From assembly GCA_002868905.1 (NCBI GenBank), contig PKUA01000075.1:1-39967 (forward strand): a DNA stretch of 39,967 bases, given 5' to 3'. Below the pieces are notes generated by a model. That model ran no database searches, had not been told where the DNA came from, and worked only from the letters and a program-made list of their open reading frames with translations. Made by a program: the position numbers and the translations under genes. This document shows positions 1 to 39,967 of the stretch, one piece after another. Numbering within the stretch: position 1 is the first letter of the stretch; each line of letters begins with the position of its first letter. The DNA comes from Desulfuromonas sp. (GTDB lineage: Bacteria; Desulfobacterota; Desulfuromonadia; Desulfuromonadales; Geothermobacteraceae).

Positions 1-180
1 CCCGGTCCACCCGACCGAGGGGTCGTGACAATTTGCACACGCCACCCAGTCCGGCGATGATATTTTGTCAAAAAAGATCTTTTTCCCCAGCTCTTGCATC
101 GGGGTCAGTGCCCCGGCAAAAACCTCCCCGGCAAAGAACAGGCCGACAAAGAGAGCTCCGCTCAGCTTTAGTCCACGCAT
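1..180 (-). CDS. Di-heme cytochrome c peroxidase / MauG-like protein, N-terminal part
   Basis: The first 60 residues of a secreted c-type cytochrome; the gene continues past the left edge. The start codon at 178-180 follows a strong Shine-Dalgarno, GGAGG, six bases upstream. Residues 1-23 form a signal peptide (MRGLKLSGALFVGLFFAGEV). Residues 31-36 (LGKKIF) and the first haem site CANCH at 48-52, followed by DPSVGW, are the usual opening of the cytochrome c peroxidase/MauG family, which reads LGK.LFFD then CxxCHDP. Family members are periplasmic di-haem proteins that reduce peroxide or oxidise protein residues; which this one does cannot be told from the fragment. It is preceded by a GEMM-type riboswitch with a terminator (221-335), so expression probably depends on a cyclic dinucleotide. 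Confidence 0.8.
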   Translation of the reverse strand, partial: MRGLKLSGALFVGLFFAGEVFAGALTPMQELGKKIFFDKISSPDWVACANCHDPSVGWTG

Positions 181-220
181 AACCACCTCCCGCCTACGCA
201 GTGCGTCGTTTGGACCGGCC

Positions 221-269
221 AAAGAAAATGGCCGGGTTGCCTTGGATTTCTCCTTCGGCAACTCGGCCA
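221..269 (-). terminator. Riboswitch expression-platform terminator
   Basis: On the minus strand TGGCCGAGTTGCC (269-257) pairs with GGCAACCCGGCCA (241-229), twelve of thirteen positions, around a 15-base loop, and is followed by TTTTCTTT (228-221). This is a good intrinsic terminator. Its 5' arm is the conserved 3' block of the GEMM aptamer, so aptamer and terminator cannot form together. That suggests a transcriptional ON switch, in which ligand binding spares the terminator from forming; this is inference from geometry. Confidence 0.75.
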
Positions 270-335
270 TCTTGTTTCAAGACCCGTAGCTTTCCGACCC
301 TGTCTTGCGGCAGGTTTGGCTTTATCGAGAGTGCT
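251..335 (-). promoter_or_regulatory. GEMM-I riboswitch aptamer (cyclic dinucleotide)
   Basis: Read on the minus strand, the 5' leader of the cytochrome gene carries the conserved GEMM-I elements in order: AAAGCCAAACC; a short hairpin CCTGCC-GCAA-GACAGG with a GNRA tetraloop; the core GTCGGAAAGCTACGGG (consensus GACGCAAAGCyACGG); a second hairpin TCTTG-AAA-CAAGA; and the 3' block GATGGCCGAGTTGCCG, which resembles the tetraloop-receptor end of the class. A P1 helix can form between CTC-TCG and CGA-AG-GAG. GEMM-I RNAs sense c-di-GMP, and a Geobacter subset senses cyclic AMP-GMP and often controls c-type cytochromes. Which ligand applies here is not decided by reading. The 3' part of the aptamer is also the 5' arm of the terminator at 221-269. 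Confidence 0.82.
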
Positions 336-349
336 TCACCTTAGATTAA

Positions 350-586
350 GAGGTTATCACCGAAGTCGTTTTTGTCAATGCGGGTGAACCCTGCGGTCCT
401 TATTCCTCTTCCAGGCGTTGCACGTCGACCGCGACATCGATATCCCGCATTTTCAACAACGATCACCACCTCGAGGTGCGACAGCTGGTTTCCGCAACCT
501 TGCCGGAGAACTTGACCAAGATCTTCGCCTACCGCCGGCAGGTAATCGATGAAATCTTCAACTCCAGGAAGAAACCTCTCTTTTGA
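350..586 (+). pseudogene. Start-less open frame, possible gene remnant
   Basis: A 78-codon plus-strand frame runs from just after a stop at 347-349 to TGA at 584-586. It has no ATG, GTG or TTG near its beginning. Its second half reads like real protein (RIFNNDHHLEVRQLVSATL, then ENLTKIFAYRRQVIDEIF), with a plausible charged helix. The first half is Ser/Arg-rich and unconvincing. A neighbouring frame has an ATG at 378-380, so a frameshifted remnant is possible. No family recognised. It lies antisense to, and just outside, the riboswitch leader. Low confidence. Confidence 0.22.
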
Positions 587-662
587 CCATTCATCCCGCC
601 ATAAGCCAGTCAAATCAGTCAAATAAAAAGCCCAGAATGGCAATGAGGCCAGTTCATCTCAC

Positions 663-1478
663 TCACCCGTTCATCTTTTCAGGTCGAAGCGCCATGGCCC
701 TTCGCTTGACACCGATCTCCATGCGCAGCAGGTTCACCGGATCACCAAATTGCGTATAAATAGCCACATCGGCAGCATCACGGCCGTAGGCGATCGCCAC
801 GCGCCCGCCTTGCTGTCCGCTCTGTGTCGGATCGAATGTGTACCATCGCCCGCCGACGTAAGCTTCAAACCAGGCGTGAAGGTCCATCGGTGCAAGCGTC
901 TCCAGATAACCGACGACCATTCGAGCAGGAATTGACAGCGCTCGGCAACAGGCGATACCCAAATGGGCCATATCCCTGCAGACAGCCTGCGACCTTTGAT
1001 TGACTTCACAAGCGCTGATGATCTGTTGGCCTGACCCGGGTGTGTATTCTAAAATCCGGCGGATATAGTTGACGATTGCAGTGCACTGATCGTAACCCGG
1101 GGCCACCCCCTGAACAATAGACGGCACCATCTGCGTAAAGCGGTCGGATTCGCAAAACCGGCTTGGCAACAGGAAAGGCAACGTCTCGTCGGGTAAATTT
1201 TGCACTTCAACAAAAGCCGCCCCCGGAGCCGTATCGAAGGCTTCGGCGCATTCGACATCAACCGATGTGTGGATTGAAAACGGTCCGGCTGGAGCCACCA
1301 ATCGCTGGCACAGATTGCCGAAAGGGTCGGTGAATTCGACCACCGTAACGCTGGGTGACAACACGTACTGTTCACGGCCAACCCACTGCTGCCGTCCACT
1401 GCGAGGGCGGAGCATGAGTAAAAACGGGGTGGCTACCGGAATGTTGAATTCAAGACAGCAAGAAGCATGAAGCCACAT
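663..1478 (-). CDS. Transglutaminase-like family protein
   Basis: A 271-residue protein of the bacterial transglutaminase-like superfamily (cysteine protease/amidase fold). The N-terminal beta region (about 1-105) precedes the catalytic core. The triad is complete: Cys167 in [12 protein letters not shown], His201 in [10 protein letters not shown] and Asp216 in YTFDPT. The start ATG has AAGGA seven bases upstream. It is the last gene of the cluster with ATP-grasp and alpha-E proteins. It is separated from the preceding transglutaminase gene by 132 bases, which hold a weak promoter-like TTGACC (1598-1603, minus strand) and a CCCC/GGGG hairpin, so it may have some transcription of its own. Whether members hydrolyse or form amide bonds is unknown. 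Family assignment is firm, substrate unknown. Confidence 0.85.
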
Positions 1479-1610
1479 GGATATTCCTTTTCAGTTGAAC
1501 GGTAACAATCCCCCGACTTTGCCCATTGTCATAAGGGGTGGAAAGCCCCGTCCTGGGGTTGCTCGAAATCCCTTTTTCGTATCCGAGAGCGTTGCATGGT
1601 CAACCGCTGT

Positions 1611-2486
1611 TCAACCAATGGGGAGCACATCGACAGAGACCTTCAATTTGTGCTTGCCGCTGCCGAAGGCAACCCCTTTCAAGGGGGTCACATCGGCAAA
1701 ATCACGCCCCCAGGCAACGGTCATGTGTCGATCTCCGGGCAGCTGGTTGTTGGTAGGATCGAAATCAAGCCAGCCGAAACCAGGCAGACAGACCGAGAAC
1801 CACGCATGCGAAGCATCGGCACCAACCAGTCGCTCTTTTCCGGGCGGCGGCAAGGTCTCTATATATCCGCTCACATAGCGTGCCGCAAGTCCCAGAGAAC
1901 GCAGACAACCGATGGCCAGGTGGGCAAAGTCCTGGCAAACGCCACTGCGATGCGCCAAAACCTCTTTCAGCGGAGTCGCAATCGTCGAGAATTCCGGGTC
2001 GTATTTGAACTCCTGGTAAATCCTCTGCATCAGGTCGTTGACAGCCTCCATCAGTGGTCGTCCCGGCGGGAAAGATGGCTGTGCGTAGTTCAGCAGTTGA
2101 TCACTCACGGTGACCATTGACGAATCGAGGACAAACTGTGAGGCGGTGACAATCTCATCCGAAAGATCGCTGCGCAAGCGATCACGAGCCATTTCCCAGG
2201 ACAGTGTTTCCGCACCCTCAATCAGAGGAGACACACCGGTTTCCACTTCGCTGACCGCCGTCACGACCATCTTGTCATGGGGCTGCTGGATCGAAAAATA
2301 GACCGTCCGGTTGCCGAAATAGTCGAAACGCTCATAGTAGTCCTGCGGCAGTGGGTCAATCTCCAAGCTGGCAGAAAAGACCTCCTGATATGGTAACCCC
2401 CGTGGCAACATGCGGGCCTCGTTGTAACAGAGCCCTGCGCTGGCTTTATAGATAAACGTGGTCGTGTGGGTGATACGGTATTTCAT
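1611..2486 (-). CDS. Transglutaminase-like protein with N-terminal bacterial transglutaminase domain
   Basis: A 291-residue protein of the COG1305 type: N-terminal beta domain (MKYRITHTTTFIYKASAGL, about 1-85) as in Bact_transglu_N, then the papain-like core. Triad: Cys184 in SGVCQDFAHLAIG, His228 in DASHAWFSV and Asp243 in WLDFDPTN. The SGYIETLPPPG segment between Cys and His is typical of the family found next to alpha-E and ATP-grasp genes. The ATG overlaps the stop codon of the upstream ATP-grasp/alpha-E gene, so the two are translationally coupled. No signal peptide is seen, so it probably acts in the cytoplasm. The substrate is unknown, but a peptide or amide made by the adjacent ligases is the obvious inference. 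Confidence 0.88.
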   Translation of the reverse strand: MKYRITHTTTFIYKASAGLCYNEARMLPRGLPYQEVFSASLEIDPLPQDYYERFDYFGNRTVYFSIQQPHDKMVVTAVSEVETGVSPLIEGAETLSWEMARDRLRSDLSDEIVTASQFVLDSSMVTVSDQLLNYAQPSFPPGRPLMEAVNDLMQRIYQEFKYDPEFSTIATPLKEVLAHRSGVCQDFAHLAIGCLRSLGLAARYVSGYIETLPPPGKERLVGADASHAWFSVCLPGFGWLDFDPTNNQLPGDRHMTVAWGRDFADVTPLKGVAFGSGKHKLKVSVDVLPIG

Positions 2487-5053
2487 ACGTCCTCATCCTG
2501 CTGTGGCGACAATTGCTGAGAGGGCTGCGAATGGCTGAAATAGTTGCTGGTCATCGTGTCGGAGAGCCGCCACAGACTGTCAACCTGGGCCGACAGCAGA
2601 TCGTCCAGACCTTTGCGGTAACCTTCGCCGTCCTCGATTTTTGACAGCTCTGCGGCATCCGCCAACCGCAGCGCGGTATACGCCTTGAGTATCGACCGCT
2701 CATCTTCACCAAGCCGATGAGTTCCCTGGGGACGCGGCAATTCGGCAACATACTTCTGTAGACAATCGAGCTGGTACGCCAGGGACCTTGGGTGGTGTGG
2801 ATCCATCAAAATCATCTCCAGCACGGTGGGCAGCTGAATATACGAGTGGTAACGGCGACGGAAACTATTCAGACTGTCACAGATAACCAGCACCGTCTCC
2901 ATCAACTGGCGTTTGGCGACGGAATCCATTTCGGGGACAAGAGTAGCTCGCAACAGGGAAATCAGCCCTAAAGCACGCTCCAGGCGCCGGCCAATTTCGA
3001 GGAGTAACCATCCGGCTTCCCGGGTCATGCTCTCCGCAGTCAGGCCGCTGAAGGCAACCAGCTGCATGATCAGGTGGTCGAGACGATCCTGCGTCCTTGA
3101 GCTGCCGGAATCAGGACCCTCTTCATCTTCATCCCAGTCCTGTTGGATGGCGTCGATGATCCGCCAGATCTCGGTGGGCCAATGGTCTCTGACAGTCATC
3201 GCAACCTGTCCGAATATCCGCAGGGTCGATGCCAGGCTCCCCGCACGGTGCACATCATTCAACAAGGAATGTAGCTCCGGCTGAGGACTCTGCAGAAGGC
3301 TTTCAGCACCTTCTTTAACGAATCCGGGGTAGGTTCCGGTCATGTGCGTCAGGGAGCGCAGCAGGCTATGTTGATAAGGCTTGGGGACCTCACCATCGGC
3401 ATCACGCAGCTCACGCCGCAGTAAAAATATGGCCCGCAGCAACCGGGCGACCCCTTCGGCCCGCTCAACGTAACGACCGGCCCAGAATAAGTTATCCGCA
3501 TCACGACTTGGCAAGGGGTCGGTACGAAACTTCAGAACCTGGTCGTTTCCAGGCTGACGCCACAGACTGACATATTCGACCGGTTCGTTCGACAGGACCC
3601 AGGCATCCTTGCTCAGACCGCCAGCCCGGTTCGAAACAACCAACTCCCCGGACTGGGGCGAGATCCGTGTCAAACCACCCGGCATGGCGATGTAACCATC
3701 CTCTCCGGCGACCTGGAAAGAACGGAGGACAGCATGCCTCGGTTCCACCCAGCCATCGACAAATGACGGAGCCGTTGAAAAGCTGACCATTTCCTGTCCG
3801 GTGTAGAGGTGCGGATGATGCAAGATGCTCGATCGCAACTCGGCTTGTTCGGCAACGGTCAATTGAGCTCCGAAAATTGCACGATAGTCGTGTCTTCGAT
3901 GGATCGGTTTGATCACCAGTTTGTCAAGATTTTCGAGGACAAAGTTCCTTTCATTCGCCTGTCCACACCACCAGGTCGCAACCGAAGGGAGCTTAAGTTC
4001 CTCGTTCAGAACATGCCTTGAAATTTTTGGCAAAAAAGCAAGCAGGCCGGGATTCTCCAACACACAACTGCCGATCGGATTGGCAATCGCGACGTGACCG
4101 AGGCGGGCCGACTGCAGCAGCCCGGTAACCCCGAGCCGGGAATCCTTGCGCAGTTCCAGCGGGTCACAGTAGGCATCGTCAACCCGGCGCAGAATGACAT
4201 CAACCTGGTGCAGTCCCTCCAGCGACTTCAGCCAGACCCGCCCGTCACGAACGCTCAGATCATCACCCTGGACGAGTGTGTAGCCGAGGTAATTGGCGAG
4301 GTAGGCATGCTCAAAATAACTCGGGCTGTAAGGTCCGGGAGTCAGCACCACGATGTGAGGATCTTCACGATTCTGCGGAGCGAGCCTGGCCAGTCGATCA
4401 CGCAACGGCTGAAAAAATCCGGCGAGACGCTTGACGTGACAATCACGAAACAAGGCCGGTGCGATGCGCGTCATCACCATGCGATTTTCCAACGCATAGC
4501 CGGCTCCGGAAGGAGTTTGTGTCCGGTCATCAATGACCCACATGCGACCATCAGGACCACGGGCAAGGTTGGAAGAGCAGAGGATCAGGGGACGGTCACC
4601 GGGAGGATTGAGCCCGACACAGGCACGTTGGAACCCGAGATGGCCGAAGATCAGGTCAGGAGGCAGCAGTCCGTCCTTGATCAACGTCTGGGGACCGTAT
4701 ATGTCCGCCAGAATCAGGTTGAGAAGTTCTGCTCGCTGGACCAGGCCGGCTTCAATAACCGACCACTCCTCTGCGCTGATGAACAGAGGGATTGGGTCAA
4801 GCTGCCAGGGTCGGCTGGTTCCACTCAATCCGTCGTAGATATTGAAAGTGACACCGTTCTCGCGCAGCAGCCTCTGTGCTTCGCGGTGACGGCGTTCCAG
4901 GCCTTCCCGGCCGAGATGATCGAGTTCCTGCATGAGAGCCTGCCAGTGCGGCTGCAACTGCCCCTCACCGGCATACATCTCATCATAGGCTTCCAGCCTG
5001 GTGTCATAAAACTGGGTGATCGATCGCGGAATTGGCTTATCTGCTTGCGACAC
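2483..5053 (-). CDS. Fused circularly permuted ATP-grasp and alpha-E domain protein
   Basis: An 856-residue two-part protein. Residues about 1-490 are a circularly permuted type 2 ATP-grasp domain (DUF404/DUF407, COG2308), with landmarks YDEMYAGEGQLQPHW, the [11 protein letters not shown] block, LENRMVMTRIAP, VDVILRRVDDAYCDP and VMPGGLTR-like PGGLTRISPQSG. Residues about 515-830 are an alpha-E domain (DUF403, COG2307) beginning DADNLFWAGRYVERAEGVAR. The glycine-rich nucleotide loop found in the separate ATP-grasp protein of this cluster is replaced here by KPIHRRHDYRAIFGAQLT, so its ligase activity is uncertain. Start: GTG at 5051-5053 with GAGAGG eight bases upstream; no better ATG exists before the conserved region. 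Its stop overlaps the next gene. C-terminus is Gln/Ser-rich. Confidence 0.88.
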   Translation of the reverse strand: MSQADKPIPRSITQFYDTRLEAYDEMYAGEGQLQPHWQALMQELDHLGREGLERRHREAQRLLRENGVTFNIYDGLSGTSRPWQLDPIPLFISAEEWSVIEAGLVQRAELLNLILADIYGPQTLIKDGLLPPDLIFGHLGFQRACVGLNPPGDRPLILCSSNLARGPDGRMWVIDDRTQTPSGAGYALENRMVMTRIAPALFRDCHVKRLAGFFQPLRDRLARLAPQNREDPHIVVLTPGPYSPSYFEHAYLANYLGYTLVQGDDLSVRDGRVWLKSLEGLHQVDVILRRVDDAYCDPLELRKDSRLGVTGLLQSARLGHVAIANPIGSCVLENPGLLAFLPKISRHVLNEELKLPSVATWWCGQANERNFVLENLDKLVIKPIHRRHDYRAIFGAQLTVAEQAELRSSILHHPHLYTGQEMVSFSTAPSFVDGWVEPRHAVLRSFQVAGEDGYIAMPGGLTRISPQSGELVVSNRAGGLSKDAWVLSNEPVEYVSLWRQPGNDQVLKFRTDPLPSRDADNLFWAGRYVERAEGVARLLRAIFLLRRELRDADGEVPKPYQHSLLRSLTHMTGTYPGFVKEGAESLLQSPQPELHSLLNDVHRAGSLASTLRIFGQVAMTVRDHWPTEIWRIIDAIQQDWDEDEEGPDSGSSRTQDRLDHLIMQLVAFSGLTAESMTREAGWLLLEIGRRLERALGLISLLRATLVPEMDSVAKRQLMETVLVICDSLNSFRRRYHSYIQLPTVLEMILMDPHHPRSLAYQLDCLQKYVAELPRPQGTHRLGEDERSILKAYTALRLADAAELSKIEDGEGYRKGLDDLLSAQVDSLWRLSDTMTSNYFSHSQPSQQLSPQQDEDV

Positions 5054-5101
5054 GGGTGAGCCCTCTCAAGGACAACGTGTATTGACTTCTCGGTTCCATG
5101 G

Positions 5102-8100
5102 TTATTTGCCAGGGAATCGACGTAAATCCACGGTATATGGAAACTCTTCGTTTTGTTCTTCTTCGGGCGGCACCATCGGCCGGACCGGGTCGGTTAGAGG
5201 CGCAAAAGTCCCCAGGCCGGCATACGTCGGAGGTGCCGCCTGGACTGCTCCGGGGGCAGCCCCGAGATCCCAGAAGCGGGTAATGCGTCGAGCTTCAGCC
5301 TCGTAGGCGTTAACGGGGAAGACATCATAACTTCGGCCGCCCGGGTGCGACACATGGTAGGTACAACCGCCAATCGCTTGACCGCTCCAGGTGTCGATCA
5401 CATTGAAAACCAGCGGCGAATGCGGCTTAATGGTCGGGTGCAGAGCTGATGGCGGCTGCCAGGCCCGGTAACGGACTCCAACCACATATTCCCCCTTGCG
5501 CCCGGTGCTGCGCAAAGCCAGGCGTCGACCATTGCAGGCCACCACATGACGTAACTCGGTCAGGCCGGTGATACGCAACTGCAGTCTTTCAATCGAAGAA
5601 TCGACGAAGCGGGCAGTCCCCTGGCTCCCCATCTCTTCACCGAGAACATGCCACGGTTCGATGGCAAAACGTAACTCCAGCTCCATGGAGTCGATATTCA
5701 CCGATCCGAAATGTGGGAACCGGAATTCGAGGAACGGCTCAAACCACTCCAGTTCAAACGGATACCCGGCCCGATTCAGATCGGTGACGACCTGCCTCAT
5801 GTCCTCGCGGACAAAGTGCGGCAACAGGAACCGGTCATGCAGTTCCGTCCCCCAACGCACCAGATCATGCTCGTAGGGTTTGTCCCAGAACCAGGCGACC
5901 AGGGTGCGCAACAGCAGGTTCTGAACCAGGCTCATGCGTGCATGGGGCGGCATCTCGAAGGCTCGCAGTTCAACCAGACCGAGACGTCCGGCCGAACTGT
6001 CCGGCGAATAAAGCTTGTCGATGCAGAATTCGGCCCGATGGGTGTTACCGGTCATGTCGATCAGCAGATTACGTAGCAGCCGATCGACCAACCACGGCGC
6101 CGGGACCTCCCCTTTCGGCATCTGCTGAAAGGCGATCTCGAGTTCGTACAAGGAGTCGTTGCGGGCCTCGTCCACCCGTGGTGCCTGGCTGGTCGGGCCG
6201 ACAAACATCCCCGAGAAGAGGTAAGACAGCCCGGGATGGTGCTGCCAGTAGGTCACCAGACTGCGCAGCAGGTCGGGGCGACGCAGGACCGGACTGTCAG
6301 CTGGGGTCGGTCCGCCAATGGTGATGTGGTTCCCTCCGCCGGTTCCGGAATGACGCCCGTCGAGCATGAACTTTTCGGTGCCAAGTCGGCTCTGACGGGC
6401 ATCTTCGTACAGAGTCACGGTGTTTTTCACAAGCTCCCGCCAGCTGGCGGCCGGATGAATATTGACCTCAATGACGCCCGGATCAGGAGTGACCAGCAAC
6501 CGCTCCAAGCGATAATCTCGCGGAGGCTCATAGCCTTCGATAACCACCGGCATTGACAACTCAGCCGAGGTCGCCTCGATCGCAGCCAGGAGGGACAAAT
6601 AGTGTTCGAGCATGGTCAACGGCGCCATGAAAATGTGCAGACGACCGTCCCGAGCCTCAACGCAGAGGGCCGTGTGCGGGATTTTTATGAATTCACCATC
6701 ACCTCCGGCATCAGCGGGAGGCTGCTCATGCACTTCCGGGTGAGCGCTCGCCGTTTCCTCGACCTGGCTGTATCTTTTGGCAACCTCGCCATGGTAGTCC
6801 TCAAGGACCGGCAGTTCGGCAAACTGGTTGTGTTCGGGATTCAATTCCCGTTTTTCCGGCGCCTCCCACGGGAGCGACTCGAGCGGCAGGCGCAAACCCA
6901 TTGCTGAACCGCCAGGAATCAGGAACATCTGGCCCCGCCGAAACTCCCAGGGACCACTGTACCAGCCGCCTGTTTTCAGGTCCCACTGCAGCGGCAGCGC
7001 ATAGCCGGTCGGAACACCAAGCCCCTTATCGAGCAATTGTGCCAGGTAACGCCGTTCCAGCGGGTCCTTGAGATCAACCTTGAGCGGGTCGACGTTCTCC
7101 GGCAGGGTTCCCTCTTTCCACAGATAGTAGAAAATATCCTCGTAACCGGGGACTGCCCGCTTCGGATCAACACCGAGCCGCTTCGCCAGCTCCTCCGTGA
7201 ACTGTTCGGCGTGTTCATGGGTCATACCGTAATTCGTGGCGATGTCTGCAAGGAGTTCGGGGTTGCGCCAGACCGGCGTGCCATCCTTTCGCCAGAAACA
7301 GCCATAAGCCCAACGCGGCAGTTGCTCGCCGGGGTACCATTTACCCTGTCCGAAGTGCAACAGGCCGCCGCTGCTGAAAGACTCCTGCAGACGCCGCACC
7401 AAGGTGTTGGCCAGGGCTCTTTTGTGCGGGCCGTCCGCCTTGGTGTTCCACTCCGCACCTTCCATGTCATCGATGGAAACGAAGGTCGGCTCACCTCCCA
7501 TGGTGAGACGCACATCGCCACTGGCGAGGTCGGCATCGACCTGCTCGCCCAGGGCGTCTATCCGTACCCATTGCTCGTCGCTGTACGGTTTTGTCACCCG
7601 AGGATCTTCGCGGATACGTTTGACGCTGTTGTCGAATTCGAAGACCACCTCGCACTTATCCATGCCCCCACTGACCGGGGCCGCGCTTGAATAATGCGGC
7701 GTACAGGCCAGCGGGATGTGACCTTCGCCGGCAAACAGGCCGGAAGTCGGATCGAGCCCGATCCAGCCTGCACCTGGGATATAGACCTCAGCCCAGGCAT
7801 GCAGATCGGTAAAATCAGCCTCGGGTCCGGAAGGCCCGTCGAGCGACTTTTCATCGGCCGTCAACTGGATCAGGTAACCAGAGACGAAGCGCGCAGCCAA
7901 CCCCAGGTGGCGCAAAATCTGCACCAGCAGCCAGCCCGAATCACGGCACGATCCGAGTGCCCGACCGAGGGTCTCTTCGCAACTTTGCACCCCGGGCTCC
8001 ATTCGCACCGAATAGTTGACCGTTTCACGAACCCTCTGATTCAGGCTGACCAAAAAGTCAACCGTAGGAGTCGGTGTAAGATCGACCTTCTCCAACCAGG

Positions 8101-8485
8101 CACTTAACAAAGGTCCGCTTTCAGTCACCTCGAAGTAGGGGGTCAGCTCCTTGTGTAACAGCGCTTCGTAACTGAAAGGAATTTTTTCGGCGGACTCCTC
8201 GACAAAGAAATCGAACGGGTTGATGACGGTCATGTCGGCGACCACCTCGACTTCGATCCTCAGTTCACGTGTCTTCTCCGGAAAAACCAGACGCGCCAGG
8301 TAGTTGCCGAAAGGGTCCTGCTGCCAATTCAAGAAAGCGGTATCCGGGGCAATGCGCAACGAATACGCACGAATCGGCGTGCGCGAATGGGGTGCTGGGC
8401 GCAGCCGCAGGATATGAGGGGAGAGGTTGACCAGCCGGTCGAACTTGTAATGAGTCAGATGGCTGCAAGCCACGCGAATAGACAT
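5102..8485 (-). CDS. Transglutaminase-DUF2126 fusion protein
   Basis: A large 1127-residue protein (COG4196 type). Residues about 1-100 are the bacterial transglutaminase N-terminal domain, and about 150-260 the papain-like core with Cys180 (RALGSCRDSGW), His229 (DLHAWAEVY) and Asp245 (IGLDPTSG), a complete triad. Residues about 300-1110 are the long DUF2126 region, recognisable by the VRLTMGGEPTFVSIDDMEG, GGNHITIGGPTPADSP and FVGPTSQAPRVDEARNDSL blocks. DUF2126 has been suggested in the literature, as I recall, to be a glutamine-synthetase-like amide ligase; the GGNHIT motif would fit, but this is not proven. The gene starts 11 bases after the alpha-E gene, with GGGGAA upstream of its ATG. 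Length is normal for the family. Confidence 0.9.
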   Translation of the reverse strand: MSIRVACSHLTHYKFDRLVNLSPHILRLRPAPHSRTPIRAYSLRIAPDTAFLNWQQDPFGNYLARLVFPEKTRELRIEVEVVADMTVINPFDFFVEESAEKIPFSYEALLHKELTPYFEVTESGPLLSAWLEKVDLTPTPTVDFLVSLNQRVRETVNYSVRMEPGVQSCEETLGRALGSCRDSGWLLVQILRHLGLAARFVSGYLIQLTADEKSLDGPSGPEADFTDLHAWAEVYIPGAGWIGLDPTSGLFAGEGHIPLACTPHYSSAAPVSGGMDKCEVVFEFDNSVKRIREDPRVTKPYSDEQWVRIDALGEQVDADLASGDVRLTMGGEPTFVSIDDMEGAEWNTKADGPHKRALANTLVRRLQESFSSGGLLHFGQGKWYPGEQLPRWAYGCFWRKDGTPVWRNPELLADIATNYGMTHEHAEQFTEELAKRLGVDPKRAVPGYEDIFYYLWKEGTLPENVDPLKVDLKDPLERRYLAQLLDKGLGVPTGYALPLQWDLKTGGWYSGPWEFRRGQMFLIPGGSAMGLRLPLESLPWEAPEKRELNPEHNQFAELPVLEDYHGEVAKRYSQVEETASAHPEVHEQPPADAGGDGEFIKIPHTALCVEARDGRLHIFMAPLTMLEHYLSLLAAIEATSAELSMPVVIEGYEPPRDYRLERLLVTPDPGVIEVNIHPAASWRELVKNTVTLYEDARQSRLGTEKFMLDGRHSGTGGGNHITIGGPTPADSPVLRRPDLLRSLVTYWQHHPGLSYLFSGMFVGPTSQAPRVDEARNDSLYELEIAFQQMPKGEVPAPWLVDRLLRNLLIDMTGNTHRAEFCIDKLYSPDSSAGRLGLVELRAFEMPPHARMSLVQNLLLRTLVAWFWDKPYEHDLVRWGTELHDRFLLPHFVREDMRQVVTDLNRAGYPFELEWFEPFLEFRFPHFGSVNIDSMELELRFAIEPWHVLGEEMGSQGTARFVDSSIERLQLRITGLTELRHVVACNGRRLALRSTGRKGEYVVGVRYRAWQPPSALHPTIKPHSPLVFNVIDTWSGQAIGGCTYHVSHPGGRSYDVFPVNAYEAEARRITRFWDLGAAPGAVQAAPPTYAGLGTFAPLTDPVRPMVPPEEEQNEEFPYTVDLRRFPGK

Positions 8486-8496
8486 GAATGATTCCC

Positions 8497-9477
8497 CTAA
8501 AGTTGAGTTTGCTCTTGGGTGGCGGCTGTTGCCGCAGGGATCGAGAAGAAGGTCTCGTAGATCACTTCACCCGTATGATTCAAACGGGTCTGCAGGCCAT
8601 CGAGGAATTCATGTAAGCCAACCGCCTTGATGTCCTCAACGGTCGTGTAGTCGATGTCCGCCAGCAGGCGGCCAAGTGCTTTTTCGGCTCGATTGGTAAA
8701 GCGACCGCGCATCGTCCCTGAAATGTTGCGCAATGAAAGTTCGGCAATGATCAGGCAGTGATGGATCGCCCGCGGAAACTCGGTGTCCAACGTCAGGAAT
8801 TCTATGATCTGATCAGGCACGACCTGACCATACCGTTTGCGGTACATCTCAAATGCACTCGCCGAGCGCAAGATCGAACCCCAAAGGATATGATCGAAGG
8901 GTGTGCCTATGTATTCAATTGAGGGCAAGAGAATAAAATATTTGACGTCGATGATACGGGCGGTCTTGTCCGCCCTTTCCAACATACGACCGAGTCGAGC
9001 AAACTGCCAGCCATCGCCATGAGTCATGGTGTTCTGCGACAGCCCGGTGAAAAGGTGACTGGCCATCATGACTTCGACGAAGAATTCGTGGGGAAGTTCA
9101 ATGTAACCGCCCCGGCGCGAAGCACCCTTGACCAGCAGGTAGAAGGTGTTGATCTGCAGCCACATCTCGGAACTGATCCATTCACGTACCGAGCGAGCGT
9201 TCTCTCTCGCCATCTGCAGGCAGGAGAGAATCGAGTTCGGGTTACGGGTATCGAAGGTCAGGAACTTGACAACGTTTTCCTCGTTGAATTCACTGTAGTG
9301 TTTTTTAAACAGCTCTTCGTCGCCGGTGGTCACGATCAACGGTTCCCACTGTTCTCCGATGCCGGTCGGCAGATCAAGGATCATGTGATAATTGGCGTCC
9401 ATGATGCGCGCCACATTTTCGGCCCGCTCAACATAACGGGCCATCCAGTACATCGATTCTGCGACACGACTCAGCAT
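8497..9477 (-). CDS. Alpha-E domain protein
   Basis: A stand-alone 326-residue alpha-E protein (DUF403, COG2307), all-helical, starting with the hallmark [20 protein letters not shown] and followed by [15 protein letters not shown]. It also carries [19 protein letters not shown] in the middle. The domain is found almost only next to circularly permuted ATP-grasp and transglutaminase genes and has no proven activity; a role as partner or scaffold of the ligase is inference. Its ATG overlaps the last codons of the ATP-grasp gene upstream (ends at 9471), and AAGGGGG lies six bases before the start, so the pair is coupled. A second alpha-E domain is fused to the other ATP-grasp protein of the cluster. 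Confidence 0.9.
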
Positions 9478-10934
9478 TGGTCGCCCCCTTCCTGCACAGA
9501 GCCCGTCTCAACGACCCAGGTGTCCTTGCTGCCACCCCCCTGGCTGGAATTGACCACCAGGGACCCTTTCTTAAGTGCAACCCGGGTCAAGCCGCCGGGC
9601 ATGACGTAGATATCCTCGCCGTAAAGGACGTAGGGCCGCAGGTCGACGTGTCGTCCCTCGAAATGATCATCAATGAGAGTCGGCACCCGTGAGAGTGCAA
9701 GCGTCGGCTGGGCGATGAAATTCCGCGGATTCGCTTTGACCTGTTCACCGTACTCCGCCCGTTCCTTTTCGCTGGCATGCGGCCCGACCAGCATACCGTA
9801 GCCACCCGACTCGCCAACTTTTTTGACCACCAGTTTGTCAAGGTTGGCCAACACGTGCTGCAAATCTTTGTCACGCCAGCAGAGATAAGTCTCGACATTG
9901 TTGAGAATCGCATCCTGATCAAGGTAGTAGCGGATCATCTCCGGTACGTAGGCGTAGACCGCCTTGTCGTCGGCGACTCCGGTGCCCGGGGCGTTGGCCA
10001 AAGCGACTCGACCGGCCCGGTAGGCCCGCATCAACCCCGGGACGCCGAGCATCGAATCGGAGCGGAACACCTCCGGATCGATAAAATCGTCATCAATCCG
10101 CCGGTAGAGAACATCGACCGGTTTCAGACCGGTCGTGGTCCGCATCATCACCCGATCGTCAACCACCACAAGGTCGCTTCCTTCGACCAGTTCGATACCC
10201 ATCTGCTGAGCGAGAAAAGAATGTTCGAAGTAGGCCGAATTGTAGACTCCCGGGGTCCAGACCGCCACTACCGGTTTCTCACGGGTTGACCGAGCCATAA
10301 ACTGCAGCAGTTTGAGAAGCCGGTTCGGATAATCGACGACCGGTGCTACTCGTGCCGCATCGAAGGCGCGCGGGAAACTACGCTTCATAACCACTCGGTT
10401 TTCAAGGACATAAGAGACACCGGACGGACAGCGTAAGTTGTCTTCAAGCACGTAGAATTTGCCGTCTCCACCACGCACCAAGTCAGTACCGGTAATGTGG
10501 CACCATATCCCCCCGGGTGGATTCAATCCGACACATTCCGGGCGGTAACCGCTCGCGGAGAGAACAAGCTCCTCCGGGATAATCCCATCCTTGAGAATTT
10601 TTTGGTCATGGTAAAGATCGTCGATGAACATGTTGAGCGCCTTGATACGCTGCTTCAACCCAGCCTCGATTTCGGCCCACTCATTCTGCGGGATAATCCG
10701 TGGCACGATATCGAAAGGGAAGATCCTCTCAGTGCCCTGCTCGTCACCGTAGACACTGAAGGTGATGCCCATCTGCAGCAGGGCTTTCTCTGCCGACTGC
10801 TGACGATACTTGAGCTCTTCGAGCGGCAGGGAATTAAAACGATCCACCACCGCCTCAACGCCAGGTCTCGGTTGAAGTTGGGAATCAAACATTTCATCGT
10901 AAAATCCGCCTGTGTCATAGGATTGAAAACGCAT
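9471..10934 (-). CDS. Circularly permuted type 2 ATP-grasp protein
   Basis: First gene of the cluster, 487 residues from the chosen start (DUF404/DUF407, COG2308). The family is predicted to form amide bonds between a carboxylate and an amine using ATP; the true substrates are unknown. Key blocks: [17 protein letters not shown] at the N-terminus, [45 protein letters not shown], and the glycine-rich [19 protein letters not shown] that should bind nucleotide, then [15 protein letters not shown] near the end. I start at the ATG at 10932-10934, preceded by GGAGAAAGG, rather than at a GTG 96 bases upstream (11028-11030) with no ribosome site; the conserved family begins at this ATG. The last bases overlap the alpha-E gene. 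Confidence 0.9.
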
Positions 10935-11240
10935 TTCTAACCTTTCTCCGAATTGGGTTAATGATGCCAAATCCCTGAAAGAACCTTTTGCTCGAGCCGT
11001 TTCTTGGTCTGTCACGCCATACGTCGACACAGTGTATCACGGTGTGAACATCCCGCGACAGAAGACAGCCCTTGGCGACCGAAAAGGAGTATGCCTTTTT
11101 AACGAACGTTTGGCATTATGTATTGCAACCCAGAAGGCAAACGAACACCGGTCTCGATTCACCGACCCCCAGAGGAACCTTGTTAGATGTCTTTAGGCAC
11201 CCCCTATGTCAGTCGGAACCCTCAACGCAACTCAGGACAA
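10935..11240 (-). other. Leader region upstream of the ATP-grasp cluster
   Basis: About 300 non-coding bases between the EF-G terminator and the ATP-grasp start. The only promoter-like element I can see is CATAAT on the minus strand (11115-11120) with no good -35, which would give a leader of about 175 bases. Within that leader lies a weak AAAAGG/CCTTTT hairpin (about 11081-11100). No known riboswitch consensus was recognised. Confidence 0.3.
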
Positions 11241-11274
11241 ACAAAAAAAGGCCCGCACCGTCTCCGGCCAGGCC
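11241..11274 (-). terminator. Intrinsic terminator after the EF-G gene
   Basis: On the minus strand GGCCTGGCCG, a GAGA tetraloop and CGGTGCGGGCC form a ten-pair stem with one bulged base and two G-T pairs, followed directly by seven T residues. It sits 30 bases beyond the EF-G stop codon and upstream of the ATP-grasp cluster on the same strand, so it separates the two transcription units. Confidence 0.8.
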
Positions 11275-11303
11275 ATTTGCATATCGAGATGCACTGGTTA
11301 CGC

Positions 11304-13367
11304 TCAGCCCAAGCCGTAGCGCGTCTGAACCTCGGCCGGGGCCGGTTCGAAATGAGAGAACTCCATGGTGAAGGTCCCCCTGCCATGGGTCGCGCTGCGT
11401 AGTTCGGTCATGTAACCGAACATCTCGGAGAGCGGCACCCGGGCATCAACAACCTCGGCTCCGCTCAGGGAGCGCATCCCGGTCACCTGCCCCCGTTTCT
11501 GCTGCAGACCGCTGAGAACCTTGCCGGTGTTTTCACCGGGAGCGAGGATCTCCAACTCCATCACCGGTTCATAAAGCACCGAGCCGGCTTTGCGCACAGC
11601 CATGGCGACACCGCGCTGGGCCGCAGCCATGAGTCCTGTTTCGGTCGTTTCGCCTTGAACAACAGGGATTTCGGTCACCTCGATGGCCAGATCGCACAGA
11701 GGGAAACCGCTGGCCGGTCCCGCCTTGGCAGCCTGGGTCAGGCTGCTGGTCACGGCTTCACGCCATTCCTCGGGAAGACTCTCTTGTTCCGGCACGTCAA
11801 CCAGAACTCCGCTGCTGCGCCCGGTCGGCCGCAGGGTCAGGCTGATCTCGCCATGCTGCACTTTCCCCTCAGCTTCGCGCTGGAAAATTTCACGGTGCTG
11901 TACGGTGTTGCGAATCGCTTCACGATAGACCACCTGGGGCCGTCCGACCTGGACCGCCACACCGAAATCATCGGCCAGCCGCTTGATCAGCACTTCGAGA
12001 TGCAACTCACCCATCCCCGACAGGATCGTCTGCCCGGTTTCAGCATCCTCGTGCACCCGGAAGGTCGGATCCTCCCACTGCAATTTCTCAAGAACGACCG
12101 GCAGCTTGTCACGATCCTCCAGCCCTTTCGGCTCAACGGCGATTGAGACCACCGGCTCGGGGATATCCAACCCGGACAGAACCAGAGGCTGGTCAACTGT
12201 CGCCAGGGTATCGCCGGTCAACGCCTCTTTGAGGCCGGCCGCCGCGACAATCTCACCGGCGCCGGCAATATCAAGCCTCTCGCGCTTGTGGGAATGCATA
12301 CGGAACAAGCGGGCGACCTTCTCCTGGCAATCCTGGGTGCTGTTGAAGACGGTGTCTCCGGGCCGCAAGGTTCCGGCGTAGATGCGGAGATAAGTCAGCT
12401 TGCGCCCCTCGTCAGCCATGACTTTAAAGGCAAGGGCACAAAACGGCGCAGCGGCATCGCAAGGGACTTCGGCCATTTCATCCGGTTTGTGTAACGGGTG
12501 AGCCTGAGGGGGAGTGACATCGGCGGGCGACGGAAGATAAGCGCCGACCGCATCCAGCAACGGCTGAATGCCCCGATTACGCAAAGCGGAGCCGAGCAGA
12601 ATCGGAGACAGGCGGCAGCCGAGCACCCCTTTCCGAACCGCTCGTCGAATCTGCTCGGGCGTTATCTCTTCCCCTTCCAGCAGCGCAGCGAGAAGATCAT
12701 CGTCCTCATCGGCAATCGCCTCCAGAAGTGCTTCCCGGGCCACGGCGACGTCCTCTTCCAATTCCGCAGGGATATCTTCGACGATGACAGTCTGCCCCTG
12801 ATCCGCTTCATCAAACCGCAGCAAGCGCTGCTCGACCAGATCAACCACGCCGGTAAAATCTGCTTCCAGTCCCGTTGGCAACTGCAACAACACCGGATTG
12901 GCGGCGAGGCGCTGTCGCATCTGTTCAAGCACCGCCTGGTAATCGGCACCGATCCGGTCAAGCTTGTTGATCAGGCAGATACGCGGCACGCGATAACGGT
13001 CGGCCTGGCGCCAGACCGATTCGGATTGGGGCTGCACCCCTTCAACCGCCGAGAAGATCGCGACAGCGCCATCCAGTACCCGCAAGGAGCGCTCGACCTC
13101 GATGGTGAAATCGATGTGTCCGGGAGTATCGATCAGGTTGATCCAGAACTCTCCCCAACGACAGCTGGTGGCCGAGGCGGTAATGGTAATTCCCCGCTGC
13201 CGCTCCTGGTCCATCCAGTCCATGGTCGCCGATCCGTCATGAACCTCCCCCATGCGATGGAGTTCGCCGGTGTAGTAGAGCATTCGCTCCGAGACCGTGG
13301 TCTTCCCCGCATCGATATGGGAGATGATGCCGATATTACGCACCTTGTCGAGACGGTGGAAACTCAT
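11304..13367 (-). CDS. Elongation factor G paralogue (EF-G-like translational GTPase)
   Basis: A 687-residue protein with full EF-G layout: GTPase domain with HIDAGKTT (17-24), [14 protein letters not shown] and NKLD; domain II; domain III ([16 protein letters not shown]); domains IV and V ending [23 protein letters not shown] moves tRNA and mRNA on the ribosome after peptide transfer. The G1 motif reads [11 protein letters not shown] rather than the [11 protein letters not shown] usual in the main bacterial EF-G, and no rpsL, rpsG or tuf genes are next to it, so it is probably a second copy (EF-G2 type) instead of the housekeeping gene. The ATG overlaps the stop of the 613-residue gene upstream, so both are translationally coupled. 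A good terminator follows. Confidence 0.85.
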
Positions 13368-15205
13368 GCGAAAGCGACCTTCCCTTCCTCGCTCCCCTTG
13401 CGAATCTGCTGCAAACGCTCCGGGTCAAGCTGATGGAGTTCGAAGTATTCCCTTTCGAGCTCCTCGATGTAGAAACGATCGAGGCCACTGTTGTCGAGGA
13501 AGTCTTCCCGCAGAGCGGTATTGCCTTTCGTGATCACCTCCGGCAGCAGGGAATGCAGATAGATCGCCTCCTTTTTGATGTTGACCACCACCTTGTTGAA
13601 CAGCTCCTTCGGGATATCCTGTTCAATGGTCCCCTTGGACCGGAGGTCGGCCTCGACTTCGAGGCGGAGTTCTTCCTGTTCGCGACTCGTCGTGTAACGG
13701 GAGTAAAGATTGCGAATACGTTCCTTGACCACGTCGAGCAGGACCCGGTAGAGCTGCTCCTCAATCTGGATGGAGGTGACCTCGGCGACCAGTCCGTCGA
13801 TGGTCTTGCTGCCGTCGGCGATCGCCGCGAGCCCTTCGTGCAACGTCACCAGCTTTCTACGGCCGTAGCGACCGAGATACTTGTTGCCGAGCAATGACTT
13901 GAAAAACAGGTCATAAAACAAACCGGTCGAAAGTTCTTCAAACGCCTGGCGGCTACCGAGCAGGGATCGAACAAGTTGTTCACCGAAAGAGACCGACTCC
14001 ATGAAAGCAAGCTGGCTGATGTGCGCAGAGGTCGAATCAAACCGGTCGAAAAAGGTCACGATCTGCGAAAAGCTCTCCAGCAGGGCGATGTCGGCACCAT
14101 CACGGATCTTCTCATCGCACGCTTTGCCGGTCTCGAGCAGGATCTGTTCGAATACGTGGTCCCGGTTGTCGCTTGCCTGCTGCTTGGCCCGTAGCAGGCG
14201 GATCATATCGTCATGGTTGATCCCGGAATCGATCTGGTGCTCATGCAGCAGTACCCCTTCGAGAATCTGCCGCGTTTCGGCCAGGTAATCCTGCTCATCG
14301 AGATGAACCAGCTTGTCGTGCCGCAACATCTCGTCGAGGGTGAAAAACAGGGCAACCGGGATTTTATTCCGGACCGACAGGGTCTTCAGCCGGGTCAACC
14401 GGGCATTCTCCGTCGCGGTGATGCTACCGCGCAGATTGCAGTCGATCAGGATATTTTTATATTCGTCGACGATACGCCGGTTGTCCGGATGCTTATACAT
14501 CACATCAATCCGGATTCTCTCCTGCTGATAACGGTCGATATCGAGTTCGGCGGCGAGCTGGTTCAGCTCCTCCTGCGCCGTCTCGGACAAGGTTTTTTCC
14601 GGCAGGTAATAATGGCTGAATGCATCGAAAAAACTGCGATGTTTCTTATGAACCAGGCAGACCAGGTAGAGGGAAAACCTGTCCGAGAGGAGATCACCCA
14701 ACTCGGCGATCAACTCGGTGGTCGAGTCCATCCCGACATTGACGGAGCGTTTCAACCGTTTCCCGAGAAGGCGCAGGATGTCCTCCTGCTGGGCTTGCCG
14801 ACCACGCTGCAGATCTCCGGAAAGAAAGAACAGGTAATTGCAGACGGCATTGCCGTCGAAAAAGAGGGTTTCGTAGCTCTGCCCGCCATCGGTCCGCTGG
14901 GTAAAGACCAGCTCATTCTCCTGGTAGGTGGCCCCGTAGAGTACCAGACGGTTGCGCACATCCCCCTTGGCGAGGTCGGACAAGGGCTGCTCCACCCCGA
15001 ACATGTATTCGCAGAAGGTACCGCCGTTGCCGCGATGTTGAAACCCGTCGCTGTCAAGGACCAGCTCGCTTCCCCCTGAGAAGAGACGCAACTTTTCATC
15101 GCCAGGCTCATAAAAGTAGCCGCGATAAATGTCGTGCGCCGCACCGGAGGCGAAGTATTCGATGGTTTCGTTGATATGTCCGTGGAGACGGATTTCCTGA
15201 AACAT
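13364..15205 (-). CDS. Conserved hypothetical protein (possibly TIGR04442 family)
   Basis: A 613-residue soluble protein with no signal peptide or membrane segment. I do not recognise a catalytic motif. It begins [20 protein letters not shown] and is strongly charged and helix-rich in the second half (for example [20 protein letters not shown]), ending [15 protein letters not shown]-like. Size and style fit a family I remember as TIGR04442, found in Geobacter relatives, but this is memory, not a search. GAGGA lies just before the ATG. A promoter-like pair lies at 15248-15275. The gene overlaps the EF-G paralogue by four bases (ATGA), suggesting a shared function linked to that GTPase. Confidence is high that it is a gene, low for family. 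Confidence 0.7.
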
Positions 15206-15247
15206 GTTCCTCGCTCGTCACTGTTCAGGGGGAAAACAGCCTATTAT

Positions 15248-15275
15248 CTTATCGCTTAAACACAATTCATATCAA
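15248..15275 (-). promoter_or_regulatory. Candidate sigma-70 promoter for the 613-residue protein / EF-G operon
   Basis: On the minus strand TTGATA (15275-15270, five of six) and GATAAG (15253-15248, four of six) are 16 bases apart, with a further GATAAT at 15248-15243. The site lies about 45 bases before the ATG at 15205 in the gap after the metallo-hydrolase gene. Confidence 0.45.
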
Positions 15276-15285
15276 GCACTTTGGG

Positions 15286-16080
15286 TCACTTCACCTCAAT
15301 CACCTGCCCGTCATAGGCGAACTCGACTCCCTCCGGAAGCCGTTGACTGTCGCGCCGATGGGCGACTTCGTGATTCAGGTGCGTCAGGATGACACGCTTG
15401 ATCCCGAGACTGTTCGCGCAGGCCACCGCCTCCGGGATATTGAAATGGGTCGTGTGCGGACGCCAGCGAAGCCCGTCGATCACCAGGGTCGATATCCCTC
15501 TCAACAACTCACGGGAAGAGTCAGGCAAACCGCTGCAATCGGTCAGGTAGGCGAAGGGGCCGAAGCGGAAGCCGTAGGCCTCGCCCCGACCATGTTGCAA
15601 AAGGACAGGCGTGATGGGCAGGCCGCAAACCTCGAACGGTCCGTCAAAGGTGTTCAAGCTCAATTCCGGCCGGTACCCCTCACCATCCCCTGCACAGAAG
15701 ATGTATGGGAAAACCCGCCGAAGATGGTTCTCGGCCATCGCGGAGGCATAAACGGGGATCGGCCCATCGTGATGTCGATTGAAGGGGCGCAAATCATCGA
15801 TGCCGTGGAGGTGATCGGCGTGAGTATGGGTGAACAGGACGGCATCGATCCTCCGAATGTTCTCCCGTAACGCCTGCTGGCGCAGATCAGTCGAGGCATC
15901 GATGAGAATCGACTTCCCCCGCCACGAAACCAGGGCGCTGCAGCGGGTCCGTTGGTCGCAAGGATCGATCGAAGCACAGACTGCGCAATCGCAGCCAGGC
16001 ATCGGCACTCCGGGACTTCCACCGGAGCCAAGAATGATTACGGACAAAGAGTCCGAATTTTCCGATAAGACAGCTGCCAT
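15286..16080 (-). CDS. MBL-fold metallo-hydrolase, PhnP-like
   Basis: A 264-residue metallo-beta-lactamase fold enzyme. The metal site HxHxDH is at 85-90 (FTHTHADHLHG). A Cys cluster PGCDCAVC (Cys30, Cys32, Cys35) matches the structural zinc site of PhnP-type cyclic phosphodiesterases, with a late HLNHEVAH segment supplying further histidines. It opens with VIILGSGGSPGVPMPGC, the usual family start. PhnP hydrolyses cyclic phosphate diesters in phosphonate use; no phn genes are nearby, so the substrate here is unknown. It is transcribed divergently from the gene at 16189 and lies directly upstream of the 613-residue protein/EF-G pair on the same strand. Confidence 0.82.
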   Translation of the reverse strand: MAAVLSENSDSLSVIILGSGGSPGVPMPGCDCAVCASIDPCDQRTRCSALVSWRGKSILIDASTDLRQQALRENIRRIDAVLFTHTHADHLHGIDDLRPFNRHHDGPIPVYASAMAENHLRRVFPYIFCAGDGEGYRPELSLNTFDGPFEVCGLPITPVLLQHGRGEAYGFRFGPFAYLTDCSGLPDSSRELLRGISTLVIDGLRWRPHTTHFNIPEAVACANSLGIKRVILTHLNHEVAHRRDSQRLPEGVEFAYDGQVIEVK

Positions 16081-16121
16081 CAGTCATCAATCCATTTCGC
16101 CAACGTGCTCCCGGTGCGAGG

Positions 16122-16151
16122 TTGTGCCGAACCCCCTTCCGGGCATACTAT
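16122..16151 (+). promoter_or_regulatory. Candidate sigma-70 promoter
   Basis: TTGTGC (16122-16127) and TACTAT (16146-16151, five of six) are separated by 18 bases. They lie about 38 bases before the ATG at 16189, in the 108-base divergent gap. Confidence 0.45.
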
Positions 16152-16188
16152 GGTTGAAAAGGAACCCGAATAATCGACCCGAGGAACC

Positions 16189-17490
16189 ATGCCGGCACCC
16201 GAAACCGTTCCGAAACTTTTTCTCAACCGGTTTACGGTTGACAAAAATGCTCCCTTCAGCCGTTACCTCAACCGACTCGAAGTCGAAATCGGCCGTGAGG
16301 ATTACCGGCAGCTCAAGCGCGTCGAACTGCTGGAGGCCCCACTCCCGCCGGGGCGGTTCTCCGAAATGGAGGAGCTGACGGAACGGATTCTCGATTCGAC
16401 CCAGAATCTCTACAACCGGGACCTGCTGCAAAATCTTCAGATCCGGATCTATCTCGAACCGGAGACATATCGCATCTACTACCGGTTACCCGACAAGACC
16501 GTCTGTTTCCGTCCGCACTGGAGAGAGACGACTCTGCAGCATTTCTTCAACACCTTACCGACCGCGACAACCGATTGGCAGGATTGCGGAAGACAACTCC
16601 CGGGGTTCTCGGTCCGCTACCTGCACGACGAAAGCGGTGGTGCACTGTTGCTCCGCCGTGGCGAACATCGTCCGGACCTGCCATTGCTCACCGCGACCCA
16701 CGGGCCTTACGATCCCCACACCCTGGAAGTGACCCTGTTATTGCTCGCCAGGGACTGTGGCGATACTGCGCTGATCAATCTCGGCTTTGCCGGCAGGGAG
16801 CCTTTGGCAGACGAAAGCCTTGCGCTTTTACGTGCCTGGGGGATTGACCTCAACCCGAGCAACATCGATGTCATTTATCCCTATGTCGACCGGGATGGCC
16901 ACCCCTACTGCTACAAGATGGAACGAAACCTCGGCAGGCTGGTGGCGGAACTCGAAAGGCCCACCCCCGAACTCCTGCTCGACATCCATGGCTGTGTCGG
17001 TACCAGCCAGGAGGACCACCGGATTATCGTCGGGCTCGGCGGTCTCCCCCCGTACCCGGTGATCGATCAGCTTGGGCGACTCGAACAGTCGGGGGAGACA
17101 ACCCTTCTTTTCCCGCATCGTGCCCTGACCCACGGACTCTCGTTTATCCGGGAGCTCTCCGATGAAATCTACCTGCAACTCTGCTGTCAGCCCGACCAGT
17201 GCTACCAGTTCGCAGTCCTCGGCCGACTCCAGATGGTCGGCCGCAAAATCTCGCCAAAACAGGATGTTGCCAGCCTGCTGGAGGGGGAAGAGCGATGCTA
17301 CCTCCCCCGGGAAAATATCCGTTGGCTCCCCGGAGCCGGCGCCAATGCCCTGCAACGTCTCGAAGCACGGAAGCTGCAACGGGACCTGCTGTGTCTTCAT
17401 GTCGAAATACCGACGAACATCAGGCGCAACATGGTATTGAAATACCGCGAGCTCCAAATCGATTCAAGCCTGGCCGCAAGCAGCCTCTAG
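16189..17490 (+). CDS. Hypothetical protein, possible zinc-dependent hydrolase
   Basis: A 433-residue soluble protein with a good start (GAGG five bases before ATG). I do not recognise the family. What can be seen: an N-terminal helical region to about 110, then a segment LLTATHGPYDPHTLEV with His171, Asp175 and Glu180, and LLLDIHGCVGTSQEDH with Asp265 and His267. The pair of a His-Gly motif after a strand and a later D-I-H-G resembles the metal-binding layout of N-formylglutamate amidohydrolase and M14 carboxypeptidase folds. YPYVDRDGHPYCYKMERN lies between them. This is a suggestion from motif shape only. It stands alone on the plus strand, with the RDD gene converging eight bases beyond its stop. 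Confidence 0.65.
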   Translation: MPAPETVPKLFLNRFTVDKNAPFSRYLNRLEVEIGREDYRQLKRVELLEAPLPPGRFSEMEELTERILDSTQNLYNRDLLQNLQIRIYLEPETYRIYYRLPDKTVCFRPHWRETTLQHFFNTLPTATTDWQDCGRQLPGFSVRYLHDESGGALLLRRGEHRPDLPLLTATHGPYDPHTLEVTLLLLARDCGDTALINLGFAGREPLADESLALLRAWGIDLNPSNIDVIYPYVDRDGHPYCYKMERNLGRLVAELERPTPELLLDIHGCVGTSQEDHRIIVGLGGLPPYPVIDQLGRLEQSGETTLLFPHRALTHGLSFIRELSDEIYLQLCCQPDQCYQFAVLGRLQMVGRKISPKQDVASLLEGEERCYLPRENIRWLPGAGANALQRLEARKLQRDLLCLHVEIPTNIRRNMVLKYRELQIDSSLAASSL

Positions 17491-17498
17491 ACGGCCGA

Positions 17499-18893
17499 TC
17501 AACAAGCCTGGGTGTCTGTGCCGGTGGCGGGGCCCAACCGTTGTCGTTCATCAAGAACCCCGACGACCCGGCTCCCCGCGAAACGATCATTCCATCCCCG
17601 GCCGGAGGGGCTCAAAAGCACCGACACGAAACCGGCCGCGCAAGGGATCAAACAGACCAGCCCGCCAACGCTATGCAAAAATGCCTGGGAAAACAGGAGC
17701 GGTGCGCCGCTGACACTCTCAATGCGAAGTCGCTGCCACATCTTGCCGGGTGTCTGTCCCGACAGATAATGGAACAAAGTGAAATAGGCAAACCCAATAC
17801 AAAACAACACCAGGAAGTAAGGAATCGCATGCATCGTCAACGTCGAAGCTCGCGGCCAAGAGAGGCCGTTTCCCTCAGGATTGAGCATAAACTCGGCGCT
17901 GCAGACAAACAGGAAAACCACCAGTGAAACGACGATCAGGTCGAACAAAGCTGCGGCCAAACGCGCTTTAAGCAAAAAGGACGCGGGAGATTGGACCGGG
18001 CTTTCTCCCGGCTCGGCAGACCCGTCGCGGTCGGTTTTTTCCTGAGAGGCGATGGCGGGTTCATTCAAGAGGGGTTCGTCATTTTCGATCCCCAAATCCT
18101 CGGCAGCAAAAGAGATTAATGGCTGTGACGGGGAAGTCTCCGTCCGACCACTCGCCACAAAATCCTCGCTTGCTACGTGCTCACCGGCAAGCCCCGGAGC
18201 TGCTGCAGGAAACAAGTCAGCCTGAACCTCCTCATCGTGCGGCTCAGCCGGGGACAGGGCTATCTGGTTCGTGCCGGGGGACGGAGAGCCCATATCCATC
18301 CCCCGTGACTCAAAAGGGCTGTTCTGATCCTTCCCTTTTTCAGGATCATCATCGAGCAGTGGCTCTTCTCCGAGATCCTCCTCCCACTCTTCGATGAGGT
18401 CGTCCTCGCCTAGGTCATCAACCGGATCTTCATCCCGGGGCGGCTCCATCTCTTCAAAATCAAAATCGTCAGCGGCCTCTCCTGCAGAGAACCCGAACCC
18501 CGCCCCCTCGTCGGCCGATTCCTCATCTTTTCTGGTATCGTCGGGAGTTGCAGAGAATTCGTCGTTTTCGACCCCATCGTCTGCGGCAAAACCGATATAT
18601 CCGTCGTCCACTTCTGTGGCGGCAACCGGATCAGGGGACTCAGCGCCCCCATCCATCGAGGCGTCATCGTCATTTAAAAAGTCGAACCCGAAATCGGACC
18701 CTTCTTCGCCTGACGTACCCTCTTCCTTGTCGGCAGCAGAATCCGTTTCCGGAACAACGGTTGAGGACTGAGAGGATGGAACAAACAGACTTCGAATGCC
18801 GAATTTAGCCTTATGATCCGCCAAATCGGTTCCACATTTTTTGCAGGAGTCAAGATGGTCGAATCCGACGAACCCACACTTGGGACACTTCAT
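17499..18893 (-). CDS. Zinc-ribbon, acidic-linker, RDD-family membrane protein
   Basis: A 464-residue protein in three parts. Residues 3-20 are a zinc ribbon, CPKC-x10-CKKC. Residues about 50-300 are a low-complexity acidic linker rich in Asp, Glu, Ser and Gly, with several near-repeated D/E runs. Residues about 308-450 are an RDD domain: KARLAAALFDLIVVSLVVF as first membrane helix, two more helices, GKMWQRLRIESV, and the closing GWNDRFAGSRVVGVL. RDD proteins are small inner-membrane proteins, some linked to ion transport; zinc-ribbon versions are of unknown function. It lies 32 bases downstream of rsmE on the same strand and may be cotranscribed with it and prmA. Confidence 0.8.
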   Translation of the reverse strand: MKCPKCGFVGFDHLDSCKKCGTDLADHKAKFGIRSLFVPSSQSSTVVPETDSAADKEEGTSGEEGSDFGFDFLNDDDASMDGGAESPDPVAATEVDDGYIGFAADDGVENDEFSATPDDTRKDEESADEGAGFGFSAGEAADDFDFEEMEPPRDEDPVDDLGEDDLIEEWEEDLGEEPLLDDDPEKGKDQNSPFESRGMDMGSPSPGTNQIALSPAEPHDEEVQADLFPAAAPGLAGEHVASEDFVASGRTETSPSQPLISFAAEDLGIENDEPLLNEPAIASQEKTDRDGSAEPGESPVQSPASFLLKARLAAALFDLIVVSLVVFLFVCSAEFMLNPEGNGLSWPRASTLTMHAIPYFLVLFCIGFAYFTLFHYLSGQTPGKMWQRLRIESVSGAPLLFSQAFLHSVGGLVCLIPCAAGFVSVLLSPSGRGWNDRFAGSRVVGVLDERQRLGPATGTDTQAC

Positions 18894-18925
18894 CGCAAAT
18901 TCCTCCGTCGATCCTGATGGTGTTG

Positions 18926-19666
18926 TCAGTTACAATCGAAGTTACCAAAATCTCCGTAAAGATACTGCAAAATAGCGGCAACGGCAATTCCTGCGGTCTC
19001 ACACCGTAGTATCCGACGCCCCAGTGAGACCCTGGCGAACCGGTGAGATTCCGAGAGTTTCACCTCTTCGGCCGTTAACCCCCCTTCCGGTCCGATCAAA
19101 ACCGCGACCGAAGCCGGAGGGTTTTGCGGAAGACTTGCGGCCAACGATCGAACTTCCTCTTCCCAGGGGACCAGGCGACAAACGCCTTTCACTTGAGTTA
19201 ATGCCTCAGATAAGGGTTGGGGTGACATCAACTGAGGAAGAAAGTCACGACGGCACTGTTGAGCCGCATCTCGAACAATTCGCTGCCAGCGCAGCATCCG
19301 CTTCGCCAGCCTCTCGTCCGGAATCCTGCGATCCCCCCGCTCGGTATAAACCGGCCAGAATGTCGTAATACCCAGTTCCGTCCCCTTTTGCAGGACCAAC
19401 TCGATCTTCTCCCCCTTTGGCAAACCGAACAGCAGTGTCAGGGGCAGCGTCGAGTCCGCTTCCATTCTGCGCTCCAAAATACGGGCCGTAGCCGCACCGC
19501 GCCCCAGCGTCGACAGGATCGCCCGACACACAACCCCGTTCCCGTCAAGCAGAGTCAGTTCACTTCCGACCGACAGCCTCAAAACCTGAAGATGCTTAAC
19601 GACATCGGGTGGGAGCGCAACGTTTTCCCCACTCAGCATGTCGGTATCGAGGAAGAAACGCGCCAT
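18926..19666 (-). CDS. rsmE: 16S rRNA (uracil-1498-N3)-methyltransferase
   Basis: A 246-residue SPOUT-class RNA methyltransferase. N-terminal PUA-like region (ARFFLDTDMLSGENVALPPD, then VVKHLQVLRLSVGSELTLLDG), and the C-terminal knot with LIGPEGGLTAEEV and VSLGRRILRCETAG, both diagnostic of RsmE. It adds a methyl group to N3 of U1498 in 16S rRNA using S-adenosylmethionine. Length is normal (about 240-250). The ATG overlaps the prmA stop codon by one base; prmA-rsmE is a common bacterial pair, both modifying the translation machinery. Confidence 0.95.
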   Translation of the reverse strand: MARFFLDTDMLSGENVALPPDVVKHLQVLRLSVGSELTLLDGNGVVCRAILSTLGRGAATARILERRMEADSTLPLTLLFGLPKGEKIELVLQKGTELGITTFWPVYTERGDRRIPDERLAKRMLRWQRIVRDAAQQCRRDFLPQLMSPQPLSEALTQVKGVCRLVPWEEEVRSLAASLPQNPPASVAVLIGPEGGLTAEEVKLSESHRFARVSLGRRILRCETAGIAVAAILQYLYGDFGNFDCN

Positions 19667-20583
19667 TACTTATCCGGCCCGTGGAAAACCAGGGCCGACC
19701 ATTCTTCGTCCCTGAAAACCGCCGGGACCGAAAGGGGATATTCCACAAAAGCCGCCGCGACGTCCGCTTCCTGTTCGTGCAGGATGCCTGACAGAACCAG
19801 CGTTCCGCCCGGCGCAAGATGCCGCACCAATTCAGGGGCCAGGGCGATATTGGTCTCCGCCAGGATATTCGCCAGGACAACCTCGAACCTCCCAACGATT
19901 TCGCCGAGTGGCAGACCGGTTAATTCAACCCGCTCGGCGACGTCGTTCTCCAAAACATTGTCGGCGGCGGTTTCGCATGCAACCGGGTCATTGTCACACG
20001 CCACCACCCGCCTGATGCCGAGACGGGCGGCGGCTATTGCCAGGATTCCCGAACCGGTGCCGACATCGAGAAGCGAACAGGGTAACGCCGAAGGCTTGCA
20101 AAGCCCGACCAATGCCTGGAGGCAGAGTCGGGTCGTAGCATGACTGCCGGTTCCGAATGCCATTCCGGGATCGATCACCACCTGCAATGGGGCCTGCTCC
20201 ACCTGGTCCTCCCACCAACTCGGGCGCACCAGGAGCGGGCCGATGCGCATTGGCGAGAAGTACTGTTTCCACCCCTCGGTCCAATCACTTTCGTCCACCG
20301 GGACCTGCTGGAGGTCGAAAGAAAAATCATCCGACTCAACACCGACCAAAAGAACCAGACGGTCCAGCACCTTGTCCCGCAGGGTATCATCCCCTTTGAG
20401 CCCGGGGAAATAAGCCGTAACCCGCTGAGCATCATCCGCGGACGGCTCCTGCAACAACTGATCTTCGGAAATCCAGGGGGCCGTGACGACTCCCTGGCAA
20501 TCGAGGTCCTGCAACACACCACCGACATCATCAAGCAGCCTGTTCGGCAGGTTAAATTCAAAAGCCAACCATTTCTTGTCCAT
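19666..20583 (-). CDS. prmA: Ribosomal protein L11 methyltransferase
   Basis: A 305-residue class I methyltransferase. The S-adenosylmethionine site is LLDVGTGSGILAIAAARLG, preceded by PGMAFGTGSHATTRLCLQAL, the PrmA signature, and followed by VVLANILAETNIALAPEL with the ANIL motif in place of NPPY. The N-terminal region (1-110) fits the L11-recognition domain (EFNLPNRLLDDVGGVLQ). It methylates lysines and the amino terminus of L11. Start ATG at 20581-20583 has only a weak AGAAG ribosome site. The gene is divergent from the PPDK regulator gene and coupled to rsmE. Confidence 0.95.
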   Translation of the reverse strand: MDKKWLAFEFNLPNRLLDDVGGVLQDLDCQGVVTAPWISEDQLLQEPSADDAQRVTAYFPGLKGDDTLRDKVLDRLVLLVGVESDDFSFDLQQVPVDESDWTEGWKQYFSPMRIGPLLVRPSWWEDQVEQAPLQVVIDPGMAFGTGSHATTRLCLQALVGLCKPSALPCSLLDVGTGSGILAIAAARLGIRRVVACDNDPVACETAADNVLENDVAERVELTGLPLGEIVGRFEVVLANILAETNIALAPELVRHLAPGGTLVLSGILHEQEADVAAAFVEYPLSVPAVFRDEEWSALVFHGPDK

Positions 20584-20656
20584 TGCTTCTGTTTAGCAGA
20601 GTCGATTTTATTTAGCAACTGATGCCTGGACATCATCCTGGAAAGAAGCAAATTGC

Positions 20657-20686
20657 TTGACAAGAAATGGCGTGAATCGTCATTAT
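20657..20686 (+). promoter_or_regulatory. Candidate promoter upstream of the PPDK regulator
   Basis: A perfect TTGACA (20657-20662), 18 bases and CATTAT (20681-20686, four of six) form a plausible sigma-70 promoter in the AT-rich 247-base divergent gap between prmA and the regulator gene at 20831. The leader would be about 135 bases; I see no defined structure in it. Confidence 0.4.
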
Positions 20687-20830
20687 AAAAGCGTTAATGA
20701 ATCTATTCACAAATATGGTAATCACATAGCCAACATATGGAACAACAGTAACAATTTATTGCCGGGCGCTATTGCGGGATGACAAGTGCCTGATAAACTC
20801 ATTAGACGATGCTGAGGGCAGGACAGGGGC

Positions 20831-21637
20831 ATGACTCAGACACAAACCGTTTTTCTGCTCTCCGATGCCACCGGGGAGACTGCGGAAAAAATGGCCATGG
20901 CGGCCCTGACCCAGTTCCCCGAACGACGCATCCGTCTGAAAAGGTTGAGCAATATCCGCTCCAAGAGCCAGGTTTACGAAGCACTCGACCAGGCTCTTGA
21001 GCATCAGGCGCTGGTTGTCTACACCATCGTCAACCGGGAACTTGCTCAACTGGTCCAGACCGAATGCGATGCCCTCGGCCTCTCATATATCGACCTTATC
21101 ACGCCACTGCTTATGAAACTGGCGGCACTGTTCGGGCGTTCGCCGCAGCAGGCTCCCGGGTTACTGCATGGCGTGGATGAAGCTTATTTCAAACGGATTG
21201 AAGCGATCGAATTCACGGTCAAGCATGATGACGGACAGGAGGTTCGAAACCTGCGTCAGGCCGACGTTGTCCTCGTGGGGGTCTCGCGTACCAGCAAAAC
21301 GCCGCTCTCCATCTACCTGGCCCATCGCGGCTGGAAAGTAGCCAACGTCCCCCTGGTCAACGGCATTGAGCCTCCGCTTGAGCTTTTCGAAATCGATCCG
21401 GGAAAAATTGCCGGATTGGTGATCAATGCGGATCGACTGGTGGATATACGAGCGGCTCGACTGCGCCACCTCGGACAGGACCCGCGCCTCGCCTATGCGG
21501 ACTTTGAACAGGTCGAGGAAGAAATTCGATTTTCGCGCTACCTGTTCCGCCGACAACCTTGGGTCGTTGTCGATGTCACGAACAAATCAGTCGAAGAAAC
21601 CGCTAACGAGGTTCTGGTTAAACTCGGTTTAAAATAG
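20831..21637 (+). CDS. Pyruvate, phosphate dikinase / PEP synthase regulatory protein
   Basis: A 268-residue DUF299 protein (PpsR/YqfL/PDRP type). The bifunctional family phosphorylates a threonine of pyruvate phosphate dikinase or PEP synthase with ADP to switch it off and removes it with phosphate. The P-loop-like [18 protein letters not shown] (150-167) and the N-terminal [21 protein letters not shown] are both diagnostic; full length is usual. The target kinase gene is not in this window, so the name between PpsR and PDRP cannot be settled. It stands divergent from prmA and 47 bases before the response regulator gene on the same strand. Confidence 0.92.
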
Positions 21638-21684
21638 CACCAAACTTTGGTACCCGTCGTATTTATGAAAAAGGAGCAAACACG

Positions 21685-22362
21685 ATGAATGAAAAAATCC
21701 TGGTGGTCGAGGACGAAAAGAAAGTCGCAAGTTTCATAAAACGTGGTCTGGAAGAAGAGGAATTCTCTGTCGACGTTGCCAACGACGGGGAAGAGGGTCT
21801 CTATTTCGCCGAGACCAATACTTACGACATGATCCTGATGGACCTGATGCTGCCCAAAATGGACGGGCTGTCAGCCATCAAGGCGTTGCGCCAAAAAGGA
21901 GTCGCGACACCGGTCCTGTGCCTGACAGCCAAAGACACGGTGGAAGACATCGTCTCGGGACTCGATTCCGGCAGCGACGATTACCTGACAAAGCCGTTCG
22001 CCTTTGCCGAATTACTGGCACGCGTCCGTGCCTTGCTGCGGCGCGGCGCACAGGATCGCGGTGCCGAGATGACCTTCGCCGACCTCCGCCTCGACCCCGT
22101 CTCGCACAAGGTCTGGCGGTCGAACAAGGAGATCGACCTGACAGCCAAGGAATACTCTCTGCTGGAATATTTCATGCGCAACCCGAACCAGGTGCTGACG
22201 CGAACGATGATCGCCGAGCAGGTCTGGGATTATACTTTCGACTCGTTTACCAACATCATTGACGTCTATGTCAACTATCTGCGCAAGAAAGTCGATCGTG
22301 ATTACGACAAGAAATTGATTCACACCGTTCGAGGTGTCGGCTATATCCTGAAGGAAGAATAG
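21685..22362 (+). CDS. OmpR-family response regulator
   Basis: A 225-residue regulator: receiver domain (1-120) with acidic pair Glu9-Asp10, phospho-acceptor Asp53 (MDLMLPKMDG), Thr/Lys switch residues in CLTAKDT and DYLTKPFAFAELLARV; then a winged-helix DNA-binding domain (about 130-222) with TAKEYSLLEYFMRNPNQVL and the closing VRGVGYILKEE. AAGGAG lies nine bases before the ATG. It overlaps the downstream histidine kinase by one base. Closest in style to the CusR/copper-silver or heavy-metal group, but the inducer is not shown by sequence. A 13-base palindrome ACCAAACTTTGGT at 21639-21651 lies 33 bases upstream. Confidence 0.93.
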   Translation: MNEKILVVEDEKKVASFIKRGLEEEEFSVDVANDGEEGLYFAETNTYDMILMDLMLPKMDGLSAIKALRQKGVATPVLCLTAKDTVEDIVSGLDSGSDDYLTKPFAFAELLARVRALLRRGAQDRGAEMTFADLRLDPVSHKVWRSNKEIDLTAKEYSLLEYFMRNPNQVLTRTMIAEQVWDYTFDSFTNIIDVYVNYLRKKVDRDYDKKLIHTVRGVGYILKEE

Positions 22363-23816
22363 TGCCTCTTCTTCTTCGGACACGCCTCACCATCTGGTAT
22401 GCTCTGACGCTGGCCGTCATTCTGACGGCCAGTGGTGTGTTCTGGTACTGGTTGCTCAATCGCAATCTCAATCAGCACATCGATGATCATATGGTGCAAT
22501 TTGCCGAGGGGATCCTCGCCCTGGAGCAGGTACGTCAACCGAGCCCCCCCTACTTGCCGGTGGTCAGCGGGGAGAGGTGCCGCCAAGTCAATCTCTACCT
22601 GCAGCAGGCCGGTCAGGGTGAATACATCACCCTGTTGAATCCGAACGGCGAGACCATTTGCCGCAGCACCAATCTCGGCGACAACCAGCTCCCATTCAAC
22701 CCGGAGATCCACCTTGCCGCCTATCGCGGCGAAAAAGTGGTTTCGGACATCGAGGTTGATACGCTTGGCCACCTCAGGGTTTTAAACTTCCCCCTCCACC
22801 TCGACCGGAACCTGATTGGAATAGTCCAGGTCGCAGCCGATTTGAAGGGTCTGGCCGACACCATGCAACACCTCGCATGGATTCTTTTAACCTTCAGTCC
22901 CCTGGCGCTGCTCGCCATCACCTTCGGTGGCTGGATGCTGGCCGGACGGGCATTGGCCCCGGTCGATCGTCTGACCAGGACCATGCGAAAAATCAATGCC
23001 GGCAACCTTGACCAGAGGCTGCCGGTCGAAGCAGAGAGCGAGGAGATCGCACGGCTTGCCAGCACCTTCAATGACATGTTGTCGCGATTGAACAACTCGT
23101 TCGCCCGTGTCAAGCAGTTCTCGGGAGACGCCTCTCACGAATTGCGGACTCCACTGACGATTCTCAAAGGGGAGACGGAAGTCGCCCTCCGGTGGGCCAA
23201 GACCACCGAAGAGTATCAGAATGCTCTCGTATCGAATATGGATGAAATCCGCCGCATGGAACGGATTATCGAAGACCTGCTGATGCTGGCCAAAAGCGAT
23301 GCCGGGGAGATACCGGTCGAGAAGAAGGAGTTAAGTCTTTCGGACCTGGTGCAGGAACTCTATCTCCAGGGACGTGCTCTGAGTGAATCGAAACAGCTCG
23401 ATATCAACCTGCAACTCGAGGTTGATCATGAGATTATGATCAAAGGGGATGAGCTTCGTTTGCGGCAGATGTTCCTCAACCTGATCTCCAACGCAGTCAA
23501 ATACACCCCGGAGGGTGGGCGAGTCGATATTTTACTCGGCCTCGACGGAGACAGGGCGGTCGTCACCGTGCGTGATACCGGCTTTGGGATCCCGAAAGAA
23601 CACCTGCCGCACATTTTCGACCGTTTTTACCGTATCGACGAAGCACGCAATCGTTCGGCCGGAGGGGCCGGACTCGGTCTCGCCATTGTCAAATGGATCG
23701 TCGACGCCCATGATGGGGAAATCAACATCACGTCAACCGTTGGTGCAGGAAGTTCTTTCGCAGTTTCAATCCCGCTGGAAGGACCTGAAAAGCCGTCGCG
23801 GATCACAATCCGCTGA
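22362..23816 (+). CDS. Sensor histidine kinase, heavy-metal-sensor type
   Basis: A 484-residue membrane kinase paired with the OmpR-type regulator. GTG start inside the regulator stop codon. First membrane helix about 10-32, periplasmic sensor about 33-170, second helix about 171-195 (LAWILLTFSPLALLAITFGG), HAMP domain about 195-245, HisKA with His259 in FSGDASHELRTPLTILKGE, and ATPase domain with NLISNAVKYTPEGG, VRDTGFGIP and GGAGLGLAIVKWIVDAHDG. All kinase boxes are intact. The layout matches the heavy-metal sensor group (CusS-like); no metal ligand cluster is obvious in the periplasmic part, so the signal remains unknown. Confidence 0.92.
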   Translation: MPLLLRTRLTIWYALTLAVILTASGVFWYWLLNRNLNQHIDDHMVQFAEGILALEQVRQPSPPYLPVVSGERCRQVNLYLQQAGQGEYITLLNPNGETICRSTNLGDNQLPFNPEIHLAAYRGEKVVSDIEVDTLGHLRVLNFPLHLDRNLIGIVQVAADLKGLADTMQHLAWILLTFSPLALLAITFGGWMLAGRALAPVDRLTRTMRKINAGNLDQRLPVEAESEEIARLASTFNDMLSRLNNSFARVKQFSGDASHELRTPLTILKGETEVALRWAKTTEEYQNALVSNMDEIRRMERIIEDLLMLAKSDAGEIPVEKKELSLSDLVQELYLQGRALSESKQLDINLQLEVDHEIMIKGDELRLRQMFLNLISNAVKYTPEGGRVDILLGLDGDRAVVTVRDTGFGIPKEHLPHIFDRFYRIDEARNRSAGGAGLGLAIVKWIVDAHDGEINITSTVGAGSSFAVSIPLEGPEKPSRITIR

Positions 23817-23962
23817 AACGGACAGGAGACATTTGCAACCACAGTTCAAACAACTTCAGGAACGTTTGTTATCCCGGGCCTGTTCAACCACGGTGAAAAC
23901 ACCACAGAACGACATTCGGCGAATCTCTCCCATTCAAACCCGATCCGGATATTGACCAGACC

Positions 23963-25576
23963 ATGACCACTCGCTTTCGCCCCCGCCCAGTCTACCTGAA
24001 CGACTCCTTCATGCTCCCTGTCGGCCGCTACAACGGCAAGCACCGGGAGAAGATGTCATTCATGGATCTGGCTGCCAGCGTCAACCAGTTACTCGACAAA
24101 AGCGACATCAGTCGCGATCAGATAGATTGCGTCGTGGTCGGCAGCCAAAATCCATTCGCTTTTGCCGGCGTCGACAATGTCGCCGCCAAAATAGCCGGGA
24201 TTCTCGATATCAGCGGGGTAAAGTCGTTGCTTGTGGATACGGCCTCATCCTCGGGAGCGACCGCCTTCGAATCAGGCTATCTCGAAATCGCCTCCGGCCG
24301 GCATGACAATGTGCTCGTCATCGGCATTCAGTCGATGAGCGCCGTTACCACCGCCGAAGCGACCCGCATTGTCGCCGGGGTCATCGACCGGGAAGAAGCG
24401 GAATTCGGCCTGACCATGCCGGCTTGCGGCGCCCTCGTCGCCCAGGCCCTGATGTCCGAATTCAACCTCGACAGCGGAGAATGGACCGACTTTTCCGCCC
24501 GACTCACAGAAAGAGCTCAGGCGTTCGCGGCTCGCAACCCGGAAGCGCACCTCTGCCACGAAATCCCAAGAGGGAAGTACCTCGACGACATTGAAAAAGG
24601 TCGGAACTACCTCTATTACGAACCGCTCAGGTACTACGATTTTTGTCCGATGTCCGACGGTGTTGCCGCCTGCCTTTTGAGCGCCACCGAACAAGATGTG
24701 CTGGTCTCTGGGCTCGGAGCCGGCACCGACATCCCGACCATCGCTGACCGGAAAACCTATACAACCTTTCCGGCCACGGTCATCGCCATGCGGCAAACCC
24801 TTGGCATGGCCGGGCTGACGGATATCGAGCAACTTGCCGGGAAAACACACATCAACATGCACGATCCCTTCAACGGGTTCGGCCCGATAAACCTGGTCGA
24901 CCTGGGTATCGTACCCCGGGAACGATTGCTGGAAGGCCTGCTCGACACCACCCTGACCGGTGAAAACGGGTCCTACCCGACCAACCTGACTGGTGGGCTC
25001 AAAGGGCGTGGCCACCCGCTCGGGGCCACCGGCCTGATCCAGGTGGTCGAAAACCATCGTCTGATCCGGGATGGACGTTTCCAGGCCGGCCTCTCCCACT
25101 CCATCGGGGGACCGATCAACAACAATGTGGTCATTCTTCTGGAAGAGACCGAACATTACCAGAACAGGCCGAACACCCCCTACCGTCCACCCGGGATGCC
25201 GGAACTGAGCCGCATGAAGCCTCCCGGCATCAAGCTGGAGAGTCTGTTTAACAAACGGAAAAAGTCGGTTGTTCGAAAAATCGCCGCAACGACTCATTTC
25301 GATTTCAAGACCGGCGACCCGACCAGCACGCTTCTTCTCTTCAAATCCGAAATCGATGGAACGGAATTTCGGTTCCTCATCGCGGTCGACCCAATCGCCA
25401 GGCAGGCCCTCGAAGAACTGAAAACCGGGGACAGGATGGAACTGCGCCAGGACGGTGAACAACTGATGGTCAATGATATCCAGATCCGCCGTCTCTACCG
25501 TAAGACCCTCGGTGGTTTCGTTGAACTGGCCGACTCCGCCATCAAAAGGTTCAGGCGACCGGCAAAAAAATCGTGA
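23963..25576 (+). CDS. Thiolase-fold protein lacking the nucleophilic cysteine
   Basis: A 537-residue thiolase-superfamily protein of SCP-x/acetyl-CoA acetyltransferase style. Thiolase landmarks are present: MHDPFNGFGPINLVDLGI (His300-Asp301) and GGLKGRGHPLGATG with His351. The nucleophile position, normally Cys in a CxSG/CSTG motif, reads VDTASSSGATAF, so Ser95 stands where Cys is expected, and the C-terminal motif is SHSIGGPINNNVVIL. Carbon-carbon thiolysis by the usual mechanism is therefore doubtful. Residues about 435-515 are an extra beta-rich tail (FKTGDPTSTLLLFKSEIDGT) that looks like an OB-type add-on. It lies between two two-component systems; 146 bases separate it from the kinase upstream. 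The ribosome site is weak. Confidence 0.78.
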   Translation: MTTRFRPRPVYLNDSFMLPVGRYNGKHREKMSFMDLAASVNQLLDKSDISRDQIDCVVVGSQNPFAFAGVDNVAAKIAGILDISGVKSLLVDTASSSGATAFESGYLEIASGRHDNVLVIGIQSMSAVTTAEATRIVAGVIDREEAEFGLTMPACGALVAQALMSEFNLDSGEWTDFSARLTERAQAFAARNPEAHLCHEIPRGKYLDDIEKGRNYLYYEPLRYYDFCPMSDGVAACLLSATEQDVLVSGLGAGTDIPTIADRKTYTTFPATVIAMRQTLGMAGLTDIEQLAGKTHINMHDPFNGFGPINLVDLGIVPRERLLEGLLDTTLTGENGSYPTNLTGGLKGRGHPLGATGLIQVVENHRLIRDGRFQAGLSHSIGGPINNNVVILLEETEHYQNRPNTPYRPPGMPELSRMKPPGIKLESLFNKRKKSVVRKIAATTHFDFKTGDPTSTLLLFKSEIDGTEFRFLIAVDPIARQALEELKTGDRMELRQDGEQLMVNDIQIRRLYRKTLGGFVELADSAIKRFRRPAKKS

Positions 25577-25647
25577 TCGACTTCTGAAACAGACCCACTG
25601 TTGTTTTACACAGTGCACAACCCGATGAAATGTGGTAACAGAGAAAC

Positions 25648-27006
25648 ATGCGCCTCGCCCTGAAACACCAGATCCTGTTAGCCCCGGCGGCAGTTTTGTT
25701 ATTGATGAGCCTGCTGCTCGGATTCCTGCAATTTTCCTACTGGGACCTGTCCCTGAAACGGCAGGAGTCCAAGCGACATGCGACCCTGTTCATGTCGGTG
25801 GCCGAAGCCGATCTCGCAATTAACCAGTTGGACTCCATCCTGCAGCACATCCTCCAGACCCAGGAGTTCAATCAACGCTACATCCTGACCCTGCAGGAGC
25901 TGCACCAGCACCTTAAACTGGCGACGCAAAGGATATTCGAACTCTACGACATCCCGAAAACCAATCAGGAATCCTGGGCAGCGGCGGTCGAAGACCTCGA
26001 CCCGAATCGTGGTTTCCAGTCAGATCGATTTAACGCAGCACTACAAGTTCTAAAGCAACAGGTCAAACAGATTACCGATGAGCTTCAATCCCTTCGCGGG
26101 AACATGTCCGCCAGACAGGGAGAGAACATCGACGAGCTGGTTGCCCGCACGACGTTCGTTTCAATTCTGGTTCTCGGTCTCGCCATTCTCGTCGGGATAC
26201 TTCTTTCCCTCTATATGGCTCGCAGCCTGCTGCGCCGTATTCAGTTCCTCTCTGAAAGTGCCGGACGTGTCGCCGCCGGGGATCTCGCACCCCCTCCGGC
26301 CCCTCTCGAGGTGCATGACGAATTGGACGACCTCGCCATCTCGATCAACCAGATGACGGACAGGTTGATCCGGGTGGTTGGCACGGAAAAGGTCCTAGAA
26401 GGAGTGGAAGAGGAACGGCGGCGAATTGCCATGGACATCCACGACCAGACCCTGGCTGACCTGGGAGGGATCTCGCGCAGCCTTCAGATGCTGCCGAGTG
26501 CGGAGTGCAGCCGGGAAAGAGTTGACCAATTGCAACAGGACCTGCAAAAAGCCATCAGCAATCTGCGCGAGGTGATGGACAATCTTCACCCCCAAACGCT
26601 GGAGATTCTCGGCCTCGGTCCGGCCCTGGAATCACACATCGAGCAACATCGCCTTCGATCTTCAGGGCTCGAGCTCAACTACTTCGAGCCGACCCCCTGT
26701 GACAGCTCGAAACTCCCGCTGCAGACGGTTTTGACCATTTATCGGATCGCGACTGAAGCCCTTCACAACGTAATCAAGCACGCGCAGGGCAACAAATGCG
26801 AAGTCACATTAAGCAAGCGCGGCAACGACCTGCTTCTGGCGGTTGAAGATAATGGTGTCGGTTTCAATCTCCCCGAGGCGCAGTTGAAGGGGGGAAGAGG
26901 GCTTAACAATATTGAACAACGGGCGCGGAGCATTGCCGCTGTCGTTACTTGGAATCCGTCCAGATTCAGCAGCGGCACTCGGTTCGAACTCCGTCTGCCG
27001 CTTTAG
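25648..27006 (+). CDS. NarX-like sensor histidine kinase
   Basis: A 452-residue kinase: membrane helix about 8-30, helical periplasmic domain about 31-165, second helix about 168-190 (VSILVLGLAILVGILLSLYM), HAMP about 190-245, HisKA_3 with His265 in EEERRRIAMDIHDQTLADLGG, and ATPase domain with EALHNVIKHAQGN, VEDNGVGFNL and GGRGLNNIEQRARSI. This is the NarX/DegS type that pairs with LuxR-family regulators, and such a regulator follows 18 bases later. The four-helix-style periplasmic domain (LDSILQHILQTQEFNQRYI) could sense small molecules or envelope state, but no known ligand motif is seen. Confidence 0.9.
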   Translation: MRLALKHQILLAPAAVLLLMSLLLGFLQFSYWDLSLKRQESKRHATLFMSVAEADLAINQLDSILQHILQTQEFNQRYILTLQELHQHLKLATQRIFELYDIPKTNQESWAAAVEDLDPNRGFQSDRFNAALQVLKQQVKQITDELQSLRGNMSARQGENIDELVARTTFVSILVLGLAILVGILLSLYMARSLLRRIQFLSESAGRVAAGDLAPPPAPLEVHDELDDLAISINQMTDRLIRVVGTEKVLEGVEEERRRIAMDIHDQTLADLGGISRSLQMLPSAECSRERVDQLQQDLQKAISNLREVMDNLHPQTLEILGLGPALESHIEQHRLRSSGLELNYFEPTPCDSSKLPLQTVLTIYRIATEALHNVIKHAQGNKCEVTLSKRGNDLLLAVEDNGVGFNLPEAQLKGGRGLNNIEQRARSIAAVVTWNPSRFSSGTRFELRLPL

Positions 27007-27024
27007 GAGCCAAGGAAAACTGCC

Positions 27025-27780
27025 ATGACAGAACCGATGATATTGATTGCCGAGGACAACCCGAAAGACTTCGAGTTCCTGCAGCATCTGTTTTCCGAAT
27101 GGGACGAACCGATTTCTTTTGATCACGCCAATAACGGGCTCGTCGCTCTGGAGATGGCCCTGGAGATGGAGACGCCGCTGATCGTCAGTGACATCCAGAT
27201 GCCGCAAATGAACGGCATCGAGTTTGCCCGCAATCTCTGGCAACGCAAGCCGGATGCCCGCATTGTCTTCTGGAGCCAACACAAAGATGAGATGTACGTC
27301 CGCTCCCTGGCCAAAATCGTCCCGCCGGAAACGGTCTACGGCTATGTGCTGAAATCAAGTCCCATCGATCGTATCAGCACTGCGATCCGCACGGTTCTCT
27401 TCGACGAACAGTGCTGGATCGACCCGGAAGTTAGAAAAGTTCAGGGCAGAACCGGACACACCCAGACCGCGCTCTCCGACATCGAATACGAAGCCCTGGT
27501 TGATATCTCTCTCGGCCTGACCGACAACCTGATCGCTCAACGTCGCTACCTTTCGCGTCGGGGCGTACAAAGCCGGCTCAATTCACTCTATTCGAAACTT
27601 GCTATCGACCAGGAACAGTTTCACGCCGACAAAGTTGGTGACGGCTTCAACCTGCGCAACCGTGCCGTTGCCGTAAGCATGCGTCGTGGCCTGATCAACC
27701 CGTTTGAGTTAACCAAGGAAGAGGAGGATTTCCAGGTCTGGCTGAAACGGTTCAAGGCAACTCACGGCGATCTGGATTGA
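27025..27780 (+). CDS. LuxR/NarL-type response regulator
   Basis: A 251-residue regulator, partner of the kinase just upstream. Receiver domain about 1-125: ILIAEDNPKDFEF with Asp11, phospho-acceptor Asp56 in IVSDIQMPQMNGIEFARN, and the switch lysine in YGYVLKSSP. A helix-turn-helix follows at about 150-200, LSDIEYEALVDISLGLTDNL and SRRGVQSRLNSLYSKL, which matches the LuxR pattern but is divergent and is followed by an unusual 50-residue tail. DNA binding is likely but the recognition helix is not typical. AGGA precedes the start, and the repeat-protein gene begins 15 bases after the stop. Confidence 0.85.
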   Translation: MTEPMILIAEDNPKDFEFLQHLFSEWDEPISFDHANNGLVALEMALEMETPLIVSDIQMPQMNGIEFARNLWQRKPDARIVFWSQHKDEMYVRSLAKIVPPETVYGYVLKSSPIDRISTAIRTVLFDEQCWIDPEVRKVQGRTGHTQTALSDIEYEALVDISLGLTDNLIAQRRYLSRRGVQSRLNSLYSKLAIDQEQFHADKVGDGFNLRNRAVAVSMRRGLINPFELTKEEEDFQVWLKRFKATHGDLD

Positions 27781-27795
27781 TCAGGGGGGGGATAG

Positions 27796-28194
27796 ATGTC
27801 GCATGGAGTTATAAAACCTTTCGGCCAGAGCATGACCGAAGGTTATGAATGGAACGGACGGATTCTCAAACCGTATGGCGGATCACGTCAAGAAGGTTGG
27901 GAGTTCGATGGTCAATATCTGACCCCGTGCGGGGGTGCACGCAGTCGAGGATTCCGCTGGCAGGCTGGTATTTTGCAACCTGCCTCCGGTAGCCGCAATT
28001 CCGGATACCAGGCAGATGACAGGAAAATCTACCCCTATGGCGGTTCACGCCATGATGGTTGGGAGCTAAGAGAATCTGTCTGGGCTCCTTTTGGAAAAGC
28101 GATGGAAACCGGCTGGGCCTTCCGTGGAGAATTACCTTTACCGGTCATTGCCCTGGTTGTCACCGGGCTGGTCAAACAACAGAAACAGGAATAA
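27796..28194 (+). CDS. Six-repeat protein of unknown function
   Basis: A 132-residue protein built of six back-to-back repeats of exactly 18 residues (positions 6-113), for example LKPYGGSRQEGWEFDGQY, IYPYGGSRHDGWELRESV and WAPFGKAMETGWAFRGEL. The pattern is hydrophobic-x-P-aromatic-G-x-[SA]-x-x-x-G-aromatic-x-x. The tail (114-132) is a short hydrophobic stretch, PLPVIALVVTGLVKQQKQE. No signal peptide. I know no family with this repeat; the regular aromatic/Gly spacing suggests beta strands, perhaps a propeller or flower-like closed structure. A run of Gs four bases before the ATG serves as ribosome site. It follows the NarX/NarL-like pair by 15 bases and is likely cotranscribed. Confidence 0.72.
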   Translation: MSHGVIKPFGQSMTEGYEWNGRILKPYGGSRQEGWEFDGQYLTPCGGARSRGFRWQAGILQPASGSRNSGYQADDRKIYPYGGSRHDGWELRESVWAPFGKAMETGWAFRGELPLPVIALVVTGLVKQQKQE

Positions 28195-28251
28195 TCCCCT
28201 GGGGAATTCGCAGAACAATAACATGTCCCTCTCCAGGCCCTCGCAACCAAC

Positions 28252-28288
28252 AAAAAAAGCCCCTGGACATTTCAGACCAGAGGCTTTA
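28252..28288. terminator. Convergent intrinsic terminator
   Basis: AGCCCCTGG (28258-28266) pairs with CCAGAGGCT (28277-28285), eight of nine positions, with a ten-base loop. On the minus strand it is followed by seven T residues, giving a strong terminator for the DUF4019-like gene; on the plus strand only TTTAT follows, so it is weaker for the repeat-protein operon. Confidence 0.75.
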
Positions 28289-28307
28289 TCACAAAGCGAA
28301 AACAACT

Positions 28308-28730
28308 TTACTGGAAACGGTATCTCAACACGCGCCACTCACCATCCGGCTCCTTGACAAGAAGCAGGGTTTCGACAGCTTGTGCTTTTTGGCTGAAAGT
28401 ACTTTCGAAAGAGATGAGCGCATACTGGCCGTCCGGATAACCGGGATGACGCTCTCGCTGGCGCAGAACGATCAATGATCGACTGAGCGGTGTCCCGAAC
28501 AAGGGACGAATCGGCTCGAGTTCTTTCCGCCACTCCTGCGGGCTGAACTCGCGCTGCAACATAAAACTCCCCTGCTCCCAACTGGCCTGATAATCCTGGT
28601 GATCGATCAGGTCGAGAAAACTCTCTGCCACCGAAACGGCCACCGCATCCAGTTTGTCACCGGCCAGAGCCGGTTGCAGTGAAAACATGACTGCAAGAAC
28701 TAGAACCGCCGCAACAAAAAACCGCTTCAT
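28308..28730 (-). CDS. Secreted DUF4019-like protein
   Basis: A 140-residue protein with a cleavable signal peptide (MKRFFVAAVLVLAVMFSLQ, cut probably after ALA at 23). The mature part reads SFLDLIDHQDYQASWEQ, EWRKELEPIRPLFGTPLSRS and QYALISFESTFSQKAQAVET, which fits DUF4019, a cystatin-like periplasmic family of unknown function (roughly 100 residues, one domain). Nothing catalytic is visible. It stands alone, convergent with the repeat-protein gene, with a strong terminator directly after its stop. Confidence 0.75.
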   Translation of the reverse strand: MKRFFVAAVLVLAVMFSLQPALAGDKLDAVAVSVAESFLDLIDHQDYQASWEQGSFMLQREFSPQEWRKELEPIRPLFGTPLSRSLIVLRQRERHPGYPDGQYALISFESTFSQKAQAVETLLLVKEPDGEWRVLRYRFQ

Positions 28731-28930
28731 GCTACCCCCTCATAACGAGTCCCAACTGATTATGCACTAATGTTTAACAGGTGCTTCTCAAATATTTCTC
28801 AAAAAAACTACTCATTCGATAAAAAGCATATTCCTCTCATAGATTTGTGCTGTCAAACCACCTGGCACCCGCAAAAAACCTATTGCCGAAACAACTTCAA
28901 AATCAAGTGGCCTGAACACTTGCCGAGCCC

Positions 28931-28959
28931 CTGACAACATCTGTTCGACATGCTACCCT
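28931..28959 (+). promoter_or_regulatory. Candidate sigma-70 promoter
   Basis: CTGACA (28931-28936) and TACCCT (28954-28959) are 17 bases apart, about 40 bases before the ATG at 29000. The -10 match is modest, so this is only a candidate. The rest of the 269-base divergent gap is AT-rich without other clear signals. Confidence 0.3.
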
Positions 28960-28977
28960 ATGAAGTCTGTGCTCCTT

Positions 28978-28995
28978 CCTCATGGAGAGATGAGG
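28978..28995 (+). promoter_or_regulatory. Hairpin covering the ribosome binding site
   Basis: CCTCAT (28978-28983) and ATGAGG (28990-28995) form a perfect six-pair stem with loop GGAGAG. The GAGG in the 3' arm, four bases before the ATG at 29000, is the best-spaced Shine-Dalgarno, so the folded hairpin would hide it. Whether this matters in the cell is not shown. Confidence 0.4.
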
Positions 28996-28999
28996 CAAA

Positions 29000-30148
29000 A
29001 TGCGATTCCGATTCTCTGTCAAATTTCTTATCGTCTCGTCTGTTGTCGTGATATTGGCCGTTATTGGCGGGCTTTTCGCGATCTCGGCCGCCGGCCTGGT
29101 CACCCATGAACAACATGAAGGATATTTTGGGCCGGCGATTTCCTCCGACAAAAACCAGATCTGGTTTTTTCAGCGCAATAGCAGCGGATGGGCGATTGGT
29201 CCGGGCTGGGAACACTTTACCCCACCCGCGCGAGTCTACATGCAGAGCGACCGGCTCTCTCTCTGCTATCTTGATCGGGCCTCGGGAAAGTTTGAAACCG
29301 TTCTTTCATGGAATTCAACTCCGCTCCAGGGACGATTTCTGCGTAATTACCGTGGACGGGTCCTGAATATTCTCGGAACCAGGATCAGGATTCATGCCGA
29401 CGGCAAGATCGAGTATGCCGCCCGCCTGTCGATCCCGACCGTTCCACGCTCCGAGACATGGAGTGTCAGCGGCCGGTGGCCGACCTCGGCCCCCCTCCCC
29501 GCCTGGAAGAAACAAGGCACCAACCTCTCGGGACTTAGCGAACCGGTCGTCGCCGGAGACCTGGAAGTCATCTCCCTACCTGGCAAAGAGAATTTCCCGG
29601 CAGGAATCGTACTGCTCAACCATCGGGACCGGACCCTGTCTATTCCCGTCCGCAACCAGGTTTATAAAGAACTTTACCCGAACGGACCCGATTCGGAGAC
29701 GTTGTTTACCTCATCCCGCAAAAAAGAGATCGACCGTCGCGACGGAATGCGCCGGACACACAGGGAACTTGTCGAGCGATTTCAGGAGAAAGGGATGCGG
29801 GAGGGGGATGCTCTGCTCGCTGCCGGGAAAGAGATGGCCCGACTCGGCTGGTGGCCTACTCCAAAGCAAATAGTCGCTACCCGAATCGATTCATTTCCGG
29901 ACGGGGTAACGATCTTCACCATCGACCCGATGGAAATCACCGTCGGCCTGTTTCCCGATCTCGAAAAAGCCATGGCGAATCCCGGAAAACCGACAGAGCA
30001 AAGCGGGCGCTACACCCGCCATCGAGATTACCGGACCAGCGAACGACTTAACGAATTTCTCATGTCAGATCCCGAGCGCTTCGGCATCCGGATCGACGAT
30101 ACGGATTACCTGGTCGAAATTATCCCGGCAAAACCACCCTGGCGCTGA
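29000..30148 (+). CDS. Membrane-anchored hypothetical protein
   Basis: A 382-residue protein with one N-terminal membrane helix (about 8-33, VKFLIVSSVVVILAVIGGLF) and a large, probably extracytoplasmic, soluble part. The soluble part starts with beta-type segments (FGPAISSDKNQIWFFQRNSS, RVYMQSDRLSLCYLDRASGK) that look like repeated strands, then a helical stretch rich in Arg/Glu (RRTHRELVERFQEKGMREGD), then a last beta segment. No family recognised. The stop codon lies within the end of the V-ATPase subunit D gene on the other strand, giving a 29-base convergent overlap. Confidence 0.72.
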   Translation: MRFRFSVKFLIVSSVVVILAVIGGLFAISAAGLVTHEQHEGYFGPAISSDKNQIWFFQRNSSGWAIGPGWEHFTPPARVYMQSDRLSLCYLDRASGKFETVLSWNSTPLQGRFLRNYRGRVLNILGTRIRIHADGKIEYAARLSIPTVPRSETWSVSGRWPTSAPLPAWKKQGTNLSGLSEPVVAGDLEVISLPGKENFPAGIVLLNHRDRTLSIPVRNQVYKELYPNGPDSETLFTSSRKKEIDRRDGMRRTHRELVERFQEKGMREGDALLAAGKEMARLGWWPTPKQIVATRIDSFPDGVTIFTIDPMEITVGLFPDLEKAMANPGKPTEQSGRYTRHRDYRTSERLNEFLMSDPERFGIRIDDTDYLVEIIPAKPPWR

Positions 30149-30788
30149 CCGCCGCAGGAGACTGCTGGCGACGGGTAGCTATCTTCTTGAAACGTTTCAA
30201 TCGAAAATACCCCTCCCGCTCCCTCTCGGCCAGGAACTGGGACAGGTGGTGAATCTCCGCGTGCAGCTTCGGCACCACCCGCTCCTCGAGAACCCTGATG
30301 CGGCGCGTCATCCGGATCAACTCCTCGGCCAACCGCCGGAATTTCCCCTCGAAGCTGGCAAGGTCGAGTAATGCCTCGACGATCTCCTCGAAACGGGCCA
30401 GGGTTTCATCAAGCCAGGGGGTCGGTCCGACGACATCGAACGGTCGCTCGCTGAATTCACGCGTGACCGATTCGTGGGAGACCACGTCATGATAGCGAAG
30501 ACCGAGCAGGTTCCGTTCCTCGACATCGACCGCAAGTTGCCTGCGATTGGCAGCGACCAGGGCGTTCATCGCGATATCGCCTTCCCGGGCCGCGGTCACC
30601 TGCAAGGCAAACAAGGCCGACGCATATTCCTGGCTGATCGCTTCTCGAGACTGCAGCAAGGGCCGCGTCACCTGCAGGAACTCCTTGATCAACGCCTGGC
30701 GGCGGCCCTTGAGGATGGCGATACAGTTGAACACCGCACGCAGACGTTCCCGCAACAACAGGAGATTGGTACGGGTCGGTTGCATCAT
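30120..30788 (-). CDS. V/A-type ATPase subunit D
   Basis: Last gene of the V-ATPase operon. The 222-residue protein is the central-shaft subunit, with the family start PTRTNLLLLRERLRAV and the long antiparallel coiled coil (LKGRRQALIKEFLQ at the front, LIRMTRRIRVLEERVVPKL at the back). It turns inside the A3B3 head and couples it to the membrane rotor. Two ATGs stand in a row; GGAGG lies seven bases before the first. The first ATG overlaps the stop codon of subunit B. Its 3' end overlaps the convergent gene at 29000-30148. Confidence 0.92.
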   Translation of the reverse strand: MMQPTRTNLLLLRERLRAVFNCIAILKGRRQALIKEFLQVTRPLLQSREAISQEYASALFALQVTAAREGDIAMNALVAANRRQLAVDVEERNLLGLRYHDVVSHESVTREFSERPFDVVGPTPWLDETLARFEEIVEALLDLASFEGKFRRLAEELIRMTRRIRVLEERVVPKLHAEIHHLSQFLAEREREGYFRLKRFKKIATRRQQSPAAVSARVVLPG

Positions 30789-32110
30789 GGCAGCACCTCC
30801 CGGAACCTCTCGAGCAGACCGATCGCCACGTCGAGACTCTCCCCGATACCACGCCGATCATCCCCCTGGTGCACGAACTCACGCTCGAAACCGTCGGCGA
30901 AATCGAGCATCTCCCGGTCCTCGGCCAGCATCCCGTCACGACCGACCACCGCCTCAAGACGCCGCAGATCGCGTCCCTTGGCATAGCCGCGATAGAGACG
31001 GTTGGCCAACTCGCGATGATCTCCCCGCGTCCTCCCCTCCCCGATTCCATGCTGCATCAACCGGGACAGGCTTGGCAGAATATCGACCGGAGGGTAAACC
31101 CCTTTCTGGTGCAGTTCGCGACTCAACACGATCTGTCCCTCGGTAATGTAACCGGTCAGGTCGGGGATGGGATGGGTGATGTCGTCCTCCGGCATGGTCA
31201 GGACCGGCAGCATGGTCACCGAACCGGGCCGGTCGTGAATTCTCCCGGCCCGTTCATAAAGAGCCGCCAGGTCGGAATACATGTAACCTGGATAACCGCG
31301 TCGTCCCGGCAGGTCCTCGCGGGCCGTGGCGATTTCACGCAAGGCATCGCAGTAGTTGGTCATGTCGCTCATAATGACCAGCACATCCATCCCCTCCTCG
31401 AAGGCGAGATCTTCAGCGACCGCCAATCCGAGTCGCGGGGCAAGCAGCCTCTCGACCACCGGATCGTCCGCCAGATTAATAAAAGCGACGAAGCGACTCT
31501 GCATCCCCTCCAGGGTCTGCTGGTAAAAATGATAATCGTAATGTGTCAGCCCGATAGCGACGAATACCAAAACGAACTCTCCCTCGCCGGGCAGCCGGGA
31601 CTGGCGTAACAACTGTTCGGTGATCTCCCGTGCCGGCAATCCCGCACAGGAAAAGACAGGGAGCTTCTGTCCTCTGACCAGGGTGTTGAGGACATCGAGC
31701 GAGGACAAACCGGTCTCGATAAACTCCTGAGGATGAGCCCGCGCCACCGGATTGATCGGACGCCCGGTCAGCGGAGCCCACCGTTCCGGCACGAACATCG
31801 GCAAATCATCTCGCGGCCTGAATGAACCGTCAAACACCCGGCCGAGACACCCCTGGCCAAGTGGCGCCTGCTTGACGGTATCGGCGAACGCCACTTCGGT
31901 CCTGCCCACATCGAGGCCATGGGTGTCCCCGAAGACCTGGACCAGCACCTGGGACCCGTTGATCTTCAAAACTTCTCCCTCGACGCTTTGACCATTCGGA
32001 TCGGTAATCCTGACCAGTTCGCCGAGACGGGCACTCAGGACATCCTCGAGAAACAGGAGCGGTCCCCGGATACCGCTCACGGTCCGGTAGCGATGTTCAG
32101 CCAGTCGCAT
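30785..32110 (-). CDS. V/A-type ATPase subunit B
   Basis: A 441-residue non-catalytic B subunit of the A3B3 head. Family blocks: EVLKINGSQVLVQVF, the RPINPVARAHPQEFIETGLS region, PVFSCAGLPAREITEQLLRQ in place of a Walker A loop, and the conserved EGMDVLVIMSDMTNYCDALR and PGRRGYPGYMYSDLAALYER, followed by GSVTMLPVLTMPEDDITHP. B subunits bind nucleotide at non-catalytic sites next to A. It overlaps the end of the A gene by 14 bases and the start of D by three, showing tight coupling. Confidence 0.95.
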   Translation of the reverse strand: MRLAEHRYRTVSGIRGPLLFLEDVLSARLGELVRITDPNGQSVEGEVLKINGSQVLVQVFGDTHGLDVGRTEVAFADTVKQAPLGQGCLGRVFDGSFRPRDDLPMFVPERWAPLTGRPINPVARAHPQEFIETGLSSLDVLNTLVRGQKLPVFSCAGLPAREITEQLLRQSRLPGEGEFVLVFVAIGLTHYDYHFYQQTLEGMQSRFVAFINLADDPVVERLLAPRLGLAVAEDLAFEEGMDVLVIMSDMTNYCDALREIATAREDLPGRRGYPGYMYSDLAALYERAGRIHDRPGSVTMLPVLTMPEDDITHPIPDLTGYITEGQIVLSRELHQKGVYPPVDILPSLSRLMQHGIGEGRTRGDHRELANRLYRGYAKGRDLRRLEAVVGRDGMLAEDREMLDFADGFEREFVHQGDDRRGIGESLDVAIGLLERFREVLP

Positions 32111-33722
32111 CGGCCGCCTCCTTGAGAATCTCGGAGAGGGGAACCCCCTCGTCGAGTCGCGCAGTCAGCTCGACATGTTCGTCAATTAACCGTTCAATCC
32201 GCGTCAATGTGGTTTCGGGATCAGCGAATGCGTCGTCTGAGAAGCTGTTCTGGCAGAGGAAATCGAGTCTGATTTTCTCTGCCGTCCGCATCACCAGGCG
32301 GTCACTCTCCTGCAACCCCTCCATTCCGACAACCTCGGCCACCTCCCGCAAAGACTCTTCCCGTTGCAGCAGCGAGCGGCACTGTTTACGTAATTCCGGC
32401 CAACGAGCATGTTCCAAGGCAAAATGCCGGATCGCCTCGGAGCTGTACAGGGAATAACTCTGGGTCCAGTTGATGGCGGGATAGTGACGCCTGTGGGCGA
32501 GGGAGGTGTCGAGCATCAACAAGGCACCACTGACCCGCAAGCAGGCCTGGGTGACCGGTTCGGAGAAGTCCCCACCCGGCGGAGAGACCGAAAGGATCAT
32601 GCTGAGGGACCCTTCGGCCCCGGACATGGTTTCGACCACTCCGGCCCGCTCGATAAATCCGGCCAGGCGGGAATTGAGATAGGTCGGGTAGCCGTCCTCG
32701 CCCGGCATTTCTTCCAGGGCGGAGCTGATTTCCCGGAGCGCCTCGGCCCAGCGGGAGAGGCTGTCAGCCAGGAAGAGGACATCGAGGCCGAGATCGCGAT
32801 AATATTCCGCCATGGTCACCGCGGTAAATATGGAGGATTCACGCGCTGCCACCGGCATGTTGGAGGTATTGGCGACGATGATCGTCCTCTCGCTCAACGG
32901 GCGATCGGTACGCGGGTCCTGCAGTTGGGAAAATTCATCGAGCAGACCGGCCATCTCGTTCCCCCGTTCCCCACAACCAACATAAACCACGACGTCGACA
33001 TCGGCGAACTTGGCGATGGTCTGTTCCAGGACCGTCTTGCCGGTCCCGAAGCCGCCGGGGATGATGGCGACTCCCCCCTTGAGCAACGGGAACAGCAGGT
33101 CGATGCAACGCTGCCCGGTCACCAGGGGACGGCTCAACGAGAGTTTGCGGCGATAGGGGCGAGCTGCCCGGACCGGCCAGGAATGCCACCCCTGCAACCA
33201 TTGACCGTCCTGCATTCTCCCGAGTTCCCGGTCGAGAGTCCAGGGCCCATGAGAAATCTCGCTCAAGACACCCGGAACGGCAGCAAACAGGGGATGATCG
33301 ATATGCCCCTCGGTCACCGTGCCGACCTGCTGCCACGCCTTGACGTCACTCCCTGGTCGCACCGTAGGCTTCAACTCGAACGAACGTTCCATGTCGAGGG
33401 CCAATCTGGTACTGCCGGCAGCGATAAAATCCCCGCCGGTGGACCGCAATCCCGGCAACGGTCGCTGCAGTCCATCGAAGATACCGCCGAGCAGACCAGG
33501 ACCGAGCTGAACGGTCAACGGCCCTCCGGCTGACACCACCGGTTCATGGACCCCGAGGCCCCGGTTCTCCTCGAACACCTGCACAGTCGCCACCGGGCCA
33601 TCGAGGCGGACCACCTCGCCGGTCAGGCGCTGCTCACCGACGAAAACCCGGTCCCCGATCTGCAGGTCGGGGAGAGTGACCTGAACGGTCGCGCCGCTGA
33701 TTCCTTTGACCTTGCCGTTCAT
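32097..33722 (-). CDS. V/A-type ATPase catalytic subunit A
   Basis: A 541-residue catalytic subunit. Walker A is GGFGTGKT (about 223-230), where many homologues have GAFGCGKT; Walker B region is DLGLDVLFLADSLSRWAEAL, with the GCGERGNEM glutamate motif before it. The A-subunit insert around GGDFIAAGSTRLALDMERSF is present but short, so the protein is smaller than typical (about 580-590). I use the ATG at 33720-33722 (MNGKVKGISG, the usual family start), five bases after the F-subunit stop, not an upstream ATG that would overlap F by 38 bases. It hydrolyses or makes ATP in the head. Confidence 0.93.
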   Translation of the reverse strand: MNGKVKGISGATVQVTLPDLQIGDRVFVGEQRLTGEVVRLDGPVATVQVFEENRGLGVHEPVVSAGGPLTVQLGPGLLGGIFDGLQRPLPGLRSTGGDFIAAGSTRLALDMERSFELKPTVRPGSDVKAWQQVGTVTEGHIDHPLFAAVPGVLSEISHGPWTLDRELGRMQDGQWLQGWHSWPVRAARPYRRKLSLSRPLVTGQRCIDLLFPLLKGGVAIIPGGFGTGKTVLEQTIAKFADVDVVVYVGCGERGNEMAGLLDEFSQLQDPRTDRPLSERTIIVANTSNMPVAARESSIFTAVTMAEYYRDLGLDVLFLADSLSRWAEALREISSALEEMPGEDGYPTYLNSRLAGFIERAGVVETMSGAEGSLSMILSVSPPGGDFSEPVTQACLRVSGALLMLDTSLAHRRHYPAINWTQSYSLYSSEAIRHFALEHARWPELRKQCRSLLQREESLREVAEVVGMEGLQESDRLVMRTAEKIRLDFLCQNSFSDDAFADPETTLTRIERLIDEHVELTARLDEGVPLSEILKEAADATG

Positions 33723-33726
33723 AGTG

Positions 33727-34053
33727 TCAATCCGTCTCCAGCCGCACATGGTAACCGAGAGCACGCTGCACCAGACGCTGCAATTCGTCCCCTGCGACCC
33801 GCTTCTCCCTGGCGGGAGCCGGCAGTGTCACGAGGACACCGGTCCAGTGCTCCGCCAGCTCGTGCATGCGTTTGACATCACCTTCGGTCAACAACCGGGC
33901 ATCGACCGCAGCAACGCCAACCTCAGGATCGTTCATCACTTTCTTTAGCACCGCCCAAAGGTCCTCTGCTTCCAGGCACCATTGCCGAATTCCGGTCAGC
34001 GCGAAGCCTTTGGCGCCATCTTCGGGAGTCAGAATGATGACCTGTTTCACCAC
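33727..34053 (-). CDS. V/A-type ATPase subunit F
   Basis: A 108-residue F subunit: Rossmann-like alpha/beta fold with family start KQVIILTPEDGAKGFALTGI and the middle segment VGVAAVDARLLTEGDVKRMH. It binds subunit D in the central stalk and modulates ATP hydrolysis. Length and position between C and A are normal for this operon. It overlaps the end of subunit C by seven bases and is followed by A after five bases. Confidence 0.88.
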   Translation of the reverse strand: MVKQVIILTPEDGAKGFALTGIRQWCLEAEDLWAVLKKVMNDPEVGVAAVDARLLTEGDVKRMHELAEHWTGVLVTLPAPAREKRVAGDELQRLVQRALGYHVRLETD

Positions 34054-34922
34054 AACCCCCCTTCAGCCCGCAACCGGTCAGACTCTTCGGTCGGCATCTT
34101 CTGCAAACCCCGACGCACGGCGGCCAACTGCAATTGCCAGAGATATTCAAGGACAACCCCGATATCGAGCGGATTGCGCCGTTCATGGCCGAGTTCCTTC
34201 GTTATCCCCCGCATCAACTCCCGTTCGGCTTGCCTGGGGTCCTGGATCGGCAGCGACAACGTGCCGAGATGCCGAGCCACACGGGCCAGGGCCGACTGAT
34301 CGGCCTCCCGCCAGACGCGCAACAACTGCCGGGGAGGAATCGTTCCGCCGCTCCCAAGTTCAGGTCGATTTTGCACCTGCCAGCGCCAGAAACGCATCAC
34401 GCTCAGCAGGTTGCGCATATCGAGTAGTTGCTGCAGCAAACGCCTCACGGACCGATGGCGGGCATATCTCGCACCATAGGCGAGGCAACCGATTTCCAAC
34501 TGTTGTTCGACACCACCCGGCCCCTGGTTCAGGTAGGTTTCGGTCAAGCCCGCACTCCACGGAGCCGCAACCATCAGTTCCCGCTCGACGCATGCGATCA
34601 GATGAGAACCGGTTCCTGCAGTTGTCGCTACCCGCAGCAGGCCGCGATCGAGCAGAGGGGGCTGCTGCAGAGCAGGGGGGAGCGGATCACCGGCGAGACG
34701 ATGGCGCAGGACCTGGCAGAACCAACGGGTGGCCAACAGGTCGAGGTAAGGGCGCAACAGACGTCTGGCCCGGGGTTCGAGTCGAGCATAAAGCCAATCG
34801 ACGCTGGTCGCCGGGTCGCCATCCTCCTCCCCGGCGACCAGACGACTCCGCCTTGCGCGCACCCGCGCCAGCAAAGCCTCCAGGGGGAGTTCAGGATTCT
34901 GTATCGGCGCGAGCAGCGGCAT
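34047..34922 (-). CDS. V/A-type ATPase subunit C
   Basis: A 291-residue, divergent C (d-type) subunit that sits on the c-ring and links it to the central stalk. It is identified mainly by its place between E and F, its size and its helix-rich, Arg/Leu-heavy make-up (LLDMRNLLSVMRFWRWQVQ, LDIGVVLEYLWQLQLAAVRR). The last stretch, ERRNPLDIGVVLEYLW, resembles the family C-terminal helix. I start at the ATG at 34920-34922, with AGGAG six bases upstream, inside the 3' end of subunit E; a longer start 33 bases upstream lacks a ribosome site. Confidence 0.85.
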   Translation of the reverse strand: MPLLAPIQNPELPLEALLARVRARRSRLVAGEEDGDPATSVDWLYARLEPRARRLLRPYLDLLATRWFCQVLRHRLAGDPLPPALQQPPLLDRGLLRVATTAGTGSHLIACVERELMVAAPWSAGLTETYLNQGPGGVEQQLEIGCLAYGARYARHRSVRRLLQQLLDMRNLLSVMRFWRWQVQNRPELGSGGTIPPRQLLRVWREADQSALARVARHLGTLSLPIQDPRQAERELMRGITKELGHERRNPLDIGVVLEYLWQLQLAAVRRGLQKMPTEESDRLRAEGGLW

Positions 34923-35487
34923 GCTTCTCCTCGGTTTCCAATTCTGCCAGCACATTGGCCAGCAGTTGCGGCCAGAAACGGTCTAAGCGCCCGGCCAGGG
35001 AATTGTCGATCTTAATCCGGCCATCACCGGCCTCGGCGACAAAACCACCGAGCAGAACCGGATCTTCCCGCACCACGGCTGCGGGGAAATAAGTGTCAAC
35101 CCAACCCCTCGCTTCGGGAGTGATCACGACTACGGACCACTCCAGGTCCGGCAACTCACGGACCAGGCGACGAAACAGGGCCTCTCCGCCGGCTACCGCC
35201 ATGCTCTTCACTTCCTCTTCAGCCAGCCGGCGCAAGCGCTCGGCCAAGCTTTGCGAAACCCGAAGACCCTCGATCCGTATCCGGTTTCGGGCCTCGAACA
35301 GTGCGGCACGACGCAGAGCCTCAACCTCCTTGGTACGGTGGCCGTGGGCAAGCTCTCCGAGTCGTTCCCGTTCCTCCGTCAACTCCAGGCGACGCTGGTC
35401 GACACGTCCTTCGGCCTCGTGCCAGGCCTTCCGCACCTGCAGCTCGGCTTCCCGCTGCAGGGCTTCTTTCAGTTCGACTTCACCCAT
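34891..35487 (-). CDS. V/A-type ATPase subunit E
   Basis: A 198-residue peripheral-stalk subunit. Residues 1-105 are a long coiled coil (REAELQVRKAWHEAEGRVD, RRLELTEERERLGEL), and the rest a small globular domain with GGFVAEAGDGRIKIDNSLAG, the typical end of subunit E where it grips the top of B. It forms a heterodimer with the G/H-like subunit at 37589. It starts three bases after the K stop and overlaps C by 32 bases. Confidence 0.88.
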   Translation of the reverse strand: MGEVELKEALQREAELQVRKAWHEAEGRVDQRRLELTEERERLGELAHGHRTKEVEALRRAALFEARNRIRIEGLRVSQSLAERLRRLAEEEVKSMAVAGGEALFRRLVRELPDLEWSVVVITPEARGWVDTYFPAAVVREDPVLLGGFVAEAGDGRIKIDNSLAGRLDRFWPQLLANVLAELETEEKHAAARADTES

Positions 35488-35490
35488 CGC

Positions 35491-35703
35491 TTACATCAGC
35501 AGGATCATGGATGCGACCACGAAACCGAGAATCACCATGGTTTCGGGGATCGCCACCAGAATGATGATGGTTCCGGTCAGCTCCGGCTTCTCCGCCAATG
35601 TCCCGGATCCGGCCGCACCGATTCTCGACTGGGCCCAGGCGGTCGCAATGGCCGGCAATCCGACCGCCAACGCCGCGGCAAACGCGATATAGACTTTTTC
35701 CAT
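35491..35703 (-). CDS. V/A-type ATPase rotor subunit K (proteolipid c)
   Basis: A 70-residue single-hairpin proteolipid; many V-ATPases have a doubled four-helix form, so this is the short, F-type-like version. Helix 1 about 4-25, polar loop about 26-43 (AAGSGTLAEKPELTG), helix 2 about 44-69. The ion-binding carboxylate is Glu54 in AIPETMVILG. Gln25 in helix 1 aligns, counting back from the loop KPE, with Gln32 of sodium-binding c subunits, and Thr55 sits at the Ser66 place. This set is the known sodium signature, so sodium coupling is likely. GGGAGG lies eight bases before the ATG. Confidence 0.93.
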   Translation of the reverse strand: MEKVYIAFAAALAVGLPAIATAWAQSRIGAAGSGTLAEKPELTGTIIILVAIPETMVILGFVVASMILLM

Positions 35704-35727
35704 GCAGACACCTCCCGGAAACTCAGG

Positions 35728-37614
35728 TTATGGCGGCTTCCTCCCCCACGGCTCGAAACGCCGACCGCCGAGATCGAGAAACTTGCTGAAAAACTCCACG
35801 TAATGCAGACGCAGACCATGAACCGTCGGCGCAAACAGACCGAGCAACAGGTTGAAGCCGTGCAGCACACCGGCCACCAGAATCCCCGTCAAAAGGTTCC
35901 CGGTCAATCCGCCGAGCCGGTTGGCCACGACGGCAAGCAACACGGAGCTAAGACCGATCGCCATGATACGAACGTAGGAAATAATGTTGCCGAATGTCTT
36001 GAGCAGTTCCAGCGGGGCGAGCAGACCACCGGCCGCAACCAGCACCGGCAACAGAATGGCAATCATCACCAGCAACGGACCGGTCGCCAACCAGGGCTGC
36101 GGGAAAAAATGCCCGATGCCGAACAGAATCACCAAAACAACCAGCAGCACCATCACCAATCGGAATACCCCCTCGCGGCGTTGCTGATGTCGAAGCGCCG
36201 ACCAGGCACCGAGCAGCAGGCCGAACAACACGTGCATGGTGCCGACGCTCAGTACGAACACCGTCATCGGTAAAAGCGCCTTGGCCCGGTCGATCCAGAG
36301 CGGGTGCATGTCGAGCCAGATCTCCCCGAGGTTGCCGAACAGCTCCCCGTAAAGCAGCCCGAAAAGCATGGTATACACGGCCGCGATGCCGAGCACCTTG
36401 CCGAGGTTGCAGATCACCGGTCGGTGGGACATCCGCTTGGCCAGATAGGCGGCCAGAAAGGCGATCACCAAACCGTAACCGACGTCGCCGAGGATCATCC
36501 CGAACAAAACCGGGAAAAACAGACCGATAAACGGAGTCGGATCGAAGGAGGAGTACTTCGGTAATGGCAGTAGCCGGGAAAAAATCTCGAATGGGGCGAA
36601 ATAGGTCGGGTTGCGCAGGGCGACCGGAACCCGTGCGATATCCTCTTCGAGAATTTCGAGCTGCTGCAACATCACCCGCCCCCTGAACACCTCGGCGAGC
36701 TGTTGCTCGATGACCGGCACCTGGGCGGCGGCCATCCAGCCGTCGATAACGAAACAGTGCCGCGTCGCGTAGGCAGCAGCGGTTGCCCCGTACAGAGCGA
36801 GTCTTTCTGTCAGCCAGGCTTCGGCGCGGACATAGACCGGACGCCATTCGGTGGAAAGTCTTTCCAACCTCTCCTCGACCGACTTGTGCTCCTGCTGCTT
36901 CTCCGACAGGCGACGGCGCAGGGAGGCAACCCGGTCCGGCAAGGGCAAACCGATGAACTCCTCGGGGAGGCGCCGTTCGGGAACCCGGACATCATCGAGT
37001 GCCCCCCGTAGCACGTCCGCTGTGCTTCGGTCGGTGGCGATCAAACCAACCAGGGAACCGTCTTCGATCGTCGCGGTGCTCAACTGGCAACGACCATGAC
37101 TGCGCTGCAACAGCTCCCGCTCCAGCGCCGGCAGGTCTTCCGGGCGCCGGATGGTGACGCCGAACAGTTCGAGGTTGGAATGCTCAGGCAGTTTCGCGTA
37201 GAGAGGCTCGAGCAGACTCCAGAATTGCAGGTCCTGTTGCAGCCCATCGATCTGCTCCCCTTCTTCGCGTAAACGCTCTACCAGGCTGCTCACCTCTGAC
37301 AGGTGGCGTTCGCTCAGTTCATCCAGCAGGTCAATGACCGGCAGCGGTTGCAACGCGGAGACTTCACCAGTCATTTTCGGGAAGAGGTCGAGAAGGGAAC
37401 GGATACGCTCCTGCAAATCGGCGAAATAGCTTCGCTCGCGCAACTCGTTCTCATCGAGGATCAGGCTGCTCAGGGCGCGGGGAACATCATCGCGGCTGAG
37501 GTTCAGCAACTCCGGATCGGGCTGGAAGACACCTTTCCCGCGCAGCAGCTCAAGCGTCGCCATCAGGTCGTCCTTCGGTCCGACAATATCAACTTTTGCC
37601 ATCCGGATGATCAT
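35728..37614 (-). CDS. V/A-type ATPase membrane subunit I
   Basis: A 628-residue a-type subunit. The N-terminal half (1-320) is the cytoplasmic arm with coiled coils (ERHLSEVSSLVERLREEGE, LSEKQQEHKSVEERLERLS). The C-terminal half carries about seven to eight membrane helices, including FIGLFFPVLFGMILGDVGYG and the essential arginine in ISYVRIMAIGLSSVLLAVVA (about residue 549). It holds the ion half-channels against the K ring and anchors the peripheral stalks. ATG at 37612-37614 with GGAG seven bases upstream; it overlaps the preceding H/G gene by 26 bases. Confidence 0.94.
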   Translation of the reverse strand: MIIRMAKVDIVGPKDDLMATLELLRGKGVFQPDPELLNLSRDDVPRALSSLILDENELRERSYFADLQERIRSLLDLFPKMTGEVSALQPLPVIDLLDELSERHLSEVSSLVERLREEGEQIDGLQQDLQFWSLLEPLYAKLPEHSNLELFGVTIRRPEDLPALERELLQRSHGRCQLSTATIEDGSLVGLIATDRSTADVLRGALDDVRVPERRLPEEFIGLPLPDRVASLRRRLSEKQQEHKSVEERLERLSTEWRPVYVRAEAWLTERLALYGATAAAYATRHCFVIDGWMAAAQVPVIEQQLAEVFRGRVMLQQLEILEEDIARVPVALRNPTYFAPFEIFSRLLPLPKYSSFDPTPFIGLFFPVLFGMILGDVGYGLVIAFLAAYLAKRMSHRPVICNLGKVLGIAAVYTMLFGLLYGELFGNLGEIWLDMHPLWIDRAKALLPMTVFVLSVGTMHVLFGLLLGAWSALRHQQRREGVFRLVMVLLVVLVILFGIGHFFPQPWLATGPLLVMIAILLPVLVAAGGLLAPLELLKTFGNIISYVRIMAIGLSSVLLAVVANRLGGLTGNLLTGILVAGVLHGFNLLLGLFAPTVHGLRLHYVEFFSKFLDLGGRRFEPWGRKPP

Positions 37615-37933
37615 GGTCAGGCTCCGGCAAAATTGCTGTAAGATGACTTCTTAAAACTCGTCTCAAGTCCGCATCGGGCAAAGAAGACAATCTCCGACAG
37701 TGCTCCCCCTCTTTGGCCTCCAGCAGCTTTGCCTCTTCCCGAATCCGGACCTTTTCCCGCTCAACCACCTCCTTGTCCTGCTGCCGCACTTCTCCTCTGA
37801 TCTCTTCAAGCTGCCGGTCGAGGGCTTCCAGCTCCCGATCACACCACTGGGCGGCCCGCTCCGTCTCCTGCTCCAGCTGGTGTTGCAAACCGTTCTCCAA
37901 CTGGACAATCTGTTCCAGCAGCCGTTCTGTCAT
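37589..37933 (-). CDS. V/A-type ATPase subunit H/G-like stalk protein
   Basis: A 114-residue, almost fully coiled-coil protein rich in Glu, Arg and Gln (LEQIVQLENGLQHQLEQETE, EEIRGEVRQQDKEVVEREKV). It is the first gene of the V-ATPase operon, the place where other bacteria encode the G/H peripheral-stalk subunit that pairs with E. Sequence alone would not prove the call, as any coiled coil looks similar, but place, size and the weak GGTGAG ribosome site support it. The promoter at 37989-37997 lies about 55 bases upstream. Confidence 0.8.
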   Translation of the reverse strand: MTERLLEQIVQLENGLQHQLEQETERAAQWCDRELEALDRQLEEIRGEVRQQDKEVVEREKVRIREEAKLLEAKEGEHCRRLSSLPDADLRRVLRSHLTAILPEPDHDHPDGKS

Positions 37934-37988
37934 GACTCACCCGCCTGCAACAGGCCTGGAAGTTCCAGTCCAACGTTGCGTTGTTTTC

Positions 37989-38059
37989 ATTATATCAAAC
38001 CCTGACCGGCATTCGACCACGTCATGACTTAATGAGAATTTAAAACATCGAGTGAGAAT
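37989..38059 (-). promoter_or_regulatory. Extended -10 promoter of the V-ATPase operon with upstream direct repeats
   Basis: On the minus strand TGATATAAT (37997-37989) is a perfect extended -10 element. The -35 region (about 38017-38011) is a poor match. Two plus-strand copies of TGAGAAT, at 38033-38039 and 38053-38059, are exactly 20 bases apart (two DNA turns) just upstream. A weak -35 with phased repeats upstream suggests an activator-dependent promoter; the activator is unknown. Confidence 0.5.
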
Positions 38060-38273
38060 AAGGGCTTCTTTGTTTTTTTGAATTCGGTTGAAGCGGGGAG
38101 TGATGGAACTAACCTGCCCCCTAACGAGGTAATACATTAGAGAGAATCTGTTCAAGAAGGGAATTTTATGCTGTACAAGAATGAGAAAAGCGGTTTCCCC
38201 GCAGTGGCGTGGCAGCAACTCCGACTGCAATTCCACCTGACATGTGAATTTTGAAACCTGCCAAGACGACCAC
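38060..38273. other. Intergenic stretch, no supported gene
   Basis: The rest of the 340-base gap between the V-ATPase operon and the right-end genes. It contains a T-rich run (38067-38079), a short GCGG/CCGC hairpin followed by TTTTC on the minus strand near 38185-38205 that could be a weak terminator for the gene at 38274, and a 28-codon plus-strand frame (ATG at 38168, AAGGGA upstream) that I cannot support as a gene. Confidence 0.3.
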
Positions 38274-39548
38274 CTAATCAGTAAGCATTTGACCTTCTAC
38301 CTTTTTTTTCAAATCGACAAACTGGTCGTTCATCCGTGCTGCCTGATAGGCGAATGGTAATGCGGCAAAGACCTCTTTACGATTTAAGAAAAACTCTGCC
38401 GCTTTTGCAAATGATGCTGCTGTCGGATTCGATTCAATAGCCAATGCGATATCTTTTTCGTCCATTTCGTACAAGGAATTACGACCCGGTGTTGCATCAC
38501 TCAAAGGTAAGGTCCCATTGCTATGCACAACCAATTTTGCAATCCCGGGTGGGAGATCATGCGATTGGGAAAATTGAGTTATGACCGTTTGCCGCAGATG
38601 CTCGTCCGGCAACGAAGGTTCTACTTCTGCCAAGATAAGATGATTTACCCTGAACCGTGCAGCCCTCCTACATTTCTTGTTAAATTCTGGATCGATGAAC
38701 CATGTTGTTCCCCGGGAGTACAAGATTGAGGCAATTCTATATCGTCCCTGTTCATCAAAAGATTTACCCAAAAAATAAAGTACAACCGGGTCATATGGAT
38801 CAAGGGCAAGAAGTTGCCACAGGTCCTGCTGGCCAAGCGAGGAGACTTTCTCAGGACTAAGCCGCTTTCCCTGTTTCCAGAGTAACGCTGGTCCATTAAT
38901 GGGCTTGCCTGCTAATACAGACCCTGCTGCAATACCAAACTTTTCCCCGACTTTCTCGCCCAACAGATCAACAACCTCATTAATTTGGGCTGGAGTGCAA
39001 ATTTCCAGGTAATCATACAAAGGCAACCATGGTGCTCTCCTGGAAAAGGCTTTATCCATGACAGCCAGTGACGTCTCCCAGGACAATTTAGTCCCATCCT
39101 TGACCCCCGAGGATGGGGCAGCAACAATCACCATGCATCGTTGCTCATAGCACCTTTCAAAAACAGTCTGCAATCCGACAACACTTGCTTTACCCTGCAT
39201 AATGGAATGTAACGCTTTGATCAGTCTCTGCCCAACTTTTGAATCCAGAATAGAATCCGGCCAGGAAGAAGTATCTATGGAGACTCCACTAAATATGTTC
39301 CCCTTAGCCCTGACCTTTGCCTTATGACGGGCCCTTTCCAAACTGGATGGGTTTGGCTTAATAGCCGAGGCATGACCTAACGCAAAAGTAAACCCGTCAA
39401 AACTGGACGATTTACGCGTTGTTATTTCCTGTTTGTGACGTTCGAAAACAGCGTCTGGTGATAGTCCACCCATGCAGGTAGACCCACCCCAAAAGCTTTG
39501 AAAAAAAAACAGGCAAAACAGGAATGTCAACAATTTTGACGGGGTCAT
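38274..39548 (-). CDS. Secreted hypothetical protein, low GC
   Basis: A 424-residue protein with an N-terminal signal peptide (about 1-26, LLTFLFCLFFFQSFWGG). The mature part has a region around 120-175 (GLQTVFERCYEQRCMVIVAA, LSWETSLAVMDKAFSRRAPW) followed by mostly helical segments. The last third, with DPVVLYFLGKSFDEQGRYRI and SFAKAAEFFLNRKEVFAALP, resembles TPR-like helical pairs. No family recognised. GC is clearly lower than in the neighbours (about 42% in a sampled stretch against 63% in the V-ATPase operon), which may mean recent gain. It starts 11 bases after the upstream gene and is very likely cotranscribed with it. Confidence 0.75.
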   Translation of the reverse strand: MTPSKLLTFLFCLFFFQSFWGGSTCMGGLSPDAVFERHKQEITTRKSSSFDGFTFALGHASAIKPNPSSLERARHKAKVRAKGNIFSGVSIDTSSWPDSILDSKVGQRLIKALHSIMQGKASVVGLQTVFERCYEQRCMVIVAAPSSGVKDGTKLSWETSLAVMDKAFSRRAPWLPLYDYLEICTPAQINEVVDLLGEKVGEKFGIAAGSVLAGKPINGPALLWKQGKRLSPEKVSSLGQQDLWQLLALDPYDPVVLYFLGKSFDEQGRYRIASILYSRGTTWFIDPEFNKKCRRAARFRVNHLILAEVEPSLPDEHLRQTVITQFSQSHDLPPGIAKLVVHSNGTLPLSDATPGRNSLYEMDEKDIALAIESNPTAASFAKAAEFFLNRKEVFAALPFAYQAARMNDQFVDLKKKVEGQMLTD

Positions 39549-39559
39549 TTGAACTTCTC

Positions 39560-39967
39560 TCAGAAAGAATCCTCATCAGCAGTTGCCCCAGCTGCGCGAT
39601 AATTTCCTCCCTGGTTTGACCCGGACTGGTAACTTTCCTGTTTTGCAGAGGCGCCAGAATAAGATTTCTTCTGCGGTTTTTTTGACATCTTTTGGCCCAT
39701 ATCCATCGCAGTCGCCGCACTTCCGGGTGACCAGGACAACACCACGCCAACGACCTTTTTGTTAACCAACGGGTGTACCGCTTCCCAACGCGAAATTTTC
39801 GTGATTCCGGAAACCTTCAACGCTTCAGCAGTGGTTTTCACTTTTTCACTGAAATACTGGTCATTTGCATACGACTCTGTATTGTCATCAAACTCTTGAG
39901 TTGACTCTGAATCATGCAAATCCGTTTTAACAACGGCAACCTCTCCGGCAAACGAACGCAGAGCACC
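39560..39967 (-). CDS. Hypothetical protein, C-terminal part
   Basis: The reading frame is open to the right edge of the window, so only the last 135 residues are seen. The first visible part (FAGEVAVVKTDLHDSESTQE, VSGITKISRWEAVHPLVNKK) leads to VVGVVLSWSPGSAATAMDMG, then a low-complexity Ser/Gly/Gln/Lys tail (KKSYSGASAKQESYQSGSNQ) ending DEDSF. I do not recognise a family. The tail looks disordered. It is followed after 11 bases by the secreted protein gene, with which it forms an operon of low GC. The true start lies outside the window. Confidence 0.65.
   Translation of the reverse strand, partial: GALRSFAGEVAVVKTDLHDSESTQEFDDNTESYANDQYFSEKVKTTAEALKVSGITKISRWEAVHPLVNKKVVGVVLSWSPGSAATAMDMGQKMSKKPQKKSYSGASAKQESYQSGSNQGGNYRAAGATADEDSF

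What the first reader, a model, noticed from the sequence alone, without database searches (positions are those of the whole stretch)
221..335. GEMM-I riboswitch whose aptamer end doubles as a terminator arm, in front of a cytochrome c peroxidase gene
The minus-strand leader has the full set of GEMM-I blocks, and its conserved 3' block (269-257) pairs with 241-229 to make a terminator followed by TTTTCTTT. Aptamer and terminator are mutually exclusive, which predicts a ligand-dependent ON switch of a periplasmic haem protein. Geobacter GEMM RNAs are known to control c-type cytochromes, so this fits second-messenger control of electron transfer or peroxide handling.
Basis: partly seen in the sequence, partly recalled or inferred. 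Interest (0 to 1): 0.75.

Follow-up and report, generated by a model that had tools for sequence, protein, structure and literature searches.

The report
c-di-GMP-type ON riboswitch before MauG-like gene
The leader of a haem-enzyme gene carries a genuine cyclic-dinucleotide riboswitch whose sensing end is also half of a transcription stop signal, so ligand binding should turn the gene on; this is a well-made new example of a known kind of switch rather than a new kind.

Summary
Minus strand 329-253 is a GEMM-I aptamer (Rfam RF03167 73.9 bits, E=7.4e-16; RF01051 66.7 bits). Its 3' end (270-257) pairs with 241-228 to form a strong hairpin (-26.6 kcal/mol, z -6.3, 0 of 200 shuffles) followed by UUUUCUUU. 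The hairpin consumes the base of P3, the 3' strand of P1 and C258, the ligand-pairing C, so aptamer and terminator exclude each other: a predicted transcriptional ON switch, as in the published Geobacter metallireducens pilM riboswitch. Two corrections. (1) The specificity base (Vc2 G20, Geobacter A14) is G here, so c-di-GMP is the likelier ligand, although the genome also encodes GacA-like Hypr GGDEF candidates that could make cGAMP. (2) The gene is cut by the contig end after 60 codons; its relatives are closer to MauG/BthA (Tyr-ligated di-haem enzymes) than to classical cytochrome c peroxidase, so peroxide handling is unproven. New here: GEMM-I RNAs lie directly upstream of homologous MauG-like genes in 12 of about 98 loci from several phyla; 10 of 12 have the overlapping terminator, whose stem covaries, and 11 of 12 have G at the specificity base. 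It is a new member of a known kind.

The parts
253..329 (-). GEMM-I (c-di-GMP-I clan) riboswitch aptamer
   Evidence: RF03167 73.9 bits, E=7.4e-16; RF01051 66.7 bits
299..314 (-). P2 with a GCAA (GNRA) tetraloop
   Evidence: Rfam alignment; pairs listed
294..319 (-). Junction pairs C319-G294 and C318-G295 (Vc2 21-46 and 22-45); G21-C46 in most other GEMM copies of this genome, so the pair covaries
   Evidence: alignment A3
320..320 (-). Specificity base (Vc2 G20, Geobacter cGAMP riboswitch A14): G, the c-di-GMP-type state
   Evidence: residue roles from PMC9262584, PMC6274999, PMC7288161
293..293 (-). A equivalent to Vc2 A47 / Gs A41, the base stacked between the two ligand bases; the RF03167 consensus has G here
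   Evidence: alignment
258..258 (-). C equivalent to Vc2 C92 / Gs C75, the Watson-Crick partner of a ligand base; pairs with G240 in the terminator
257..270 (-). Shared segment: base of P3, J1/3 and 3' strand of P1 in the aptamer; 5' arm of the terminator
228..241 (-). 3' arm of the terminator
221..228 (-). U-rich tail UUUUCUUU of the intrinsic terminator
   Evidence: sequence
215..235 (-). Possible post-terminator hairpin CCGGCCA/UGGCCGG that captures the terminator 3' arm in read-through transcripts
   Evidence: sequence; adds about 9 kcal/mol to the aptamer fold; function inferred
1..180 (-). 5' end of a PF03150 di-haem enzyme gene (MauG/BthA-like): signal peptide and first CxxCH; cut off by the contig end

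Best explanation
A GEMM-I riboswitch acting as a transcriptional ON switch. As the leader is transcribed, P2 and P3 form first. If the cyclic dinucleotide (most likely c-di-GMP) is bound before about nucleotide 236 is made, P1 and C258 are held in the aptamer, the terminator 5' arm is unavailable, and RNA polymerase reads into the MauG-like di-haem gene. Without ligand, 270-257 pairs with 241-228 and transcription stops at UUUUCUUU. Shown here: aptamer match, terminator, their overlap, energetics, conservation and covariation. Inferred: ligand identity, direction of switching in cells, and what the enzyme does.
For: Rfam hits. Terminator -26.6 kcal/mol, z -6.3. Folding by transcript length: through nucleotide 241 the aptamer fold is within 3.7 kcal/mol of the best fold, but once 228-221 is made the terminator fold is 14-16 kcal/mol better than the ligand-free aptamer. 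Twelve GEMM-I leaders directly upstream of homologous genes, 10 with an overlapping terminator, found by the same rule that fails for most other GEMM copies in this genome. Across 13 overlapping terminators the ligand-pairing C is paired with G in all 13, and compensatory changes occur at several stem positions, G-C/A-U, C-G/U-A, C-G/G-C. The published pilM riboswitch works this way, with C75 sequestered in the terminator (PMC9262584). Specificity base G in 11 of 12 linked leaders. At least seven canonical GGDEF proteins in the genome could supply c-di-GMP.
Against: No binding, termination or expression data. The specificity base is a selectivity factor, not a hard filter (PMC9262584). GacA-like Hypr GGDEF candidates in the genome mean cGAMP may also be present. 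No sigma-70 promoter passed the consensus scan; only TTGACA at 378-373 with a weak TAACCT. The two Acidobacteriota leaders lack the terminator.
Confidence: 0.75

Rival explanations
1. The same ON switch, but sensing 3',3'-cGAMP (GEMM-Ib), as the cytochrome and pilus switches of Geobacter do.
For: Same platform architecture as pilM (PMC9262584); C21-G46 swap shared with the Geobacter cGAMP riboswitch (C15-G40, PMC6274999); genome encodes a receiver-GAF-GGDEF protein with the Hypr serine whose best solved relative is GacA 6d9m, E=1.5e-54; one linked leader, L042, has A at the specificity base.
Against: Window base 320 is G; the characterised Geobacter cGAMP riboswitch has A14 there; 11 of 12 linked leaders have G.
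Confidence: 0.2
2. A c-di-GMP-I-GGC variant RNA with some other or altered ligand, as the best-scoring Rfam family suggests.
For: RF03167 scores higher (73.9) than RF01051 (66.7).
Against: The RF03167 consensus has G at the A47 equivalent, whereas the window has A293, the standard base, with G20 and C92 equivalents also standard; the higher score therefore seems to come from the general sequence background. What the letters GGC stand for was not checked against the source paper, which is not in the library.
Confidence: 0.06
3. A constitutive attenuator: the terminator works but the aptamer no longer switches.
For: Ligand-free terminator fold is far more stable than the aptamer; P1 is short.
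Against: All junction residues and the tetraloop are kept, the score is the highest of the 16 GEMM copies in the genome, and the layout is conserved in other genomes.
Confidence: 0.05
4. A translational switch acting on the ribosome binding site.
For: The two Acidobacteriota leaders have no terminator and a short spacer to the Shine-Dalgarno.
Against: In the window the Shine-Dalgarno lies outside both alternative folds, 30 nt or more past the terminator.
Confidence: 0.03

Closest known systems
pilM riboswitch of Geobacter metallireducens (GEMM-Ib, cGAMP)
   Same: GEMM-I aptamer, terminator built from the aptamer 3' strand, ligand-pairing C sequestered in the terminator, mutually exclusive folds, ON switch (PMC9262584)
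   Different: Specificity base is A in the Geobacter cGAMP class, G here; controls pilus genes rather than a MauG-like enzyme
Geobacter sulfurreducens GEMM-Ib regulon (17 GEMM-I, 12 shown to bind cGAMP; PgcA, OmcAHG, OmcST)
   Same: Many GEMM copies per genome (16 here), c-type cytochrome targets, GacA-like cyclase present (PMC6456294, PMC8835794)
   Different: Here 11 of 16 copies have A and 5 have G at the specificity base; overlapping terminators occur only on G copies
Rfam RF03167 c-di-GMP-I-GGC
   Same: Best-scoring family, above its gathering score
   Different: A instead of the consensus G at the A47 position
MauG and BthA di-haem enzymes (PF03150)
   Same: Relatives of the controlled gene match MauG E=1e-36 and BthA E=3e-31 and keep the Tyr aligned with MauG Tyr294
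   Different: No mau operon and no conserved partner gene seen; function unknown; window copy truncated

Membership tests
GEMM-I / c-di-GMP-I riboswitch (RF01051 clan) | Covariance-model score above gathering threshold | tested here: met
   66.7 bits vs 35; RF03167 73.9 vs 59
GEMM-I / c-di-GMP-I riboswitch (RF01051 clan) | GNRA tetraloop on P2, conserved junction residues, ligand-pairing C | tested here: met
   GCAA loop; A322, A293, A292, G259, C258 present
GEMM-I / c-di-GMP-I riboswitch (RF01051 clan) | Binds a cyclic dinucleotide | not testable with these tools
   Needs in-line probing or ITC
GEMM-Ib (cGAMP-selective) | A at the Vc2-20 / Gs-14 position | tested here: not met
   G320; A14 in the Geobacter cGAMP structure. 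A selectivity factor, not an absolute filter
c-di-GMP-I-GGC (RF03167) | Score above gathering threshold | tested here: met
   73.9 vs 59
c-di-GMP-I-GGC (RF03167) | G at the A47-equivalent, as in the model consensus | tested here: not met
   A293 in the window (alignment); that this base defines the variant is inferred
Transcriptional ON riboswitch, pilM type | Terminator 5' arm lies in the aptamer and includes the ligand-pairing C | tested here: met
Transcriptional ON riboswitch, pilM type | Ligand lowers termination | not testable with these tools
   Needs single-round transcription
Canonical bacterial cytochrome c peroxidase | Closest to solved bCCPs, Met-His ligated haem | tested here: inconclusive
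   Window gene truncated; riboswitch-linked relative matches MauG/BthA much better than bCCP (1e-36, 3e-31 vs 4e-10) and has Tyr at the ligand position
MauG/BthA-like PF03150 enzymes | PF03150 domain, two CxxCH, Tyr at MauG Tyr294 | tested here: inconclusive
   Window fragment passes PF03150 (30.8 vs 25.6 bits) and has the first CxxCH; the rest is off the contig; seen in relatives

The most novel reading that the evidence does not exclude
A cross-phylum regulatory link in which c-di-GMP switches on periplasmic MauG/BthA-like di-haem enzymes, pointing to an unrecognised redox or protein-modifying step of the sessile or extracellular-electron-transfer lifestyle that is under direct second-messenger control.
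Probability: 0.3. Interest if true: 0.5.

Novelty: new member of a known kind. Interest (0 to 1): 0.33.

Why it matters
It adds a clean, testable ON riboswitch with a c-di-GMP-type pocket on the pilM-type platform, and shows that GEMM-I control of MauG-like di-haem enzymes recurs across Desulfobacterota, Acidobacteriota and a methanotroph. That is a lead to the role of a large enzyme group whose substrates are mostly unknown. No paper in the held open-access library linked such riboswitches with MauG or cytochrome c peroxidase, but subscription papers were not searched.

Tried and rejected
Whether the riboswitch marks one subclade of the enzyme (the FFDKIxxP, one-residue-shorter form in the window): rejected, 6 of 37 short-form and 6 of 54 long-form loci have a GEMM (Fisher p=0.54). 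Finding the rest of the truncated gene in the assembly: not found; only an unlinked paralogue on C68, without a GEMM within its roughly 280-nt upstream stretch. A conserved partner gene downstream of the riboswitch-linked enzymes: none seen in seven loci; three more regions fetched for this were not analysed. A first alignment was too diverse for the search for related loci. One search used a probe made of the 60 real residues plus 58 residues that I wrote from the family consensus; it served only to find loci, and no conclusion rests on its identities. Key riboswitch papers (Nelson 2015, Kellenberger 2015, Weinberg 2017) are not in the library.

Full report
Observation. Rfam places a single RNA family hit in the window: RF03167 (c-di-GMP-I-GGC) at 329-253 minus, 73.9 bits, E=7.4e-16, full length. 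The parent GEMM-I model RF01051 also passes, 66.7 bits. Its energy is -26.6 kcal/mol against -11.3 for shuffles (z -6.3, 0 of 200).

Mechanism. The shared segment 270-257 holds the base of P3, J1/3 with C258 (Vc2 C92, Gs C75) and the 3' strand of P1. Constrained folding by transcript length shows that the aptamer fold is within 3.7 kcal/mol of the best fold until about nucleotide 241 is made, loses by 8.6 at 236 and by 14-16 once the terminator is complete; ligand and tertiary contacts are not in these energies. Ligand must therefore act in a short window during transcription, as described for pilM, where the C75-G102 pair of the terminator outcompetes the ligand (PMC9262584). A later 7-bp hairpin (235-229 with 221-215) could hold the terminator 3' arm in read-through transcripts; it was not obvious by eye in the few other leaders inspected and may be incidental.

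Conservation. Homologues of the gene were gathered from order relatives and from 84,980 species genomes, about 98 distinct loci after removing five duplicates seen by matching contig lengths. Rfam and a covariance model built from the GEMM copies of this genome plus two homologous leaders found GEMM-I RNAs on the same strand within about 330 nt of the gene start in 12: the window, L037, L042, L131, L136 (same order), L105, L062, L065, L074 (other Desulfobacterota/Deltaproteobacteria), L055 and L052 (Acidobacteriota) and L122 (Methylobacter). Only one other strong hit fell elsewhere in these loci (L076). The model includes L001, L037 and L042, which match by construction; L037 and L042 also pass Rfam. 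A search for hairpins that start in the last 22 nt of the aptamer and end in a U-run found them in 10 of the 12, missing only the two Acidobacteriota; in the ten, 0 to 3 of 60 shuffles of the downstream sequence did as well. Across these ten and three further overlapping terminators of this genome, the ligand-pairing C is paired with G in 13 of 13, and several stem positions show compensatory changes. The aptamer arm is constrained by the aptamer itself, so covariation is informative mainly at the variable positions.

Ligand. Base 320, aligned with Vc2 G20 and with A14 of the Geobacter cGAMP riboswitch (numbering checked against the residue lists in PMC7288161 and PMC6274999), is G. Eleven of 12 linked leaders have G; L042 has A. 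This favours c-di-GMP, but the base is described as a selectivity factor rather than a hard filter (PMC9262584). The genome has canonical GGDEF proteins and two with Ser at the Hypr position (the position was taken from memory of the GHxxGD motif and fits the alignment with 6d9m). One of them has the receiver-GAF-GGDEF layout of GacA and matches GacA 6d9m best (E=1.5e-54). Both messengers are therefore plausible in this organism.

Target. The window is a whole contig, so the gene is cut after 60 codons. The fragment passes PF03150. A riboswitch-linked relative, L074, matches MauG at 1e-36 and BthA at 3e-31, classical peroxidases only at 4e-10 or weaker, and has Tyr at MauG Tyr294 (ligand roles in PMC6405878). 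All the linked relatives have two CxxCH; the FYN/FYD tyrosine is seen in all but L131, whose contig ends early. 'Cytochrome c peroxidase' is therefore the Pfam name rather than a demonstrated activity.

Verdict. A real, well-conserved GEMM-I ON riboswitch on the pilM-type platform, with a c-di-GMP-type pocket, in front of a MauG-like di-haem gene. The kind is known; the recurrent link with this enzyme group and the G-type pocket are the new details.

Noticed in passing
G000 GEMM loci L001-L016: In this genome overlapping terminators occur on 4 of 5 GEMM copies with G at the specificity base and on none of 11 with A in the pilM-type form. Many A copies instead have a separate downstream terminator containing UCUUCGG, complementary to the aptamer's CCGAAG(A), which would suit an OFF switch. 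Copies are related, so the correlation is not a clean statistic.
   Followed up: partly
L010, L013, L014 (G000:C17:11617-12550) and L004, L005 (G000:C56:3376-3719): A triple and a double tandem array of GEMM-I RNAs; the C56 pair precedes a protein that looks like an outer-membrane secretion component (by eye, not searched).
   Followed up: no
window 215-235: Perfect 7-bp hairpin CCGGCCA-UUUUCUU-UGGCCGG just past the terminator, able to lock the read-through state; apparently not conserved.
   Followed up: partly
L148 (G000:C13) and L147 (G000:C38): Two GGDEF proteins with the Hypr serine (GHxxGS); L148 has the GacA domain layout, suggesting that this organism makes cGAMP.
   Followed up: partly
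L012 (G000:C1:164-252): Another GEMM-I RNA whose target gene is lost at a contig end, 163 nt downstream.
   Followed up: no
L055 and L052: Acidobacteriota GEMM-I leaders before MauG-like genes without a terminator and with the start codon about 50 nt after the aptamer; possibly translational control.
   Followed up: no
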